A DNA stretch of 64,000 nucleotides from Aquabacterium humicola (GTDB lineage Bacteria; Pseudomonadota; Gammaproteobacteria; Burkholderiales; Burkholderiaceae_C). Positions 1 to 64,000 of the stretch are shown here, piece after piece. Each line of letters begins with the position of its first letter. Within the stretch, counting starts at the first letter, position 1. Made by a program: the position numbers and the translations under genes. The notes below the pieces were generated by a model. The model had not been told where the DNA came from and made no database searches. It saw nothing but the letters and a program-made list of their open reading frames with translations. The stretch lies in contig NZ_JARGNB010000003.1 in NCBI RefSeq assembly GCF_030167915.1, positions 372,001 to 436,000 of the forward strand, in the 5' to 3' direction.

Positions 1-953
<953 letters not shown>

Positions 954-974
954 GCACAGCGGCGGCAACAGCGC

Positions 975-1652
975 ATGGCCTTCAGCGACGCCGACCTCGG
1001 GGCCATCTGGCTGACCCTGCGCCTGGCGACGGTGGTGACCATCCTGCTGCTGCTGATCGGCACGCCCATCGCCTGGTGGCTGGCGCGCACCAAGTCCTGG
1101 TGGAAGGCGCCGGTGGGCGCGGTCGTGGCGCTGCCGCTGGTGCTGCCGCCGACGGTGCTGGGCTTCTACCTGCTGGTCACGATGGGCCCGAACGGGCCGG
1201 TGGGGCAACTCACCCAGTGGCTCGGCCTGGGCCTGCTGCCGTTCACCTTCTGGGGCCTGGTGGTGGGTTCGGTCTTCTATTCGCTGCCCTTCGTCGTGCA
1301 GCCGGTGCAGAACGCCTTCGAGGCGATCGGGGAGCGCCCGCTGGAAGTCGCGGCGACCCTGCGCGCCGGACCGTGGGACCGCTTCTTCAGCGTCGCCGTG
1401 CCGCTGGCCCGGCCCGGCTTCGTCACCGCCGCGATCCTCGGCTTCGCGCACACCGTCGGCGAGTTCGGCGTCGTGCTGATGATCGGCGGCAACATTCCAG
1501 ACAAGACGCGTGTCGTCTCGGTGCAGATCTACGACCACGTCGAGGCGCTCGAATACGCACAGGCGCACTGGCTCGCGGGCGGCATGGTGGTGTTCTCGTT
1601 CGCGGTGCTGCTGGCGCTGTACGTCTTCAACCCGGGCAGGCCCAGGGCGTGA
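975..1652 (+). CDS. modB: Molybdate ABC transporter permease ModB
   Basis: A 225-residue inner-membrane permease with about five hydrophobic helices. The first covers residues 10-36, and the last ([15 protein letters not shown]) is near the C-terminus. The EAA-type coupling loop ([20 protein letters not shown]) lies around residues 124-143, and the typical ModB sequence [17 protein letters not shown] follows. It passes molybdate from ModA into the cytoplasm, powered by ModC. The stop codon overlaps the modC start (GTGA), indicating translational coupling. Confidence 0.93.
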
Positions 1653-2764
1653 GCACCGGCCCCGCCCCGACAGGCCGCCTGCGCGACGACCGCCCGCCGG
1701 GCATCGAGGCCCGCTTCGAGCTGGGCTTTCCCGGCTTCACGCTCGACGTGGACCTGGCCTTGCCGGGACGGGGCATCACGGCCCTGTTCGGCCACTCGGG
1801 GTCGGGCAAGACCACCCTGCTGCGCTGCATCGCCGGGCTGGAGCGCGCGCGGGGTCGCCTGTCGGTCAACGGCGAGCGGTGGCAGGACGATGCGCACTTC
1901 CTGCCCACGCACCGGCGTCCGCTCGGTTATGTGTTCCAGGAGGCCAGCCTGTTCCCTCACCTGTCGGTGCGCGGCAACCTGGCGTACGGGTTGAAGCGCG
2001 TGCCGGACGCGTCGCGCAACGGCGGCGAGCTCGCGGCCATCGAGCTGCTGGGCATCGGTCCGCTGCTCGACCGGGCCACCGGCGGCCTGTCGGGCGGCGA
2101 ACGCCAGCGGGTGGCCATCGCCCGGGCGCTGGCCGTCGGACCCCGGCTGCTGCTGATGGATGAACCGCTCGCGGCGCTGGACGTGGCGCGCAAGCAGGAG
2201 ATCCTGCCCTACCTGGAGCGCTTGCACGACGACCTCGACATCCCCGTGCTGTACGTCAGCCACTCGCCGGACGAAGTGGCGCGGCTCGCGGACCATGTGG
2301 TGCTGCTGGCCGACGGGCGCGTCGTGGCGCAGGGCGGGCTGCACGAGACGCTGGCACGGCTGGACCTGTCGGCGGCGTTCGCCGACGACGCCAGCGTCGT
2401 GATCGACGCCGAGGTGGCCGAGCACGACGATGCCGACGGCCTGACCCGGCTCGATTTCCGCGGCGGTTCGCTGCAGGTGAGCCGTTGCCGCGAACCCGTC
2501 GGCCAACGCCTGCGCGTGCGCGTGCGGGCCAGCGACGTCAGCCTGGCGAGCCACCGGCCCGAGCAGACCAGCATCCTCAACGTGCTGCCGGCCCGCGTCG
2601 TCGAACTGGCCGATGCCGGCAAGCCGGGTCAGGTGCTGGTCCGGCTGGACATGGCCGGCACGCCGATCGTCGCGCGCGTCACGCGCCGCTCGTGCCGGCT
2701 CCTGCAGATCGAACCGGGCCGGCCCATGTGGGTGCAGGTCAAGAGCGCAGCGGTGCTGCGGTAG
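1649..2764 (+). CDS. modC: Molybdate ABC transporter ATPase ModC
   Basis: A 371-residue ATP-binding subunit. It starts at the GTG at 1649, which overlaps the modB stop (GTGA), and the first residues fit ModC proteins. The Walker A is GHSGSGKTT at about residue 50, the signature is [14 protein letters not shown], and the Walker B is [12 protein letters not shown], followed by a switch His in YVSHS. The C-terminal ~130 residues form a Mop/TOBE-type domain ([13 protein letters not shown]) that in this family binds molybdate. It hydrolyses ATP for ModB-driven import. Confidence 0.93.
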
Positions 2765-2778
2765 CGGCGCACGCCGCT
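2763..2778. terminator. GC hairpin at the modC stop, between convergent modC and modE-like genes
   Basis: AGCGGCG, a 2-nt loop and CGCCGCT form a perfect 7-bp stem at the modC stop codon, 51 bp before the 3' end of the convergent regulator gene. No T-run follows, so it is at best a Rho-assisted or mRNA-end-protecting hairpin. Confidence 0.35.
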
Positions 2779-2828
2779 GCGCTGGCGAACGGGAGGGTCC
2801 GGGGGCGGTCGGTCGCGGATGCGGCCGG

Positions 2829-3257
2829 TCAGCGGGCGAGCAGTTCCAGCATCCGGTCGATGTCGCCGCGGCAGGCCTGCTCGGCGGTCTGCTCGATTCG
2901 CCGGTACAGCGCGACCAGCGCGCGCCCCGTGTCGGTGAGCGTGCTGCCGCCTCCGAGCGCGCCCCCCTTGGCGGACTCGACGGCCGGCGCCCGCAGGGAC
3001 CGGTTCAGTTCGTCCAGCAGCAACCAGGCGCGGCGGTACGACATGTCCAGGCGCCTGGCGGCCGCGGTGATGGAGCCGGTCTGCTCGATCGCCTCGATCA
3101 GCGAGATCTTTCCCGGGCCGATGGCGATCAGGTCCCCGACCGTGATGCGCAGGCGAAAGCGCACGACGGCCTGCCGGCCCGGACGACGCGCGCGTGCCGG
3201 GGTGCGGGCCGTGATGGGCGCGGCCGGTGAACGACGACGGGACGGGGGGGCGGGCAT
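2829..3257 (-). CDS. ModE-like winged-helix molybdate regulator, one-domain form
   Basis: A 142-residue protein with a basic, Pro/Ala-rich N-terminal ~30 residues. The winged helix-turn-helix of the ModE/LysR-like class follows (GKISLIEAIEQTGSITAAAR then LDMSYRRAWLLLDELNRSL). The family's GGxxGGG-type wing is present as KGGALGGGSTLTDTG. E. coli ModE has two further Mop/TOBE domains that bind molybdate; here the protein ends right after the DNA-binding domain. Sensing would have to come from a partner or from ModC. The gene converges on modC, and the upstream Mo-box is its likely target. Confidence 0.75.
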   Translation of the reverse strand: MPAPPSRRRSPAAPITARTPARARRPGRQAVVRFRLRITVGDLIAIGPGKISLIEAIEQTGSITAAARRLDMSYRRAWLLLDELNRSLRAPAVESAKGGALGGGSTLTDTGRALVALYRRIEQTAEQACRGDIDRMLELLAR

Positions 3258-3360
3258 CGACAAAGCATAGCCCGGCGATCGCCCGTGGCAGCGGCGGCTG
3301 CACGCCCCCTGACGTGGCGAACCGCGGCGCAGGGATGCCACTCTAATGTGGGGTCCCCCT

Positions 3361-3376
3361 GGTACGCAGGCGTACC
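3361..3376. promoter_or_regulatory. Perfect inverted repeat in the aldehyde dehydrogenase leader
   Basis: GGTACGC, 2 nt, GCGTACC forms a perfect 7+7 palindrome about 57 bp upstream of the dehydrogenase ATG and just downstream of a TCTAAT sequence at 3342-3347 that may be a -10. It looks like a dimeric repressor operator; the cognate regulator is not identifiable here. Confidence 0.4.
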
Positions 3377-3432
3377 GGGATCGGCCACACTCGCCAGCCA
3401 TGTCGCGCGGTCCGCCGCGCACCGGAGGCCGC

Positions 3433-4845
3433 ATGCACCAGACCCTCGAAGAAACCCTTAGGCTCGCGCTCGAGCACCAGCGCGCGGCCTTCGCCGCCGA
3501 GCCGATGCCGACCGTGGCGGTGCGGCGCGACCGGCTGCAGCGCCTGCATCGGCTGGTCAGCGACAACGCCGACGCGCTGGCCACCGCCATCGCCGCCGAC
3601 TTCGGCCACCGCGCGCACCAGGAAAGCCAGCTGGCCGACATCTTCACGGTCGTCTCGGCGGCGCGGCATGCGCTGCGCCACCTGCGCGGCTGGGCCAAGG
3701 CCCGCCGCGTGCCGACGCAGCTGCACTTCCTGCCGGCCCACAACCGGCTGATCCGCCAGCCGCTGGGCGTGGTCGGCATCGTGGCGCCGTGGAACTACCC
3801 GGTGAACCTGGCGCTGTGCCCTGCTGTGGCAGCGCTCGCCGCCGGCAACCGCGTGATGATCAAGCCCTCGGAGCTGACGCCGAGGACCTCGGCGCTGATG
3901 GCGAAGCTGATCGCCGAACACTTCGCGCCCGAGGAGATGCAGGTGATCGTCGGCGACGCGCAGGTCGGCCGCGCCTTCACCGAGCTGCCCTTCGACCACC
4001 TGTTCTTCACCGGCTCGACGGCGGTCGGCCGCCTCGTCGCGCAGGCCGCGGCGAAGAACCTGACGCCGGTGACGTTGGAGCTGGGTGGCAAGTCACCGGC
4101 CATCATCGACCGCAGCGCGGACCTCAAGCTCACCGCCGAGCGCCTGGCCTTCGGAAAGCTCTTCAACGCCGGCCAGACCTGCGTCGCGCCCGACTACGCC
4201 CTGGTGCCGCGCGAGCTGGTCGAGCCGCTGGTGCAGGGCGTGACCGACGCGATGCGCCGCATGTACCCGCGCATCGCCGGCAACCCCGACTACACCAGCA
4301 TCGTCGCGCCGCGCCACCGCGCGCGGCTGCAGCAGCTGATCGACGACGCCCGCGCGCAGGGCGCGCGCATCGTCACCACGCACGACGAACAACCGGCCGA
4401 CAACCGCCTCGTGCCGCACCTGCTGCTCGACGTCAACGACCGCATGGCGGTGATGCGCGAGGAGATCTTCGGCCCGCTGCTGCCGATCGTGCCGTACGGC
4501 GACGTGTCCGAGGCGCTGGCCTACGTGACGAAGCACGACCGGCCGCTCGCGCTGTACTGGTTCGGCCGGGATGCCGCGGTGCAGCGCCGCGTGCTCGACG
4601 AGACGCATGCCGGCGGCGTGACGATCAACGACTGCATCTGGCACCTCGGCCAGGAAGAGCAGCCCTTCGGCGGCGTCGGACCCAGCGGGATGGGCAGCTA
4701 CCACGGCGAATGGGGCTTCCGCACCTTCAGCAAGGAAAAGCCGGTGTTCGTGCAGTCGCGCTTCGCCGGCACGAAGCTGTTCCTGCCGCCGTACGGCCAG
4801 ACGTTCGATCGCCTGCTGGGCCTGTTGAGGCGCATCGCCGGCTAG
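3433..4845 (+). CDS. Coniferyl-aldehyde dehydrogenase-type NAD(P)-dependent aldehyde dehydrogenase
   Basis: A 470-residue aldehyde dehydrogenase of the short class that includes coniferyl aldehyde dehydrogenase (CalB). Visible are the PWNYPVNLALCPAVAALAAG cofactor region, FTGSTAVGR, the general-base loop LELGGKSPA, and the catalytic Cys in FNAGQTCVAPDY at about residue 247. The C-terminus (PPYGQTFDRLLGLL) is typical of this subfamily, which lacks the long C-terminal extension of classical ALDHs. It oxidises aldehydes to acids in the cytoplasm. GGAGG at 3424-3428 supports the ATG at 3433 over upstream in-frame starts. The true substrate is not shown by sequence. Confidence 0.85.
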   Translation: MHQTLEETLRLALEHQRAAFAAEPMPTVAVRRDRLQRLHRLVSDNADALATAIAADFGHRAHQESQLADIFTVVSAARHALRHLRGWAKARRVPTQLHFLPAHNRLIRQPLGVVGIVAPWNYPVNLALCPAVAALAAGNRVMIKPSELTPRTSALMAKLIAEHFAPEEMQVIVGDAQVGRAFTELPFDHLFFTGSTAVGRLVAQAAAKNLTPVTLELGGKSPAIIDRSADLKLTAERLAFGKLFNAGQTCVAPDYALVPRELVEPLVQGVTDAMRRMYPRIAGNPDYTSIVAPRHRARLQQLIDDARAQGARIVTTHDEQPADNRLVPHLLLDVNDRMAVMREEIFGPLLPIVPYGDVSEALAYVTKHDRPLALYWFGRDAAVQRRVLDETHAGGVTINDCIWHLGQEEQPFGGVGPSGMGSYHGEWGFRTFSKEKPVFVQSRFAGTKLFLPPYGQTFDRLLGLLRRIAG

Positions 4846-4900
4846 CGCACGAAGGACGCGTACCCGCTGGCCGCCATGGCCGCGGGCGCCAGCGGGTGCG

Positions 4901-5650
4901 TCAGACCTGCGCGATCCCGCCGTCCACCGCGTACTCCGCACCCGTGACGAAGGACGCGTCGTCCGACAGCAGGAAGGCGGCGACCGCGGCCACCTCCGAC
5001 GGCTGGCCGAAGCGCCCCAGCGGCACCGAGGGCACGATGGCCGCGCCGAGCGCGGCCTGGTCCGCCGCCGGCATGCCCATGCGGTCGAAGAAGCCGGTCT
5101 CGATCGGCCCCGGGCTCACCGCGTTGACGCGGATGCGCCGCGGCGCCAGCTCGTTGGCCAGCACGCGCGTCAGCGTGCGCAGCGCGCCCTTGGTGGCGGC
5201 GTAGACGCCCAGGGTCGCCATGCCCTTCTCGTGGGCGATCGAGGTGTTCATCACCAGCGCCGCGCCGTCCGCCAGCAGCGGCGCCAGCGCCTTGGCCTGC
5301 AGCAGCGGGCCGCGAACGTTGACCGCGAACTGCGCGTCGAAGTCGTCGGCCGACACGTCGGCGAGCGGCGCGAAGCGGCCGAAGCCGGCGTTGAAGAACA
5401 CGCCGTCCAGCCGCGGCGTCACGCGCCGGATCGCCTCGGCCAGCGCGTCTTCCGCACCCGGAGCGCCCGCGTCATTCAGCAGGTAGTGCGCACGGTCGCC
5501 GAGCACCGCGCGTGCCGCATCCAGCGACGATGCGCGGGAGGCGGTGACGATCACGCGCGCGCCCTCGCCGGCCAGCCGCCGGGCCGTGGCCAGGCCGATG
5601 CCGCTGGTGCCACCGGTGACCAGCAGCGTCTTGTTGTCGAATCGGTTCAT
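4901..5650 (-). CDS. SDR-family oxidoreductase
   Basis: A 249-residue classical short-chain dehydrogenase/reductase. The Rossmann motif TGGTSGIGLA is at the N-terminus, NAG lies in FFNAGFG at about residue 90, the catalytic Ser region is MNTSIAHEKG, YAATK carries the catalytic Tyr and Lys, and the C-terminus is FVTGAEYAVDGG. It most resembles YxxxK SDRs annotated as glucose/ribitol-dehydrogenase-like, but the substrate is unknown. An AGAGG sequence 8 nt upstream favours the ATG at 5650 over the one at 5656. It is divergent from the LysR gene, which is the likely regulator. Confidence 0.88.
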   Translation of the reverse strand: MNRFDNKTLLVTGGTSGIGLATARRLAGEGARVIVTASRASSLDAARAVLGDRAHYLLNDAGAPGAEDALAEAIRRVTPRLDGVFFNAGFGRFAPLADVSADDFDAQFAVNVRGPLLQAKALAPLLADGAALVMNTSIAHEKGMATLGVYAATKGALRTLTRVLANELAPRRIRVNAVSPGPIETGFFDRMGMPAADQAALGAAIVPSVPLGRFGQPSEVAAVAAFLLSDDASFVTGAEYAVDGGIAQV

Positions 5651-5738
5651 GGGCATGGCCTCTCGTGAAGAAGTGGAACGGCCGCTACCTTACGATGCGC
5701 ATCTGCACAAGGAAATTCACGAAGTGGGCAAGAAGAAC

Positions 5739-6725
5739 TTGCATGCACGCACAGGGCCGGCCGGCAGCGTGCTGGACTGGAACGATCTGCGCACGGTGCT
5801 CGCGGTGGCGCGTTCGGGCAGCCTGGCGGGCGCCGCGCGCGAGCTCGAGCTGCGGCACTCGACGGTGTTCCGCCGGATCGAGGAGGCCGAGGCGCGGCTC
5901 GGTGCGCGCCTGTTCGAGCGCGCGCGCACCGGCTGGGCGCCGAACGCGCAGGGCGAAGCGATGGCGCGCGCGGCCGCCGAGATGGAAGCCGCGGCGCTGG
6001 CCGCCGAACGCGCGATCAGCGGCGCCGATGCGCGCGTCGAAGGCGTGATCCGCATCGCCACCAGCGAGATGCTCGCCGGCTGGCTGCTGCCGCCGCTGCT
6101 GACCCGCTTCCTCGCCGAGCACCCCGGCATCCAGATCGAGGCCGACGTGTCGAACCGCACCGTCGACCTGACGCGGCGCGAGGCCGACCTCGCGCTGCGG
6201 GCGACGCACACGCCGCCGGAGAGCATGGTCGGCCGCCGGGTCGCCGAGATGCGCTACGCGGTCTATGCGACCCGCGCGCTGGTGCCGGCGCGCCGTGGCG
6301 TGCCCGAGCTCGCCGAGCTGCCGTGGGTCGGCTTCGACGAACGCCTGGCCTACACCGAGATCGCGCGCTGGTTCGCGGCGGCGCTGCCCGAGGTGCAGCC
6401 GCGCCTGCGCGCCGATTCGCTGCCGGCGATGCTGAAAGCCGCCGCGGCCGGTGCCGGCGCGGTGGTGCTGCCGATGTTCGCCGCCGCGCAGGAGCCGCGC
6501 CTCGTGCGCATCACGCCGCCGATCGAGGGCCCGGCGATGGGCCTGTGGCTGCTGCACCACCCGGACGTGCGCGGCAATGCGCGCGTGCGCACGCTGATGT
6601 CGTGGCTGGCCGAAACGATCCCGCCGGAGATGGCGCGGCTGGCCGACAGTGGCGCCTGCGCGCGCGACTTCGCGCCCTGCCCGGTGAAGCCGCGGCGGCG
6701 GCGTGCTGCGGCCGCACCGGGCTAG
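5739..6725 (+). CDS. LysR-family transcriptional regulator
   Basis: An approximately 328-residue LysR-type regulator. The winged helix-turn-helix is DWNDLRTVLAVARSGSLAGA followed by RELELRHSTVFRRIEEAEAR. A periplasmic-binding-protein-like effector domain starts near residue 100 (VIRIATSEMLAGWLLPPLL). Start choice is uncertain: TTG at 5739 and GTG at 5769 both give normal N-termini, while the in-frame ATG at 5655 would run into the divergent SDR start. Divergent LysR/enzyme pairs usually mean that the regulator controls the enzyme from the shared ~90-bp intergenic region. Confidence 0.85.
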   Translation: MHARTGPAGSVLDWNDLRTVLAVARSGSLAGAARELELRHSTVFRRIEEAEARLGARLFERARTGWAPNAQGEAMARAAAEMEAAALAAERAISGADARVEGVIRIATSEMLAGWLLPPLLTRFLAEHPGIQIEADVSNRTVDLTRREADLALRATHTPPESMVGRRVAEMRYAVYATRALVPARRGVPELAELPWVGFDERLAYTEIARWFAAALPEVQPRLRADSLPAMLKAAAAGAGAVVLPMFAAAQEPRLVRITPPIEGPAMGLWLLHHPDVRGNARVRTLMSWLAETIPPEMARLADSGACARDFAPCPVKPRRRRAAAAPG

Positions 6726-6750
6726 CGAGACCCAGATTCGCGCGGCGCCT

Positions 6751-7674
6751 TCAGTCGGCGCCGTCGGGTGCGTCCGGCGTGTCCGCCAGCGTGCCCCCGC
6801 AGCGGCCATCCACCGTGACCCACAGGTGCGGCAGCCCCGACGCGGCCAACCACGCGGGTCCGTCCGCGTCCTTCAGCATGCCGATCGTCGACGCGCTGCC
6901 GGCCACCACGCACAGCGGCGCGACGACGGTGGCGGCGGCCATCGTGCGCACCGGCCAGCCGCTGCGCGGATCGAGGATGTGGCCGTAGCGCACGCCGTCG
7001 ATCACGATGCAGCGCTCGTAGTCGCCGCTGCTGGCCATCGCGCCCTGCGACAACGCGACCGTCGCCAGCAGGCCTTCCGGCTCGCGCGGATGGCGCAGGC
7101 CGATGCGCCAGGGGCTGCCGTCGGGCTGCGGGCCGATCGCGCGGATGTCGCCGCCGAGGTTGACGAAGCCATGCCGCAGGCCCGCTTCCAGCAGCATCAC
7201 CGCGGCGCGGTCGACCGCGTATTCCTTGACGATGCCGCCGAAGTCGAGCTCCATGCCGGGCTGCGGAAACTCGAGCCGCGGCGCCTGCCAGCGCACGCGC
7301 TGCCAGCCGACGAGGGGCAGCCAGCGCCGCACCTCGTGCGGGTCGGGCAGGCGGCCGTCGGCGAAGCGCCCCCAGGCGCGGCGCAGGATGCCCGAGCTGA
7401 TGTCGAACAGGCCGCCGCTCTGCGCATGGCAGGCGTCGGCATAGTTCAGCAGCGCCGCGGTCTCGTGATCGACCTCCACCGCGCCGCCGGCAGCCGCCAC
7501 GCGGTTGATCGCGGAAAGCACGTTGTCGTCGCGGTAGCGCGAGTAGCGCGCCTCGAGGCGGTGCACGTCGTCGACGGCGCGCTGCACGGCCTCGCCAGCA
7601 CCCGCATCGGCGGCGGCCACCTGGATCTCGCAGGCCGTGCCCATCGCGCGGAACTCGACGCGGTGCAGCGTCAT
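6751..7674 (-). CDS. apbE: FAD:protein FMN transferase (ApbE family)
   Basis: A 307-residue ApbE-type flavin transferase, which covalently attaches FMN from FAD to Thr/Ser in target flavoproteins. It begins with the conserved MGTACEIQV strand. Family motifs are FDISSGILRRAWGR, LDFGGIVKEYAVD, NLGGDIRAIG and HILDPRSGWPV. No signal peptide or lipobox is visible, although many ApbE proteins are periplasmic lipoproteins. The gene lies 23 bp downstream of tetR on the same strand. ApbE genes often neighbour DUF3570/DUF4266 genes; here that pair is 8 kb away beyond the lipid operon. Confidence 0.87.
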   Translation of the reverse strand: MTLHRVEFRAMGTACEIQVAAADAGAGEAVQRAVDDVHRLEARYSRYRDDNVLSAINRVAAAGGAVEVDHETAALLNYADACHAQSGGLFDISSGILRRAWGRFADGRLPDPHEVRRWLPLVGWQRVRWQAPRLEFPQPGMELDFGGIVKEYAVDRAAVMLLEAGLRHGFVNLGGDIRAIGPQPDGSPWRIGLRHPREPEGLLATVALSQGAMASSGDYERCIVIDGVRYGHILDPRSGWPVRTMAAATVVAPLCVVAGSASTIGMLKDADGPAWLAASGLPHLWVTVDGRCGGTLADTPDAPDGAD

Positions 7675-7697
7675 CGGTGCGCCGCGGGGGCCGGTGT

Positions 7698-8333
7698 TCA
7701 GGGTGCGCGCCGCCCCGTGCGCGCGGGGCCGCCCAGGCCGCTGAAGGTCGTGCGCGTCATCCAGTCGACGATCTGATCGTCGTCGTGCTGGCCCTGCGAC
7801 TTCAGCAGGCCCAGCACCGGGTCGCAGGCGCGCGCGAACAGCGTGAACAGCACCAGCTCGGGCGGCAGCGTGTCGTCGATCGCACCGTCGCGCTGCGCGC
7901 GGCCGATCCACTCGCCGAGCTTGTCGCTCAGCTCCATCAGCCGGTCCATGTAGTCGCCGTTGCCCATCAGCGCCGCGGTCAGCTTGGAGTTCTGCGACGG
8001 CAGCGTCGGCATCTCGCCGGCCAGCTGCACGCGCAGCGCCCAGCGCACGACCTCGCGCAGCTGCTCCACCGCCGGGACATCGGGCCCGCGCGCGCGCAGG
8101 CCGTCGACGTACTCCAGCGCGCGCTGCAGCAGGCGCACCATCGCCGCGCCGGCCAGCTGTTCCTTCGAGCTGAAGTGCTTGTACAGGCTGGCCTTCGCGA
8201 TGCCGGCCTCGGCGGCGACCTCGTCGACGGTCATCAGGTCGTAGCCCTTGCTGACCAGCAGGCGGTTCACCGCGGCGAGCACGACGTCCTCGCGCATGCG
8301 CTGCACCTGCTCCTTGTATGAGGGTCGTTCCAT
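7698..8333 (-). CDS. TetR/AcrR-family transcriptional repressor
   Basis: A 211-residue TetR-type regulator. The HTH is at residues ~25-55 (MTVDEVAAEAGIAKASLYKH then FSSKEQLAGAAM), followed by an all-helical ligand/dimer domain. The ATG at 8333 is preferred because a TACAAT -10 ends only 7 nt upstream and no Shine-Dalgarno is seen, suggesting a leaderless mRNA; an alternative ATG is at 8357. It is divergent from the FAD oxidoreductase-led lipid operon, and the intergenic region holds a perfect 16-bp palindrome overlapping that operon's promoter. This makes it the operon's likely repressor, with apbE co-transcribed downstream. Confidence 0.88.
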   Translation of the reverse strand: MERPSYKEQVQRMREDVVLAAVNRLLVSKGYDLMTVDEVAAEAGIAKASLYKHFSSKEQLAGAAMVRLLQRALEYVDGLRARGPDVPAVEQLREVVRWALRVQLAGEMPTLPSQNSKLTAALMGNGDYMDRLMELSDKLGEWIGRAQRDGAIDDTLPPELVLFTLFARACDPVLGLLKSQGQHDDDQIVDWMTRTTFSGLGGPARTGRRAP

Positions 8334-8340
8334 CGGGGGG

Positions 8341-8432
8341 ATTGTAGGCGTGTTCATACCGTCATGTACGCAAATTGAACCAAGTCGGTTGCAGTATGAA
8401 CCGAATAGTCATACACTGAACTGATCAGTTCA
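8341..8432. promoter_or_regulatory. Divergent tetR / lipid-operon promoter with repeated operator elements
   Basis: Rightward promoter: TTGCAG (8389-8394), 17 bp, TACACT (8412-8417). Leftward -10: TACAAT on the minus strand at 8341-8346. A perfect 16-bp palindrome, TGAACTGATCAGTTCA (8417-8432), covers the rightward start point. GTTCATAC (8352-8359) and GTATGAAC (8394-8401) form a long-range inverted repeat, one copy in each promoter. GTATGA-N9-TCATAC (8394-8414) is a further dyad. Such a layout suits a TetR dimer repressing both directions. Confidence 0.65.
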
Positions 8433-8466
8433 CGCACCTCGGTCCCACCGGCCCGACGCACCCACG

Positions 8467-9744
8467 ATGAAGCGCATCGCCGTCATCGGCTCCGGCATCG
8501 CCGGCCTCGCCGCCGCCCGAACCCTGCATGCCGGCGGCGCCCGCGTGACGCTGTTCGAGGCCTCCGCGCGATTCGGCGGGCATGCGCACACCGTCGATGT
8601 CACGCTCGACAACGTCACGCACGGCGTCGACACCGGCTTCCTGGTCTACAACGAGCGCACCTATCCGCTGCTGACACGGCTGTTCGCCGAGCTCGGCGTC
8701 GAGACCGCGCCGTCGGACATGTCGTTCTCCGTGCAGGTGCGCTCGCTCGGCCTCGAATGGAGCGGCTCGTCGGCGGCGACCGTGTTCGCGCAGAAGCGCA
8801 ACCTGCTGCGGCCGCCCTTCTGGCGCATGCTGGCGGACCTGCTGCGCTTCAACCGCGAGGCCACGGCGCTGGCCGCGCAAGGTGACGTCGACGCACTGGC
8901 CCAGCCGGTCGAGGACTTCCTGCGCGAGCGGCGCTACGGCCGCCCCTTCGTCGACTGGTACCTGCTGCCGATGGTCGGCTGCATCTGGTCCTGCCCGCCC
9001 GGCCAGATGCTGCGCTTCCCGGTCGCCACGCTGATCCGCTTCTGCCACAACCACGGGCTGCTGCAGCTGGCCGACCGGCCGCCGTGGCGCACCGTGCAAG
9101 GCGGCTCGCGCCGCTATGTCGAGCGCATCGTCGCGGCGCTGCCGGATGCACGCGCGCAGATGCCGGTGCTCGCGGTGCAGCGCGGCACGGCCGGCGTGCG
9201 CGTGAGCACGGCCGCCGGCGCCGAACGCTTCGACGAGCTGGTGTTCGCCTGCCACGCCGGCCAGGCGCTGCAGCTGCTGGGCGACGATGCCAGCGCCGAC
9301 GAGCGCCGGCTGCTCGGCGCGATCCGCACGCAGACCAACCTCGCGGTGCTGCACACCGATGTCTCGGTGCTGCCGCGCCGGCGCAGCGCGTGGGCGGCAT
9401 GGAACCACGATGCGCGACCCGCCGGCGAAGACGGCGGCATCTGCCTGCACTACCTGATCAACCGGCTGCAGCCGCTGCCCTGGCAGCGCCCGGTGATCGT
9501 CACGCTGAATCCGCTGCGCGAACCGGCCGGCGTCATCGGACGTTATGCCGTCGCGCACCCGATCTTCGACCAGGCAGCGATCGACGCGCAGCGCGCGCTG
9601 CCGCGGCTGCAAGGGCAGCGGCGCAGCTGGTTCTGCGGCGCGTGGACCGGCTACGGCTTCCACGAGGACGGCCTGGCGTCCGGCCTGGCGGTGGCCGATG
9701 CGCTGCTGCGCCAGCTGGCGCAGCCGACCAGGGAGGCCGCATGA
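8467..9744 (+). CDS. FAD-dependent amine-oxidase-type oxidoreductase of a lipid-modification operon
   Basis: A 425-residue flavoprotein with the N-terminal dinucleotide fold GSGIAGLAAARTLHAGGARV, the FAD-binding FEASARFGGHAHT motif (GGxxxT type), and a C-terminal FCGAWTGYGFHEDGL FAD-contact segment. Homologues annotated NAD/FAD-binding protein precede DUF1365 and a cyclopropane synthase in many proteobacteria. In Rhodobacter this set belongs to the singlet-oxygen (RpoE-ChrR) regulon linked to unusual membrane fatty acids, as I recall it. It probably desaturates or oxidises a phospholipid-bound acyl chain. First gene of the operon; its stop overlaps the next start (ATGA). Confidence 0.82.
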   Translation: MKRIAVIGSGIAGLAAARTLHAGGARVTLFEASARFGGHAHTVDVTLDNVTHGVDTGFLVYNERTYPLLTRLFAELGVETAPSDMSFSVQVRSLGLEWSGSSAATVFAQKRNLLRPPFWRMLADLLRFNREATALAAQGDVDALAQPVEDFLRERRYGRPFVDWYLLPMVGCIWSCPPGQMLRFPVATLIRFCHNHGLLQLADRPPWRTVQGGSRRYVERIVAALPDARAQMPVLAVQRGTAGVRVSTAAGAERFDELVFACHAGQALQLLGDDASADERRLLGAIRTQTNLAVLHTDVSVLPRRRSAWAAWNHDARPAGEDGGICLHYLINRLQPLPWQRPVIVTLNPLREPAGVIGRYAVAHPIFDQAAIDAQRALPRLQGQRRSWFCGAWTGYGFHEDGLASGLAVADALLRQLAQPTREAA

Positions 9745-10532
9745 CGGAGACGGCCGCGCCGGGCAAGGCGGTCGCGCTGATCGGCACCGGCCGCGTCTGG
9801 CACCGCCGGCTGCGCCCGGTGACGCACGCCTTCGCCTACCCCACCACCTTCCTGATGCTGCCGATGCGCCGCCTGCGCGCGTTGCCCTGCGCCGCGCTGG
9901 CCCGCAACCGGCGCGCGGCGCTGTCCTTCCACGATGCCGACCATGGCGATGGCGGCCCCGACGCGCTGGCCTGGTTCGATCGCCTGCTCGCCGAGCACGG
10001 GATCGACGACGCCACCGGCGAGGCCTGGCTGCTGACCTACCCGCGCATCTTCGGCCGCGTCTTCAAGCCGGTGAGCTTCTGGTGGGCCGAACGCGCCGAC
10101 GGCTCGCTGGCGGCGATGCTCGCCGAGGTCAACAACACCTTCGGCGAACGCCACGGCTACCTGCTGCCGGGCGACGCGCTCGAGGCCGGCGGCCAGGCGC
10201 AAGCCGCCAAGGTGATGCACGTCTCGCCCTTCTGCGCGCTCGAAGGGCGCTACCGCTTCCACGCCCGCCGCCACCGGTCGGCCGAGGGCGGGCCGACGGC
10301 GGTGCAGCTGCAGGTCGACCATGACGACGCGTCCGGCCCGCTGCTGCAGACGCGGCTCGGCGGGCGGCTCGCGCCGCTGGATGCAGCAGCCGTACGGCGT
10401 GCCGCCTGGCGCACGCCGTGGGCCGGCCTGCAGGTGCTGGCCCGCATCCACTGGCAGGCGCTGCGCTTGGCGCTGAAGCGCGTGCCCTTCTTCCACCACA
10501 CGCCGGTTCGCGGACCGGCCGTCACGCGATGA
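9741..10532 (+). CDS. DUF1365 family protein
   Basis: A 263-residue DUF1365 protein. Recognisable blocks are GTGRVWHRRLRPVTHAFAY near the N-terminus, the LLTYPRIFGRVFKPVSFWW core and EVNNTFGERHGYLL. The family has no firmly assigned reaction but is almost always next to the FAD oxidoreductase and the cyclopropane synthase seen here, so it probably helps modify membrane acyl chains. It overlaps its neighbours by ATGA at both ends, implying tight co-translation. Confidence 0.85.
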   Translation: MTETAAPGKAVALIGTGRVWHRRLRPVTHAFAYPTTFLMLPMRRLRALPCAALARNRRAALSFHDADHGDGGPDALAWFDRLLAEHGIDDATGEAWLLTYPRIFGRVFKPVSFWWAERADGSLAAMLAEVNNTFGERHGYLLPGDALEAGGQAQAAKVMHVSPFCALEGRYRFHARRHRSAEGGPTAVQLQVDHDDASGPLLQTRLGGRLAPLDAAAVRRAAWRTPWAGLQVLARIHWQALRLALKRVPFFHHTPVRGPAVTR

Positions 10533-11764
10533 ACCCTTCCTGGCTCCTCCCTTCGTTGCGGCGTGCCGCGGCCCGCCCGCCCCTGGCCGCGCGCCTGCTG
10601 CTGCCGATGCTCGCGCGGCTGCGCGGCGGCCTGCTCGACCTGACGCTGCCCGACGGCCGCCGCGAATGCTTCGGCAGCGGCGACGGCCCGGTCGCGCGGC
10701 TGGTGGTGCATGACTGGCGGGTCTTCGGCCGCGTGCTCGCCGCCGGCGACATCGGCTTCGCCGACGCCTTCATCGCCGGCGAGTGGCAGTCGTCCGAACC
10801 CGCCACCCTGCTGCGATTGCTGCTGGCCAACCGCGGTGTGCTCGACGCCGCGATCCACGGCCGCGGACCGGCGAAGCTGCTGCACGGCTTGCGCGCGCTG
10901 GCGCAGCGCAACACCCGGCGCGGCAGCGAACGCAACATCCACGCCCACTACGACATCGGCAATGCGTTCTACCGCGAGTGGCTCGACGAGACCATGAGCT
11001 ACTCGAGCGCCTGGTTCGACGGCGACCTGACGCGCTCGCTGGCCGACGCGCAGCGGCTGAAGATGCGGCGCGCGCTCGCCGAATGCGGCATCGCCCCGGG
11101 CGGCCGGCTGCTCGAGATCGGCTGCGGCTGGGGCGCGCTGGCCGAGCTGGCGGCGCGCGAGACGGGCGCCGAGGTCACCGGCATCACGCTGTCGCGCCAG
11201 CAGCTGGCCTGGGGCCGCGAGCGCATCGCCGACGCCGGTCTGGCGCAGCGCTGCCGGCTGCAGTACGCCGACTACCGCGACCTGCCAGCGCTGGCGGAAG
11301 GCCGGCCCTTCGACGCGGTGATCTCGATCGAGATGTTCGAGGCGGTCGGGGCCGCTTACTGGCGCAGTTACTTCGATGTGCTGCGCCGCAGCCTGAAGCC
11401 CGGCGGGCGGGCCTGCATCCAGACGATCACGATGCACGAGGCGCTCTACGACCGCTACGTGCGCTCGACCGACTTCATCCAGCAGACCATTTTCCCCGGC
11501 GGCCGGCTGCCGAGCGCGAGCGTCTTCCGAGCCGAGGCCGAGCGGGCCGGCTTCGAGGTCGAGCGCACGCTGCACTTCGGCGCCGACTATGCCGAGACGC
11601 TGCGGCGCTGGCGCGAGCGCTTCCTGGCGCGCAGCGCGGTGCTGCCGGCGCTGGGGCTCGACCAGCGCTTCGAGCGCACCTGGCACTACTACCTCGCGAC
11701 CTGCGAGGCGGCCTTCGCTGTCGGCGACACCGACGTCGTGCAGTTCACGCTGCGCCGCGCATGA
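10529..11764 (+). CDS. Cyclopropane-fatty-acyl-phospholipid synthase family methyltransferase
   Basis: A 411-residue S-adenosylmethionine-dependent enzyme of the Cfa/CMAS family, which adds a one-carbon unit to unsaturated acyl chains of membrane lipids. Visible are HYDIGNAFYREWLDETMSYS, the SAM motif LLEIGCGWGALAELAA, ISIEMFEAVG, and FIQQTIFPGGRLPS near the active site. It has an N-terminal SCP2-like region (IGFADAFIAGEWQS). It is third in the operon with ATGA overlaps. It could make a cyclopropane or a methylated chain; the neighbouring FAD enzyme leaves open a furan-type product. Confidence 0.88.
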   Translation: MNPSWLLPSLRRAAARPPLAARLLLPMLARLRGGLLDLTLPDGRRECFGSGDGPVARLVVHDWRVFGRVLAAGDIGFADAFIAGEWQSSEPATLLRLLLANRGVLDAAIHGRGPAKLLHGLRALAQRNTRRGSERNIHAHYDIGNAFYREWLDETMSYSSAWFDGDLTRSLADAQRLKMRRALAECGIAPGGRLLEIGCGWGALAELAARETGAEVTGITLSRQQLAWGRERIADAGLAQRCRLQYADYRDLPALAEGRPFDAVISIEMFEAVGAAYWRSYFDVLRRSLKPGGRACIQTITMHEALYDRYVRSTDFIQQTIFPGGRLPSASVFRAEAERAGFEVERTLHFGADYAETLRRWRERFLARSAVLPALGLDQRFERTWHYYLATCEAAFAVGDTDVVQFTLRRA

Positions 11765-12315
11765 AGCGCGCCGCGCTCGCAGTCGCGTGGCCGGTGGGGC
11801 TGCTGCTGGCCGCGAGTGCGGCGCTGGCATCGCCCCCGCCGCCGGCGGTGCGCGACGCGCTGCCGCAGGCGCAGCTGCGCGGCGAGGCCACGCTGCGGAT
11901 CTTCGGCTTCGCGCTCTACGACGCGCGGCTGTGGGCGCTGCCGGCCTTCGATGCCGGCCGCTATGCCGAGCAGCCCTTCGTGCTCGAGCTGCAGTACCGG
12001 CGCGCGATCGCGGCCGAAACGATCGCCGAGCGCTCGATCCTCGAGATGCGGCGCCTGCAGGGGGTCGACGAGGCGCGCGCGCTGGCCTGGCGCACCGCCC
12101 TGCTGCAGGCGCTGCGCGACGTGCGGCCGGGCGACCGCCTCGGCGCACTGCACCTGCCCGGCCGCCCGGTGCGCTTCTACTTCAACGACCAGCACACCGC
12201 CGCCATCGACGACACGGCCTTCGCGCGGCCCTTCTTCGGCATCTGGCTCGCCGAAGCGACGCGGGACACGGCGCTGCGCGACGCGCTGCTCGGCCGCGCC
12301 GCGGGCAGGCCATGA
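11761..12315 (+). CDS. Chalcone isomerase-like secreted protein
   Basis: A 184-residue protein with a signal peptide (residues 1-20, ending ALAS) and a chalcone-isomerase-like fold: LRGEATLRIFGFALYDARLWAL, FVLELQYRRAIAAETIAERS and a final PFFGIWL. Bacterial members lack plant catalytic residues and are thought to bind fatty acids. Here it lies inside a fatty-acid-modification operon, fitting a periplasmic lipid-handling role. ATGA overlaps on both sides. Confidence 0.8.
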   Translation: MKRAALAVAWPVGLLLAASAALASPPPPAVRDALPQAQLRGEATLRIFGFALYDARLWALPAFDAGRYAEQPFVLELQYRRAIAAETIAERSILEMRRLQGVDEARALAWRTALLQALRDVRPGDRLGALHLPGRPVRFYFNDQHTAAIDDTAFARPFFGIWLAEATRDTALRDALLGRAAGRP

Positions 12316-13598
12316 CGATGACCGTCCACCGCTCGTCGCCTGGCGCGCCGGCGGCCTTCGGCAGCAGCGACGGCCTGCGCTACGGGCTGCTCGGCCTGCC
12401 GGTGGCCTTCGTCGCGCTGCCGCTGTACGTGCAGCTGCCCGCCCTCTACGCCGGCGAGCTCGCTGCGCCGGTGGCGCTGGTCGGCCTGGCGCTCGGTGCC
12501 ACGCGCCTGGTCGACGCCGCGGCCGACCCCTTCATCGGCCGCGCCGCCGACACGCTGTTCGATCGCGACGGCGGCCGCCGCGTGCTGCCGGCACTGGCCG
12601 CTGCGGCGGTCCTGCTGGCCGCGGGCGCCGCGGCGCTGTTCTTCCCGCCGCTGCGGGGCGAGGCCGCGGTGGCCTGGCTCGCGCTCGCGCTGCTGCCGAC
12701 ATCGCTCGCCTTCAGCGGCCTGGCGATAGCGCACCAGGCCTGGGGCACGCGGCTCGGGGGCGATGCGCCGCAGCGGGCGCGCATCGTCGCCTGGCGCGAG
12801 GGGCTCGGCCTCGTCGGCGTGCTGGCGGCCACCTTGCTGCCGGCGCTGGCCGGGCTGGCGGCGAGCTGGTGCGTGCTGACCGCGACGCTCGCGCTCGGCC
12901 TCGCCGCGCTGGCGCGCTCGCCGTTCCCGCGTGCCGCCCCGCGCAGCGCCGGCGCCAGCGCGCCGTCGTGGCGCGCGCCGTGGCGGGACCGCGCGTTTCG
13001 CTCGCTGCTCGTGGTGTTCGTCGCCAACGGCATCGCGGCGGCGCTGCCGGCGGCGCTGGTGCTGTTCTTCATCCGCGACCGGCTGCAACTGCCGGCCTGG
13101 GAACCGCTGTTCCTGGCCGCGTACTTCGGCTGTGCATTCGCATCGATCCCGTTCTGGCTGGGGCTCGTGCGCCGTCGCGGGCTGATCGCCGCCTGGGGCA
13201 TCGGCATGCTGCTGGCGGTTGCCGCCTTCTGCGCCACGCCGGCGCTGGGGGCCGGCGCGGGTGTCGCCTTCGTCGCCGTCTGCGTGGCGACCGGCCTGGC
13301 GCTGGGCGCCGACCTGGTGGTGCCCGGCGCGCTGCTCGCCGGCTGCGTGCAGCGGGCCGAGCCGCGGGCTGCCGGTGCCTATGCCGGCTGGTGGACGCTG
13401 GCAACGAAATTGAACCTGGCGCTGGCCGCCGCCACTGCATTGCCCCTGCTGGGCGCACTGGGCTACGCGCCGGGCACGCGCGACGAGCGTGCGCTCGATG
13501 CGCTGGGGGGTGTCTATGCCGGCCTGCCCTGCCTGCTCAAGCTCGGCGCCTTCGCGCTGCTGTGGCGCTGGCGCGATCGATTGGAGGAACGCACGTGA
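12312..13598 (+). CDS. GPH-like MFS transporter
   Basis: A 428-residue protein with about 12 hydrophobic helices. The cytoplasmic loop motif DAAADPFIGRAADTLFDRDG resembles the loop 2-3 motif of the glycoside-pentoside-hexuronide cation symporter group. Similar MFS genes sit in equivalent lipid clusters, where the cargo is unknown; sugar transport should not be assumed. It begins with ATGA overlap and ends with GTGA overlap into the lipoprotein gene. Confidence 0.78.
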   Translation: MTMTVHRSSPGAPAAFGSSDGLRYGLLGLPVAFVALPLYVQLPALYAGELAAPVALVGLALGATRLVDAAADPFIGRAADTLFDRDGGRRVLPALAAAAVLLAAGAAALFFPPLRGEAAVAWLALALLPTSLAFSGLAIAHQAWGTRLGGDAPQRARIVAWREGLGLVGVLAATLLPALAGLAASWCVLTATLALGLAALARSPFPRAAPRSAGASAPSWRAPWRDRAFRSLLVVFVANGIAAALPAALVLFFIRDRLQLPAWEPLFLAAYFGCAFASIPFWLGLVRRRGLIAAWGIGMLLAVAAFCATPALGAGAGVAFVAVCVATGLALGADLVVPGALLAGCVQRAEPRAAGAYAGWWTLATKLNLALAAATALPLLGALGYAPGTRDERALDALGGVYAGLPCLLKLGAFALLWRWRDRLEERT

Positions 13599-14173
13599 AG
13601 TCATCGACGATGTCCCCCCCGCCGGGCTGGCCCGGCCGGCGCCGCGCGCTCGGCGCCGCGCTGTCGGCCGTGCTGGCACCGGGGTTGCTGGCCGGTTGCG
13701 CCGGTCCGCAACTGGCCGACCATGCGCAGCAGCGCCCGGTGCTCGACCTGCGCCGCTACTTCGACGGCCCGGTCACCGCGCACGGCATGCTGCTCGACTG
13801 GCGGGGCCAAGTGACGCGCCGCTTCGTCGTGCGCATCGACGGCCGGTGGCAGGGCGACGAGGGCCGGCTCGACGAACACTTCGAGTTCGCCGACGGCGAG
13901 CGCCAGCGCCGCATCTGGACGCTGCGCCGCGAGGCGGACGGCCGCTACAGCGGCACCGCCGACGACGTGGTCGGCATCGCCCGCGGCGAGCAGGCCGGGC
14001 CGGCCTTCCGCTGGACCTACACGCTGCGCATCCCGGTCGACGGCCGCGACTGGGACATCCAGTTCGACGACTGGATGTTCCTGATCGACGAGCGCACGTT
14101 GCTGAACAAGGCGACGATGCGCAAGTTCGGCCTGCCGGTGGGCGAGGTCCTGCTGTCCTTCAGCCGGCCATGA
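13595..14173 (+). CDS. DUF3833 family lipoprotein
   Basis: A 192-residue lipoprotein: hydrophobic signal ending LLAGC (lipobox Cys at about residue 34), then the DUF3833 pattern LDLRRYFDGPVTAHGMLLDW, FEFADGERQRRIW and WDIQFDDWMFLIDE. The start is a GTG overlapping the transporter stop, with GGAGG 7 nt upstream. Function unknown; the consistent link to cyclopropane-synthase operons suggests an envelope lipid-binding or transfer role. Confidence 0.82.
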   Translation: MKSSTMSPPPGWPGRRRALGAALSAVLAPGLLAGCAGPQLADHAQQRPVLDLRRYFDGPVTAHGMLLDWRGQVTRRFVVRIDGRWQGDEGRLDEHFEFADGERQRRIWTLRREADGRYSGTADDVVGIARGEQAGPAFRWTYTLRIPVDGRDWDIQFDDWMFLIDERTLLNKATMRKFGLPVGEVLLSFSRP

Positions 14174-14180
14174 GACGCGC

Positions 14181-14954
14181 ATGGCGATGAACCCGCCGAT
14201 CGAGCAATGGACCGGCCGCGTGGCCTGGCTGGTCGGTGCCTCGTCGGGCATCGGCCGCGCCACGGCCGAACGGCTGCACGCGGCCGGCGCGACGGTGGTG
14301 CTGTCGGCCCGCAATGCCGCGGCGCTGCAGGCTTTCGCGGCCCGGCATCCGGGCAGCATCGCGGCGCCGCTGGATGTGACCGATGCCGCCGCGGTCGCGC
14401 GGGTCGCCGACGAGCTGCTGCAGCGGCACGGGCGGCTCGACCTCGTCGTCTACTGCGCCGCGCACTACCGCGCGATGGGCGTGGACGACTTCGACCTGGC
14501 CGACGCGCTGCAGCACCTGCAGGTGAACTACGCCGGCGCGCTGCATCTGCTGAACGCGGTGCTGCCGGCCTTGCGCGCGGCGGGCTCGGGCCACCTGAGC
14601 CTGGTGGCCAGCGTGGCCGGCTACCGCGGGCTTCCGCAGGCGCTGGCCTACGGGCCGACCAAGGCGGCGCTGCAGCACCTGGCCGATACGCTGTACCTGG
14701 ACCTGCGGCCGCGGGGCATCGGCGTCTCGGTGATCAACCCGGGCTTCGTCGACACGCCGCTGACGGCGCGCAACGGCTTCCGCATGCCGGCGCTGCTGAC
14801 GCCGGAGGAGGCGGCGCGCCACATCGTCGACGGCTGGCGCCGTGGCCATTTCGAGATCCACTTCCCCGCGCGCTTCACGCTGTGGCTCAAACTGCTGAAC
14901 CACTTCGGCCATGCCGGCTACTTCCGCGCGGTGCGCTGGGCCACCGGCAGCTGA
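14181..14954 (+). CDS. SDR-family NAD(P)-dependent oxidoreductase
   Basis: A 257-residue short-chain dehydrogenase: VGASSGIGRATAERLHAAGA at the N-terminus, catalytic-Ser region LVASVAGYRG, catalytic YGPTK, then VSVINPGFVDTPLT. It lies 7 bp after the DUF3833 gene, so it belongs to the lipid operon and presumably reduces or oxidises an oxygenated fatty-acid intermediate. A second in-frame ATG two codons in (14187) is possible. Confidence 0.87.
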   Translation: MAMNPPIEQWTGRVAWLVGASSGIGRATAERLHAAGATVVLSARNAAALQAFAARHPGSIAAPLDVTDAAAVARVADELLQRHGRLDLVVYCAAHYRAMGVDDFDLADALQHLQVNYAGALHLLNAVLPALRAAGSGHLSLVASVAGYRGLPQALAYGPTKAALQHLADTLYLDLRPRGIGVSVINPGFVDTPLTARNGFRMPALLTPEEAARHIVDGWRRGHFEIHFPARFTLWLKLLNHFGHAGYFRAVRWATGS

Positions 14955-14973
14955 TCTCACAGGCCCCCCGACG

Positions 14974-15408
14974 ATGCCCGCACCCGCCACCGCCGCGCCG
15001 CACGTGCAGCGCATCGTGCGCTACTTCGAGACGTTGACGCCGGCGTCGCTGGCCTCGATCGGCGACGTCTACACCGCGGACGCGCATTTCAGCGACCCGT
15101 TCAACGACGTGCGCGGGCTCGACGCGGTGCGCCACGTCTACCAGCGCATGTTCGACACGCTGGCCGAGCCGCGCTTCGAGGTCACCGAGGTGCTGGCGGC
15201 GGACACGCGCTGCCTGCTGGTCTGGGATTTCCACTTCCGCCGCGCGAACGGCGAGCCCTGGCGCATCCACGGCAGCAGCCTGATGCATCTCGCCGCGGAC
15301 GGCCGCATCCGCGCGCACCGCGACTACTGGGACGCCGCGTCGCAGGTGTACGAACGCGTGCCGGTGCTCGGCGGGCTGCTGCGGCTGCTGAAGCGCCGCC
15401 TGGCCTGA
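14974..15408 (+). CDS. NTF2-like / SnoaL-like protein
   Basis: A 144-residue protein with a nuclear-transport-factor-2-like fold: helix-rich start (HVQRIVRYFETLTPASLASI), then FSDPFNDVRGLDAVRHVY and the terminal HRDYWDAA strand. The fold serves as a small-molecule pocket or enzyme; function here is unknown. Last gene of the eight-gene lipid operon. Its stop codon lies inside one copy of the 5-bp target duplication of the downstream MITE-like element, so the element inserted exactly at the 3' end. Confidence 0.82.
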   Translation: MPAPATAAPHVQRIVRYFETLTPASLASIGDVYTADAHFSDPFNDVRGLDAVRHVYQRMFDTLAEPRFEVTEVLAADTRCLLVWDFHFRRANGEPWRIHGSSLMHLAADGRIRAHRDYWDAASQVYERVPVLGGLLRLLKRRLA

Positions 15409-15409
15409 G

Positions 15410-15566
15410 AAGCTGTGAACGAATCCGACACACCCGCTCAGCCCGCCCAAACGGGGACACTCGTCGTTGCAAATGCTCGCCATGGCTCGAGCCATGGCTG
15501 CGCTTTGCGCCTAGATTGGCCCCGCTTGCGCGGCCTGCTCGGGCGCGCCGGATTCATTCACAGCTT
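15410..15566. mobile_element. MITE-like element, 157 bp, with 18-bp terminal inverted repeats and 5-bp target duplication
   Basis: The left end AAGCTGTGAACGAATCCG (15410-15427) and right end CGGATTCATTCACAGCTT (15549-15566) are inverted repeats with one mismatch. Both are flanked by CTGAG (15405-15409 and 15567-15571), a convincing target-site duplication. No open frame for a transposase fits inside. The centre carries an imperfect 40-bp palindrome (15469-15508) with a perfect 18-bp core, CCATGGCTCGAGCCATGG at 15480-15497. It fills most of the 186-bp gap between the lipid operon and the DUF3570 gene. Confidence 0.75.
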
Positions 15567-15594
15567 CTGAGCCCGCACCGGGGCACAACGCCCG

Positions 15595-18159
15595 TCAGAA
15601 GTGGTGGCTGAAGTTCAGCGCCAGCCCGCCACGCCGCGGCAGCTGCACGCCGCGCACCGCGTGGCGAAGCGCGTGCGTCCATTCAAGCGACAGCGACGTG
15701 CCCGCGTAGGCACCGGGCAGGCGGTCGATCGCCAGGCCGAGGCCCAGCTCGTCGAGGCGGCCGCCGTGGTTCCGAATATGGTCCGCCGGTGACCACGTCG
15801 GGTGCGCGTCGCGGCGGTCGCCGCGGATCGCACCGTCGACGGTGCGCGACAGCCGCGCGGTGACGGTCAGCGGCGCGGCGATGCGCCAGCCGGCCCAGCC
15901 GGCCGCCTGCCAGCGGTCGCCGAGCGCGTAGCCATCGGCGTTGGTGCCGAGGCGCCTGGTGCCGCCGAGCTGCAGGCCGCCGCTGAAGCGCCCCGACTGT
16001 CCCAGCCAGGCCACGCCGGGCAGCAGGTCCCAGGTGCCGCTGCCGGTCTGCATCGCGATGTCCATCGCGCCGCCGTCGGCCTGGTGGCTGCGGCGATGGC
16101 GCAGGTCGGTCTTGCCGGTCGGCGCGCTGACGCCCAACGTCAGCAGCCAGCGTGACGCCGGCGTCGCGTTCAGCGCCACCGTCGCCAGCAGCGCCGTGTC
16201 GCCGACCGCGCCGGATTCATGACGTCCGAAGTGCACGGCCGGATCCGCCGGGGTCGACGACGGCAGCAGCCGCGAGTCCATGCGCATCGTCATGTACTGC
16301 GGCATCACCATCAGGCCGAACGCATCGTCGACCGAATAGCCGATGTGAAGCATGTGCATCGTCATGCGCATCGCGACCGGGCGCGTCGCGCAGACGGCGG
16401 GTGCGCAGGCTGTCGCGGTCAGCGTGGCGTCGTCGGTCGGCGCGGTGCCGCGCCGCGGCGCGCCGCCGTCGCGCTGCAGGCCGATGCGATAGCCCAGCAT
16501 GATGCTGCCGGCGGGGCCGGGTGCATGCACCGTCAGGCCGGCCGGCACGACGGCGCCGTGGCCGCCACCCCCGGCGTGGCCCTCGTGCCCGGCGCGTGCG
16601 GCGTGGGCGGCCGCCGGCGACGCCTGCGCGCGGGCGCTCGCCGCCGCGTCGTCGAAGCTGATGCCGAGGCCGGCATGCGCGGTGGTGTAGCGGTGGGCCG
16701 CGCCGCCGTCGAGCACGCCGGCCTGGCGGGTGCGCTCGGCACCGAGCTCCAAGGTCAGGTCGCGGCCGATCGGCATCGACAGCCCGAGGCCGATCGTCGT
16801 CGCGCGGAAGGCGGCCAAGCGCGGGTCGCTCGAGAAGTGCGCCGGCAGCTGTGCCGGGTCGAAGCTGCGCACGACCGGCTGGCCGTCGGGGCCGATGCTG
16901 ACCTGGCGATACGCCTGCGCGGACACCAGGTAGGGCGTGTAGAAGGCCGCCGCGCCCTGCGTGTAGCGCTTGAGCCGCGCGCTCGCCAGCGCGCCGCGGG
17001 CGAGCTGCGGCAGCGGCTGGAACCATTCGGCTTCGAGCCGGCGTGCGCGCAGGCCCCAGTCGTCGCGGTAGTGGCCGGCGCCCAGGTGCAGTGCCGCGTC
17101 GAGGCGCGGCACGTGCAGGATCAGCTTGCCGTCGAGACTGGTCTGCCGGCGCGTATCGGGCCGCTGCTCGAGCAGCGCCTGCAGGTTGCCGGGCACCGGA
17201 TCGCTGCCGGCGGCGGCGAGGCCGGGCGCGAAGATCACGCTGGTCGCGCGGTAGGGGTCGGACAGGGACCCGCGCTGCCGCGTGTGCGTCGCGCGTCCTT
17301 CCATTACCGCGCCGCGGCCGAGCACCTGGAACAGGCCGGCGCTCAACGACGCCTCGTCGCGCCGGCCCTGCAGCACGGCATGGCCGCCGCGGTTCGCGAG
17401 GCGGCCCGCCTGCAGCGTCTTCGTGAGGTAGGGCGCGGCGTCGTGGTCCAGCGTCGCGGCGATCTCGCTGCGGGTGCGGCTGGCGCCGAGCGTGAGCGTC
17501 GTCAGCGCATCGTTGAGGTCGACGCGGCGCTCGGCGTTGACGAAGCGCGAGCGGAAGTCGCGTTCGTCCGACAGGCCGCCGCCCCAGCTCCAGCTGCCGC
17601 CGCCGAGGCCCGAGGCGCCCTCCTCCAGGCGGTGCGACCAACGCGCATCCAGCTGCTGGCGGGTCTCGGGCGACGCGCTGGCCAGCGTGTGCACCACCTG
17701 GTCGTCGCGGACGAGGCGGCCGCTGGCGGGGTCGACCGTCACCGGCCGGCGGGCGCGGTCGAGCAGCACCGAGCCGGTCAACATCGGCGAGGCGCCGACC
17801 ACCAGCAACGCGCCGCCGGCGCCCGTGCCGAGGATCGGGCGGTTGCCCGCGGCCGAGCGCGGCGCGGCGGCGATCGGCGTCGCGCCGGACCAGGTGTCCT
17901 GGCTCAGCGTGATGCTCAGGCCGTCGCCGTCGGGCAGGCGCCGGCTGGCCTTGAAGACCAGGCTGACGGCGCCGAGCGGGCGGGCCGTGTTCGGCGCGTC
18001 GGCGACCGGCCGCGGCGCATCCCGGTAACGGCTGAACTGCACGGCCACGCTCGGCGTCTCGGCCGACTGCGCGTGCGCGCTGCCGGCCAGCCCGGGCAGC
18101 AGCAGCGCCGCGGCGGTCAGGACCTCCAGCGCGCCGCCGGTGCGCTCAATAGCAGCCAC
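15595..18159 (-). CDS. DUF3570-type outer-membrane beta-barrel fused to a Met-rich barrel domain
   Basis: An approximately 854-residue exported protein: signal peptide (AAALLLPGLAGSAHAQ), then a long region with alternating amphipathic strands like DUF3570 barrels (SVAVQFSRYRDAPRP start), a His/Gly-rich linker (HAARAGHEGHAGGGGHGA), and a second part with MRMTMHMLHIGYSVDDAFGL and MVMPQYMTMRMDSRL. The second part resembles Met-rich transporter-type outer-membrane proteins found with copper genes. The C-terminus ends in Phe (NFSHHF), as outer-membrane barrels do. The GTG at 18159 overlaps the DUF4266 gene by 14 nt; an ATG at 18216 is the alternative start. Metal binding by the Met/His segments is inference. 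Confidence 0.65.
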   Translation of the reverse strand: MAAIERTGGALEVLTAAALLLPGLAGSAHAQSAETPSVAVQFSRYRDAPRPVADAPNTARPLGAVSLVFKASRRLPDGDGLSITLSQDTWSGATPIAAAPRSAAGNRPILGTGAGGALLVVGASPMLTGSVLLDRARRPVTVDPASGRLVRDDQVVHTLASASPETRQQLDARWSHRLEEGASGLGGGSWSWGGGLSDERDFRSRFVNAERRVDLNDALTTLTLGASRTRSEIAATLDHDAAPYLTKTLQAGRLANRGGHAVLQGRRDEASLSAGLFQVLGRGAVMEGRATHTRQRGSLSDPYRATSVIFAPGLAAAGSDPVPGNLQALLEQRPDTRRQTSLDGKLILHVPRLDAALHLGAGHYRDDWGLRARRLEAEWFQPLPQLARGALASARLKRYTQGAAAFYTPYLVSAQAYRQVSIGPDGQPVVRSFDPAQLPAHFSSDPRLAAFRATTIGLGLSMPIGRDLTLELGAERTRQAGVLDGGAAHRYTTAHAGLGISFDDAAASARAQASPAAAHAARAGHEGHAGGGGHGAVVPAGLTVHAPGPAGSIMLGYRIGLQRDGGAPRRGTAPTDDATLTATACAPAVCATRPVAMRMTMHMLHIGYSVDDAFGLMVMPQYMTMRMDSRLLPSSTPADPAVHFGRHESGAVGDTALLATVALNATPASRWLLTLGVSAPTGKTDLRHRRSHQADGGAMDIAMQTGSGTWDLLPGVAWLGQSGRFSGGLQLGGTRRLGTNADGYALGDRWQAAGWAGWRIAAPLTVTARLSRTVDGAIRGDRRDAHPTWSPADHIRNHGGRLDELGLGLAIDRLPGAYAGTSLSLEWTHALRHAVRGVQLPRRGGLALNFSHHF

Positions 18160-18427
18160 ACGCCGCGCCTTCGGCCGCCCGCGCGGCCGGGGCCGCCTGG
18201 CGGCTGTTCTCGACATGGGCGCGCCAGGCGCTGCGCATCGGCTGCGGGTCCGAGGCCATCTGCGGCTTCATCAGCACGCCGCGGTCCCAGGGCTCGACGG
18301 TGGCGCAGCCGCCCAGCGCTGCGCACAGCAGGGCCGCGGCGAGCAGCGTCGGACGTTGCGGACTCACCGGGACCCCTTCGGGCTGCGCCCTGCGGAGTTC
18401 GCCCTTCGGGCGGCCGCGCGGGCTCAT
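18146..18427 (-). CDS. DUF4266 small lipoprotein
   Basis: A 93-residue (or 73 if GTG 18367 is used) lipoprotein with signal LLAAALLCAALGGC, then ATVEPWDRGVLMKPQMASDP, the hallmark DUF4266 sequence, and a Cys-containing end GAACGCY resembling the family's GCGCN tail. DUF4266 genes typically precede a DUF3570 gene, as here. The ATG at 18427 overlaps the previous stop (ATGA), supporting an operon. Function is unknown; the short Cys tail could bind metal or a partner. Confidence 0.8.
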   Translation of the reverse strand: MSPRGRPKGELRRAQPEGVPVSPQRPTLLAAALLCAALGGCATVEPWDRGVLMKPQMASDPQPMRSAWRAHVENSRQAAPAARAAEGAACGCY

Positions 18428-18876
18428 CGGTCCTGGTACTGGTAGACGACGCCATCGGTGCCGGTGTGCTGCGTGCCGGTGACGTCCAGGCAGTGCGCGT
18501 TCACCGCGAAGGTCACGACGCCGGGCCCGGCCTTGTTGATCAGCACCTGGTACAGCCCGTTGCCGCCGCGCGTGCGCGTGGCCGGGCTGAAGGCCACGTC
18601 GCCGCCGACGGGATCGGTGGTGTTGGTGGCAACAGGGCCCTTGATCACCTGCGCGCTGACTGCCGGCGCGTTCGAGGTGGTGGTGCGCAGTTCGAGGAAC
18701 AGGTGGTCGGTGTCGTTGCCGCCTTCGCCGGAGCAGATGACGCCGAAGTAGTGGGTGGCGGCGGCGGCGTCGCCGAGCGTGAAGACGAAGCTGTGGGCGC
18801 CGGCGGCGGTCGTGAGGGCCGCGGTCGACACGGCCAGCGCGGCGCGGCGCAGTGCGCGGGGCATCGGGGAGTTCAT
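18424..18876 (-). CDS. Secreted hypothetical protein
   Basis: A 150-residue protein with a signal peptide (RRAALAVSTAALTTAAGA) and a mature part starting HSFVFTLGDAAAATHYFGVI. It contains two Cys (CSGEGG and HCLDVTG), which could form a disulphide, and has a beta-rich, Thr/Gly/Asn-rich composition. I do not recognise the family. The stop overlaps the DUF4266 start and the YcnI-like gene lies 16 bp upstream, so it is part of the same secreted-protein operon. Confidence 0.7.
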   Translation of the reverse strand: MNSPMPRALRRAALAVSTAALTTAAGAHSFVFTLGDAAAATHYFGVICSGEGGNDTDHLFLELRTTTSNAPAVSAQVIKGPVATNTTDPVGGDVAFSPATRTRGGNGLYQVLINKAGPGVVTFAVNAHCLDVTGTQHTGTDGVVYQYQDR

Positions 18877-18892
18877 CGTCGGGGCCTCGCGT

Positions 18893-19591
18893 TCAGTTCA
18901 GGTAGCCGTCGAGCTTCAGGTTGGCGTCGACGTCCTCGGCCGATGGCGACACCGTGAAGGTGTAGCCCGCGCCGCAGCTGGCCGGCAGCGGGTTCTTCGC
19001 CAGGTCGCGGTTGAAGGTCAGCGAGGCCGGCGAGCCGATGCCGTCGACGTTCGGATCGGCGTACTTCGCGGTCAGCGCGGGGATCCACAGGTTGCGCAGG
19101 CCGTTGCGCTGGCAGATGTCGGCGATCGCCACCCGCACCACCAGCTTGCTGGCGCAGGAGTCGGCCGGGAAGGTGATGCCGGCGGTGCGGAACGGCACCA
19201 GGCCGTGCAGGCTCGGGTCCAGCGAACCTTCGCTGCCTTCGAAGCCGATGACCTGGCCGGCGGCGTTGAGCTTCTCCCGCTGCCGGCTGAAGATGTCCTT
19301 GCTCTGGATGAGCTGCGCGATGTTGGCGAAGCTGGTGAGCGAGACCACCGCCGGGTTGCCCGAGACGGTGCCGGTGGTGCTGTAGACCGGCCGCACCGTC
19401 GGGAACAGCACGCTCTGCGCGATCACCGGCAGCCTGGTGCCGTCGGCCGCGGTGCAGCCGTGGCCGATGACGATGTGGTTGTAGGTGGTCTGGCCTTCGG
19501 CGGCCTGGACCTGGATGGTGGTGTGCGCCAGCAGCGGCGTCGCAAGGCTCGCGCAGGCCAGCGCGGCCGCGAGGCGGAGAACGGGGTTCAT
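18893..19591 (-). CDS. Secreted YcnI-like (DUF1775-type) protein, possible copper association
   Basis: A 232-residue exported protein: signal peptide (LAAALACASLATPLLA), then mature N-terminal His (HTTIQVQAAEGQTTYNHIVI) and a GHGCTAADG motif. The mature N-terminal His plus a Y...HGC motif recalls YcnI/DUF1775 domains, which bind copper through the N-terminal His, but the later sequence diverges from classical YcnI. AGGA lies upstream of the ATG at 19591. The neighbouring DUF2946-like gene supports a copper link by context only. Confidence 0.5.
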   Translation of the reverse strand: MNPVLRLAAALACASLATPLLAHTTIQVQAAEGQTTYNHIVIGHGCTAADGTRLPVIAQSVLFPTVRPVYSTTGTVSGNPAVVSLTSFANIAQLIQSKDIFSRQREKLNAAGQVIGFEGSEGSLDPSLHGLVPFRTAGITFPADSCASKLVVRVAIADICQRNGLRNLWIPALTAKYADPNVDGIGSPASLTFNRDLAKNPLPASCGAGYTFTVSPSAEDVDANLKLDGYLN

Positions 19592-19689
19592 CGGAAATTC
19601 CTGATGTCTGAGCGTGAGTGCCCGCGAACGGGCCGCTCGGTGCAAGGCCGGCCGTGCGCGGGGCGCAGGCTGCGGCGTCGTCGGGACGA

Positions 19690-20085
19690 TCAGGCGGACA
19701 GGGGTGGCGCGTGCAGGCGCGCGACGAGCCAGCGCTGGTGCGCGTCGATCGGGGCCGGCGCGGGCGGGGCGATACGTTCGGTGCGCGCCGCGCCCGGCGC
19801 ATGCAGCGCGACGGCCGACGCATCCACCGGCGCCGGGCCGGCCACCAGCGCGCCGAGCGCGCAGGCGTCCGATGCGCCGTGGGCGGCGGCCGGTGCGGAA
19901 TCATGGTCGCCGAGCGCCACCGTGCGCACGCCGTACACCGAACACACGCTGGCCATCGACACGTCCTGCCGGCTGGCGGCCAGGCTGGCCAGCATCGGCA
20001 CCGCCGCCTTCAGGACCAGCACCCCGACCAGCAGCATCAGCCACGCGGCAGCGGCGGGCGATGTGCGGGCGGACGGTCGGTGCAT
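19690..20085 (-). CDS. DUF2946-like small membrane protein
   Basis: A 131-residue protein with one N-terminal membrane segment (AAAAWLMLLVGVLVLKAAVPM), then Cys and His residues (SVCSVYG, GDHDSAP, HGASDACALGAL) spaced as in DUF2946 proteins, and a His-containing end. DUF2946 genes usually sit with copper uptake or resistance genes. It is likely the first gene of the minus-strand secreted cluster; the 98-bp gap to the YcnI-like gene shows no clear promoter. Confidence 0.55.
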   Translation of the reverse strand: MHRPSARTSPAAAAWLMLLVGVLVLKAAVPMLASLAASRQDVSMASVCSVYGVRTVALGDHDSAPAAAHGASDACALGALVAGPAPVDASAVALHAPGAARTERIAPPAPAPIDAHQRWLVARLHAPPLSA

Positions 20086-20118
20086 GGCGGGCGGGATCTT
20101 ACCGGGCGCGAGGCCCGA

Positions 20119-20916
20119 TCACTGCACCATGGCCGGCGCCAGGTAACGCTGCACGAAGCCGGCCAGCCCGCCGACATCGGGAATCTGCACGTCGCGGCGA
20201 CCCTTCTCGGCGAAGGCGATCAGGCCTTCGCGGGCCAGGCGCGACAGCGCGCGGCTGACGGATTCGAGCGTCATGCCCAGGAAGTTGCCGATCTCGGCAC
20301 GCGTCATGCGCAGCGTGATCTGGTCGGTGCGCATGCCGCGCTGCTCCAGCGCTTCGGCCCAGTGGCGCAGGAATTCGGCGACACGCGCGTCGGCCGGCAG
20401 CGTGCAGACCGACATCATCGAGTCGCGGTCACCGGCGATCTCGCGGCTCATCGCACCGTGAAGCAGCGCCAGCAGCGCCGGGCGCGTGGCGCAGGCGGCC
20501 AGCAGCGCGTCGTAGCGGATGACCCAGACTTCGCCGGTGTCCAGCGCGATCGCGTCGCAGCCGTAGCAGCCGGTGGCGATGCCGTCGAAACCCAGCCAGT
20601 CGCCGCGGAACTTCAGGCCCACCACCTGCTCGCGGCCGTCGGCGGCCAGATTGACGACCTTGGCGACGCCGGAATTCAGCACGTACAGCGCGCCGAAGTC
20701 GGTGCCGGCCTGGCAGATGCGGTCGCCGGCGCGCACGATGCGGCGCTGCGGCTGCAGGGCTTCGTTCAGGGTCTCCAGCATCGCGGCGATCGGCACGGCG
20801 TCGAAGCGCTCGCGGCGCGGGGCCGGGGCCCGCTCGTCACGGCCCATCGCCTGCAGGGCGGCCTGGCTGATCACGGCCTGGTGGCGGGTGGTGACGGCGG
20901 TGGCGGTGTTCAGCAT
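20119..20916 (-). CDS. FNR-type Crp/Fnr-family regulator lacking the N-terminal Fe-S cysteines
   Basis: A 265-residue Crp/Fnr regulator. The cyclic-nucleotide-binding-like barrel starts near residue 60 (RIVRAGDRICQAGTDFGALY), the dimer helix follows, and the HTH is MTRAEIGNFLGMTLESVSRA. The recognition helix keeps E--SR, the FNR signature for TTGAT-N4-ATCAA sites. The N-terminal CxxCx5C cluster and the internal Cys (C122 region) of E. coli FNR are absent, so a 4Fe-4S oxygen sensor of that type is not possible; a CYGC pair occurs at about residue 117. The start at 20916 has AGGAG upstream. It probably reads the many FNR-like boxes in this window, alone or beside a canonical FNR elsewhere. Confidence 0.85.
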   Translation of the reverse strand: MLNTATAVTTRHQAVISQAALQAMGRDERAPAPRRERFDAVPIAAMLETLNEALQPQRRIVRAGDRICQAGTDFGALYVLNSGVAKVVNLAADGREQVVGLKFRGDWLGFDGIATGCYGCDAIALDTGEVWVIRYDALLAACATRPALLALLHGAMSREIAGDRDSMMSVCTLPADARVAEFLRHWAEALEQRGMRTDQITLRMTRAEIGNFLGMTLESVSRALSRLAREGLIAFAEKGRRDVQIPDVGGLAGFVQRYLAPAMVQ

Positions 20917-21076
20917 GTCGGGCTCCTGGGGACTCTGTCGGGGTGGAACGGGGTCGTTCGTCGATGGAGTCACTGTAGGAAGCGGCGGGCAACGGCCGAT
21001 CAATGCCCGATGTCGCTCGGAAACGCTGTGTGAACACACGGTATCGTCAACGTAACAGCACGCGGCAGGCGGCTGC

Positions 21077-21118
21077 TTGCGCCACGTCAAGCGCGCCCAT
21101 CGGGTCGCCCCCTAGCCT
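21077..21118 (+). promoter_or_regulatory. FNR-like class II promoter of the Pat-type gene
   Basis: TTGCG-CCAC-GTCAA (21077-21090; 7/10 match to TTGAT-N4-ATCAA) is followed 32 bp centre-to-centre by TAGCCT (21113-21118). The ATG at 21127 begins 8 nt after the -10 with no Shine-Dalgarno, so the transcript is predicted to be leaderless. Confidence 0.55.
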
Positions 21119-21126
21119 TGCGTTCC

Positions 21127-23799
21127 ATGAGCATTCGCAACCTCGAACCCCTGTTCGCGCCCGCCTCGGTGGCCCTGATCGGTGCCACCGACCGCCCCGG
21201 CAGCGTCGGCGCCACCGTCTGGCGCAACCTGCGCGAAGGCGGCCTGCGCGGCCCGCTGTGGCCGGTCAACCCGTCGCGGCGGGAATTGGACGGCGTGCCG
21301 GTGTTTCCGTCGGTCGAGGCGCTGCCGCAGGCCCCGGCGCTGGCGGTGGTCTGCACGCCGCCGGCCACCGTGCCGGGCGTGATCGCCGAGCTGGCGCGGC
21401 GCGGCACCCGCGCGGCGATCGTGATGACCGCCGGGCTCGACGCGACCCAGAAGCAGGCGATGCTCGACGCGGCGCGGCCGGCGCTGCTGCGGGTGCTGGG
21501 CCCGAACGGGCTCGGGCTGCTGGCGCCGCATGCCGGCCTGAACGCCAGCTTCGCCCATGCCGGCGCGCTGCCGGGCGAACTGGCCTTCGTGTCGCAGTCC
21601 GGCGCGCTGGTCACCGCGGTGCTTGACTGGACGCGCTCGCGCGGCATCGGCCTGTCCTGCATGGTGTCGCTGGGCGAGCAGGCCGACGTCGACGTCGGCG
21701 ACCTGCTCGACTACCTGGCCAGCGACGGGCGCACCCGCGCCATCCTGCTGTACGTGGAATCGATCGCCGATGCGCGCAAGTTCATGTCGGCCGCGCGCTC
21801 GGCGGCACGCAACAAGCCGGTCATCGTCGTCAAGGCCGGCCGCTCCAGCGACGGCGCGGCCGCCGCGGCCTCGCACACCGGTGCGCTGGCCGGTGCCGAC
21901 GCGGTGATCGACGCGGCGATCCGCCGCGCCGGCCTGCTGCGCGTGGACACGCTGGCCGAGCTGTTCACCGCCGCCGAGACGCTGGCCCGCTTCCGCGACA
22001 ACCGCGACGAGGCGCTGACCATCGTCACCAATGGCGGCGGCGCCGGCGTGATGGCGGCCGACGCCGCCGGCAGTGCCGGCATCCCGCTGGCGCCGCTGGG
22101 CGACGCGGTGCGGGCGCGGCTGGACGCCGTGCTGCCGGCCAACTGGTCGCGCCGCAACCCGGTCGACCTGATCGGCGACGCCCCGGTCGAGCGCTACACC
22201 GCGGCGCTGCAGGCGCTGACCGACGAACCCGCCGCCGGCGCGCTGCTCTTCGTGCACGCGCCCACGGCCATCGTGCCCAGCGACGCGATCGCCCGCGCCT
22301 GCGTGCCCATCGTGCGCGCGGCGCCGCAGCGGGTGATGGCCTGCTGGCTCGGCGACGGCGCGGTGGCCGACGCGCGCCGGCAGTTCGAAGCCGCCGGCAT
22401 CGCCGACTACGCGACGCCCGAGGACGCCGTGCGCGCCTTCGGCCTGCTGCGCACCTGGCGACGCAACCAGGCCCTGCTGACGGAAGCGCCGCCTGCGCTG
22501 CCGGAAGGGCCGGCGCCGGACGTCGCCGCCGCCCGCGCGGTGATCGCCGCCGCGGTCGCCGACGGCCGCACGCTGCTGGCCGAGCACGAGGCCAAGGCGG
22601 TGCTGGCGGCCTTCGGCATCCCGGTGCTGCCCACGCGCGCGCTGGGCCCGGACGTCGACGCTTTGGTCGACGCGGCCGGCGCCATCGGTTATCCGGTGGT
22701 GCTGAAGATCCGCTCGCGCGACATCAGCCACAAGTCCGACGTCGGCGGCGTGGCGCTGGACATCGGCGATGCGGACGCGCTGCGCCGCGCCGCCGCGCGC
22801 ATGCAGGCCGCGGTGCAGAAGGCGCAGCCGCAGGCGCGCATCGACGGCTTCACGCTGCAGCCGATGCTGCGCCGGCCGCGCGCGCACGAGCTGATCTGCG
22901 GCGCCTCGGTCGACCCGGTGTTCGGCCCGGTGCTGCTGTTCGGCGCCGGCGGCACCGCGGTGGAGGTGCTGGCCGACAGCGCGCTCGCGCTGCCGCCGCT
23001 GAACCGGCCCCTGGCGCGCGCACTGATGGAGCGCACCCGCATCGCGCGGCTGCTGGCCGGCTGGCGCGACCGCCCGGCCGCCGCGCGCGACGCGGTGGCC
23101 GACGTGATGGTGGCGCTGTCGCAGCTCGTCGCCGAGCTCGACACCGTGGCCGAGCTCGACATCAACCCGCTGATCGCCGACGAGCACGGCGTGGTCGCGC
23201 TCGATGCGCGCATCCGCATCGATGCCAGGGCGCCGGCCGGCCGCGCGCACTTCGCGATCCTGCCCTACCCGGGCGAGCTGGCCGAGCAGGTGGTCTGGCA
23301 GGGACGGCGCGTGCGCCTGCGCCCGGTGCGGCCCGAGGACGAGGCGCGCCACCGCGAGTTCCTGGCCACGCTGGCGCCGGAGGACCTGCGGCTGCGCTTC
23401 TTCAGCAGCCGCCGCGAGCTGCCGCGCAGCGAGCTCGCACGGCTGGTGCAGATCGACTACGCGCGCGAGATCGCCTTCGTCGCCGAAGACCTCGACGGCG
23501 GCGCCGCCGAGCCGCTGCTGGGCATCGCGCACGCGGTGTGCGACCCGGACAACGTCGAGGCCGAGTTCGCGCTGATCGTGCGATCGGACCTGCAGCGCCG
23601 GGGGCTCGGCCGGCTGCTGCTGGACAAGCTGCGGCGCACGCTGTGCGCGCGTGGCACGCAGCGGCTGGTCGGGCACGTGCTGCGCGAGAACCGCAACATG
23701 TGCTCGCTGGCGCTGGCTTGCGGCCTGTCGGCCGAGACGCCGGACCCCGCCCAGCCCCGCGACGCTTCGCTGCGTTTCGTCGGCGCGCTGCAGGGCTGA
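21127..23799 (+). CDS. NDP-forming acyl-CoA synthetase fused to GNAT acetyltransferase (Pat-type protein lysine acetyltransferase)
   Basis: An 890-residue multidomain protein. CoA-binding Rossmann domain (residues ~1-130; FAPASVALIGATDRPGSVGA), succinyl-CoA-ligase-like domain (~150-460; VSQSGALVTAVLDW, with HTGALAGADA), ATP-grasp domain (~480-715; GYPVVLKIRSRDISHKSDVG and FGPVLLFGAGGTAVEV), then a GNAT domain (~725-890; RLRPVRPEDEARHREFL and LGRLLLDKLRR). Pat/PatZ proteins with this plan acetylate lysines, classically to inactivate acetyl-CoA synthetase. ATG 21127 is chosen because a TTG-start extension adds only three residues. The promoter carries an FNR-like box. Confidence 0.87.
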   Translation: MSIRNLEPLFAPASVALIGATDRPGSVGATVWRNLREGGLRGPLWPVNPSRRELDGVPVFPSVEALPQAPALAVVCTPPATVPGVIAELARRGTRAAIVMTAGLDATQKQAMLDAARPALLRVLGPNGLGLLAPHAGLNASFAHAGALPGELAFVSQSGALVTAVLDWTRSRGIGLSCMVSLGEQADVDVGDLLDYLASDGRTRAILLYVESIADARKFMSAARSAARNKPVIVVKAGRSSDGAAAAASHTGALAGADAVIDAAIRRAGLLRVDTLAELFTAAETLARFRDNRDEALTIVTNGGGAGVMAADAAGSAGIPLAPLGDAVRARLDAVLPANWSRRNPVDLIGDAPVERYTAALQALTDEPAAGALLFVHAPTAIVPSDAIARACVPIVRAAPQRVMACWLGDGAVADARRQFEAAGIADYATPEDAVRAFGLLRTWRRNQALLTEAPPALPEGPAPDVAAARAVIAAAVADGRTLLAEHEAKAVLAAFGIPVLPTRALGPDVDALVDAAGAIGYPVVLKIRSRDISHKSDVGGVALDIGDADALRRAAARMQAAVQKAQPQARIDGFTLQPMLRRPRAHELICGASVDPVFGPVLLFGAGGTAVEVLADSALALPPLNRPLARALMERTRIARLLAGWRDRPAAARDAVADVMVALSQLVAELDTVAELDINPLIADEHGVVALDARIRIDARAPAGRAHFAILPYPGELAEQVVWQGRRVRLRPVRPEDEARHREFLATLAPEDLRLRFFSSRRELPRSELARLVQIDYAREIAFVAEDLDGGAAEPLLGIAHAVCDPDNVEAEFALIVRSDLQRRGLGRLLLDKLRRTLCARGTQRLVGHVLRENRNMCSLALACGLSAETPDPAQPRDASLRFVGALQG

Positions 23800-23820
23800 T
23801 CGGTCGCGGGCGTGGCCCTC

Positions 23821-23914
23821 GGCGCACCCGCGCCGCGCCCATCCGGCGCACCCGTGGAGCGCCCATCCGGCGCACCCGCGGAGCGCCATCCGGCGCACTG
23901 CGCCGAGCCAATCC
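23821..23914. repeat. Four imperfect tandem copies of a 23-24 bp GC-rich unit
   Basis: Units of the form GGCGCACCCGnGGAGCGCCCATCC start at 23821, 23845, 23869 and 23892; the first three are close and the fourth is degenerate. They lie in the 184-bp gap between the Pat-type gene and the copper-binding protein gene. There are no spacers of constant length, so this is not a CRISPR; it is a simple minisatellite-like array. Confidence 0.7.
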
Positions 23915-23983
23915 GATGCCCGGGCGCCGAGCAGGCACCGGCCTTGCCCGGAGGCCATCGTCCTCGACGAAAGGAGCGACACC

Positions 23984-24370
23984 ATGGCCCACGAACTCCA
24001 CGACACCTGCATAGAAGCCTGCGATTCCTGCGCGTCCGCCTGCAACCACTGCGCGGCCGCCTGCCTGGCCGAACCCGACGTGCAGGCGATGGCCCGCTGC
24101 ATCCGCCTGGACCTGGACTGCGCGGCGATGTGCCAGCTGGCCGCTGCCGCGATGCAGCGCGGCAGCGAGCTCGCGCCGCAGATCTGCGGCTGGTGCGCCG
24201 AGCTGTGCGATGCCTGCGGCACCGAGTGCATGAAGCACGCGCACGAGCACTGCCAGCGCTGCGCCACGGCCTGCAAGGCCTGCGCCGACGAATGCCGGCG
24301 CATGCCGCAGATGGCTCCCGCCGACGTGCCTGCGCGGGTCGGCGGCGACCTCAGCCGCGCTGCGCACTGA
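23984..24370 (+). CDS. Four-helix-bundle Cys-rich copper-storage protein (Csp-like)
   Basis: A 128-residue cytosolic-type protein with no signal peptide and about 19 Cys in CxxxC/CxxC patterns on helices (CIEACDSCASACNHCAAACL, CAAMC, CGWCAELCDACGTEC, CQRCATACKACADEC). This is the pattern of Csp3-like four-helix-bundle copper-storage proteins, whose inward-facing Cys bind many Cu(I). AAGGAG at 23971-23976 sets the start. The 3' end overlaps the convergent DUF6064 gene by 20 bp. It fits the other copper-linked genes at 15.6-20 kb. Confidence 0.88.
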   Translation: MAHELHDTCIEACDSCASACNHCAAACLAEPDVQAMARCIRLDLDCAAMCQLAAAAMQRGSELAPQICGWCAELCDACGTECMKHAHEHCQRCATACKACADECRRMPQMAPADVPARVGGDLSRAAH

Positions 24371-25007
24371 CGCTACCGCGTCGGTCACGCGTCCGCAGCA
24401 GGGCCAGCGCAAGCACGCCGCTGGCCAGCAGCACCCCGTCCTGCGGAACGGCGAGCAGGAAGGCCGCACTGCCGCCGATCAAAGACCACGCGACCGGCAC
24501 GACCAGCACCCACCACGGCACCGCGCCGATGGTGAGCAGCAGCAGGCCGAAGGTGAAGAGCGTCAGCGGGCACGGGGTGATGCCGAACATCGGCAGCGCG
24601 GGATAGGCATGCCCGGTCCACAACCCGATCAGCGGATACAGCACGAGCGCGTAGACGACCAGCGCAACGCCGACCCAGGCGGTGGGCGTCGACGGCCTGG
24701 CGAACCGGAGGCGGTCATGCACGACCGCAGCCTGCACGAAGAGCACGGCCTGCAGCATGAACAGGGCCGCGAACAGCAGGGCCGCGCGGTTGATCGACGA
24801 GAAGTACAGCCCGTGGTAGACCAGGCCCGTCCAGCCCCACAGGAGGGCCAGGACCCCGCCCACGGCGCGGTTCGCGTGCCTGCCGCCGCGGGCCAGCGCG
24901 GCGAGCGCCACCAGGCCCAGCAGGTAGGCCAGGGCCTGCACCGGCCACACGGCGGTGTTGTAGCTGGCGAAGACGTCGAAGAACTGCGCCCGGGTGAAGG
25001 GCAGCAT
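24351..25007 (-). CDS. DUF6064 family membrane protein
   Basis: A 218-residue integral membrane protein with about six hydrophobic segments. It starts MLPFTRAQFFDVFASYNTAV, the typical DUF6064 opening, with VYHGLYFSSINRAA mid-protein and a conserved FGITPCPLTLFTFG block near residue 145. Function is unknown. The promoter shows an FNR-like box plus -10 (25037-25077), and GAGGAG precedes the ATG. It converges on and slightly overlaps the copper-storage gene. Confidence 0.75.
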   Translation of the reverse strand: MLPFTRAQFFDVFASYNTAVWPVQALAYLLGLVALAALARGGRHANRAVGGVLALLWGWTGLVYHGLYFSSINRAALLFAALFMLQAVLFVQAAVVHDRLRFARPSTPTAWVGVALVVYALVLYPLIGLWTGHAYPALPMFGITPCPLTLFTFGLLLLTIGAVPWWVLVVPVAWSLIGGSAAFLLAVPQDGVLLASGVLALALLRTRDRRGSVSAQRG

Positions 25008-25036
25008 GGCGGGCTCCTCGTCGAGCGTGCCCGCGC

Positions 25037-25077
25037 AGGCTAGCGCCGCCGCGGGTCGAGCGCTTGATGGCGCGCAA
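25037..25077 (-). promoter_or_regulatory. FNR-like class II promoter of the DUF6064 gene
   Basis: Reading the minus strand: TTGCG-CGCC-ATCAA (25064-25077; 8/10 match), then TAGCCT as -10 at 25037-25042, centre spacing 31 bp. The -10 hexamer is identical to that of the Pat-type promoter. The predicted leader is about 23 nt and contains a Shine-Dalgarno. Confidence 0.6.
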
Positions 25078-25115
25078 CGCGCCGACCGACAGGCCCCGGC
25101 GCCGCCGCGCCGCCG

Positions 25116-25868
25116 TCACTCGAAGGTGATGACCCGGTTCAGCCGCGCGATCACCTCGTCCGGCACCTGCTTGCTGCACATGATGTGGCGGCGCTCGCCC
25201 CGGGGCACGTCGGCGAAGCGGATCAGGTGGAACTCGCGCGCGCTCAGGCCGGCTTCCTCGACGAGGTAGGCGGCCTCCTCCTCGGCGACGAACATGAAGT
25301 CGGCGCGGTTGAAGCGCACCATCTCGACCATCGCCGAGTTCTCGCTCGTCGTGTAGATGATCGTCGGCTTCAGCCGCGCCAGCAGAGCGTCGATCGTGGG
25401 CCCGTACGAGTAGTTGTCCTTGGCGAGCACGCGCAGGCCCTTCATCGCCAGCACGTCTTCCAGCCGTGAGCCCTCGCGCACGGCCTTGAAGTCGCGGCTG
25501 GCCAGCGCCACGGTGGGCAGGTCGCGGTAGATGGCCTTCGTGAACTTCGCGTACTGCTCGCGTTCGGCGTTGCGGAACCAGCCGATGCCGCATTCCGGGC
25601 CGGCGTCGCGGCGGATGCTCATCAGCTGGCGGTTGGTCGGCACCTTGGCCCACTGGACGGCGATGCCCGCGGCCTTGAAGGCCGCCGCGGCCGGAGACCC
25701 GGTGAGGCCCGAGGCCGAGCCGTCCGCCGCCGGCACCAGGTAGGGCGGCCGGTCGTTGTAGTACAGCGTGATCGTCGGCAGCGTCTCCTGCGCCGGCGTC
25801 ACGCCCGCGCCGCACAGGCACAGCAGCATCCCGAACAGACCCGCTGCCCCGTGGCGCCGCGTCTTCAT
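25116..25868 (-). CDS. Periplasmic solute-binding protein family 3 (amino-acid-type)
   Basis: A 250-residue exported protein: signal peptide (AAGLFGMLLCLCGAGVTPAQ), then a bacterial solute-binding family 3 domain (LPTITLYYNDRPPYLVPAAD at the N-terminus, MVRFNRADFMFVAEEEAAYL near the C-terminus). No permease or ATPase is adjacent, so it may be an orphan binding protein or a signalling/enzymatic relative. ATG 25868 is chosen because it gives a proper signal peptide; an ATG at 25886 is possible. Divergent from chrB. Confidence 0.75.
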   Translation of the reverse strand: MKTRRHGAAGLFGMLLCLCGAGVTPAQETLPTITLYYNDRPPYLVPAADGSASGLTGSPAAAAFKAAGIAVQWAKVPTNRQLMSIRRDAGPECGIGWFRNAEREQYAKFTKAIYRDLPTVALASRDFKAVREGSRLEDVLAMKGLRVLAKDNYSYGPTIDALLARLKPTIIYTTSENSAMVEMVRFNRADFMFVAEEEAAYLVEEAGLSAREFHLIRFADVPRGERRHIMCSKQVPDEVIARLNRVITFE

Positions 25869-25939
25869 GGTCCGACCTCGCTGCATGACGTCGACCCGTC
25901 ACCGGCCGATTTCAGCGCTTGGCGGCCCGGCTGTAAAGA

Positions 25940-25980
25940 ATGAAATTGCTATTTCTCAAAGTGACGCATATATTTCATGC
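25940..25980 (+). promoter_or_regulatory. chrB promoter with flanking inverted repeat
   Basis: TTGCTA (25946-25951), 17 bp, TATATT (25969-25974) is a strong sigma70-type promoter in an unusually AT-rich patch. ATGAAAT (25940-25946) and ATTTCAT (25972-25978) form an inverted repeat around it, a good candidate ChrB operator. The ATG at 25981 begins 6 nt after the -10 with no Shine-Dalgarno, so the transcript is predicted to be leaderless. Confidence 0.65.
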
Positions 25981-26928
25981 ATGTGGGCCGTGCTCTTCCT
26001 CACCCTGCCGACGCAGCCGAACGCGGTGCGGCTGCGCGTCTGGCGCGGCCTGAAGGCCGTCGGCAGCGCCGCGCTGCGGGATGGCGCCTACCTGCTGCCG
26101 CAGGCGCAGGCCGCGCTGTTCGAGCCGCTGGCCGACGAGGTGCGCGAGCACGGCGGCAGCGCGACGCTGATGGATCTGGCGCCACGAGGCGAGACGCAGC
26201 GCATCGAGATCGAGGCGCTGTTCAGCCGCCGCGACGCGTATGCCCAGTGGCGCAGCGAGGCCGATCAGTTCGCCGCGCAGCTCGAGACGCTGGACGAGAC
26301 AGACGCGCGCCGCCGCCTGCGCACCTGCGCCGACGCCCTGGCCGCGCTGCAGCGCATCGACTACTACCCGGGCGCTGCCGGCGAGCAGGCCGAGGCGCAC
26401 CTCGCCGCGCTGCGCCGGGCGCTCGATGGGCGCTTCTCGAAGGGCGAGCCGCTGGCGCAGGCCGCGCAGGGCCTCGTGCGGCTGGACGTGCGCAAGCACC
26501 AGGGCCGGCGCTGGGCCACGCGCGCGCGGCCGTGGGTCGACCGCCTGGCTTGCGCGTGGCTGATCCGCCGCTTCATCGATGCCGAGCCCACGTTCGTCTG
26601 GCTCGACGACCCGGCCCGCGCGCCGCGCGGCGTGCTGGGCTTCGACTACGACGGCGCCCGCTTCACCCACGTCGGCGCGCTGGTCAGCTTCGAGGTGCTG
26701 GCCGCCAGCTTCGGGCTGGACGGGGATGCGAAGCTGCAGCGCATCGCCCAGGCGGTGCACTACCTCGATGTCGGCGGCATCCCGGTGCCCGAAGCGCCCG
26801 GCCTGGAGGCCGTGCTCGCCGGCCTGCGCGCCGTGCATGCCGACGACGACCAGCTGGCCGCCGCCGCCGGCGCGGTCTTCGATGCCCTCTACGCCGCCCC
26901 CGGCGCTTCAACGATGCCTAACCCATGA
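25981..26928 (+). CDS. chrB: Chromate resistance regulator ChrB
   Basis: A 315-residue ChrB protein. The N-terminal region (FLTLPTQPNAVRLRVWRGLK) is the PaaX-like DNA-binding half, and the C-terminal chromate-resistance domain includes RARPWVDRLACAWLIRRFID, with FTHVGALVSFEVL and a YLDVGG block. Known ChrB acts as a chromate-responsive regulator of the chr operon. It overlaps chrA by ATGA. The promoter inverted repeat suggests autoregulation. The 3' end (GASTMPNP) is short and variable. Confidence 0.9.
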   Translation: MWAVLFLTLPTQPNAVRLRVWRGLKAVGSAALRDGAYLLPQAQAALFEPLADEVREHGGSATLMDLAPRGETQRIEIEALFSRRDAYAQWRSEADQFAAQLETLDETDARRRLRTCADALAALQRIDYYPGAAGEQAEAHLAALRRALDGRFSKGEPLAQAAQGLVRLDVRKHQGRRWATRARPWVDRLACAWLIRRFIDAEPTFVWLDDPARAPRGVLGFDYDGARFTHVGALVSFEVLAASFGLDGDAKLQRIAQAVHYLDVGGIPVPEAPGLEAVLAGLRAVHADDDQLAAAAGAVFDALYAAPGASTMPNP

Positions 26929-28304
26929 TGTCAGCGACCAATCCAGCCGCCGCGCCGCCGGGCACCGACGCCCCCGCGCTGCAGCCGCCCGCGCCGGTAA
27001 GCTTCGCCGAGGCCTTGCGCTTCTGGCTCAAGCTCGGCTTCATCAGCTTCGGCGGCCCGGCCGGGCAGATCGCGATCATGCACGGCGAGCTCGTCGAGCG
27101 CCGGCGCTGGATCAGCGAGAACCGCTTCCTGCACGCGCTGAACTACTGCATGGTGCTGCCGGGCCCCGAGGCCCAGCAGCTGGCCACCTACATCGGCTGG
27201 CTGATGCACCGCACCTGGGGCGGCATCGTCGCCGGCGCGCTGTTCGTGCTGCCCTCGCTGTTCATCCTGATCGCGCTGAGCTGGATCTACCTGCGCTTCG
27301 GCGACGTGCCGGTGGTCGCCGGCGTGTTCTACGGCATCAAGCCGGCGGTGACCGCGCTGGTGCTGCATGCGGCGCACCGCATCGGCACGCGGGCGCTGAA
27401 GAACCGGTGGATGTGGGGCATCGCGGCGGCGGCCTTCGTCGCCATCTTCGCCTTCGACGCGCCCTTCCCGGCCATCGTCGTCGCCGCGGCGCTGATCGGC
27501 CACGTCGGCGCGAAGCGCTGGCCGTCGGTGTTCGCGCTCGGCGGCGGCCATGGCGGCGCGCAGGCCGGCTATGGCCCGGCGCTGATCGACGACCACACGC
27601 CCACGCCACCGCATGCGCGCTTCTCCCGCCGGCGGCTGGCGCGTGTGCTCGGCATCGGCCTCGCGCTGTGGGCCGGGGCGATGGCGGCACTGGTCGCCGC
27701 ACAAGGCTGGCAGGCAACGCTGACGCAGATGGGCTGGTTCTTCACCAAGGCCGCGCTGCTGACCTTCGGGGGCGCCTACGCGGTGCTGCCCTACGTCTAC
27801 CAGGGCGCGGTCGAGCAGCACCAGTGGCTCAGCGGCCCGCAGATGATCGACGGCCTCGCGCTCGGCGAGACGACCCCCGGCCCGTTGATCATGGTGGTGG
27901 CCTTCGTCGGCTTCGTCGGCGGCTGGCTTCGCCAAGTGGCCGGGCCCGATGCGCTGTTCGCCGGCGGTGCGCTGGCGGCCAGCGTCGTCACCTTCTTCAC
28001 CTTCCTGCCCTCCTTCGTCTTCATCCTCGCCGGCGGCCCGGCGGTGGAGGCGACGCACGGCCGGCTCGGCTTCACCGCACCGCTGTCGGCGATCACCGCC
28101 GCGGTGGTCGGCGTGATCCTGAACCTGGCGCTGTTCTTCGCCTGGCACGTCTGGTGGCCGAAGGGCTTCGCCGCCGGCTTCGACGTCGCCGCCGCGGCGA
28201 TCACCGTGGCCGCCGCGGTCGCGCTGTTCCGATTCAAGCTCGGCGTGCTGCCGCTGCTGGCCGGCAGCGCGGTGGCCGGGCTGGCCGTCACTTTCCTGCG
28301 CTGA
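26925..28304 (+). CDS. chrA: Chromate efflux transporter ChrA
   Basis: A 459-residue CHR-family inner-membrane transporter that exports chromate. It has two homologous halves: FWLKLGFISFGGPAGQIAIM with VLPGPEAQQLATYIGW in the N-half, and FFTKAALLTFGGAYAVLPYV with LGETTPGPLIMVVAFVGF in the C-half, the conserved CHR repeats. About ten membrane segments. Overlaps chrB by ATGA; an ATG three bases on (26928) is an alternative start. Confidence 0.93.
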   Translation: MMSATNPAAAPPGTDAPALQPPAPVSFAEALRFWLKLGFISFGGPAGQIAIMHGELVERRRWISENRFLHALNYCMVLPGPEAQQLATYIGWLMHRTWGGIVAGALFVLPSLFILIALSWIYLRFGDVPVVAGVFYGIKPAVTALVLHAAHRIGTRALKNRWMWGIAAAAFVAIFAFDAPFPAIVVAAALIGHVGAKRWPSVFALGGGHGGAQAGYGPALIDDHTPTPPHARFSRRRLARVLGIGLALWAGAMAALVAAQGWQATLTQMGWFFTKAALLTFGGAYAVLPYVYQGAVEQHQWLSGPQMIDGLALGETTPGPLIMVVAFVGFVGGWLRQVAGPDALFAGGALAASVVTFFTFLPSFVFILAGGPAVEATHGRLGFTAPLSAITAAVVGVILNLALFFAWHVWWPKGFAAGFDVAAAAITVAAAVALFRFKLGVLPLLAGSAVAGLAVTFLR

Positions 28305-28316
28305 AGGAGCGTCACC

Positions 28317-28961
28317 ATGCACACTGCCCGCCCCTACGATCCCCTGGCCGACGAGCGCAACGCGCTGATGGCCCCGGCCTTCGCACTGGCGCTGGCCGCC
28401 AGCTTCGGCAGCGTCGATCGCTTCCGCGAGGCCTGCGTCGCCTTCGGTGCCGCGCCCGGCGCGGGTCGGCTGCTGCTGGAGTTCCGCGCCGACGCCGCGC
28501 GGCTGGCGCTGCGCTGGTCGGGCGACGGCACGCCGGCCGGTGCGGAGATCGCCGTCATCGAGCGCACGAAGGCGCCCGACTGGGCCGCGTCCTATGAACG
28601 CTATCAGCAGGCGGTGCACGAGGCGAGCGATGGCGCCGGCTGCGACGCCAGCGAGCTGTCGGACAACGGCGCGCAGGCGGCCGTGCTCGACGTGCGGCGT
28701 GCCGGCGTCTTCGAGCAGGCCGGCAGCATGCTGCCCGGCGCGCGCTGGTGCGATCCGGCGCGCGTCGACGACTGGGCCGGTGAGCTGCCCGCGGGGCGGC
28801 CGGTGGTCGTCTACTGCATCTACGGCCACGAGGTCGGCCGCTCGACCGCGCTGCGGCTGCGCGCGGCGGGCGTGGACGCGCGTTACCTGGTCGGCGGCAT
28901 CGATGGCTGGACGAGCGCCGGCCGGCCGGTGGTGGCCAAGGCGGCGGGAGCGGCGTCATGA
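28317..28961 (+). CDS. Fusion of a degenerate Fe/Mn-SOD-like domain with a rhodanese domain (ChrC-ChrE-like)
   Basis: A 214-residue protein. Residues ~15-110 follow the C-terminal SOD pattern (FALALAASFGSVDRFREACV), but the metal-ligand DxWEHAY motif is replaced (ERTKAPDWAASYERYQ), so SOD catalysis is unlikely. Residues ~115-205 form a rhodanese-like domain with active-site loop CIYGHEVGRS. In chr operons ChrC (SOD) and ChrE (rhodanese) are usually separate. AAGGAG precedes the ATG. It lies 12 bp after chrA and is thus part of the chromate operon. Confidence 0.78.
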   Translation: MHTARPYDPLADERNALMAPAFALALAASFGSVDRFREACVAFGAAPGAGRLLLEFRADAARLALRWSGDGTPAGAEIAVIERTKAPDWAASYERYQQAVHEASDGAGCDASELSDNGAQAAVLDVRRAGVFEQAGSMLPGARWCDPARVDDWAGELPAGRPVVVYCIYGHEVGRSTALRLRAAGVDARYLVGGIDGWTSAGRPVVAKAAGAAS

Positions 28962-29022
28962 GCGCCCGCCCGGCCGTTCCGAAGGGGGCTCGCACCGCAG
29001 TGCGCAGCACGGAGGTTACCCA

Positions 29023-30042
29023 GTGACCGCCACCCAGGCGCCACGGCGCATCGCGCTGCTGTACCCCGGCGACCGCGCGATGCGCGACCGCGCCGATCCG
29101 GCCGAGAGCCGCTTCGCTGCGCTGTTCGACGCGCTGGCCGCCGCCGGCATCGCCGCCGAGCCGGCGGTGTGGCACGAGGACTTCGCCGACGAGGTGGCGG
29201 CGCAGCTGGCGCGGGTGCAGGTCGTGCAGGTGTGGTGCAACCCGATCGAAGGCGGCCGCCGCCGCGATGCGCTGGACGCGCTGCTGCGCCGCGTCGCCGC
29301 CGCCGGCGTGCACGTCAGCGCGCATCCGGACACCATCCTCGCGCTCGGCACCAAGGACGTGCTGCTCGCCACCCGTGACCTGCCCTTCGGCAGCGACGTG
29401 CACCGCATCGGCAGCCTCGCGCAGCTGGAGGCCGAGTTGCCTGCGCGGCTGGCCGCAGGCCCGCGCGTGCTGAAGCAGCACCGCGGCCACAGCGGCATCG
29501 GCGTCTGGCGCATCGAACGCAGCGGCGACGAGCGCCTGCGCGTGCGCCCCGCGCAGCGCGGCAGCGAAGAGGCGCTGATGGACTGGTCCGCGCTGCGCCA
29601 GCTGCTGGCCGCGTACTTCGAGCCCCAGCACGGCGGCCATCTGATCGACCAGGCCTGGCAGCCTCGCATCGCCGACGGCATGCTGCGCGCCTACCTGGTC
29701 GAGGACCGCGTCGCCGGCTTCGGCCACCAGGCGGTCAACGCGCTGCACCCGAGCGAGCCGCTGCCGGGCCCGCGGCTGTACCACGGCCCCGACGAGCCCG
29801 CGTTCCAGTCATTGCGGCAGCGCCTCGAAGGCGGCTGGATCGATCAGCTGCGCGAAGCGGCCGGCCTGGCCGCCGACCGCCTGCCGCTGCTGTGGGACTG
29901 CGACTTCTTCTTCGGCGAACCCGCTTCCGATGGCGGCGAGCGCTTCGTGCTGTGCGAGATCAACGTCAGCAGCGTCTCGCCGTTCCCGCCCTCGGCGATT
30001 CCGCCGCTGGTGGCGGCGATGCGGGCGCGGCTGCCGGGCTGA
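29023..30042 (+). CDS. ATP-grasp-like protein of the Cj0069 type
   Basis: A 339-residue protein starting at GTG 29023 with GGAGG 7 nt upstream. It has an ATP-grasp-like build: IALLYPGDRAMRDRADPAES at the N-terminus, VLKQHRGHSGIGVWRI as the likely ATP-binding strand-loop, then LLWDCDFFFGEPASDGGERF and LCEINVSSVSPFP as the metal-binding end. Such proteins are annotated Cj0069-family and often follow chrA in Burkholderiales. The ligase substrate is unknown; it lies 61 bp after the rhodanese fusion. Confidence 0.72.
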   Translation: MTATQAPRRIALLYPGDRAMRDRADPAESRFAALFDALAAAGIAAEPAVWHEDFADEVAAQLARVQVVQVWCNPIEGGRRRDALDALLRRVAAAGVHVSAHPDTILALGTKDVLLATRDLPFGSDVHRIGSLAQLEAELPARLAAGPRVLKQHRGHSGIGVWRIERSGDERLRVRPAQRGSEEALMDWSALRQLLAAYFEPQHGGHLIDQAWQPRIADGMLRAYLVEDRVAGFGHQAVNALHPSEPLPGPRLYHGPDEPAFQSLRQRLEGGWIDQLREAAGLAADRLPLLWDCDFFFGEPASDGGERFVLCEINVSSVSPFPPSAIPPLVAAMRARLPG

Positions 30043-30137
30043 GGGCCACCGGGGGCCCATCGGCCTGTCGGCCTGACGCCGCGGTGCTCCAATGACGGCG
30101 CACCGCGCCCGTCGGGCGCGACAGGGGACCCCAAGCG

Positions 30138-31022
30138 ATGAACGAGCGCCGCACCCACGTCTACAAGACCGCCCAGGGCCTGCCGATCGAGGCGGATGTG
30201 CTCGGAGCCGAACCGGACCGGCTCAAGCCCTGCGTGCTGTGGATTCATGGCGGCGGGCTGATCTTCGGCTCGCGCACGATCTCGCCGCGGCCCTCGTTCG
30301 CGCGCCTGCTGCTCCAGCGGGGCTTCGTCATCGTCTCGATCGACCATCGGCTCGCGCCCGAGACGAAGCTGTCCGCCATCGTCGACGACGTCGCCGAGGC
30401 CTGGCGGTGGCTGCACGAGGCCGGCCCGACGCACTGCGGCGCGGATCCGAGCCGCGCCTGCGCGGCCGGCGCGTCCGCCGGGGCCTACCTGGCGCTGCTG
30501 GCCGGGCATCGGTTCACGCCACGCCCGCGCGCGATCGCGTCGTTCTGGGGCTACGGGGACATCACCGCCCCGTGGGAGGCCGAGCCGAGCGCGCACTACC
30601 GCACCGCACCGCTCGTCGAACGGGCCGACGCGCTGGCATCGCTGGCCCTGACGCCGGTGCCGACGGCCGAGGGCGCCGATCGATCGCGCTTCTACCTGTA
30701 CTGCCGCCAGCAGGGGCTGTGGCTGCCGGAAGTGACCGGCCACGCGTGGCCCGAGCAGGCCGCCTGGTTCGAACCGTACTGCCCGTTGCGGAACATCGAT
30801 GCCGGATTTCCGCCGACGGTGCTGGTGCATGGACGCGCCGACACCGACGTGCCGGCGTCGGAATCGGACGCACTCGCGAACCGCTTCCGGGAGCAGGGGG
30901 TCGCGCACCAGCTGCACGCGTTGCCGGGCGTGGGCCACGGCTTCGCCGGCGCCACGCCGGAAGAGGTCGAGTCGGTGGAGTCCGCGGTGGTCGATTTCCT
31001 GTGGGCGCAGGCCTGCGCCTGA
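30138..31022 (+). CDS. Alpha/beta hydrolase (HSL-like esterase)
   Basis: A 294-residue hydrolase of the alpha/beta fold. The oxyanion-hole HGGG is in VLWIHGGGLIFGS, the nucleophile elbow is AAGASAGAYLALLAG (GxSxG), a late Asp lies in HGRADTDVPASES, and the catalytic His is in GVGHGFAG. These match the HSL/BD-FAE-like group acting on small esters. No signal peptide. The stop abuts the stop of the convergent universal stress gene at 31022/31023. Confidence 0.85.
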   Translation: MNERRTHVYKTAQGLPIEADVLGAEPDRLKPCVLWIHGGGLIFGSRTISPRPSFARLLLQRGFVIVSIDHRLAPETKLSAIVDDVAEAWRWLHEAGPTHCGADPSRACAAGASAGAYLALLAGHRFTPRPRAIASFWGYGDITAPWEAEPSAHYRTAPLVERADALASLALTPVPTAEGADRSRFYLYCRQQGLWLPEVTGHAWPEQAAWFEPYCPLRNIDAGFPPTVLVHGRADTDVPASESDALANRFREQGVAHQLHALPGVGHGFAGATPEEVESVESAVVDFLWAQACA

Positions 31023-31472
31023 TCACTCCGCCGGATCGCGCACCAGCAGCACCGGCACCGGCGTCCCGCGCAGCACCAGCTCGGCGTCGCTGCCCAGCGC
31101 CAGGCGGCGCAGGCCGCGGCGGCCGTGCGTGCCCATCACGATCAGGTCGGCCTGGCTCTTGACGGCCTCCTGCACGATGACGTCGCAGACCCGCTCGCCG
31201 GGGTCGCGCCGCACGATGCCGTCGGCCTGCACGCCGGCGGCACGCGCCTCGGCGATGGCGTCGGCCACCAGCTGCTCGGCGCTGGCCTGCCAGCCGGCCA
31301 GCAGCTCCTCGGGCGGCAGCGTGCCGGACACGTCGCCGTAGACCATCGGCACGTCGACGATGTTCAGCAGGTGCAGCGCCGTGCCGAGCCGCTTCGCGAG
31401 CTTCAGCGCTTCGTCGAAGCCGCGGCGCGAGGTGCTGCTGCCGTCGATGGGCACGAGGATGCGTTCGTACAT
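31023..31472 (-). CDS. Universal stress protein, single UspA domain
   Basis: A 149-residue UspA-fold protein: MYERILVPIDGSSTSRRGFD at the N-terminus and the ATP-binding motif GTHGRRGLRRLALGSDAELV (G-2x-G-9x-G-S type) near the C-terminus. It is one of three Usp genes here. Transcribed divergently from trxC across a 53-bp gap. No FNR-like box is visible in front of it, unlike the two Usp genes at 37 kb. Confidence 0.9.
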   Translation of the reverse strand: MYERILVPIDGSSTSRRGFDEALKLAKRLGTALHLLNIVDVPMVYGDVSGTLPPEELLAGWQASAEQLVADAIAEARAAGVQADGIVRRDPGERVCDVIVQEAVKSQADLIVMGTHGRRGLRRLALGSDAELVLRGTPVPVLLVRDPAE

Positions 31473-31525
31473 GGCTGTGGCGGGATGGTGAAGAATGGCG
31501 GAACGGTAGACGGAAGGAGCCGCGC

Positions 31526-31948
31526 ATGCAACTCGTGTGTCCCGACTGTGGAACGAAGAACCGGGTGCCCGGCGAACGCCTGCACGACGACCCGCGCTGC
31601 GGCCGCTGCAGCGCCGCGCTGATGCCGGCGGCGCCGGTGACCTTGACGGACGCGTCCTTTGGGCCCTATGTCGACGGCACCGAGCTGCCGGTGCTGGTCG
31701 ACTTCTGGGCCGACTGGTGCGGCCCCTGCAAGATGATGGCGCCGCATTTCGCGGCCGCCGCGCAGCAGCTGCCCGACGTGCGTTTCGCCAAGCTCGATAC
31801 CGACGCCGCGCCGGCGACGAGCGCGCAATACGGCATCCGCAGCATTCCGACGCTGGCGCTGTTCCGCGGCGGGCGCGAGATCGCGCGCCAGAGCGGCGCG
31901 ATGGCCGCCGGCCAGCTCGTCGCCTGGGTGCGCTCGGCGCTGCGCTGA
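31526..31948 (+). CDS. trxC: Thioredoxin 2 (TrxC)
   Basis: A 140-residue thioredoxin with an N-terminal zinc-ribbon (CPDCG and CGRCS) followed by the thioredoxin domain with active site WADWCGPCKMM and the cis-Pro region IRSIPTLALF. TrxC reduces protein disulphides in the cytoplasm and is stress-linked. AAGGAG at 31514-31519 supports the start. It converges with the long dockerin protein gene. Confidence 0.92.
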   Translation: MQLVCPDCGTKNRVPGERLHDDPRCGRCSAALMPAAPVTLTDASFGPYVDGTELPVLVDFWADWCGPCKMMAPHFAAAAQQLPDVRFAKLDTDAAPATSAQYGIRSIPTLALFRGGREIARQSGAMAAGQLVAWVRSALR

Positions 31949-31998
31949 GGGCGCGCGGCGCGGGCGGCCTCCCGCGGCGCTGACCGGCTCGGGTTCGT

Positions 31999-34900
31999 CT
32001 AGGGCGCGCACGCGGGCTTCGAGCAGATCCAGGTCAGGGCCTTGGCGTCGAGCGCGTTGACCACGCCGTCGGCATTGAGGTCCGCCTTCTCCAGCGTGGC
32101 GTCGTCGATTTCCTTGCCGATCAGCGCCATCAGCAGCGACAGGTCGGTGGAGTCGACGCGGCCGTCGCCGTTGAGGTCGCCGTAGTCGCCGACGCGGATC
32201 GTCACCGTCGCCTCCTCGCTGTCGACGACGCCGTCGGACGCCTTGTAGGTGAAGCCGATCTGGCCGCTGAAGCCGGCCGCCGGGAGGTAGACGAACGAAC
32301 CGTCGTTCGAGCGCGGCCAGGTCAGCGTGCCCTGCGCCGGGCCGATCCACAGGCGCGCCCGCACGGCGTTGTTGACCGTGTCCGCCGGGAACGGGCGGGC
32401 GTCGTTGGCGAGCACGCCGCCTACCGGCACCTTCAGCGGTGCGCCGGGGCGGGCACTGTAGAAGTCGCCCAGCGCCAGCGCCGGCGATGCGGTGCGCCGA
32501 TGGTCCAGCTCGTCGAGCAGCCCCTGCACGGCCGCGTGCAGCTCGGCGAAGTCGGCGCTGTCCAGCCCCTGGAAGGCCTGCACCAGCTCGGCGCGCAGCG
32601 CGCTGCGGCGTGCCTCGGTGCTGGCCTGCAGGGTCGCCGGCGGCACGCCTTCGCCGACCAGCCGCAGGATGTCATCGCCGCTCGGCAGGGCCTGCTCGCC
32701 GGCGATCAGCGCGTTGAGGTAGTCGGTCTCCGCCAGCGAGCGCGGCAGGCCCAGCGACATCGCCGCCTTCAGCAGCGCGTGGTAACCGCTCACCTGGCGG
32801 GCCAGCGGCGTGAGGTCCTGCCCCGGCACCGCCAGCGCGGCGAAGAGCTGGGCAGTGCGGCCGCCGTAGCCGTCGATGGCATGGAAGAGCACGCCGCGTC
32901 GCCCGGTCGCGGCATCGCCGGAGGCCAGGCTTTGCAGCGCGTCGCGCAGCACCGTGCCGGTGGCGACGACGGACGCCAGCGCCTGCGGGTTGTTGCGCTC
33001 GGTGCGCGCGGCATACCAGGGGTTCTCGCGCGCCAGCTGCACGTAGGCGTTGGCGCCGAGCAGCCAGACCTGCGGATTGGGCAGGCGCCCGCTGCCGCTG
33101 CAGCCCTCGGCCGGGCCGGCGCTGCCGAGCACGGCGTCCGCGTACTTCACGAGGAAGTCGACGTTCTCGTCCAGCGTGTGGCCCTTCTCGACGAGCTGCT
33201 CGTACAGCACCGCCGGGGTGTAGGCGCCGGCCGGCGGCGCGACGAACGTGGCGCTGCAGGGCACCTGGTCGGACCACGACCGGAACAGCACCTGGTAGGC
33301 ATCGAAGGCCGGCAGCGTCATCGTCAGGCCGGTGCGGGCCTTGTAGCCGAGCGCGGTGTCGTGCTCGACCAGGAAGGCCTGCAGCGCGGATTCCTGCAGG
33401 ATGGCCACGAGATGGCGCTCCAGGCTGCTGATGCGGTCCTCGATCGCGTACAGGTGGTTCTGGATCTCGCCGACCTTCTGCTGGATCGTCGCGGTGGCGA
33501 GCTCGAGCTTGCCGAGCTCGGTGTCGAGGTCGTGGTAGATGCCGGCGAGCACGCGGTCCATGCGGTCGTGGTGCAGCTTCAGCTCGGGCGGCACCGTGCG
33601 GATCTTCTGGCCCAGGCCCTTCACATGGCCGGCGATCGACGCATCCGGCGCCTGCTGCTTCGCATACAGCGAGAACAGCTCGGCCGCCGCCCCCAGCATC
33701 TGCCCGGCGTGTGCCGCGGCGGCCATGCGCGCGCTCGCCGGCGGCAGGTCGGGCGTCTTGCCGAGGTCGGCCACGCCCTGCGCATAGCCGATCGATGACT
33801 CGGCGGCGCGGTGATGGGCGCGCTTGAGCACGCCCACCTGCTTGGCCAGCTTGGGGTTGTCGACGGCCAGCGGCACGCCCAGCAGGTGCGTGGCCGCGCG
33901 CGCGGCGTCCAGCTTCTGGCGATGCACCAGGGCGGCCTGCTTCAGGCGGTCGCGCTGGGTCTTGCGCAGCGCGGCATTGCCCATGTAGGCCACCATGTCC
34001 GACTGCAGCGGCACCAGCGTGCCGATGTCGGCCTTCACGCCCTCGGGGATCTTCGCGACGTCCGTCATCTGGACCTTGATCGCGTTCACCGCCTGCGGCG
34101 CGCCGATCGTGAATCCGCCCTTGGCGTTGCGCATCGCGCGCACGTCCGCATTGGCCTCCAGCGCGGCGTTGTACGTCGGCCGCTGCTGTCGCGTGGCGGC
34201 TTCGCTCAGGCCCAGGTGCACGCCCAGGCTGCTGCCCACCGTCTGGTTGTAGGCCTGCACGAAGCGGCGGTCGCCGGACCGCTGCGCGAGCTTGTGGAAC
34301 TCGTCTTCCAGCGCCAGCGAGGCGTCGATCGGCGACAGCGGGCCGCGCTTGTGCTTCAGCGCGCGGCCGCCCTTGTCGAGCAGCGCTTCATCGACGGGCG
34401 GCAGCGCGGCGGCGACGGCCTTGTCGAGCAGCTTCTCGAGCGCCGGCCGGCCCTCGCGGCCCAGGGCCTGCGCGCCGGCCGAGACGGCGCGCATCAGCTT
34501 GCGCCCCAGCAGCTCGTCGCGTGGTGCGGCCTCGTCCCACTTCTGCTGCACCGCCGCCGCCATCGCGCCGGGATTGGCGCGCAGCGCCGGGCTGGTGTCC
34601 CACAGCGCGTTCAGCACCAGCGCCTTGGCATAGGCGGCGTGGTTGCGGTCTTCGCGAACCGCCCATGCCGAGGCGCCGGCAAACGTGGCCTGCGCGGCCT
34701 TGGCCGGCGGCACTTCGGCCGCCTGCGCCGGCGCCACCAGGCCGGCCGGCCACAGCAGCGCGCCCAGCAGCGCCGCGCGCACGCGGCCGGACGTCGCGGC
34801 GGCGCGGTGCGCGCGCCGCGACAGGGCCAGCGCGGCCAGCAGCGCGAGCGCCGCGAGCCCCGACGTCGGCGGCTCCGGCACCTGCAGCGTCAGCACGCCG

Positions 34901-35436
34901 GTCTGGACCGGCACCGGGTTGCCGGCGTCATCGGTGATCGGCAGCGCAAACGCATCGGCGAGGTCGAACTGCGAGATGACGAAGTTCTGCAGCGTGTGCG
35001 CGGGCTCGTCGCCGACCTGGAAGCCGAGCGTCGCGAGGATGAAGCTGTCCGACTGCAGCAGCGTCAGCGCGGCTTCGTCCAGCAGGCTGGTCTGCGCGAT
35101 GCGCAGCACGCCGGGCGTGCTGAAGTCCATGAAGCCGAAGGCCTCGCCCAATGCGGCATCGCCGAGCGCGCTGCCGAAGCCCGCGGGCGGCCCGGTGTCC
35201 AGCGCCGTCACGTCGCCGCCGTTGAAGCTGATCTCGAGGTCGAACGCGCCCACCACGGCGTCGAGCCCGGCGGTGCGCAGCCCGGAGATCTCGACCGTCA
35301 CGTAGAAGATCTCCCCGGCGGACAGGCGCTGCTTCGGCGAGACGAGGTCCAGGCTGATGAGCGGCGCCGCCGAAACGAAGCCGCTGCAGGCGGCCAGCGT
35401 CAGGAACGCCAGCCAACGGATCAGGAAGTACCGCAT
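31999..35436 (-). CDS. Large exported cohesin-like / PEP-CTERM / dockerin protein (apparent in-frame fusion)
   Basis: A 1145-residue open frame: signal peptide (residues 1-24), cohesin-like beta domain (~25-175; SAGEIFYVTVEISGLRTAGL), an internal PEP-CTERM-type tripartite signal at ~186-211 (VPEPPTSG, hydrophobic stretch, SRRAHR), a second signal-peptide-like stretch (~218-240; ALLWPAGLVAPAQA), a long helical region with a coiled coil near 650-690, a cadherin/VCBS-like domain (~985-1080) and a dockerin with DLNGDGRVDSTDL and DLNADGVVNALDA calcium loops. PEP-CTERM signals are normally terminal, so two ancestral genes may have fused; a GTG at 34782 could start the second. GGAGGA precedes the ATG; an FNR-like promoter lies upstream. 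Confidence 0.7.
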   Translation of the reverse strand: MRYFLIRWLAFLTLAACSGFVSAAPLISLDLVSPKQRLSAGEIFYVTVEISGLRTAGLDAVVGAFDLEISFNGGDVTALDTGPPAGFGSALGDAALGEAFGFMDFSTPGVLRIAQTSLLDEAALTLLQSDSFILATLGFQVGDEPAHTLQNFVISQFDLADAFALPITDDAGNPVPVQTGVLTLQVPEPPTSGLAALALLAALALSRRAHRAAATSGRVRAALLGALLWPAGLVAPAQAAEVPPAKAAQATFAGASAWAVREDRNHAAYAKALVLNALWDTSPALRANPGAMAAAVQQKWDEAAPRDELLGRKLMRAVSAGAQALGREGRPALEKLLDKAVAAALPPVDEALLDKGGRALKHKRGPLSPIDASLALEDEFHKLAQRSGDRRFVQAYNQTVGSSLGVHLGLSEAATRQQRPTYNAALEANADVRAMRNAKGGFTIGAPQAVNAIKVQMTDVAKIPEGVKADIGTLVPLQSDMVAYMGNAALRKTQRDRLKQAALVHRQKLDAARAATHLLGVPLAVDNPKLAKQVGVLKRAHHRAAESSIGYAQGVADLGKTPDLPPASARMAAAAHAGQMLGAAAELFSLYAKQQAPDASIAGHVKGLGQKIRTVPPELKLHHDRMDRVLAGIYHDLDTELGKLELATATIQQKVGEIQNHLYAIEDRISSLERHLVAILQESALQAFLVEHDTALGYKARTGLTMTLPAFDAYQVLFRSWSDQVPCSATFVAPPAGAYTPAVLYEQLVEKGHTLDENVDFLVKYADAVLGSAGPAEGCSGSGRLPNPQVWLLGANAYVQLARENPWYAARTERNNPQALASVVATGTVLRDALQSLASGDAATGRRGVLFHAIDGYGGRTAQLFAALAVPGQDLTPLARQVSGYHALLKAAMSLGLPRSLAETDYLNALIAGEQALPSGDDILRLVGEGVPPATLQASTEARRSALRAELVQAFQGLDSADFAELHAAVQGLLDELDHRRTASPALALGDFYSARPGAPLKVPVGGVLANDARPFPADTVNNAVRARLWIGPAQGTLTWPRSNDGSFVYLPAAGFSGQIGFTYKASDGVVDSEEATVTIRVGDYGDLNGDGRVDSTDLSLLMALIGKEIDDATLEKADLNADGVVNALDAKALTWICSKPACAP

Positions 35437-35499
35437 GACCTGTCCTCCAGTGCACTGCAATGCAGGTGCGGCAGCACGACGGACCACCGCTTGAAGGCC

Positions 35500-35541
35500 A
35501 CTATGGACCGCGCTGCGCGGCGTTCGATTGCGGCCGATCAA
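35500..35541 (-). promoter_or_regulatory. FNR-like class II promoter of the cohesin/dockerin gene
   Basis: Minus strand: TTGAT-CGGC-CGCAA (35528-35541; 8/10 match), then CATAGT as -10 at 35500-35505, centre spacing 32 bp. The predicted start point is near 35493, giving a ~57-nt leader with a Shine-Dalgarno and three TGCA tetramers spaced 5 bp apart (around 35450-35463). Confidence 0.6.
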
Positions 35542-35585
35542 TCGCCGGCCGCAGAGGGCCTGCAACGTGCGGGCCAGGCCCTGCG

Positions 35586-36284
35586 TCAGCCGGCCTGGCG
35601 GCGCGCCGGGCGCACGTAGATCAGCCAGTAGACCAGCGCCACCAGCACGCTGCCGCCGACGAGGTTGCCGGCGACCACCGCGCCCAGCTGCGCCAGCGCC
35701 GCCCCGGCCGGCAGCGGCGCGCCCAGCAGCGCGGCGAGCGGGAAGAAGTACAGGTTGGCGATCGAGTGCTCGAAGCCGGCGGCGACGAAACCGGTGATGG
35801 GGAAGACCACCGCCACCGCCTTGTCGACCACGCTGCGGCCGGCCAGGCTCATCCACACCGCCATGCACACCAGCAGGTTGCACAGGACGCCGCGCACGAA
35901 GGCTTCGTCCAGCGGCAGCGCGGCCTTGGCCAGCGCGATGCGCTGCGTCGTGCGGCCCAGGCTGCCGTCGCCGGCATCGGCCAGGCCCGACAGCGCGACC
36001 AGCAGCGCGAGCCCGGCCGCGCCGACCGCGTTGGCGGCGCCCACCACCGCCCAGTTGCGCAGCACGTCGCGCCAGCCGATGCGGCCGTCGGCCCAGGCCA
36101 TCACCAGCAGGTTGTTGCCGGTGAAGAGCTCGGCGCCGGCCACCACCACCATCAGCAGCCCGAGCGAGAAGGCCAGCCCGCCGCCGAAGCGCTGCAGCGC
36201 CGGCGACAGCTGCACGTCGGCCGCCGGCGGCGGCGCCGGCACGTCGGGTGCGATCGCGAGGTGCGGCGTCGGTCGCGCGCTCAC
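35586..36284 (-). CDS. Formate/nitrite transporter (FNT) family protein lacking the first helix
   Basis: A 232-residue membrane protein starting at a GTG that overlaps the dksA-like stop (GTGA). Typical FNT features: LAFSLGLLMVVVAGAELFTG with NNLLVMAWA, and the late GFEHSIANLYFFPLA with the conserved pore His. The usual first ~60 residues (amphipathic N-terminus and helix 1) are missing and replaced by a Pro/Ala-rich stretch (IAPDVPAPPPAADVQLS). FNT channels carry formate, nitrite or similar anions. Whether this form is functional is open. It belongs to the Usp-DksA-FNT operon. Confidence 0.8.
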   Translation of the reverse strand: MSARPTPHLAIAPDVPAPPPAADVQLSPALQRFGGGLAFSLGLLMVVVAGAELFTGNNLLVMAWADGRIGWRDVLRNWAVVGAANAVGAAGLALLVALSGLADAGDGSLGRTTQRIALAKAALPLDEAFVRGVLCNLLVCMAVWMSLAGRSVVDKAVAVVFPITGFVAAGFEHSIANLYFFPLAALLGAPLPAGAALAQLGAVVAGNLVGGSVLVALVYWLIYVRPARRQAG

Positions 36285-36649
36285 CGCGGATGCAGCTCGG
36301 CGCTGCGCTGGCAGGCGATGCAGCGCGGCGCGGCCGGCTGCGCCCGCAGCCGCGCGGCATCGATCGGCTCGCCGCAGTCGACGCACAGGCCGTAGCGGCC
36401 GTCGTCCAGCCGCTGCAGCGCGGCGCCGACCGCGCGCAGCTCGGCGAGGTCGCGCTCGGCGCCGGCGTCGGCCACCTGCTCCTCGGCCTCGCTGGCCGCC
36501 AGGTCCTTCAGGTCGCCGACCTCGTGCGCGCCGGCCACGGCGTCGCCCGGCGCGACGGCGGCCAGCTCCAGCGCCAGTTCGTCGGCCCGTTCGCGCAGGC
36601 GGCGGCGCACATCGGCCGCATCGAACGCGGCGGCTTCGGGGCGGTTCAC
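36281..36649 (-). CDS. TraR/DksA-family C4 zinc-finger protein
   Basis: A 122-residue protein with an N-terminal helical hairpin (RRRLRERADELALELAAVAP) and a C4 zinc finger CVDCGEPIDAARLRAQ with CIACQ. These are hallmarks of short DksA/TraR proteins that bind the RNA polymerase secondary channel. The hairpin tip lacks the classical DxxDxA of E. coli DksA. The start is GTG with AAGGA upstream. It sits between the tandem Usp and FNT genes, so it may modulate transcription under the same anaerobic or stress condition. Confidence 0.82.
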   Translation of the reverse strand: MNRPEAAAFDAADVRRRLRERADELALELAAVAPGDAVAGAHEVGDLKDLAASEAEEQVADAGAERDLAELRAVGAALQRLDDGRYGLCVDCGEPIDAARLRAQPAAPRCIACQRSAELHPR

Positions 36650-36680
36650 GGTGAAATCCTTTCGTGTTCGTTCCGGTGGC

Positions 36681-37520
36681 TCAGTGCGACATCAACACCG
36701 GCAAGGTCATCGAGGCCAGCAGGCCGCGCGTCGCGCCGCCGAACAGCCGTTCATTGAAGCGCGTATGGCCCCAGGCGCCCATCACCAGCAGGTCGACATC
36801 GCCATCGGCGGCGCGCGACAGCATCGATTCGGCGATCGGGATCTCGGTGCACTCGACCGTCGGCTCGGCGCTGACGCCGTGCCAGCGCAGCCAGCGCTGC
36901 AGCGCGCCCAGCCGCGGCCGCATCGCGGCCTCGGCGTCGCCGGTTTCGCACCAGGCGACGAGGTCGACCCGCTGCGCGCGCTGCAGCAGCGGCAGCGCGT
37001 CGCTGACCGCGCGCGTGGCTTCGCGGCTGTCGTCCCAGGCCACCATCACGCGCCGGCCGGCGCCGGCGAAGGCGCCGGCGTAGGGCACCACCAGCGTCGG
37101 CCGCGCGCTGTGCAGCAGGACCTGTTCGAGCGTGTCGCGCTCCAGCAGGTGCTGCGGCCGCGACGGGTCGGGCTGGCCCAGCAGGCAGAGGTCGCTGCAG
37201 TGGGCATGCCGGACCAGCGCCTGGGCCGTGTCCTCCTCCACCACCAGCGTCTCGATCGAGGCCAGGCCGGCGCGGCGGCAGGTCTGGCGGAAACGCGCCG
37301 CGGCATGGTCGGCCTGCTCGCGCAGCAGGGCCCAGGCGCGGTCGATCAGTTCGCCGCCGAGCACGCCGGCTTCGGCGAACACCGGGAACTGCAGGCGGCC
37401 GGTCGGGGCGAGGCCGACGAGGTGGGCGTCGAAGCCGCGCGCGAGCGCGACGGCGAGCTCGATGCGCTCGGCGCACCGGGGATCCTGGTCCAGCAGGACG
37501 AGCAGGCTGCGGTAGGTCAT
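36681..37520 (-). CDS. Universal stress protein with two Usp domains
   Basis: A 279-residue tandem Usp protein. The first domain starts YRSLLVLLDQDPRCAERIEL. The second (GRRVMVAWDDSREATRAVSD) ends with MGAWGHTRFNERLFGGATRG, a near-canonical ATP-binding motif. ATG 37520 is chosen because GAGGG lies ~8 nt upstream; ATGs at 37535 and 37562 are alternatives, the latter upstream of the predicted start point near 37554. It leads the Usp-DksA-FNT operon from a promoter sharing an FNR-like box with the divergent Usp gene. Confidence 0.88.
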   Translation of the reverse strand: MTYRSLLVLLDQDPRCAERIELAVALARGFDAHLVGLAPTGRLQFPVFAEAGVLGGELIDRAWALLREQADHAAARFRQTCRRAGLASIETLVVEEDTAQALVRHAHCSDLCLLGQPDPSRPQHLLERDTLEQVLLHSARPTLVVPYAGAFAGAGRRVMVAWDDSREATRAVSDALPLLQRAQRVDLVAWCETGDAEAAMRPRLGALQRWLRWHGVSAEPTVECTEIPIAESMLSRAADGDVDLLVMGAWGHTRFNERLFGGATRGLLASMTLPVLMSH

Positions 37521-37560
37521 CGACAAGGCCCTCATCGGCGCATCGACGGGATGCCAGGCC

Positions 37561-37629
37561 ATTCTTCCGAGGCGCCCCGGGCGGCCGGTTGACGCAGCGC
37601 AAGCCGCGATGCGGCCGCGTTCCTAGACT
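37561..37629. promoter_or_regulatory. One FNR-like box serving two divergent class II promoters
   Basis: TTGAC-GCAG-CGCAA at 37589-37602 (7/10 match, and read as TTGCG-CTGC-GTCAA on the other strand) is centred at 37595.5. Rightward -10 TAGACT (37624-37629) is 31 bp away; leftward -10 AAGAAT on the minus strand (37561-37566) is 32 bp away. Both have class II spacing. Confidence 0.6.
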
Positions 37630-37654
37630 GGAACGGCAGATCCAGGAGCACCCC

Positions 37655-38143
37655 ATGACCTCGCGCATCCTCGTTCCGATCGACGGCAGCCCGACCGCCC
37701 AGCGCGGGCTCGAGGAAGCCATCCGCCTGGCCGTCTCGCAGTCGGCTTCGCTGCTGCTGCTGCACGTGATCGACGACTTCCCGAAGCTGCGCGAGTTCGC
37801 CAGCTACGAGATGCTGGCGCAGGAGCAGGAGTCGCGCGCCCACCGGCCCGACGCGATGCTGGCCGCGGCCGTGCGCGAAGCCGGCGCCGCCGGCGTGGCC
37901 GCCGACAGCAAGGTGGTGTTCGCGGTGCTCGACCTGCCGGACACCGTGGTCGACATCGCCGCGCGCGAAGGCTGCGACCTGATCGTGATCGGCACGCACG
38001 GGCGCCGCGGACTGTCGCGCGCGATGCTCGGCAGCGTCGCCGAAGGCGTCGCGCGGCGCAGCGCGGTGCCGGTGCTGCTGGTGCCGCCGGCCCGCACGAC
38101 CGCGGGCCCGGTCGCGGACAGCCCGTCGTCCGCAACGGCCTGA
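37655..38143 (+). CDS. Universal stress protein, single UspA domain
   Basis: A 162-residue UspA protein: SRILVPIDGSPTAQRGLEEA at the N-terminus, and GTHGRRGLSRAMLGSVAEGV with the C-terminal RRSAVPVLLV as the nucleotide-binding end. AGGAG at 37644-37648 sets the ATG. It is divergent from the tandem Usp gene and shares its FNR-like box, suggesting induction under low oxygen, as for Pseudomonas Anr-dependent Usp genes. Confidence 0.9.
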   Translation: MTSRILVPIDGSPTAQRGLEEAIRLAVSQSASLLLLHVIDDFPKLREFASYEMLAQEQESRAHRPDAMLAAAVREAGAAGVAADSKVVFAVLDLPDTVVDIAAREGCDLIVIGTHGRRGLSRAMLGSVAEGVARRSAVPVLLVPPARTTAGPVADSPSSATA

Positions 38144-38207
38144 AGTACAGCGCGGCCGGTGCCGGCCGGGCGCAACGCGGCGGTGCCGGCCAGGCGCGGC
38201 GCGCCGC

Positions 38208-38249
38208 TTGACGGCGCTCAAGTCCGCCGCGCGGGCCGACCCCTACAGT
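38208..38249 (+). promoter_or_regulatory. FNR-like class II promoter of narX
   Basis: TTGAC-GGCG-CTCAA (38208-38221; 8/10 match) is followed at 32-bp centre spacing by TACAGT (38244-38249). The narX ATG at 38257 begins 7 nt after the -10 with no Shine-Dalgarno, so the transcript is predicted to be leaderless. Confidence 0.65.
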
Positions 38250-38256
38250 GGCGCCG

Positions 38257-40206
38257 ATGGTCTCCGCCCGCTGGCCCCTCGCCTCGAAGCTCTTCGTCAC
38301 CGGCTGCGCGCTGCTGGCGGCGGCACTGGCGTCGATCGGCCTGACGCTGTGGGTGTCCTGGCAGCTCGAAGGGGGCGCGGCGGCGGTCAACGAGGCCGGC
38401 CGCATGCGCATGCAGACCTACCGCTTCGTGCTGCTGCTGCAGGCGCCCGAGCCGGCCGCCGCGCGGCTGGAGGCGGCCGAGGCGATGGATGCCAGCCTGG
38501 AGCTGCTGCGCAGCGGCGACCCGGCGCGGCCGCTGATGGTGCCGTGGAACGACGACACCCGTGCGCGCTTCGACGAGCTGCGCCGCCGCTGGACCGTGCT
38601 GCGTGCGCAGTGGCTTGCCGCGCCGGGCGCCGGCGCCGCCGCGCCCGCGCTGGCCGAGGTCGACAACTTCGTGCAGCGCATCGACGGCTTCGTCGGCGAC
38701 ATCGAGCAGCAGCTGTCACAGCGCACCGCTGTGCTGCGCGGCGTGCAGTTCGCGCTGGTCGCGCTGGCGATCGGCGCCACCGTGGCGTCCTTCTACATCG
38801 GTCACCTGTTCGTGCTGGAGCCGCTGCAGCGCCTGAAGCGTGCGGTGGCGCGCTTCGGCGAACACGACTTCGCCGCGCGCGTCGAGCAGCCGTCGGCCGA
38901 CGAGTTCGGTGACGTCGGCCAGGCCTTCAACGCGATGGCGGCGCACCTGCAGGCGCTGTATGCGCAGCTCGAGGCCAAGGTCGAGGAGAAGACCGCCCGG
39001 CTGGAGATCAAGCGGCGGCGGCTGGCCGCGCTGTACGAGGTCAGCGCCTTCATCGCGCGCGCCGACGCGTTGCAGCCGCTGGCCGAGGGCTTCGCGCCGC
39101 TGCTGCGGCGCATCGCGCAGGCCGACGCGGTGGTGGTGCGCTGGTCGGACGAGGACAACCAGCGTTATCTGATGCTGGCCTCCGAGGGCCTGCCCGACGC
39201 CATCGCCGCCGGCGAGCAGTGCCTGCCCACCGGCGGCTGTCACTGCGGCCAGCCCGCGCACGGGGCGAAGAGCCGCGTGATCCCGATCGCCCCGGCCGAC
39301 GTCCCGGCCGGCAGCAAGGACGCGTTGCGCTGCGGCGCCCACGGCTTCCGCACGCTGCTGTCGGTGCCGGTGCGCCTGCATGCGCGCGTGCTCGGCGAGA
39401 TCGACCTGCTGTTCCGGGAGCCGCGCGCCTTCGCCGGCGAGGAACGTTCGCTGTACGACACGCTCGCCAGCCACCTCGCCGCGCGCATCGAGGCGCTGCG
39501 TGCGGCCGAGCTGCAGCGCGAGGCCGCCGTCGCCGGCGAGCGCAGCCTGCTGGCGCAGGAGCTGCACGACTCGATCGCGCAGTCGCTCGCCTTCCTCAAG
39601 ATCCAGGTCGCGCTGCTGAAGAAGGGCTGGCGCCAGAACGACGCGGCGACGGTCGAGCGCAGCCTCGGCGAGCTGGAGTCCGGCGTGCAGGAAAGTTACG
39701 CCGACGTGCGCGAGCTGCTGCTGCACTTCCGCACCCGCACGCGCAGCGAGGACATCGTCAGCGCGCTGCGGCAGACGCTGTCGAAGTTCGAGCTGCAGGC
39801 ACACGTGCCGGCGCAGCTGCACAGCGTCGGCCACGGCGTGCCGCTGCCGGCGGACGTGCAGATCCAGGTGCTGCACATCGTGCAGGAAGCGCTGTCGAAC
39901 GTGCGCAAGCATGCGCATGCATCGGCCGTCAGCGTGCACGTGCAGCAGGCGCCGGTGTGGCGCTTCGAGGTGCGCGACGACGGCTGCGGCTTCGATGCCG
40001 ATGCGCTGCGGCCGGCGACGCACGTCGGCCTGGCCATCATGCGCGAGCGCGCCGAGCGCATCGGCGCCACGCTGCAATGGCGCTCGGGCACCGGCGGCAC
40101 CTGCGTCGTGCTGACACTGCCGGCGCCGGCCACCTCCCCCCTTGCCGAGGACATCGATGGACCTTCCCCGCCCGCCCGCCTCGCCGATCAGGCTGCTGGT
40201 CGTTGA
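38257..40206 (+). CDS. narX: Nitrate/nitrite sensor histidine kinase NarX
   Basis: A 649-residue membrane sensor kinase. Helix 1 (LFVTGCALLAAALASIGLTL) is followed by the periplasmic nitrate-binding P-box NEAGRMRMQTYRF, helix 2 near residues 160-185, HAMP (LEPLQRLKRAVARFGEHD), a GAF-like region with Cys residues (CHCGQPAHG), and a HPK7/NarX-type kinase domain (ELHDSIAQSLAFLKIQVALL with the phospho-His; DDGCGFD). It phosphorylates NarL. An in-frame GTG at 38248 is possible, but the promoter -10 overlaps it. narL starts within the last 50 nt. Confidence 0.9.
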   Translation: MVSARWPLASKLFVTGCALLAAALASIGLTLWVSWQLEGGAAAVNEAGRMRMQTYRFVLLLQAPEPAAARLEAAEAMDASLELLRSGDPARPLMVPWNDDTRARFDELRRRWTVLRAQWLAAPGAGAAAPALAEVDNFVQRIDGFVGDIEQQLSQRTAVLRGVQFALVALAIGATVASFYIGHLFVLEPLQRLKRAVARFGEHDFAARVEQPSADEFGDVGQAFNAMAAHLQALYAQLEAKVEEKTARLEIKRRRLAALYEVSAFIARADALQPLAEGFAPLLRRIAQADAVVVRWSDEDNQRYLMLASEGLPDAIAAGEQCLPTGGCHCGQPAHGAKSRVIPIAPADVPAGSKDALRCGAHGFRTLLSVPVRLHARVLGEIDLLFREPRAFAGEERSLYDTLASHLAARIEALRAAELQREAAVAGERSLLAQELHDSIAQSLAFLKIQVALLKKGWRQNDAATVERSLGELESGVQESYADVRELLLHFRTRTRSEDIVSALRQTLSKFELQAHVPAQLHSVGHGVPLPADVQIQVLHIVQEALSNVRKHAHASAVSVHVQQAPVWRFEVRDDGCGFDADALRPATHVGLAIMRERAERIGATLQWRSGTGGTCVVLTLPAPATSPLAEDIDGPSPPARLADQAAGR

Positions 40207-40906
40207 CGACCACACGTTGCTGCGGCGCGGCCTGATCGCGCTGCTGTCGCAGTACGAGGACCTGGCCGTCGCCGGCGAGGCGGCCGATGCCGGCCAGGCG
40301 CAGCGCGCCGCGGCCGCGCTGCAGCCCGACGTGATCCTGCTCGACAACCACCTGCCCGGCGTGCTCGGCATCGATGCGCTGGCCGGCCTGCGCGAGGTGG
40401 CGCCGAATACCCGCGTGCTGATGCTCACCGTCAGCGAGGACGAGCAGGACCTTTCCGCGGCACTGCAGCGCGGCGCGCAGGGCTACCTGCTGAAGACGGT
40501 CGACGGCGACGTGCTCGCGCAGTCCATCCGCCGCACGATGCGCGGCGAGTCGGTCATCAGCCCCGAGCTGACCAGCAAGCTGGTGCTGGCCTTCCAGGCC
40601 CAGCACCAGGGTGCCCTCGGGGCGGCCGCGGCGCCGACGGAGGCCGCCGAGCCGCCGCCGCCGGCCGATCCGCTGGCCGCGCTGTCGCCGCGCGAGCAGC
40701 AGATCCTCGAGCAGATCGCGCGCGGCGCGAGCAACAAGGAGATCGCGCGCGAGCTGAACATCGCCGAGACCACGGTGAAGATCCACGTGCAGCACATCCT
40801 GCGCAAGCTGAAGCTCGCCTCGCGCGTGCAGGCCGCGGTCTTCCTCGCCGACCACCAGGCGCGCAGCGCGCGGCCTGCAATCGCCGCCGGGTCGCCCGGC
40901 GCCTGA
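40157..40906 (+). CDS. narL: Nitrate/nitrite response regulator NarL
   Basis: A 249-residue response regulator. The receiver (IRLLVVDDHTLLRRGLIALL; phospho-acceptor Asp in DVILLDNHLPG; Lys in GYLLKTVDGD) is joined by an Ala/Pro-rich linker to a LuxR-type HTH (LSPREQQILEQIARGASNKE, then IARELNIAETTVKIHVQHIL). It is cognate to NarX, overlapping it by 50 nt. By family knowledge it activates narK/narG with nitrate; I did not locate convincing NarL heptamers. Confidence 0.92.
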   Translation: MDLPRPPASPIRLLVVDDHTLLRRGLIALLSQYEDLAVAGEAADAGQAQRAAAALQPDVILLDNHLPGVLGIDALAGLREVAPNTRVLMLTVSEDEQDLSAALQRGAQGYLLKTVDGDVLAQSIRRTMRGESVISPELTSKLVLAFQAQHQGALGAAAAPTEAAEPPPPADPLAALSPREQQILEQIARGASNKEIARELNIAETTVKIHVQHILRKLKLASRVQAAVFLADHQARSARPAIAAGSPGA

Positions 40907-40953
40907 TGCGGTCTTCGCTTTTCTGACACGATGTCCTCGACCGAGACCCCGCG

Positions 40954-41526
40954 ATGAATGCCCCGCTGCCCCTGTTCCCCGGCCCGAGCGCCGGCTTCGA
41001 CGAGCCGGTCGAGATGCTCGAGGCCTGCCACCAGCGCGTGCTGCGCATGCTGGCGCTGCTGGAGCGCCTGGCCGCGCACCTGGTCGATGCCGGCGCCGAT
41101 GCGTCGGCCCGGCAGGCGGCCATCGACTTGAAGCGTTATTTCGACGTCGCCGCGGTGCACCACCACGACGACGAGGAACGCCACGTGCTGCCGTTGCTCG
41201 GCCGCCTGGGCCGCCATGCGCTGGCGCTGCGGCTGTTCGAGGAGCACCGCAGCCTGTCGGCCGCGTGGTCGCGCATCCGCAGCGAGCTCGACGCGGTGCA
41301 GGATGGCCGCCTGCCCGACAGCGCGCGTGAGCCTCGCGAGGCCCGCTGGCGCGAGTTCGCCGACCGCTACCGGGCGCACATCGCGCTCGAAGAGGGCACG
41401 GTGCATCCGCTGCTCGGCGCCGCGCTCGACGAGACCCTGCGCCGCGAGATGGGCGAGGACATGGCGCGCCGGCGCGGTGCGCGCATGCCCGGCGATGCCG
41501 CCGATCCGCCGCAGCCGGGCGCGTGA
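40954..41526 (+). CDS. Hemerythrin HHE-domain protein
   Basis: A 190-residue four-helix hemerythrin-like protein with the metal-ligand pattern: CHQRVLRMLALLERL, HHHDDEERHVLPLL, FEEHRSLS, and HIALEEGTVHPLL. These supply a diiron site used to bind O2 or handle NO and iron in relatives such as Dnr-regulated hemerythrins of denitrifiers. It is 47 bp after narL, probably in the same transcript, which fits NO or oxygen protection during nitrate respiration. Confidence 0.87.
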   Translation: MNAPLPLFPGPSAGFDEPVEMLEACHQRVLRMLALLERLAAHLVDAGADASARQAAIDLKRYFDVAAVHHHDDEERHVLPLLGRLGRHALALRLFEEHRSLSAAWSRIRSELDAVQDGRLPDSAREPREARWREFADRYRAHIALEEGTVHPLLGAALDETLRREMGEDMARRRGARMPGDAADPPQPGA

Positions 41527-41568
41527 CGCCAGGCGCGGCGCGGGCCGCCGGCCCGTGCGACAGGTCCC

Positions 41569-41611
41569 TTGACATGGCGCAAGGCGCGCCGGCCCCCTTC
41601 GCCCCGACACT
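41569..41611 (+). promoter_or_regulatory. FNR-like promoter of the YitT-family gene
   Basis: TTGAC-ATGG-CGCAA (41569-41582; 7/10 match) with GACACT as a weak -10 (41606-41611) at 33-bp centre spacing. The ATG at 41619 starts 7 nt after the -10 with no strong Shine-Dalgarno, the same leaderless layout as narX. Confidence 0.45.
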
Positions 41612-41618
41612 GCAGGCC

Positions 41619-42266
41619 ATGTCCGCTTCTCCGACGGCGCTGCGCGAACCCGTGGCCAGCGCCTCCTGGCGCCCCGCGCCGCCTTCGCTGCTCGATGACC
41701 TGCAGGCCTTCGCGACCGCGATCGTCGTGGTGTCGCTCGGCTTGTCGCTGCTGTCCGGCGCCGGCCTGCTGACCGGTGGCACGCCGGGCCTGGCTTTCCT
41801 GCTGCGCTACGCGACCGGCTGGCCGCTGGGCGTGGCGCTGTTCGTCGTCAACCTGCCCTTCTACCTGCTGGCCTGGCGCGAGATGGGCGGCCGCTTCACG
41901 CTGCGCACGCTGCTCGCGGTGGGCGCGCTGTCGGCGGGTGTCGAGGCCGTCGCGCGGCTGATCCAGCTGCAGCATGTGCAGCCGATGTACGCGGCCATCG
42001 CCGGCGGCACGCTGATCGGCATCGGCCTGCTGGTGCTGTTCCGCCACCGCGCCAGCCTGGGCGGCATCAACGTGCTGGCGCTCGCGCTGCAGCGGCGTTT
42101 CGGCGTGCGCGCCGGCGCGGTGCAGATGGCGATCGACGCGGCCATCGTCGTGGCGGCGTTCGCGGTCGTCGACCCGGCGCGCGTCGCCTATTCGGTGGTC
42201 GGCTCGCTGTGCGTGAACGCGGTGCTGCTGTTCAACCACCGGCCGGGGCGCTCGCCGCGCCGCTGA
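41619..42266 (+). CDS. YitT-family membrane protein
   Basis: A 215-residue integral membrane protein with about five helices. It has the YitT-like start (FATAIVVVSLGLSLLSGAGL, then TGGTPGLAFLL) and RASLGGINVLALALQRRFGV in the middle. Family function is unknown. Upstream in-frame codons exist, but the FNR-like promoter spacing and the hydrophobic start support ATG 41619. Convergent with the chemoreceptor gene. Confidence 0.75.
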   Translation: MSASPTALREPVASASWRPAPPSLLDDLQAFATAIVVVSLGLSLLSGAGLLTGGTPGLAFLLRYATGWPLGVALFVVNLPFYLLAWREMGGRFTLRTLLAVGALSAGVEAVARLIQLQHVQPMYAAIAGGTLIGIGLLVLFRHRASLGGINVLALALQRRFGVRAGAVQMAIDAAIVVAAFAVVDPARVAYSVVGSLCVNAVLLFNHRPGRSPRR

Positions 42267-42296
42267 GCGCCCGGCTCCAGCAGGCGCGGCGCGCCG

Positions 42297-43844
42297 TCAC
42301 TGGAAGGCCTGGATCGCCTCGGCCAGCCGCTCGGCGCGCTGCTGCAGGCTCAGCGAGGCCGCCGCGCTCTGCTCGACCAGCGCGGCGTTCTGCTGCGTCA
42401 CCTGGTCGAGATGGCCGACCGCCTGGCCGACCTGCGCGATGCCGTCGGCCTGTTCGCGCGTCGACGCGCTGATGTGCCCGATCAGCGACGACACGCGGCC
42501 GACCTGCGCGACGATGTCCTGCATCGTGCGTCCCGCGCCGTCGACCAGGCGGCCGCCGGCCTCGACCTTGTCGACGCCCGCGGCGATCAGCGCCTTGATC
42601 TCGCGCGCGGCTTGCGCGCTGCGCTGCGCGAGCGTGCGCACCTCGCCGGCGACGACCGCGAAGCCGCGGCCGGCCTCGCCGGCGCGCGCCGCCTCGACCG
42701 CCGCATTCAGCGCGAGCAGGTTGGTCTGGAACGCGATGCCGTCGATCGTGCCGACGATGTCGGCGATGCGGCGCGAGCTGTCGGCGATCTCGCCCATCGT
42801 CACGACGACCTGCTGCACCGCATCGCCGCCGCGCCCGGCGGCCGCGCTGGCGGCACCCGAGATGCGGTCGGCCTCGCCGGCGGTCTCGGCGTTGGTGCGC
42901 ACCGAGGCGGTCATCTGCTCCATCGACGACGCCGTCTGCTCGACGCTGGCGGCCGCCTGCTCGGTGCGTGCGCTGAGGTCGTGGTTGCCCTGCGCGATCT
43001 CGGTGGCGGCCGTCTGCACCGACTGCACCTGCGTGCTGACGTCGTCGATCAGCCAGCGGAACATCAGGCCGAGCTGGCTCACCGAACGAAGCGCGAGGCC
43101 GATCTCGTCGACGCGGTCCATGCACAGCACGTCGCGGCTGGCGCCGGTGGCCACGGAGAGGGCCTGCGCACGCACGCGTTCGAGCGGCCGCGCGACCTGC
43201 TGCTCCAGCCAGGCCGAGCCGGCCACGGCCACGCACGCGGCCAGCGCCGCGAACACGGCCGCGCCGGCGCCGCCGGACGCGGCCACGAAGCCGCCGGCGG
43301 CCAGCAGCGCGGCCATGCCGGCCATCGTCAGGCGGATGCGCGCGCGCACCGACACGGTCCGGCGCCAGTTCGTCAGCCAGCCGCGCACGCCGCCGGCGAA
43401 CAGCAGCCCGCGCTGCAGCCGCCGCGCGCCGGCACGGCCTTCGCGGAAGTCGCGGTACAGCCGCTCGGCCGCCGCGACCTCGTCGCGCGTGGGCTTGGTG
43501 CGCACCGACATGTAGCCCACCGGGCGGCCGTCGCGCACCACCGGCAGGGCGTTCGCACGCACCCAGTAGTGGTCGCCGTTCGCGCGCCGGTTCTTCACCA
43601 GCGCCGTCCAGGGCTCGCCGCGTTCGAGCGTGGCCCACATGTCGGCGAAGGCTTCGCGCGGCATGTCCGGATGACGCACGATGTTGTGCGGCTGGCCCAT
43701 CAGCTGCTCGCGGGTGAAGCCGCTGGCTTCGACGAAGGCGTCATTGGCGTAGACGATGCGGCCCTTGAGGTCGGTCGTCGACATGAGCGTGGCGCCCTCG
43801 GGCAGCTCGTACTCACGCTGGGTCACGGGTTGGTTGAGGCGCAT
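42297..43844 (-). CDS. Aer-like PAS-domain methyl-accepting chemotaxis protein
   Basis: A 515-residue chemoreceptor. The N-terminal PAS domain ([40 protein letters not shown]) is the Aer pattern that binds FAD and senses redox. A membrane segment pair lies near 175-215, then HAMP-like ([16 protein letters not shown]) and the signalling domain with the conserved hairpin tip [20 protein letters not shown]. The C-terminus lacks the CheR-tethering pentapeptide. It is divergent from narK1 across 397 bp; an energy-taxis role toward electron acceptors fits the location. Confidence 0.88.
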
Positions 43845-43981
43845 GGTTCGCTCGATCGCTCAGGTGCAATCATCTTCGGACCGATGCGATCAGAAATGAG
43901 CGACCAGCTCAGATTGCGGGGCCGATCCGTGGCGGGTTGCACGGCGCCAGGCCGGCTCGCGGCGGGGCCACCGTGGACCCC

Positions 43982-43995
43982 TTGATGCGCATCAA
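43982..43995. promoter_or_regulatory. Perfect FNR box upstream of narK1
   Basis: TTGATGCGCATCAA is a 10/10 match to TTGAT-N4-ATCAA and fully palindromic. It is 247 bp upstream of the narK1 ATG. The nearest -10-like hexamer, GATAGT (44013-44018), is only 27 bp from its centre, not the usual ~32, so the exact promoter is uncertain. Confidence 0.85.
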
Positions 43996-44087
43996 CGGCG
44001 CTGCCCGAAAACGATAGTCGCGGGCTTCATCCGGCGCAGCCGGGCAAGGCCGGTCGCACATTGTCCGAGGCCGTCGGGCGAGGTTCC

Positions 44088-44101
44088 TTGATCGTGCGCA
44101 A
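44088..44101 (+). promoter_or_regulatory. Second FNR-like box upstream of narK1
   Basis: TTGAT-CGTG-CGCAA is an 8/10 match to the FNR consensus, with AACGAT (44125-44130) 33 bp downstream as a possible weak -10. It would give a ~105-nt leader to narK1. The two boxes lie 106 bp apart, about ten helical turns. Confidence 0.6.
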
Positions 44102-44241
44102 GCATGGTCGTGAATCGTCCATCGGAACGATGCGCCGGGCGCCCGGCATCGTTCTTCCGCCGTGCCCGCGCATGCCACCGAAGGATGCCGCGCCAGGAGC
44201 ATGACGCCGATAGTGACCGCATGGTCCACAGGAGTCCCGTC

Positions 44242-45576
44242 ATGGCTTCCACTGTCTCGACCGCGTCGGCGCTGCCGGCACGGTCCGCCCCGACAACAAC
44301 CACCGCCGCGCCGGCCTCGCGCCAGCGCCAGGCGATCTCGGTGCTGATCGTCAGCACCCTCGCCTTCACCGTCTGCTTCATGGTCTGGATGATGTTCGGC
44401 GTCATCGGCATCCCGATCAAGAAGGCGCTCAACCTCAACGCCACGCAGTTCGGCCTGCTCACCGCGATGCCGGTGCTCACCGGCAGCCTGATCCGCGTGC
44501 CGCTGGGCATCTGGACCGACCGCTTCGGCGGCCGCATCGTGATGGCGCTGCTGATGGCCGCCACGGTGCCGGCGATCTTCCTGATGTCGTACGCCACCGA
44601 GTACTGGCACTTCCTGACGATCGGGCTCTTCGTCGGTCTCGCCGGCGGTTCGTTCTCGGTCGGCACGCCCTACGTCGCGCGCTGGTTCCCGAAGAACCGC
44701 CAGGGATTCGCGATGGGCGTCTACGGCGCCGGCAACTCCGGTGCCGCGGTCAACAAGTTCCTCGCGCCGGCGATCGTCGTCGCCTTCGGCTGGACGATGG
44801 TGCCGCAGGTCTACGCCGCGGTGATGCTGGGCACCGTGCTGCTGTTCTGGATGTTCAGCGCGCACGACCCTGCGCACCAGGTGCCGAGCCACGTGCGTTT
44901 CGTCGACCAGCTGAAGATGCTCAAGGACCCGCAGGTGCTGAAGTACTGCCAGTACTACAGCATCGTGTTCGGCGGCTACGTCGCGCTGAGCCTGTGGATG
45001 GTGCAGTACTACGTCGGCGAGTACGGCCTCGACATCCGCGTCGCTGCGCTGCTGGCCGCCTGCTTCTCGCTGCCCGGCGGCGTGCTGCGCGCGATCGGCG
45101 GCTGGCTGTCGGACAAGCACGGCGCGCACAAGATCACCTGGTGGGTGATGTGGGTCAGCTGGATCTGCCTGTTCCTGCTGAGCTACCCGCAGACCGACTT
45201 CACGGTGCTGACGGTCAACGGCCCGAAGAGCTTCCACATCGGCCTGAACGTCGTCGGCTTCACCGCGATCATGTTCGTGCTCGGCGTCGCCTGGGCCTTC
45301 GGCAAGGCCAGCGTCTTCAAGTACATCAGCGACGACTACCCGCACAACATCGGCACCGTCTCGGGCATCGTCGGCCTGGCCGGCGGCCTGGGCGGCTTCG
45401 TGCTGCCGATCATGTTCGGCGCGCTGCTCGACCTCACCGGCGTGCGCTCCTCGGCCTTCATGCTGATGTACGGCGTCGTCTGGGTCTCGCTGATCTGGAT
45501 GTACTTCACCGAAGTGCGCCGCACCGACGTCATGCACCACACCGCCGTCGCGGCCGCGGTGCCCGTCAAGGCCTGA
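44242..45576 (+). CDS. narK1: Nitrate transporter NarK1 (MFS)
   Basis: A 444-residue MFS protein with 12 predicted helices. The NNP-family signature is visible: RVPLGIWTDRFGGRIVMALL with the conserved Arg, and GLAGGSFSVGTPYVARWFPK. The second half has a variant motif ([40 protein letters not shown]). NarK1-type proteins are usually nitrate/H+ symporters. ATG 44242 has GGAG upstream and follows the in-frame ATG at 44104, which lacks one. narK2 is 33 bp downstream. Confidence 0.9.
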   Translation: MASTVSTASALPARSAPTTTTAAPASRQRQAISVLIVSTLAFTVCFMVWMMFGVIGIPIKKALNLNATQFGLLTAMPVLTGSLIRVPLGIWTDRFGGRIVMALLMAATVPAIFLMSYATEYWHFLTIGLFVGLAGGSFSVGTPYVARWFPKNRQGFAMGVYGAGNSGAAVNKFLAPAIVVAFGWTMVPQVYAAVMLGTVLLFWMFSAHDPAHQVPSHVRFVDQLKMLKDPQVLKYCQYYSIVFGGYVALSLWMVQYYVGEYGLDIRVAALLAACFSLPGGVLRAIGGWLSDKHGAHKITWWVMWVSWICLFLLSYPQTDFTVLTVNGPKSFHIGLNVVGFTAIMFVLGVAWAFGKASVFKYISDDYPHNIGTVSGIVGLAGGLGGFVLPIMFGALLDLTGVRSSAFMLMYGVVWVSLIWMYFTEVRRTDVMHHTAVAAAVPVKA

Positions 45577-45609
45577 ACCCCCCCCCGCATACAACACCTG
45601 GAGCCTCTG

Positions 45610-46998
45610 ATGACCTCCACATCGATGATTGCGCACTGGAACCCGGAAGACCGGTCGTTCTGGAGCGCAAAGGGCGCGTCCATCGCGCAACGCAACCTCT
45701 GGATCTCCATCCCCGCGCTGACGCTCGCGTTCGCCGTCTGGATGGTGTGGTCGGTGGTGGTCGTGAACCTGCCTCAAGTGGGGTTCCGGTTCTCGACCAA
45801 CCAGCTGTTCTGGCTGGCCTCGCTGCCGGCGCTGTGCGGCGCGACGCTGCGCATCTTCTACTCCTTCGCGGTGCCCATCTTCGGCGGCCGGCGCTGGACG
45901 GCCATCTCCACCGCCTCGCTGCTGCTGCCCGCGATCGGCATCGGCCTCGCGGTGCAGAACCCCGGCACGCCGTACGAAGTGTTCGTGCTGCTGGCGCTGC
46001 TGTGCGGCTTCGGCGGCGGCAACTTCGCGTCGAGCATGAGCAACATCAGCTTCTTCTTCCCGAAGGACCAGAAGGGCACGGCGCTCGGCCTCAACGCGGG
46101 CCTCGGCAACCTCGGCGTCTCGCTGGTGCAGTTCGTCGTGCCGATGGTGATCGGCGCCAGCGTCTTCGGCGACCTCGGCGGCCCGCCGCAGGCGGTCACC
46201 AAGGCCGGTGGCGCGATGGTGATGTGGCTGCAGAACGCCGGCTACATCTGGGTGCCGTTCGTCGCCGCCAGCGCGCTGGCCGCGTGGTTCGGCATGAACG
46301 ACCTGGCCGAAGCCAAGGCCTCGTTCGCCGACCAGGCGGTGATCTTCAAGCGCAAGCACAACTGGCTGATGTGCTGGCTCTACCTCGGCACCTTCGGCAG
46401 CTTCATCGGCTACTCGGCCGGCTTCCCGCTGCTGATCAAGAGCCAGTTCCCCGGCGTCAACGCGCTGCAGTACGCCTGGCTGGGCCCGCTGGTCGGCGCG
46501 CTGATCCGCCCGGTCGGCGGCTGGCTGTCGGACAAGCTCGGCGGCGCGCGCGTGACCTTCTGGAACTTCATCGGGATGGCGCTGGGCGTAGTGGCGGTGC
46601 TGCAGTTCATGCCCCACAACGGCCAGGGCGGCAACTTCACCGGCTTCCTGATCTCCTTCCTGTTCCTCTTCGCCACCGCCGGCATCGGCAACGGCTCCAC
46701 CTTCCGGATGATCCCGATCATCTTCCTGACCGAGCGGCAGCGCGCCGCGAAGGGCCAGGCCAAGGCCGCGCAGGACCAGGCCGTGAAGGACGCCAACAAG
46801 GAAGCGGCCGCGGTGCTCGGCTTCTCGTCGGCGGTCGGCGCCTACGGCGGCTTCTTCATCCCGAAGAGCTACGGCACCTCGATCGCGATGACCGGCAACC
46901 CCGACGCGGCGCTGTGGTGCTTCATCGCCTTCTACGTCACCTGCGTCGCGATGACCTGGTTCTTCTACAGCCGCAAGGGCGCGGAGATGCCCTGCTGA
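45610..46998 (+). CDS. narK2: Nitrate/nitrite antiporter NarK2 (MFS)
   Basis: A 462-residue MFS protein with the NNP signatures FGGGNFASSMSNISFFFPKD in the first half, and GFSSAVGAYGGFFIPKSYGT in the second half. NarK2-type proteins exchange nitrate for nitrite. A paired narK1-narK2 ahead of narG is known from Paracoccus and Pseudomonas. GGAG precedes the ATG. A 133-bp gap with an inverted-repeat structure follows before narG. Confidence 0.9.
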   Translation: MTSTSMIAHWNPEDRSFWSAKGASIAQRNLWISIPALTLAFAVWMVWSVVVVNLPQVGFRFSTNQLFWLASLPALCGATLRIFYSFAVPIFGGRRWTAISTASLLLPAIGIGLAVQNPGTPYEVFVLLALLCGFGGGNFASSMSNISFFFPKDQKGTALGLNAGLGNLGVSLVQFVVPMVIGASVFGDLGGPPQAVTKAGGAMVMWLQNAGYIWVPFVAASALAAWFGMNDLAEAKASFADQAVIFKRKHNWLMCWLYLGTFGSFIGYSAGFPLLIKSQFPGVNALQYAWLGPLVGALIRPVGGWLSDKLGGARVTFWNFIGMALGVVAVLQFMPHNGQGGNFTGFLISFLFLFATAGIGNGSTFRMIPIIFLTERQRAAKGQAKAAQDQAVKDANKEAAAVLGFSSAVGAYGGFFIPKSYGTSIAMTGNPDAALWCFIAFYVTCVAMTWFFYSRKGAEMPC

Positions 46999-47009
46999 CA
47001 ACACGCTCG

Positions 47010-47047
47010 GTGCGTGAACGCGATCGGTTTACCGAGCATTCACGCAC
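47010..47047. repeat. Nested inverted repeat between narK2 and narG
   Basis: GTGCGTGAA (47010-47018) and TTCACGCAC (47039-47047) form a perfect 9-bp outer stem. TCGGT-TT-ACCGA (47024-47035) forms an inner hairpin in its loop. It lies 12 bp after the narK2 stop and has no T-run. It may slow 3' decay or partially terminate transcription, tuning narG relative to narK, or it may be an operator; sequence alone cannot tell. Confidence 0.5.
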
Positions 47048-47131
47048 TGTTGCTGGACGTATTCGCCGCATTGCATCGGCATTGACGCACGACAAACACA
47101 CTGCGCCTGCTGCCGATTCCGGAGTTCAAGA

Positions 47132-50100
47132 ATGAGCCACTTCCTCGACCGCCTGACCTTCTTCAACCAGCCGAAGGAGTCGTTCTCCGACGGCCACGGC
47201 CAGACGACGGCCGAAGACCGCACCTGGGAGGACGCCTATCGCCAGCGCTGGGCCCACGACAAGATCGTGCGCTCGACGCATGGCGTCAACTGCACCGGCT
47301 CGTGCTCGTGGAAGATCTACGTCAAGGGCGGCATCGTCACCTGGGAGACGCAGCAGACCGACTACCCGCGCACGCGCTGGGACCTGCCGAACCATGAGCC
47401 GCGCGGCTGCGCCCGCGGCGCCAGTTATTCCTGGTACCTGTACAGCGCCAACCGCGTGAAGTACCCGATGGTGCGCGCGCGGCTGCTGAAGCACTGGCGC
47501 GCGGCGCGCGCGACGCTGGACCCGGTGAACGCCTGGACGGCGATCGTCAACGACCCGGCCAAGCGCAGCGAGTGGCAGAAGCAGCGCGGCCTCGGCGGCT
47601 TCGTGCGCTCCACCTGGGACGAGGTCAACCAGATCATCGCCGCGGCCAACGTGCACACGATCAAGCAGCACGGGCCGGACCGCATCATCGGCTTCTCGCC
47701 GATCCCGGCGATGAGCATGGTCAGCTACGCCGCCGGCTCGCGCTACCTGTCGCTGATCGGCGGCGTCTGCATGAGCTTCTACGACTGGTACTGCGACCTG
47801 CCGCCGTCGAGCCCGCAGACCTGGGGCGAGCAGACCGACGTGCCGGAATCGGCCGACTGGTACAACTCCACCTTCATCATCGCGTGGGGCTCCAACGTGC
47901 CCCAGACGCGCACGCCCGACGCGCACTTCTTCACCGAGGTCCGCTACAAGGGCGCGAAGACCGTCGCGGTGACACCGGACTATGCCGAGGTCAGCAAGCT
48001 CGCCGACCTGTGGATGCACCCCAAGCAGGGCACCGATGCCGCGCTGGCGATGGCCATGGGCCACGTGATCCTGAAGGAGTTCTACTTCGACAAGCGCTCC
48101 GCGTACTTCGACGACTATGCGCGCCGCTACACCGACCTGCCGCTGCTGATCCAGCTGAAGGAGCACACGCTGCCCGACGGCCGCGTGATCCAGGTGCCCG
48201 ACCGCTACCTGCGCGCCAGCGACTTCAACGGCCAGCTCGGCCAGGACAACAACGCCGACTGGAAGACGGTGGCGTTCGACGAGAACGGCAAGGTCGTGCT
48301 GCCGAACGGCTCGATCGGCTTCCGCTGGGGGGCCGAGGGCCGCGAGGACGCCGGCAAGTGGAACCTCGAGGCCAAGGAAGCGCGCCACGACAGCGACGTC
48401 AAGCTGCAGCTGTCGGTGCTGGACGCCGTGACCGACGGCCGTGAGACGCCGGTGGTCGGCTTCCCGTACTTCGCGGGCATCGACACGCCGCACTTCACCG
48501 CCAACAAGCAGCCGGGCGACGTGCTGCTGCGCACCGTGCCGGCCCGCCGCATCCGCCTGGGCAAGGAAGGCGAGCAGCGCGAGGCGCTGGTGGCCACGGC
48601 CTTCGACCTGCTGGCCGCGCACTACGGCGTCGAGCGCGGATTCGGCGACGGCGCGAAGGACTTCGATCACGACACGCCGTACACGCCGGCCTGGCAGGAA
48701 AAGATCACCGGCGTGCCGCGCGAGCAGGTGATCACCGTCGCGCGCCAGTTCGCCGACAACGCCGACAAGACGCACGGCAAGTCGATGGTGATCATCGGCG
48801 CGGCGATGAACCACTGGTACCACTGCGACATGAACTACCGCGGCATCATCAACATGCTGATGCTGTGCGGTTGCATCGGGCAGTCCGGCGGCGGCTGGGC
48901 CCACTACGTCGGCCAGGAGAAGCTGCGGCCCCAGACCGGCTGGACCGCGCTGGCCTTCGCGCTCGACTGGGTACGCCCGCCGAGGCAGCAGAACTCGACC
49001 TCGTTCTTCTACGCGCACACCGACCAGTGGCGCTACGAGAAGCTGGGCGTCGAGGAAGTGCTGTCGCCGCTGGCCAGCAAGCTCGACTTCGGCGGCAGCA
49101 TGATCGACTACAACGTGCGCGCCGAGCGCATGGGCTGGCTGCCGAGCGCACCGCAGCTGCAGACCAACCCGCTGCAGGTGGCCAAGGACGTGGCCGCCGC
49201 GGGCGGCGATGCGAAGCAGCATGTGGCCGCCGCGCTGAAGAGCGGCGCGCTGAAGCTCTCCTGCGAGGACCCGGACGACCCGCGCAACTGGCCGCGCAAC
49301 ATGTTCGTCTGGCGCTCGAACATCCTCGGCTCGTCGGGCAAGGGCCACGAGTACTTCCTGAAGCATCTGCTGGGCACCAGCCATGGCGTGCAGGGCAAGG
49401 ACCTCGGTTCCGAGGACGCGAAGCCGCAGGAAGTGCGCTGGCATGAGAAGGGTCCCGAAGGCAAGCTCGACCTGCTGGTCACGCTGGACTTCCGCATGAG
49501 CACGACCTGCCTCTATTCGGACATCGTGCTGCCGACGGCGACCTGGTACGAGAAGAACGACCTCAATACCAGCGACATGCATCCGTTCATCCACCCGCTC
49601 AGCGCCGCGGTGGACCCGGCCTGGCAGGCGAAGAGCGACTGGGAGATCTACAAGGGCTTCGCGAAGACCTTCAGCGAGGTCTGCATCGGGCACCTGGGCG
49701 TCGAGAAGGAAGTGGTGCTCACGCCGCTGATGCACGACACCCCGGGGGAACTCGCGCAGCCTTTCGACGTGAAGGACTGGAAGCGCGGCGAGGTCGACCT
49801 GATTCCCGGCAAGACCGCGCCGCAGGTGACCCTGGTCGAGCGCGACTACCCCAACACCTACAAGCGCTTCACCGCCCTCGGCCCCTTGATGAACAAGCTG
49901 GGCAACGGCGGCAAGGGCATCAACTGGAACACCGACGACGAGGTGCAGCAGCTCGCCGAGCTCAACGGCACCGTCGACATGCCCGGCACCAGCCAGGGCC
50001 GGCCGAAGATCGAGACCGACATCGATGCCGCCGAGGTCATCCTGCAGCTGGCGCCGGAGACGAACGGCCATGTCGCGGTGAAGGCCTGGGAGGCGCTGTC

Positions 50101-50911
50101 CAAGGCCACCGGCCGCGAGCATGCGCACCTGGCGCTGCACCGCGAGGACGAGAAGATCCGCTACCGCGACGTGCAGGCGCAGCCGCGCAAGATCATCTCG
50201 TCGCCGACCTGGAGCGGGCTGGAGAGCGAGAAGGTCTCGTACAACGCCGGCTACACCAACGTGCACGAGCTGATCCCCTGGCGCACCCTCACCGGCCGCC
50301 AGCAGTTCTACCAGGACCACCGCTGGATGATCGCCTTCGGCGAGGGCTTCACGAGTTATCGCCCGCCGGTGGACCTGAAGACCATCGACGACATCCAGGG
50401 CCGCAAGCCCAACGGCGAGAAGGAAGTGGTGCTGAACTTCATCACGCCGCACCAGAAGTGGGGCATCCACTCGACCTACAGCGACAACCTGCTGATGCTG
50501 ACGCTCAACCGCGGCGGCCCGGTGGTGTGGCTGTCCGAGGACGACGCGAAGAAAGCCGGCATCGAGGACAACGACTGGATCGAGCTCTACAACGTCAACG
50601 GTGCGATCGCCGCGCGCGCGGTGGTGAGCCAGCGCGTCAACCCGGGCATGGTGATGATGTACCACGCGCAGGAGAAGATCGTGAACACGCCGGGGTCGGA
50701 GATCACCGGCCAGCGCGGCGGCATCCACAACTCGGTGACGCGCATCGTCTTGAAGCCCACCCACATGATCGGCGGCTACGCGCAGCTGTCCTACGGCTTC
50801 AACTACTACGGGACCATCGGCACCAACCGCGACGAGTTCGTCGTCGTGCGCAAGATGCACAAGGTGGACTGGCTCGACGACGAGCCGGTGCCGGCCCCTG
50901 CCAACGCCTGA
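47132..50911 (+). CDS. narG: Respiratory nitrate reductase alpha subunit NarG
   Basis: The 1259-residue catalytic subunit of membrane-bound nitrate reductase (bis-MGD molybdenum and FS0 cluster), facing the cytoplasm and reducing nitrate to nitrite. The FS0 region HGVNCTGSCSWKIYVKGG is near residue 50 with NHEPRGCARGASYSW downstream, and the Mo-site region WYNSTFIIAWGSNVPQTRTP is near 250. Length and start (MSHFLDRLTFFNQPKESFSD) are standard, with no Tat signal beyond the usual vestigial leader. GGAG lies 7 nt upstream. NarG needs Mo imported by ModABC. Confidence 0.97.
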   Translation: MSHFLDRLTFFNQPKESFSDGHGQTTAEDRTWEDAYRQRWAHDKIVRSTHGVNCTGSCSWKIYVKGGIVTWETQQTDYPRTRWDLPNHEPRGCARGASYSWYLYSANRVKYPMVRARLLKHWRAARATLDPVNAWTAIVNDPAKRSEWQKQRGLGGFVRSTWDEVNQIIAAANVHTIKQHGPDRIIGFSPIPAMSMVSYAAGSRYLSLIGGVCMSFYDWYCDLPPSSPQTWGEQTDVPESADWYNSTFIIAWGSNVPQTRTPDAHFFTEVRYKGAKTVAVTPDYAEVSKLADLWMHPKQGTDAALAMAMGHVILKEFYFDKRSAYFDDYARRYTDLPLLIQLKEHTLPDGRVIQVPDRYLRASDFNGQLGQDNNADWKTVAFDENGKVVLPNGSIGFRWGAEGREDAGKWNLEAKEARHDSDVKLQLSVLDAVTDGRETPVVGFPYFAGIDTPHFTANKQPGDVLLRTVPARRIRLGKEGEQREALVATAFDLLAAHYGVERGFGDGAKDFDHDTPYTPAWQEKITGVPREQVITVARQFADNADKTHGKSMVIIGAAMNHWYHCDMNYRGIINMLMLCGCIGQSGGGWAHYVGQEKLRPQTGWTALAFALDWVRPPRQQNSTSFFYAHTDQWRYEKLGVEEVLSPLASKLDFGGSMIDYNVRAERMGWLPSAPQLQTNPLQVAKDVAAAGGDAKQHVAAALKSGALKLSCEDPDDPRNWPRNMFVWRSNILGSSGKGHEYFLKHLLGTSHGVQGKDLGSEDAKPQEVRWHEKGPEGKLDLLVTLDFRMSTTCLYSDIVLPTATWYEKNDLNTSDMHPFIHPLSAAVDPAWQAKSDWEIYKGFAKTFSEVCIGHLGVEKEVVLTPLMHDTPGELAQPFDVKDWKRGEVDLIPGKTAPQVTLVERDYPNTYKRFTALGPLMNKLGNGGKGINWNTDDEVQQLAELNGTVDMPGTSQGRPKIETDIDAAEVILQLAPETNGHVAVKAWEALSKATGREHAHLALHREDEKIRYRDVQAQPRKIISSPTWSGLESEKVSYNAGYTNVHELIPWRTLTGRQQFYQDHRWMIAFGEGFTSYRPPVDLKTIDDIQGRKPNGEKEVVLNFITPHQKWGIHSTYSDNLLMLTLNRGGPVVWLSEDDAKKAGIEDNDWIELYNVNGAIAARAVVSQRVNPGMVMMYHAQEKIVNTPGSEITGQRGGIHNSVTRIVLKPTHMIGGYAQLSYGFNYYGTIGTNRDEFVVVRKMHKVDWLDDEPVPAPANA

Positions 50912-50941
50912 TGCCCTGACGCACGAAGAAGGAAGCTAACC

Positions 50942-52465
50942 ATGAAAGTACGCGCACAGATCGGCATGGTGCTGAACCTGGACAAGTGCATCGGCTGCCA
51001 CACCTGTTCGGTCACCTGCAAGAACGTCTGGACCAGCCGCCCCGGCATGGAATACGCCTGGTTCAACAACGTCGAGACCAAGCCCGGCATCGGCTACCCG
51101 AAGGAGTGGGAGAACCAGGACAAGTGGAACGGCGGCTGGATCCGCAACGCCGACGGCTCGATCGAGCCGCGCCAGGGCGGCAAGTGGAAGCTGCTGATGC
51201 GCATCTTCGCGAACCCGAACCTGCCGCAGATCGACGACTACTACGAACCCTTCACCTTCGACTACGACCACCTGCAGTCGGCCCCCGAATCGAAGGCCGC
51301 GCCGACCGCACGGCCGCGCAGCCTGATCACCGGCCAGCGCATGGAGAAGATCGAGTGGGGCCCGAACTGGGAGGAGATCCTCGGCGGCGAGTTCGCCAAG
51401 CGCTCGAAGGACAAGAACTTCGACGATGTGCAGAAGGACATCTACGGCCAGTTCGAGAACACCTTCATGATGTACCTGCCCAGGCTGTGCGAGCACTGCC
51501 TGAACCCGGCCTGCGTCGCGTCGTGCCCGTCGGGCTCGATCTACAAGCGCGAGGAAGACGGCATCGTCCTGATCGACCAGGACAAGTGCCGCGGCTGGCG
51601 CATGTGCGTCTCGGGCTGCCCGTACAAGAAGATCTACTACAACTGGCAGACCGGCAAGGCCGAGAAGTGCATCTTCTGCTATCCGCGCATCGAGGCCGGC
51701 CAGCCGACCGTGTGCTCCGAGACCTGCGTCGGCCGCATCCGCTACCTCGGCGTGCTGCTGTACGACGCCGACCGCATCCAGCAAGCCGCGTCGACCGAGC
51801 ATGACCGCGACCTGTACCAGGCGCAGCTCGACATCTTCCTCGACCCGCACGATCCGAAGGTGATCGAGCAGGCGCGCGCCGACGGCATCCCCGACACCTG
51901 GCTCGAAGCGGCGAAGAACAGCCCGGTCTACAAGATGGCGGTCGACTGGCAGGTGGCGCTGCCGCTGCACCCGGAATACCGCACCTTGCCGATGGTCTGG
52001 TACGTGCCGCCGCTGTCGCCGATCACCTCGGCCGCGCAGGCCGGCCACGTCGGCGTCAACGGCGAGATCCCCGACGTCAACCAGCTGCGCATCCCGGTGC
52101 GCTACCTCGCCAACCTGCTGACCGCGGGGGACACCGCGCCGGTGGTGCGCGCGCTCGAACGCATGCTGGCGATGCGCGCGTACCAGCGCGGCAAGCACGT
52201 CGACAAGGTGGAGAACCACCAGGTGCTCAGGCAGGTCGGGCTGACGGCCACCGAGGTGCAGGACATGTACCGCGTGATGGCCATCGCCAACTACGAGGAC
52301 CGCTTCGTGATTCCGAGCACGCACCGCGAGTACGCCGAGAACGCCTTCGACGTGCGCGGCGGCTGCGGCTTCTCGTTCGGCAACGGCTGTTCCGACGGCG
52401 CGACCGAGCAGAGCCTGTTCGGCGCCAAGAAGCGCCGCACGATCCCGATCCAGGCGACGATCTGA
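50942..52465 (+). CDS. narH: Respiratory nitrate reductase beta subunit NarH
   Basis: A 507-residue iron-sulphur subunit that relays electrons from NarI haem to NarG. The Cys motifs for four clusters are visible: DKCIGCHTCSVTCKNVW near the N-terminus, CEHCLNPACVASCPSG, CRGWRMCVSGCPYKKI (the Trp marks the 3Fe-4S site), and CIFCYPRIEAGQPTVCSETC. AAGGAAG upstream. 30 bp after narG. Confidence 0.97.
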   Translation: MKVRAQIGMVLNLDKCIGCHTCSVTCKNVWTSRPGMEYAWFNNVETKPGIGYPKEWENQDKWNGGWIRNADGSIEPRQGGKWKLLMRIFANPNLPQIDDYYEPFTFDYDHLQSAPESKAAPTARPRSLITGQRMEKIEWGPNWEEILGGEFAKRSKDKNFDDVQKDIYGQFENTFMMYLPRLCEHCLNPACVASCPSGSIYKREEDGIVLIDQDKCRGWRMCVSGCPYKKIYYNWQTGKAEKCIFCYPRIEAGQPTVCSETCVGRIRYLGVLLYDADRIQQAASTEHDRDLYQAQLDIFLDPHDPKVIEQARADGIPDTWLEAAKNSPVYKMAVDWQVALPLHPEYRTLPMVWYVPPLSPITSAAQAGHVGVNGEIPDVNQLRIPVRYLANLLTAGDTAPVVRALERMLAMRAYQRGKHVDKVENHQVLRQVGLTATEVQDMYRVMAIANYEDRFVIPSTHREYAENAFDVRGGCGFSFGNGCSDGATEQSLFGAKKRRTIPIQATI

Positions 52466-52476
52466 AGGGGCGCACG

Positions 52477-53175
52477 ATGAACATTCCCCATCGCCACACG
52501 CTGCGCGCGCTCGCGCGGCTGCTGAGCTACCCCGACGATGCGCTGCTCGCGCAGGCCCCGGCCATCGCGGACCTGCTGGCCGACGGCACCGGCCTGAGCG
52601 CCCCCGCGCAGGCCGGCCTCGTCACGCTGGTGCGCGAGCTGCTGACCGTCGACCCGCTGGCGCTGCAGGCCGCCTACGTCGAAACCTTCGATCGCGGCCG
52701 CCGCACCTCGCTGCATCTGTTCGAGCATGTGCACGGCGACTCGCGCGACCGCGGCCCCGCGATGATCGACCTCGGCCAGATGTACGCGAAGTCCGGCCTT
52801 CTGCTCGCCGACGGCGAGCTGCCGGACTACCTGCCCGCGGTGCTGGAGTTCGCCTCGACGCAGGACGCCGCCACCGCGCGCAGCTTCCTCGGCGAGATGG
52901 CGCACATCCTGCACGCGGTGCACGACGCGCTGGCCGAGCGCGGCAGTGCCTACGCGGGCGTGCTCGCCGCGGTGCTCGATGTCGCCGGCGAGCATGCGCA
53001 TGCCGTCGCGCGCCGGTCCGCGCCCGAGGCCGACGAGCCGCTCGATGCCAGCTGGGCCGAGCCCGAGGCCTTCAACGGCTGCAGCTCGGCCGGCCAGGCT
53101 GCCCCGAACCAGGCGCAGCCGGTGCACGTGGTCCGCCGTTCCCCCGCCTCCCAACGTTCCGGAGCCGCCGCATGA
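52477..53175 (+). CDS. narJ: Nitrate reductase assembly chaperone NarJ
   Basis: A 232-residue TorD/NarJ-family chaperone that holds apo-NarG until cofactor insertion. The family pattern is TLRALARLLSYPDDALLAQA at the N-terminus, then YVETFDRGRRTSLHLFEHVH and GELPDYLPAVLEFAS. The C-terminal ~40 residues are low-complexity and variable. Overlaps narI by ATGA. Confidence 0.93.
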   Translation: MNIPHRHTLRALARLLSYPDDALLAQAPAIADLLADGTGLSAPAQAGLVTLVRELLTVDPLALQAAYVETFDRGRRTSLHLFEHVHGDSRDRGPAMIDLGQMYAKSGLLLADGELPDYLPAVLEFASTQDAATARSFLGEMAHILHAVHDALAERGSAYAGVLAAVLDVAGEHAHAVARRSAPEADEPLDASWAEPEAFNGCSSAGQAAPNQAQPVHVVRRSPASQRSGAAA

Positions 53176-53987
53176 AAGCGCTCGACACCTTCCTCTTCGG
53201 CCTCTACCCGTACATCTGCCTCGCGGTCTTCGTCGTCGGCAGCCTGATCCGTTTCGACCGCGACCAGTACACCTGGAAGAGCGACTCGTCGCAGCTGCTG
53301 CGCACCGGCTCGCTGCGCTGGGGCAGCAACCTGTTCCACATCGGCGTGCTGTTCCTGCTGGTCGGCCACTCGGTGGGCATGCTGACGCCGCACTTCCTGT
53401 ACGAGCCCTTCATCAGCGCCGGCGGCAAGCAGCTGATGGCGATGGTTTCCGGTGGCGTGGCCGGCACGCTGGGCTTCATCGGCATCACGCTGCTGCTGCA
53501 CCGCCGCCTGTCGGACCCGCGCATCCGCGCGACCTCGAAGACCAGCGACATCGTGCTGCTGGCGCTGCTGTGGGTGCAGCTGGCGCTGGGCCTGGGCACG
53601 ATCCCGTTGTCGGCGCAGCACCTGGACGGCGGCATGATGATGAAGCTGGCCGAATGGGCGCAGCGCATCGTCACCTTCCGCACCGGCGCGGTCGAGCTGC
53701 TCGACGGCGCGGGCTGGGTGTTCAAGCTGCACATGGTGCTGGGCATGTCGGTGTTCCTGGTCTTCCCGTTCACCCGCCTGGTGCACGTGTGGAGCGGCTT
53801 CGGCACGCTGGCCTACATCGTCCGCCCGTACCAGCTGGCACGCAGCCGGCGGCTGGGCCTGCCGGCTTCGCAAGGTGCGCTGCCGTCACGTGTTGTGCCG
53901 CAGGCCGCGGCGCCGCGCCCCGTGGCGCAACCGGTGCGCGAGTCCGCCCCCGCGACGGCCCGCACGTCGGCCGGCCGCACCGCCTGA
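53172..53987 (+). CDS. narI: Respiratory nitrate reductase gamma subunit NarI
   Basis: A 271-residue membrane cytochrome b with five helices that oxidises quinol. It starts DTFLFGLYPYICLAVFVVGS with YTWKSDSSQLL. Haem-ligand His residues lie in NLFHIGVLFLLVGHSVGM and in KLHMVLGMSVFLVFPFTRLV with the following VHVWS. A ~40-residue Ala/Pro-rich tail after residue 230 is unusual but harmless in appearance. ppiC follows after 13 bp. Confidence 0.95.
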   Translation: MKALDTFLFGLYPYICLAVFVVGSLIRFDRDQYTWKSDSSQLLRTGSLRWGSNLFHIGVLFLLVGHSVGMLTPHFLYEPFISAGGKQLMAMVSGGVAGTLGFIGITLLLHRRLSDPRIRATSKTSDIVLLALLWVQLALGLGTIPLSAQHLDGGMMMKLAEWAQRIVTFRTGAVELLDGAGWVFKLHMVLGMSVFLVFPFTRLVHVWSGFGTLAYIVRPYQLARSRRLGLPASQGALPSRVVPQAAAPRPVAQPVRESAPATARTSAGRTA

Positions 53988-54000
53988 TCGAGGTCTCGCC

Positions 54001-54789
54001 ATGAACGCCGTTCGCACCGCCACGAACCTCCTGCCCCCTGCCGTCGCCCGCGTCGGCCGGGTCCCGCTGCACGCCGACGGCGAACAGCTCGGCGACGACG
54101 AGCTGCGCCAGCGCGCCTGCACCGAGCTGCTGCGGCAACGCGCGATCGCGCTGGGCCGGCTGCGCGGCGACGATCCGGCGCCGGCCGACGGCGTGATCAG
54201 CGCCGCCGCCGCCGCGGCGATCCACGGGCTGCTGGACGACGAGCTCGCGGTGCCCGAGCCCGACGACGCCGCCTGCCGCCGCCACCATGCCGCGCATCCT
54301 GCGCGTTATGCCGTCGGCGAACGGGTGCAGGCCCGCCACATCCTCTTCGCCGTCACGCCGGGCGTCGACATCGGCGCGCTGCGGGCGCAGGCCGAACGCA
54401 CGCTGCTGGAGGTGCGGGCCGAGCCGGCGCTGTTCGCGCAGCGTGCGTCCGCGCAGTCGAACTGCCCGAGCGGCGGGCACGGCGGCGACCTGGGCTGGTT
54501 GAACGCGGACGACTGCGCGCCCGAGTTCGCGCACGAGCTCTTCGGCCACAGCGAGATCGGCGTGCTGCCGCGGCTGGTGCACAGCCGCCACGGGCTGCAC
54601 GTGGTGGAGGTGCTGGCGCGCGAGCCCGGCCAGCAGCCGCCCTACGAGGCGGTGGCCAGCGCCGTCGCGGCCACCTTGCGCCGGCAGAGCTTCGCGACCG
54701 CGATGCGGCAGTACCTGAAGCGCCTGGCGGCCGACGCCGAGCTCGAAGGCGTGGACCTCGAGGCGAGCGACAGCCCGCTGGTGCAGTGA
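54001..54789 (+). CDS. PpiC-type (NifM-like) peptidyl-prolyl isomerase
   Basis: A 262-residue parvulin-type isomerase: helical N-terminal region (DDELRQRACTELLRQRAIAL), then a rotamase domain with QARHILFAVTPGVDIGALRA, SNCPSGGHGGDLGWLNADD and HSRHGLHVVEVL. No signal peptide, so it is cytoplasmic, as are the NifM-like proteins that follow narGHJI in Pseudomonas. It probably aids folding of Nar subunits or of a partner. 13 bp after narI, 7 bp before the carbonic anhydrase. Confidence 0.88.
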   Translation: MNAVRTATNLLPPAVARVGRVPLHADGEQLGDDELRQRACTELLRQRAIALGRLRGDDPAPADGVISAAAAAAIHGLLDDELAVPEPDDAACRRHHAAHPARYAVGERVQARHILFAVTPGVDIGALRAQAERTLLEVRAEPALFAQRASAQSNCPSGGHGGDLGWLNADDCAPEFAHELFGHSEIGVLPRLVHSRHGLHVVEVLAREPGQQPPYEAVASAVAATLRRQSFATAMRQYLKRLAADAELEGVDLEASDSPLVQ

Positions 54790-54796
54790 CCGCTGA

Positions 54797-55624
54797 ATGG
54801 CTGAACCTCCCGCGCGCGCCATGGACGACCAGCTGCTCGCGCGACTGAAGCGCTTCCACACCGACACCTTCCCGCGTCATCGCCAGCGCTTCGAGGACCT
54901 GGTCGCGCACGGCCAGCATCCGACGACGCTGTTCATCGGCTGCTCCGACTCGCGGCTGGTGCCCTACCTGCTGACCGGCGCCGGCCCCGGCGAGCTCTTC
55001 ATCGTGCGCAACGTCGGCGCGCTGGTGCCGCCGTGCTGCGGCACGCTGCAGCCGAGCCGGCCGGCCGACGACTTCACGCCCGCGCCGCCGCCGCGATCGG
55101 ATGCTGGCGTCCACGCGGCGGGCGCCGGCGCGCCGCGCTGGACCGGCGGTCTGCACGGCACCGCGGCGGCGATCGAGTTCGCGGTGTTGAACCTGCACGT
55201 CGAGCACATCGTCGTCTGCGGCCACAGCCACTGCGGCGCGATCAAGGCCCTGTACGAGGACCTGTCGCCCGAGGCGGTCAACCTGGGCGCGTGGCTGGAG
55301 CTGGCGCGCGAAGCCGTGCTGCCCGTGCGGCCGACGCCGGAATCGCTGCGCCGCACCGAGCAGCGCGCGATCGTGCTGCAGCTCGAGCGGCTGATGGACT
55401 ACCCGATGGTGCGCCGCCGCGTCGAGCGGGGTGCGCTCGCGCTGCACGGCTGGCACTACGTGATCGAGGACGGCGACGTGCATGTCTTCGACATGAAGAG
55501 CGGCAGCTTCGTGCCGGCCTCGCGCGCGGAACACAGCGGCGACGGGCCGTTCCCGGTGAATGGCGACACCGCGCTGTTCAACGAGATCGACGACGCGTTC
55601 GCGCCCGCGCTGCCCGCGGGCTGA
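54797..55624 (+). CDS. Beta-class carbonic anhydrase with an insertion
   Basis: A 275-residue carbonic anhydrase that interconverts CO2 and bicarbonate. Zinc ligands: Cys in FIGCSDSRLVPYLL, His and Cys in VVCGHSHCGAIKALY. About 35 extra residues (Pro/Ala-rich; CCGTLQPSRPADDFTPAPPP onward) sit between RNVGALVPP and HGTAAAIEFAV compared with the usual protein. It ends the nar operon, 7 bp after ppiC. An in-frame ATG at 54821 (MDDQLLARLKRF) gives the more typical N-terminus and may be the true start. Confidence 0.9.
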   Translation: MAEPPARAMDDQLLARLKRFHTDTFPRHRQRFEDLVAHGQHPTTLFIGCSDSRLVPYLLTGAGPGELFIVRNVGALVPPCCGTLQPSRPADDFTPAPPPRSDAGVHAAGAGAPRWTGGLHGTAAAIEFAVLNLHVEHIVVCGHSHCGAIKALYEDLSPEAVNLGAWLELAREAVLPVRPTPESLRRTEQRAIVLQLERLMDYPMVRRRVERGALALHGWHYVIEDGDVHVFDMKSGSFVPASRAEHSGDGPFPVNGDTALFNEIDDAFAPALPAG

Positions 55625-55633
55625 CGGCGGCCG

Positions 55634-55652
55634 ATCCCCCACCCTGGGGGAT
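55634..55652. terminator. Hairpin after the carbonic anhydrase gene
   Basis: ATCCCCC, loop ACCCT, GGGGGAT: a perfect 7-bp stem 9 nt after the stop codon of the last nar-operon gene. No T-run follows, so a Rho-independent terminator is not proven, but its position suits the end of the narK1-to-carbonic-anhydrase transcript. Confidence 0.4.
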
Positions 55653-55714
55653 GCGGCGGGCCGCCGCGCCCTGCCGGTCCTCGTAGACTTCTGCCCGTCC
55701 ACGAGGGAGGCACC

Positions 55715-56308
55715 ATGAAGAAACGAAGGGCGGCGCATGCGCCGCTGACGATGCTGCTCGCCGCCGCGGCGGTCCTGTCGGGCTGCTCCACGCCGATGCA
55801 GCCGCCGATCACCGGCTACACCTGCTGCAACCTGCGCGCCGAACACGGCTGGATCTCCAGCAACAACGTGCAAGGCGGCACGCTGATCCCCGCCGGCGAG
55901 CCGGTGCAGCTGACCACGATCAAGAAGCGCTACTACGTCTACGGCACCGTCGGCGGCAACGAGGTCGCCTTCCGCGACGATGCCGCGGCCACCGAGGACG
56001 ATACGCTGCAGTGGCTGCGCCGCATCACGGTGGCCGAGGACCCGCGCAACCGGCTCGAGCAGTGGCCGGACCTGACGCGGCTGGCGGTCCGTGCGGGCCG
56101 CGTGAGCACCGGCATGACGCGCGACCAGGTGCTGATGTCGCTCGGCCTGCCCTCGCGCAACGACACCCGCGACCTGGACGGGCCGGTCTGGCGCTACTGG
56201 ACGGGGCTGCACGAGCACCCGGTGGACCTGCACTTCGGCGCCGACAGCCGCCTCGCGCGCATCGACGGCCGGCCGGAGGTCGTGCGCCACATCGTGTTCG
56301 CGCCCTGA
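55715..56308 (+). CDS. BamE/SmpA-like lipoprotein
   Basis: A 197-residue lipoprotein: signal LLAAAAVLSGCST with the lipobox Cys near residue 24. The C-terminal part (VSTGMTRDQVLMSLGLPSRN, then WRYWTGLHEHPVDLHFGADS) is the SmpA/OmlA/BamE-type fold with its GMTRDQV motif. It has a CC pair in GYTCCNLRAEHG after processing. It is probably an envelope protein but is not obviously BamE itself because of its length. GAGGGAGG precedes the ATG. Confidence 0.65.
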   Translation: MKKRRAAHAPLTMLLAAAAVLSGCSTPMQPPITGYTCCNLRAEHGWISSNNVQGGTLIPAGEPVQLTTIKKRYYVYGTVGGNEVAFRDDAAATEDDTLQWLRRITVAEDPRNRLEQWPDLTRLAVRAGRVSTGMTRDQVLMSLGLPSRNDTRDLDGPVWRYWTGLHEHPVDLHFGADSRLARIDGRPEVVRHIVFAP

Positions 56309-56403
56309 TCCCCTCGCGACGCGCGGCGCAACAAGGCGCCCGCGGCGCGAAACGGCGCTGATACGCACCCTTGCTACAACCGGCGCTGCTTCCGGAGTGC
56401 CGC

Positions 56404-56766
56404 ATGTCCCGTCCATCGCTGTCGATGCGCTTCGCCGCCCCGCTCGTGGCGGCGCTCGTCCTCGCCGCCTGCGGCCAGCCGGTGCCGCCGGAGAAGGCCG
56501 CCTACATCGGCATCTGGCGCTCGGCGCCGCAGCCCGACCGCTCGATGGAACTGGTCATCGATGCCGACGGCCGCGTGCGCTACAAGCGTTTCGAGGGCCG
56601 CAGCTCGACGGCGGTCGACGGTCCCATCAAGGGCTTCGACGGCGACCACTTCGACGTCGGCATCGGCCCGATCAGCACCCGCTTCATCGTCAGCCGGCCG
56701 CCGCAGCAGCAGCACGGCGACGACTGGAAGATGACGGTCGACGGCGTCGAGCTGATCCGGCGCTGA
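56404..56766 (+). CDS. Small hypothetical lipoprotein
   Basis: A 120-residue lipoprotein with signal RFAAPLVAALVLAACGQ (lipobox LAAC) and a small beta-rich body (AYIGIWRSAPQPDRSMELVI, then TRFIVSRPPQQQHGDDWKMT). I do not recognise the family. The body resembles short lipocalin-like or periplasmic sensor folds, but that is a guess. CCGGAG upstream supports ATG 56404 over 56371. Confidence 0.7.
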   Translation: MSRPSLSMRFAAPLVAALVLAACGQPVPPEKAAYIGIWRSAPQPDRSMELVIDADGRVRYKRFEGRSSTAVDGPIKGFDGDHFDVGIGPISTRFIVSRPPQQQHGDDWKMTVDGVELIRR

Positions 56767-56839
56767 AGGCGCGGGCGCGGCCTCAACGCGGCCGACGTCA
56801 TACTCGGCGTCCCGCCGCCACCGAACCCCCGCTGCCACC

Positions 56840-57481
56840 ATGTACAGGCTCCACGGCTTCTGCCAGTCCGGCAATACCTTCAAGGTCGCTCTCCTGCTGC
56901 GCCAGCTCGGCGTGCCTTGGGAAGCCGTGCACGTCGACTACATGAACGGCGTCACCCGCACCGGCGACTGGCGCGAGGCGACCAACGAAATGGGCGAGGT
57001 GCCGGTGCTCGACGACGGGCCGAAGCGGCTGACGCAGTCCGGCGTGATCCTGAGCTACCTGGCCGCGAAGCACGGCGCGTACGGCGGCGCGACGGACGAC
57101 GACAAGGTCGAGGTGCTGCGCTGGCTGTTCTTCGACAACCACAAGTTCACCAGCTACTTCGCGAGTTATCGCTTCATGAAGGCCTTCGGCGCCACCGCGC
57201 CCGACCCGGCCGTGATGGCCTGGCTGCGCGGGCGCATCGACGGCGCCTTCGGCATCGTCGACAAGCATCTCGCGGGCCGCTCGTTCATGGTCGGCGAGAC
57301 GCCGACGATCGCCGACTTCTCGCTGTGCGCCTACCTGTTCTTCCCGGTCGACGAAAGCGGCATCGACGTGCCGGCGCTGTTCCCGCAGATCGGCGCGTGG
57401 CTCGACCGCCTGCGCGCGCTGCCGGGCTGGGGCGATCCCTACGCCATCCTGCCGGGCGAGCGCATCGCGCCGCGCTGGTGA
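56840..57481 (+). CDS. Glutathione S-transferase
   Basis: A 213-residue GST: thioredoxin-like N-domain (RLHGFCQSGNTFKVALLLRQ; GEVPVLDDGPKRLTQSGVIL with the SG motif for glutathione contact) and an all-helical C-domain (SFMVGETPTIADFSLCAYLF, the N-capping box). Conjugates or reduces substrates with glutathione in the cytoplasm. No Shine-Dalgarno is obvious; a CATACT -10 lies about 25 nt upstream. Confidence 0.88.
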   Translation: MYRLHGFCQSGNTFKVALLLRQLGVPWEAVHVDYMNGVTRTGDWREATNEMGEVPVLDDGPKRLTQSGVILSYLAAKHGAYGGATDDDKVEVLRWLFFDNHKFTSYFASYRFMKAFGATAPDPAVMAWLRGRIDGAFGIVDKHLAGRSFMVGETPTIADFSLCAYLFFPVDESGIDVPALFPQIGAWLDRLRALPGWGDPYAILPGERIAPRW

Positions 57482-57500
57482 GCGCAGCGCCGGCGGCCGG

Positions 57501-57815
57501 TCACTCGACCACCACCTCGCTGATCTGCAGCTGCGGCTGCAGGTCGGTGTAGTTCGCGATGTCGCCCATGATCTCCTTCGCATGCGGGCCGAAGGCGGCG
57601 TTGAAGGCCTCGACCGAGTCGCAGTAGAGGTGGCACATCGCGACGAACGGCGCCGGCTGCCCCGGGGCCCCGCCGGCGAGGCCCTTGTCGACCGTCCAGC
57701 GGCGGCATGCGTCGCCCAGCCGGGCCGCCACCATCGGCATGTGCCGGTCGCGGTAGTAGCCGTGGTCGAAGCGCGCGCCGGGCGTGTTCGGGTACATCAC
57801 GGAAACCTTGATCAT
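57501..57815 (-). CDS. EthD-family protein
   Basis: A 104-residue EthD/ferredoxin-like fold protein: IKVSVMYPNTPGARFDHGYY with RDRHMPMV (the typical FDxxYYxxxHxP motif), and AFVMC-type C-terminal strand ending QPQLQISEVVV. Members include EthD of ether degradation; most have unknown roles. GGAGG 6 nt upstream sets ATG 57815 over the one at 57827. Its 3' end faces the 3' end of the GST gene across 19 bp. Confidence 0.82.
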   Translation of the reverse strand: MIKVSVMYPNTPGARFDHGYYRDRHMPMVAARLGDACRRWTVDKGLAGGAPGQPAPFVAMCHLYCDSVEAFNAAFGPHAKEIMGDIANYTDLQPQLQISEVVVE

Positions 57816-57919
57816 GCGATCCTCCATCTGCGGAGCCTTCGGAGCGGCGATCGTACAGTCGAGCGCCGATCCCGCTGGATGGCGGGCGCGGTGGGCGCGA
57901 AGGGCGCTGCCTGGACTGA

Positions 57920-58294
57920 TCAGTCGCCGATCTCGAAGGTGCCCTTCACCGGCACCCAGCTGTCCTGGCTCGACGCGACGCCGGTCACCGATTCGTCGAA
58001 GAAGTTCAGCGCGACCGTCAGCGTGAAGCCCGAGTCCGGCGAGCGGTAGGACACCAGCGCCACATCCTCGCCGACGTCGGCGGCGAGGTACGGCGGCCGT
58101 TCGGCCTTCGGCGCCTGTGCCTGCGCTGGCGCGCGGTCAGCGGTGCCGCTGCGGTCACCCTCGGCCGGCAGGCCGTGCCATTCCACGGTGCCGTCCTTGT
58201 GGAACAGGTGTTCATGCACCTGGCCCTTCGTCGGCCCCTCGGTCCAGTGGAACCGGTAGATCTTGCCGCTGATGCGGGAAGCGATCTTGCTCAT
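57920..58294 (-). CDS. MoaF-like small protein
   Basis: A 124-residue protein, probably of the MoaF/calycin-like group: SGKIYRFHWTEGPTKGQVHE, then HLFHKDGTVEWHGL, YLAADVGEDVALVSYRSPDS and SWVPVKGTFEI. The KxYRFHWTEG opening and VPVKGTFE end are consistent across this small family as I know it, but its biochemical role is not settled. A Pro/Ala-rich insertion (residues ~52-68) is present. GAGGAG precedes the ATG. It is divergent from the receiver gene. Confidence 0.6.
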   Translation of the reverse strand: MSKIASRISGKIYRFHWTEGPTKGQVHEHLFHKDGTVEWHGLPAEGDRSGTADRAPAQAQAPKAERPPYLAADVGEDVALVSYRSPDSGFTLTVALNFFDESVTGVASSQDSWVPVKGTFEIGD

Positions 58295-58414
58295 GCGAAC
58301 GTTTCTCCTCGGTCGGACAGTGGTTCCCGGATGCGGGCATTCGGCGTGCCGGCCCGCCCGCGCGCGGCGCCGGCCGCACATCGATCGAGGCATGCCGATT
58401 GCCCGCCGCCCGCC

Positions 58415-58855
58415 ATGCCGATTGCCGAACGGACCCTGCGCGTGCTCGTCGTCGACGACGTGCGCGACTTCGCCGACTCGCTGGCCGAGTTGCTCGCCCA
58501 CATGGGCTGCGAGCCGCGGGTCGCCTACGACGCGGTCGGCGCGTTGCGCGTCGCGATGGAGCAGCGGCCGCAGGTGATCTTCGTCGACCTGTTCCTCGGC
58601 CAGCAGAGCGGCAGCCACTTGATGCAGTCGCTGCGCCGCCTGCTCGGCGACGACGACCCGCCGACCATCGTCTGCCTCACCGGTCACGACAGCGCCGAGA
58701 ACGAGCTGCGCTGCCGCCAGGCCGGTTTCGACCTCTATCTCGTCAAGCCGGTGTCGATGGCCATGGTGCGCGACATCCTGACGACCTGCCGCGGCATCGA
58801 CGCGACCAGCGAACGTGTGCCGCGCTCCGGAGGTGCGGGACGGCCGGCGCGCTGA
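58415..58855 (+). CDS. Single-domain response regulator (CheY-like)
   Basis: A 146-residue stand-alone receiver: TLRVLVVDDVRDFADSLAEL with the acidic pair, phospho-acceptor Asp in VIFVDLFLGQQSG, Thr in CLTGHDSAENEL, Lys in YLVKPVSMAM. No output domain. No kinase gene lies adjacent, so its partner is unknown. The 3' end overlaps the FNR-like box of the next gene's promoter. Confidence 0.85.
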   Translation: MPIAERTLRVLVVDDVRDFADSLAELLAHMGCEPRVAYDAVGALRVAMEQRPQVIFVDLFLGQQSGSHLMQSLRRLLGDDDPPTIVCLTGHDSAENELRCRQAGFDLYLVKPVSMAMVRDILTTCRGIDATSERVPRSGGAGRPAR

Positions 58856-58863
58856 TCGCCGGA

Positions 58864-58905
58864 CTGCGCTGCGTCAAGCGGCGCCGTGCGGCCCGCGGCC
58901 ATAGT
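58864..58905 (+). promoter_or_regulatory. FNR-like class II promoter of the binding-protein gene
   Basis: CTGCG-CTGC-GTCAA (58864-58877; 6/10 match, with a good right half) followed at 32-bp centre spacing by CATAGT (58900-58905). The ATG at 58912 begins 6 nt after the -10, and no Shine-Dalgarno is seen, so the transcript is predicted to be leaderless. Confidence 0.5.
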
Positions 58906-58911
58906 GGCTGC

Positions 58912-60066
58912 ATGGCATTCGGCAGAACCTGGGCACGACGCGCCGCCGGCCTGGCCGCCTGCTGGCTGGCCACCGCCACCGCGCAGCCGGTGCTGACGGT
59001 GAAGATCGGGCATGCGGCGACGACCAGCGGCTGGGCGTCGGTGGTCGGCATCGAGAGCGAGAACGCCGCGCGGCTGGCGATCGAGCGACTCAACACCACC
59101 TCACTTCGCATCGACGGCCGGCAGGCGCACTTCGAGCTCGTCACCGACGACGACCAGGACACCGAGGCCGGCGCCCGACGTGCCGCGCAGGCGCTGCTGC
59201 GGGCCGGGGTGTCCGCCGTCGTCGGCCACATGACATCGGGGACGACCATCGCGGCCGGCCGCCTCTATGCCGAGGCCGGCATTGCCCTGATCGCGCCGTC
59301 GGCGACGGTGCCCGAGCTCCGGCGCCAGGGGCCGGCCACCAGCTTCCGGCTGGTGGCCGACGACCGCCAGGTCGCGCAGCTGCTCGGGCTGCATGCCGTG
59401 CAGCAGCTCGGCCTGCGGCGCTTCGCCGTGCTGGACGACGGTTCGGTGTACGGCCGCGGGCTCGCCGAGCAGTTCACGATGGCCGTGCGCGCCGCGGGCG
59501 CCCGCGTGGTCGAGCAGCGCCGCATCGAGCCCGATGCCGAGGACTTCGGCGAGTTCCTCGAGGCCGCCGCCGAGCGCGCGGCCGACGCGGTGGTGTTCGG
59601 CGGCTTCGATCCGCAGGCCGGCCAGCTGCTGCGACAGATGAACCTGCGCGGGCTGCGGGCACGCTTCATCACCGGCGACGGACCCTGCACGCCGGACCTT
59701 GTTTCCTATCATGCGATCGGCGCGGCCATGGATGATCAGGTGCTGTGCGCGCTGCCCGGCGGCATGCCCGGGGGGGATGACCCGGCGATCGCCGCGTTCG
59801 TCGGCGCCTATGCCCGCCGTTTCGGTGCCGAGCCCCGCTTCTACGGCGCGCACGTGCACGACGCGGTGCTGCTGATCGCCGACGCGATGCAGCGCGCCGG
59901 CACGGCCGAGCCGGCGCGCGTGCTCGAGGCGCTGGCGTCCACCGCGGGTTTCACCGGCCTGACCGGCACCATCACCTTCGACGAACGCGGCGAGCGCGTC
60001 CGGCCCCCGCTGGGCCTTTACACCTACCGCGGCGAGCTGCGCAGGCTCGTGCGCACCGTGCGCTGA
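58912..60066 (+). CDS. Branched-chain amino-acid-type ABC substrate-binding protein
   Basis: A 384-residue periplasmic binding protein, type I fold (LivJ/AmiC-like): signal peptide (RRAAGLAACWLATATAQ), then VLTVKIGHAATTSGWASVVG, the SGTTIAAGRLYAEAGIALIA block and PSATVPELRRQG. Transport genes are not adjacent. It may serve a distant transporter or be a sensor. The FNR-like promoter suggests anaerobic induction. Confidence 0.83.
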   Translation: MAFGRTWARRAAGLAACWLATATAQPVLTVKIGHAATTSGWASVVGIESENAARLAIERLNTTSLRIDGRQAHFELVTDDDQDTEAGARRAAQALLRAGVSAVVGHMTSGTTIAAGRLYAEAGIALIAPSATVPELRRQGPATSFRLVADDRQVAQLLGLHAVQQLGLRRFAVLDDGSVYGRGLAEQFTMAVRAAGARVVEQRRIEPDAEDFGEFLEAAAERAADAVVFGGFDPQAGQLLRQMNLRGLRARFITGDGPCTPDLVSYHAIGAAMDDQVLCALPGGMPGGDDPAIAAFVGAYARRFGAEPRFYGAHVHDAVLLIADAMQRAGTAEPARVLEALASTAGFTGLTGTITFDERGERVRPPLGLYTYRGELRRLVRTVR

Positions 60067-60073
60067 AGCGCCG

Positions 60074-61651
60074 CTACAGCCACTGCTCGGGCACGAACAG
60101 CCCCAGCAGCCACGATTTCAGGCGCTGCCAGACGCTGTCGTACGGTTCGTGCGCATGCACGGTCTGGCGGCCCTGCCGGTCGGTCTCGATCCATTCGATG
60201 CCGCGGTCGGCCGGCCGCAGCCGGTAGCTGCCGAGCGCGATGGCCTCGTCGAACACGCGGACGACCTGCTGCGCCAGCGCGGGGCTGTCGATCACCAGGC
60301 CGGCTTCGGTGTTCGCGCGCGCCGAGCGCGGGTCCAGGTTCATCGACCCGACGAAGAGCCAGCGGCGGTCGACCGCCAGCGTCTTGCTGTGCAGGCGGCC
60401 GGTGCTGCGGCGGAAGTCGTCGATGCGGCCGGCGTCGCGCGCCAGCGTCGGGCTCAGCTCGTGGATGCGAACGCCGGCCGCCAGCAGCGCCGGCCGATAA
60501 CGTGCATACGCGGCGTAGGCCAGCGGCTCGTCGGTCGCGCCGGCGGAGTTCGTCAGCAGCGTCACGCCGCCGGGCAGCTCGGCCGCGAGCCGGCGCATCA
60601 GCTGCATGCCGCGTTCCCCGGGAATGAAGTAGGGCGACATCACCAGCACCTGGTCGCGCGCCGAGTCCATCAGCGCCAGCGTCTGGTCCGACACCGTCGG
60701 CAGGCGCGGCCGCCCCGGTGCCTCGTCTGCGGCCTTGTCGGGATCGTCGGCCAGCACGCGGGCCGGTGCCCCCTGCAGCACCAGCTGGCCCTGCTCGAAC
60801 TGGCGCAGCAGGCTGGGCTGGCCGAACTGGTCGTGCTGGCGCTCGCCCAGGCGGACCGTCGCGTCGCGCACCGCCTCGTCGAAGTATTCGCGGTCCGCCG
60901 CGACGAGCGGCCGCGCGAGCAGCTGCTGCAGCGTGTAGACGCGGTCGCTGTTCCAGTAGCGGTCGAACACGGCGGACAGCTCGCGCACCACCGGGCCGGC
61001 GGATAGCACGTCGAGGTCGACGAAGTTGGCCTCGCGGCTGTTCATGAAGTACTCGTCGGCCACGTTGCGACCGCCGGAGACCGCCAGGCTGTTGTCGGCG
61101 ATCAGGAGCTTGTTGTGCATGCGGTGGTTGATGCGCTGCAGCTGCGGCAGCGACAGCAGCAGGCGAACGCCCACCGACGGCAGCCGCACCGGCAGCGGGT
61201 TGAACAGCCGCACGCTGACGTTGGCATGCGCCGCCAGCCCGGCCAGCAGGTCCTCGTCGCCGGCGGCGTACAGGTCGTCCACCAGCAGCCGCACGCGCAC
61301 GCCGCGCTGGGCGGCGTCGCGCAGCTCGCGCAGGAAGCCGCGCCCGGTGCGGTCGCCGGCGAGCACGTAGTACTGCACGTCGAGCGAGCGGGTGGCACGG
61401 CCGGCGAGCGCGATGCGGGCATTGAAGGCCGACTCGCCGGCGAACAGCAACCGGAAGCCGGAGCGTGCATCGCCGCCCTGGCCGGCCGGCGTGGCGGCGG
61501 CCGCCAAGCGGCCCAGCGGCGTGTCGGCGACGTCCTGCAGCGCCTGCTCGACCGGCCCCGGCTGATGGCGCGGCAGCCCGCTGCAGCCGCCGGCGCCTCC
61601 CAGCACGATCGCCAGCACGATCAGCAGCAGGGCATGGTGCAGCGCACGCAT
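60074..61651 (-). CDS. Phospholipase D-family cardiolipin synthase-like lipoprotein (ClsC/YmdC type)
   Basis: A 525-residue PLD-superfamily protein with an N-terminal lipobox (LGGAGGC). The two HKD motifs are HNKLLIADNSLAVSGGRN and LHSKTLAVDRRWLFVGSMN. The FNARIALAGRATRSLDVQYY strand is typical of ClsC-type enzymes, which make cardiolipin from phosphatidylglycerol and phosphatidylethanolamine. ATG 61651 is chosen over 61678 because the latter lies at the predicted transcription start. Confidence 0.85.
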   Translation of the reverse strand: MRALHHALLLIVLAIVLGGAGGCSGLPRHQPGPVEQALQDVADTPLGRLAAAATPAGQGGDARSGFRLLFAGESAFNARIALAGRATRSLDVQYYVLAGDRTGRGFLRELRDAAQRGVRVRLLVDDLYAAGDEDLLAGLAAHANVSVRLFNPLPVRLPSVGVRLLLSLPQLQRINHRMHNKLLIADNSLAVSGGRNVADEYFMNSREANFVDLDVLSAGPVVRELSAVFDRYWNSDRVYTLQQLLARPLVAADREYFDEAVRDATVRLGERQHDQFGQPSLLRQFEQGQLVLQGAPARVLADDPDKAADEAPGRPRLPTVSDQTLALMDSARDQVLVMSPYFIPGERGMQLMRRLAAELPGGVTLLTNSAGATDEPLAYAAYARYRPALLAAGVRIHELSPTLARDAGRIDDFRRSTGRLHSKTLAVDRRWLFVGSMNLDPRSARANTEAGLVIDSPALAQQVVRVFDEAIALGSYRLRPADRGIEWIETDRQGRQTVHAHEPYDSVWQRLKSWLLGLFVPEQWL

Positions 61652-61681
61652 CGGCAGTTCACGCGAAACGTCAACCACCCC

Positions 61682-61743
61682 ATCGTAGCGGCCGGGTCGC
61701 CCGCGCCGGCGCCGCGCGCCGCGGCCGCTTTGCGCAGGCTCAA
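61682..61743 (-). promoter_or_regulatory. Possible FNR-like class I promoter of the PLD gene
   Basis: Minus strand: TTGAG-CCTG-CGCAA (61730-61743; 7/10 match), then TACGAT as -10 at 61682-61687. The centre spacing of 52 bp puts the box near -61.5, class I. The box overlaps the stop of the upstream oxygenase gene, so chance is possible. Confidence 0.35.
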
Positions 61744-62741
61744 GCCGACCGCGTCGGCAGCACCGCCTGCTTCAGCTGGGGGAACACCTTGCCGACCTTC
61801 GCCAGCACGTAGTCGCCGTAGGTGCCGTCGAAGGCATGCACGCTGGCGCCGTCCCAGCGCGTCGCGTGGTCGTCGGTCGCCGCGCTGCGGATCGGCTCGA
61901 TGCGCGCGGCCATGTTGGGGTCGAAGAACAGCGGGAACGACAGGCGGTGGTGGCCGCTGGCATTGAGCTTCACGCGGTGCGGCGTGCTGTGGTACAGGCC
62001 GCCGGTCATGCGGTCGAGCATGTCGCCGATGTTGCAGACCAGCGATCCGGCGAGCGGCGGTGCGTCGATCCAGCCGCCGGGCGTGCGCACCTGCAGGCCG
62101 CCCACCGTGTCCTGGCGCAGCAGCGTCAGCAGCCCGTAGTCGGTGTGCTCGCCGACGCCGTCGCGCACGTCCAGGCCGTCGGGCACCGGGCGGCTCGGGT
62201 ACTGGAAGATGCGGAACAGCACCAGCGGGTCGGCGGTGTAGCGCGCGGCGAAATAGTCGGCCGGCAGGTCCAGCGACAGCGCGATCAGAGCCATCACGCG
62301 GTGGCCGAGCGCGGTGACGTCCGCGATGTAGTCGAGCACCGTGTCGCGGAAGCCGGGCAGCACGTCGTCGCCGGGCAGCAGGTTGCGGCCGTGCAGCGGT
62401 TCGCCGGCCCGCACGCGCGGGTCGTCGTCGGGCAGCTCGGTGCCGAGGTAGAGGCCTTCCTTCCAGTCCGGCCGGCCCGAGGTCAGCTCGCCGCCGAGCG
62501 GGAACCAGCCCCGCCATGCGCGGCCGCCCTTGTCCATGGACCACTGCTGCTTGAGCTCGTCGGGCAGCGCGAAGAAGCGGTGGCTCAGCGCCTCGAGCCG
62601 CTGCGCGCGCGCTTCGTCGAGGCCGTGGCCGACGAGGTAGAAGAAGCCCTGCGCGCGGCAGGCCTCGCCGATGCGCCGCGCCGCCTCGGCGTCCGGCGCG
62701 CGCAGGTCGACCAGCGACAGCGTTGTCGAGGCAGCGGGCAT
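61740..62741 (-). CDS. Isopenicillin N synthase-family 2-oxoglutarate/Fe(II)-type dioxygenase
   Basis: A 333-residue non-haem iron oxygenase: N-terminal DIOX_N region (CRAQGFFYLVGHGLDEARAQ), double-stranded beta-helix with HxD in GEHTDYGLLTLL, and distal His in YHSTPHRV; a C-terminal Arg in HRLSFPLFF likely binds the cosubstrate. Bacterial homologues are broadly annotated and the substrate is unknown. It is divergent from the racemase-like gene; its CATACT -10 ends 7 nt before the ATG. Confidence 0.85.
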   Translation of the reverse strand: MPAASTTLSLVDLRAPDAEAARRIGEACRAQGFFYLVGHGLDEARAQRLEALSHRFFALPDELKQQWSMDKGGRAWRGWFPLGGELTSGRPDWKEGLYLGTELPDDDPRVRAGEPLHGRNLLPGDDVLPGFRDTVLDYIADVTALGHRVMALIALSLDLPADYFAARYTADPLVLFRIFQYPSRPVPDGLDVRDGVGEHTDYGLLTLLRQDTVGGLQVRTPGGWIDAPPLAGSLVCNIGDMLDRMTGGLYHSTPHRVKLNASGHHRLSFPLFFDPNMAARIEPIRSAATDDHATRWDGASVHAFDGTYGDYVLAKVGKVFPQLKQAVLPTRSA

Positions 62742-62748
62742 GCGGTCC

Positions 62749-62774
62749 AGTATGCGCCCGGCCGGCCGCATACT
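62749..62774. promoter_or_regulatory. Mirror-image -10 elements of divergent leaderless promoters
   Basis: GTATGCG (62750-62756) and CGCATAC (62767-62773) are inverted repeats 10 bp apart. On each strand they create a CATACT -10 (62749-62754 leftward, 62769-62774 rightward), lying 7 and 6 nt before the two start codons. The core between them (GGCCGGCC) is also palindromic. Confidence 0.55.
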
Positions 62775-62780
62775 CGCCCG

Positions 62781-63461
62781 ATGCGCCCGTCCCTCGTCTT
62801 CCTGCACACCGCGCCGGTGCATGTGCCGACCTTCACCGCGCTGGCCGCCGAGCTCGCGCCGGGCTGCGACGCGCACCATGTCGTCGACGAGACGCTGCTC
62901 GCCGAGGCGCGGCACGCGGGCACCGGCGATGCCGCGCTGATCGCACGCGTGCAGGCCGCCATGCGGGCCGCCGCGCAGGCGCACGGCGCGGGCGCGGTGG
63001 TCTGCACCTGCTCGACGATCGGCGGCCTGGCCGAGCGCACGCCGACCGACGGGCGCTTCATCACGGCGCGCATCGACCGCGCGATGGCCGACCGCGCGGT
63101 GGCCAGCGGCCCGCGCATCCTGGTGGTCGCCGCGCTCGACAGCACGCTGGCGCCGACGGCCGCACTGCTGCAGGAGTCGGCTGATGTGGCCGGCCGCGCG
63201 ATCACGCCGCGCTGCGTGCTCGCCGAGGGGGCGTGGGCCTGCTTCGAGGCCGGGGACATCGCGCGCTATCACGAGCGCATCGCCGCGTGCGTGCGCACCG
63301 AGCGCGGCGACGCCGACGTCGTCGTGCTCGCGCAGGCCTCGATGGCGCCGGCGGCCGATCGCCTGGCCGACCTGGGCATCGACGTCCTGGCCAGCCCGCG
63401 GCTGGGCGTGCAGGCGATCGCCGAGCGGCTGGGTGCCGGCCCGCCCGACCGGCCGCGCTGA
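62781..63461 (+). CDS. Asp/Glu racemase-like protein
   Basis: A 226-residue protein like Asp/Glu/hydantoin racemases: PSLVFLHTAPVHVPTFTALA with FVCTCSTIGG (first Cys motif VVCTCSTIGGLAE), and the C-terminal VVVLAQASMAPAADRLADLG. The second catalytic Cys of classical two-Cys racemases is not evident; the relevant C-terminal position reads AQASM. It may therefore be a decarboxylase or isomerase relative. Leaderless promoter predicted. Confidence 0.68.
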   Translation: MRPSLVFLHTAPVHVPTFTALAAELAPGCDAHHVVDETLLAEARHAGTGDAALIARVQAAMRAAAQAHGAGAVVCTCSTIGGLAERTPTDGRFITARIDRAMADRAVASGPRILVVAALDSTLAPTAALLQESADVAGRAITPRCVLAEGAWACFEAGDIARYHERIAACVRTERGDADVVVLAQASMAPAADRLADLGIDVLASPRLGVQAIAERLGAGPPDRPR

Positions 63462-63533
63462 TCGGGCGAACTGGGCGTTCGCCACCTGATCGGCCGACCG
63501 GGCGGCCGACCTGATCGCTTCTCTGCATCCGCC

Positions 63534-63575
63534 TTGATCTGCGTCAGGAACACCTTGGGGTCGACTGCCTAGAGT
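63534..63575 (+). promoter_or_regulatory. FNR-like class II promoter of the nitronate monooxygenase gene
   Basis: TTGAT-CTGC-GTCAG (63534-63547; 8/10 match) followed at 32-bp centre spacing by TAGAGT (63570-63575). The GTG at 63584 begins 8 nt after the -10 and has no Shine-Dalgarno, so the transcript is predicted to be leaderless. Confidence 0.62.
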
Positions 63576-63583
63576 CACGCCCC

Positions 63584-64000
63584 GTGATTCCTCTCGAACT
63601 CGCCGCGCTGCTCGATCGCAGCGGCCTCCAACCGCTGCGCCTGCGCGGCCGCACGCTGCTGCCGATCCTGCAGGGCGGCATGGGCGTCGGCGTGTCGGCG
63701 CACCGCCTCGCCGGCAGCGTCGCCGCCCAGGGCGCGGTCGGCACGCTGTCCTCGGTCGACCTGCGCCGCCACCATCCCGACCTGATGGAGCGCACGCGCG
63801 GCCTCGGCGTCGGCCCTGAGGCCAAGCAGGCGATCGACGCGGCCAACCTGGAGGCGCTGGAGCGCGAGGTCACGGCCGCGCGCGCGCTGTCGCAGGGCCG
63901 CGGGCTGCTGGCGATGAACGTGATGCGCGCGGTCAGCGAATACGCGGCCTACGTGAAGCGCTCGCTGGCCGCCGGCATCGATGCCATCGTCGTCGGCGCC
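63584..64000 (+). CDS. Nitronate monooxygenase / 2-nitropropane dioxygenase family protein (partial)
   Basis: The 139 N-terminal residues of an FMN-dependent NPD-family protein, cut by the window end. It begins with GTG (IPLELAALLDRSGLQPLRLR), followed by LLPILQGGMGVGVSAHRLAG, the conserved QGGMG flavin-binding loop, and LAMNVMRAVSEYAAYVKRSL. Such enzymes oxidise alkyl nitronates. An FNR-like leaderless promoter is directly upstream, linking it to low-oxygen nitrogen metabolism by inference. In-frame coding continues without a stop to base 64000. Confidence 0.83.
   Translation, partial: MIPLELAALLDRSGLQPLRLRGRTLLPILQGGMGVGVSAHRLAGSVAAQGAVGTLSSVDLRRHHPDLMERTRGLGVGPEAKQAIDAANLEALEREVTAARALSQGRGLLAMNVMRAVSEYAAYVKRSLAAGIDAIVVGA

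Follow-up and report, generated by a model that had tools for sequence, protein, structure and literature searches.

A dockerin-bearing protein joined to a PEP-CTERM-tagged cohesin-like domain in a single open reading frame of Aquabacterium humicola

Why would a PEP-CTERM-like sorting tag lie in the middle of a reading frame that begins with a cohesin-like domain and ends with a dockerin? The question is raised by one open reading frame (ORF 31999..35436, here called the ORF) in a 64,000-nucleotide stretch of Aquabacterium humicola DNA, which is referred to as the window. Its features are listed in Table 1.

Table 1 Features of the ORF and of the region upstream of it, in window coordinates
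Feature	Residues	Positions	Strand	Evidence or remark
Whole ORF, 1145 aa		31999..35436	minus	SP1 - cohesin - PEP-CTERM-like tag - signal 2 - cargo - Big_9 - dockerin
Possible sigma-54-like site TGGCCCGCACGTTGCA, about 140 nt upstream of ATG		35561..35576	minus	Weak evidence
First signal peptide (SP1; ..GFVSA)	1-23	35368..35436	minus	Read directly
Cohesin-like domain	about 26-185	34882..35361	minus	Profile to PDB cohesins, predicted fold, relatives
Internal PEP-CTERM-like tag (VPEPP, hydrophobic helix, RRAHR)	186-211	34804..34881	minus	Pfam PEP-CTERM (PF07589), residues 185-208: 19.6 bits, just below cut-off 20.7
Basic loop RRAHRAAATSGRVRA (+5, no acidic residue)		34774..34818	minus	Predicted cytoplasmic (inferred topology)
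Second signal peptide (signal 2), predicted cut APAQA|AE	219-239	34720..34782	minus	Cut picked by eye
Cargo region, orphan	240-985	32482..34719	minus	Homologue searches, none convincing
Big_9/cadherin-like domain	987-1080	32197..32478	minus	Pfam Big_9: 40.0 bits, cut-off 23.6
Dockerin type I plus Cys-containing tail WICSKPACAP	1085-1134 (dockerin)	32002..32184	minus	Pfam Dockerin_1: 45.2 bits, cut-off 22.9

Layout of the reading frame

The frame runs without interruption from an ATG at 35436, with GGAGG upstream of it, to a stop at 31999-32001, and the order of parts that a sequence-only reading had given it, from signal peptide to dockerin, is confirmed. GC3 is 0.88 to 1.00 in all 60-codon segments and 0.98 at the junction between tag and second signal; on this and on the intact frame of 1145 codons, a frameshift or missed stop was rejected, none being visible.

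The tag consists of VPEPP at residues 186-190, a hydrophobic stretch, and RR at 207-208 (VPEPP..SRRAHR), and thus has all three parts of a tripartite signal, namely a V-P-E-P motif, a hydrophobic helix, and a basic cluster. As in PEP-CTERM proteins, an N-terminal signal peptide is present upstream of it. The tag is absent from the matches to NCBIfam TIGR02595 (cut-off 16) at E<=1. It is not C-terminal, as 934 residues follow residue 211. Among 150 distinct PEP-CTERM-like matches in the retrieved DNA, whose loci are a non-random sample, 138 end no more than 45 residues past the motif and 12 continue. A passage of Haft 2006 (PMC1569441) reports that 87% of PEP-CTERM tags are followed by fewer than 10 further residues and suggests that those with long tails are possibly non-functional. 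The exosortase gene that the sequence-only reading had proposed to look for is present twice in the genome (PF09721; 232.7 and 224.3 bits).

The N-terminal domain is absent from the matches to Pfam Cohesin at E<=1; its relatives L042, L086, and L094 score 16.2, 20.7, and 13.9, all below the cut-off of 24.1, and L149 exceeds it with 31.3. A profile of 20 sequences including that of the ORF, compared with the PDB, placed scaffoldin cohesins on top, with 3l8q (E=1.5e-5) as the sole match below 0.001. When the predicted domain (model pLDDT 61.7) was used as the query, cohesin entries occupied ranks 1 to 10 in Foldseek, rank 1 only reaching E<=0.001, and rows 1 to 34 in VIA-align, with Z values of 7.8 to 6.0, a range (under 8) that may reflect merely a common arrangement. 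These results suggest that the domain has a cohesin fold, with the low confidence of the predicted model.

At the opposite end of the protein, the two calcium-loop repeats of the dockerin, DLNGDGRVDSTD and DLNADGVVNALD, were read directly, and the Cys-containing tail is common to other dockerins too. Pfam Cadherin_5 also matches the protein (28.7 bits; cut-off 26.5). For the cargo region, no convincing homologue was found in an exact-peptide scan of genome contigs, in a whole-protein search of 60 relatives (the best 12 or fewer candidates scored per genome), which gave no fused orthologue either, or in a cargo-only search of 198 family genomes (the best 5 or fewer scored per genome), in which four weak matches had E values of 0.001 to 0.007. 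Matches in the PDB were only coiled-coil-like and weak (E 0.15 and above). Because no fused orthologue was found and the cargo is an orphan, the fusion in this ORF could be young.

Neighboring genes and the recurring junction

The two halves of the ORF have counterparts that are encoded side by side. Of 52 distinct cohesin/PEP-CTERM genes, 45 lie within 3.4 kb of a dockerin-tail stretch on the same strand, which ends less than 150 bp upstream in 30 of them; in two the dockerin is on the opposite strand only, and the region of the other five, two of them at contig ends, contains no dockerin. In 13 control loci harboring PEP-CTERM only, the stretch is found in none within 13 kb. Weak tag-only matches were mostly left out, those taken in being the 13 controls and L100, a partial cohesin match with no dockerin found, which stands outside the 52. 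Gene and genome counts are lower bounds, since only the best candidates per genome were scored. This gene context (45/52 with a dockerin tail nearby versus 0/13 in the controls) supports the earlier suggestion that the two parts of the ORF could bind each other.

In the cohesin tree, the sister of the ORF is L043 (support 98/83), in which the cohesin/PEP-CTERM protein and the dockerin cargo are encoded by separate adjacent genes in the same order as in the ORF. The search for the two halves as separate neighbors was thus successful, and the unfused sister lends support to the proposal that two adjacent genes were fused by loss of a stop. Relatives harbor the separate-gene form, and fusions with the same junction of tag, basic loop, and signal have occurred repeatedly. 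The ORF probably joins a surface-anchored receptor half to the exported partner that is caught by it.

Signal peptides and helices were assessed by visual inspection and hydropathy. On motif and hydropathy, signal 2 resembles a signal peptidase I substrate, with a basic n-region (GRVR), a hydrophobic core (KD 1.94), and AQA|AE. All 12 cohesin junctions display helix 1, a basic loop (+2 to +7, with 0 or 1 acidic residue), helix 2, and [AS]xA, with the cuts chosen by eye. An internal PEP-CTERM tag followed immediately by a second signal is found in a nine-locus Roseateles/Massilia clade, in 9/9 named loci (Paucibacter, Roseateles, Pelomonas, Massilia, Rugamonas, and unclassified Burkholderiales), with VPEP retained in seven. 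The same junction is present in two cohesin-bearing paralogues of genome G445 and in the non-cohesin proteins L194, L195, L196, and L247, whose internal tags all exceed the Pfam cut-off. Behind these non-cohesin junctions are a pectate lyase, a lipoprotein, a subtilase, and another PEP-CTERM protein, and L195 has a lipobox-like ITAGC where the other junctions have their cut site. A small domain of the Roseateles clade was considered as an OB-like fold, but the match was too weak to assign (best Foldseek E 0.012).

The cohesin tree requires at least three changes of fused state, which could alternatively represent one gain and two losses. In the scan of the retrieved DNA, a signal-like stretch was present in 11/11 tails longer than 100 residues versus 12/136 on reading past ordinary stops, a count that is biased because most of the 11 came from queries containing signal 2, several of them related. 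A general junction profile found mostly ordinary tags with a stop among the matches listed; of the 21 listed that cover at least 44 of its 54 positions, five are without a stop, namely four known fusions and L194 (rows counted by eye). The sequence-only reading had also considered conservation of the full-length fusion together with the same internal segment. For the ORF, no fused orthologue was found, but other families of like architecture do conserve such a fusion, and because of this conservation the fusion has more the look of a recurring design than of an accident. The recurrence of the arrangement in several unrelated proteins suggests that matching pairs of surface proteins are produced by cutting single chains.

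Proposed processing of the chain and its alternatives

We propose that the ORF represents, in fused form, a widespread module of two genes, a PEP-CTERM-tagged cohesin beside a secreted dockerin cargo, and that it encodes a two-signal polyprotein, from which exosortase and signal peptidase would produce an anchored cohesin and the dockerin protein that partners it; jointly, these claims seem to us slightly more probable than their negation. A single chain would be produced, and SP1 would initiate cohesin export, which the PEP-CTERM helix would halt, leaving the basic loop inside, and the second hydrophobic stretch would go back into the membrane, so that export could resume. Signal peptidase I would release the cargo by cutting after APAQA, exosortase would anchor the cohesin by cutting at the PEP motif or close to it, and the dockerin would dock onto this anchored cohesin at the cell surface. 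Fusion would thus provide equal numbers of both partners at the same site. More broadly, we see an even chance that an internal PEP-CTERM tag with an immediate second signal (type I or lipoprotein) recurs in Burkholderiales as a processing cassette, by which exosortase and signal peptidase would split one exported chain into two surface proteins. The cohesin version would be part of a cohesin/dockerin docking system that is anchored by exosortase and serves many different cargos, and of which no description was found in the literature searched.

If the chain were inserted in this manner and neither protease cut it, the PEP-CTERM helix and signal 2 would form a two-helix inner-membrane anchor, with the cohesin and cargo in the periplasm and an intramolecular cohesin-dockerin clasp. 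The topology would be identical to that of the polyprotein, the tag of the ORF scores below the Pfam cut-off, and the passage of Haft 2006 (PMC1569441) raises the possibility that long-tailed tags are non-functional. However, an uncut anchor would need neither the VPEP retained in 7/9 Roseateles/Massilia loci nor the [AS]xA found (by eye) in 12/12 junctions, and the lipobox-like ITAGC of L195 is at the corresponding place; we consider this alternative unlikely. Initiation at GTG 34782, the second possibility raised by the sequence-only reading, would give two proteins from one frame, the long frame then being an in-frame gene overlap in which the first gene's stop is missing. The GTG is located exactly at 34782, as had been claimed, and where signal 2 begins; it is the sole in-frame start codon there able to serve signal 2 and stands 21 residues ahead of the predicted cut. 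Some in-frame start codon able to serve the second signal is present in 10/16 junctions, that of the ORF included, with similarly placed ATGs in L125 and L149 and GTGs in L124 and L247. On the other side, no Shine-Dalgarno-like sequence was seen upstream of GTG 34782, 6/16 junctions (L126, L127, L129, L194, L195, and L196) have no usable ATG, GTG, or TTG for a separate second protein, and the full chain would still be produced by ribosomes that start at the upstream ATG; we consider internal initiation very unlikely.

The fusion could also be an accident without selection, through recent stop loss, misassembly, or gene decay, as the lack of a fused orthologue among those searched, the unfused sister L043, and the remark on long tails in that passage of Haft 2006 (PMC1569441) would allow. 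Against it stand GC3 and a frame that remain intact through 1145 codons, the same type of junction at three separate places of the cohesin tree and its conservation across genera in one clade, and the biased count of signal-like stretches (11/11 versus 12/136), and we give it a very low likelihood. That the cohesin and dockerin of the ORF bind partners encoded elsewhere rather than each other would be in line with at least three further cohesin/dockerin pairs in the same genome (at C23:166 kb, C34:515 kb, and C1:1037 kb), but neighboring genes are consistently paired, and this option seems to us quite unlikely.

Known systems and the upstream region

Internal sorting tags already have precedents. 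An ArtA substrate described by Abdul Halim in 2017 reportedly has its tripartite structure away from the C terminus, so that, as proposed for the ORF, an exosortase-related enzyme is said to act on an internal tripartite tag; the difference is that this is an archaeal, PGF-type tag on a Tat substrate. The cytochrome b/c1 protein FbcH of Bradyrhizobium is a polyprotein, also bacterial, that is split at a signal peptide within the chain, but, in contrast to the ORF, it is a respiratory enzyme without a sorting tag. Cellulosomal and non-cellulosomal cohesin-dockerin pairs, as reportedly described by Peer in 2009, share the predicted cohesin fold and the type I dockerin with the ORF, which differs in its PEP-CTERM anchor, its single cohesin, its partners that are neighbors or one chain, and its occurrence in Burkholderiales.

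In Myxococcus xanthus, MXAN_5598 (PMC11980579) likewise carries a sorting tag, MYXO-CTERM, mid-chain in what may be two fused genes, and processing and anchoring have been proposed there for its N-terminal part. Its tag and protease family are different, an outer-membrane barrel with OmpA domains makes up its C-terminal part, and the passage on it names neither cohesin nor dockerin. The PEP-CTERM/exosortase (EpsH) system, as presented in a passage of PMC1569441, resembles the ORF in the VPEP motif, helix, basic cluster, N-terminal signal peptide, and exosortases in the genome, and differs in that the tag of the ORF is internal, with its 934 following residues, and just below the Pfam cut-off. 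NCBIfam NF058595, a "lipo-invert putative C-terminal anchoring domain," weakly matches the tag and the next helix in L195 (19.3 bits) and L127 (14.0), both below its cut-off of 37; the protein of the ORF is absent from the matches listed, and no paper using the term "lipo-invert" was found in the literature searched.

Little is known about the role of PEP-CTERM proteins. Cohesins that carry the tag and have their dockerin partner encoded next to them or in the same chain would provide a concrete one, that of a surface docking post for enzymes and adhesins, and the junction of tag and second signal would make the need of exosortase for a free C terminus directly testable. If the polyprotein reading is true, the long-tailed PEP-CTERM proteins regarded in 2006 as possibly non-functional include working polyproteins, and fusion would be a natural route to two surface proteins at a 1:1 ratio.

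Upstream of the ORF, a sigma-54-like pattern was found once versus 0.03 expected, the pattern having been chosen after the site was seen, and a more standard sigma-54 pattern with one mismatch allowed gave no excess (2 found, 2.19 expected). Sigma-54 control of the ORF was rejected on these grounds and on a comparison of 17 upstream regions, of which 14 have no such site; that of L044 fits poorly, and that of L041 has a near-identical site.

The window frame and its domains

Direct reading of the translation bore out the layout that the sequence-only reading had described, an open minus-strand frame with a signal peptide, a cohesin-like domain, a PEP-CTERM-like tag, a second signal, a long helical part (the cargo), a cadherin-like domain and a dockerin in that order. 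GC3 is 0.88-1.00 per 60-codon window along the ORF and 0.98 at the junction, where the tag helix leads through a basic loop into the second signal. Big_9, Cadherin_5 and Dockerin_1 all exceed their Pfam cut-offs. The tag (VPEPP, hydrophobic core, RRAHR) reaches 19.6 bits with Pfam against a cut-off of 20.7 and is absent from the TIGR02595 matches; as a near miss by curated score, it is therefore to be judged on its layout. Because the position and the score of the tag both fail, the protein is not classed as a standard PEP-CTERM protein; we propose that it works like one. A thioredoxin-like ORF (WCGPCK), convergent with the window ORF, has a four-cysteine zinc-ribbon-like stretch at its N terminus, both read from the translation only.

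Profile and fold point, with caveats, to a cohesin as the N-terminal domain. Pfam Cohesin does not match the window sequence itself; one relative (L149) passes the cut-off, with 31.3 bits, and three others fall below it. When a 20-sequence profile was compared with solved structures, scaffoldin cohesins ranked top, with a single match below 0.001 (3l8q, 1.5e-5). The AlphaFold model of the domain is modest (pLDDT 61.7). With this model, ranks 1-10 in Foldseek are cohesin entries, only rank 1 having E <0.001, and rows 1-34 in VIA-align are cohesin entries with Z of 7.8 to 6.0, a range that may reflect common arrangements.

Features of the window, its genome and the other loci compared
Feature	Location	Coordinates	Strand	Description
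Window ORF	window	31999-35436	minus	ATG start at 35436, GGAGG upstream; 1,145 codons
Sigma-54-like site	window	35561-35576	minus	
Thioredoxin-like ORF	window	31526-31948	plus	
L087/L197	window genome (G000), C34			unfused cohesin/dockerin pair
L044	window genome, C23	166 kb		unfused cohesin/dockerin pair
L091	window genome, C1	1037 kb		unfused cohesin/dockerin pair
L195	window genome, C23, about 337 kb	3517-6948		tag, RRRR, lipoprotein-type signal (ITAGC), about 800 more residues
L196	window genome, C1, about 1300 kb	6745-10104		tag, RRR, then LPAAA/QID (cut at the slash), pectate lyase and pectinesterase domain
L247	genome G007, C3	3161-5695	minus	PEP-CTERM, second signal, choice-of-anchor X match, subtilase; one frame
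L194	genome G159, C64	1886-3763	minus	two PEP-CTERM proteins in one frame, second signal between, without usable start codon

Cohesin/dockerin modules and the fused state

Searches of relatives, genus, family, order and named genomes, together with their neighbourhoods, gave 52 distinct full-length cohesin/PEP-CTERM genes. A gene with a dockerin tail ends less than 150 bp upstream on the same strand in 30 of the 52 (two of these 30 matches being weak, 20.4 and 21.1 bits), and in 14 the dockerin is found downstream, again on the same strand, at no more than 3.4 kb. Two genes have it on the opposite strand, and it was not seen in 5, two of which (L149 and L150) run off contig ends; only in the window is it inside the same ORF as the cohesin (1/52). 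As a control, none of 13 loci matching the tag only (13 kb each) had a dockerin-tail match. The cargos of the dockerin genes vary between loci, including a GDSL lipase in L043, a very weak beta-propeller match in L042 and, in L044, a region that by eye we take to be DNRLRE-like; a Cys-containing C-terminal end near CxLxCTRPxCA is common to the dockerins. The window genome has three unfused neighbour pairs besides the window ORF, which are useful for a comparison of cross-binding. Near-identical sigma-54-like sites, TGGC(C/A)CGCACGTTGC, lie upstream of two modules, that of the window and that of L041 (where the distance to the dockerin ORF is about 129 nt), and were not found upstream of most others.

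Maximum-likelihood analysis of the 52 cohesins gave a tree that places L043, from another family of the same order, as sister to the window (support 98/83). Here the two halves are found as the separate neighbouring genes that the sequence-only reading had proposed to look for, a cohesin and a dockerin-bearing lipase in the same order as in the window ORF. The 12 fused rows occupy three places on the tree (the window, a nine-row clade and a pair in genome G445) and need three changes, each forced by well-supported branches. One gain and two losses would in principle account for these; the downstream partners differ, which argues for separate fusions. The nine-row clade (L122-L130; Paucibacter, Roseateles, Pelomonas, Massilia, Rugamonas and a Burkholderiales genome) has the signal peptide, cohesin, tag, basic loop, second signal and a small domain in a single frame in 9/9 loci, with VPEP as the tag in seven and AAEP and VSEP in the remaining two. 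The small domain is predicted to be all-beta and OB-like (model pLDDT 83.7). About 3 kb downstream, each of the nine has a match to a dockerin tail (29.6 to 51.8 bits), and the three clade loci read gene by gene (L089, L093 and L094) have between cohesin and dockerin a hydrolase-like gene, with weak Pfam matches below cut-off. A tag-plus-tail profile matched 5 of 399 family genomes, all five over nearly the full profile and in one open frame.

In G445 (L149, L150 and L161, on contigs C31, C35 and C98), two cohesin/PEP-CTERM paralogues are broken at an identical repeat and run on into a vWA-like region (DESQS motif by eye) that has no Pfam match. The identical ends overlap a contig on which a dockerin-like stretch reaches 21.4 bits, against a cut-off of 22.9, and which also has Big_9, PKD and 23 RHS repeat stretches. 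If the contigs connect, this would be a second chain from cohesin to dockerin with the same junction.

Internal tags in other proteins

TIGR02595 at E 1e-3 finds 12 tags in the window genome; 10 end 23-31 residues past the motif and two, L195 (the best match of the genome) and L196, run on. The region of L195 beyond its second signal has no Pfam match. A sample of 37 tag loci with high scores was taken from the genus, of which some are near-identical and eight come from the window genome; in 36 the frame stops no more than 36 residues on, and in one, that of L195, it runs on. Another 17 frames, chosen for their length, yielded one more, L247. The internal tags of these three and of L194 are all above the Pfam cut-off. 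L195, L196 and L247 were found by queries without the second signal and all three carry one; the other internal-tag cases either came from queries containing it or are related to the window cohesin. Every tail of more than 100 residues (11/11) has a signal-like stretch, versus 12 of 136 stretches of DNA read on behind ordinary stops; this rough control is indicative only, since the 11 were in part selected and some of them are related.

A single chain or a separate internal start

Each of the 12 cohesin junctions consists of a helix, a basic loop (charge +2 to +7, acidic residues 0 or 1), a helix and [AS]xA. We scanned these and the four others for in-frame ATG, GTG and TTG from the first basic residue after helix 1 to 15 residues before the cut, which at the cohesin junctions was picked by eye. 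Ten of the 16 have such a start, e.g., ATG in L125 and L149 and GTG in L124, L247 and the window. The GTG that had been suggested to initiate the second part of the window protein is in place but is without a Shine-Dalgarno-like sequence, and a separate start there is possible. The other six junctions (L126, L127, L129, L194, L195 and L196) have no usual start codon in this span at which a second protein could begin on its own with a signal peptide, and a single chain would therefore have to cross the membrane twice.

Sorting tags at internal positions have been described before, in other systems. The myxosortase paper (PMC11980579) discusses MXAN_5598, which carries an internal MYXO-CTERM and whose N-terminal part is proposed to be processed, and cites an LPXTG and an ArtA case beside it; a sorting tag working inside a chain thus has precedent. 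According to Haft 2006 (PMC1569441), fewer than 10 further residues follow 87% of PEP-CTERM tags, and the very few long-tailed ones were suggested to be possibly non-functional; the recurring second signal offers an alternative reading of this minority. Our literature search, mostly of papers outside subscription, found none combining PEP-CTERM with dockerin, with dockerin and cohesin, or with polyprotein; exosortase and dockerin are mentioned together in work on methanotrophic archaea, separately in the text available.

We propose that the tag helix would lie N-out/C-in and the second signal N-in/C-out, which fits the layout of the junction. An exosortase would act on the tag helix, and signal peptidase I, or signal peptidase II in L195, on the second signal. 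The exosortase gene that the sequence-only reading had proposed to check for is present, the window genome having two exosortases.
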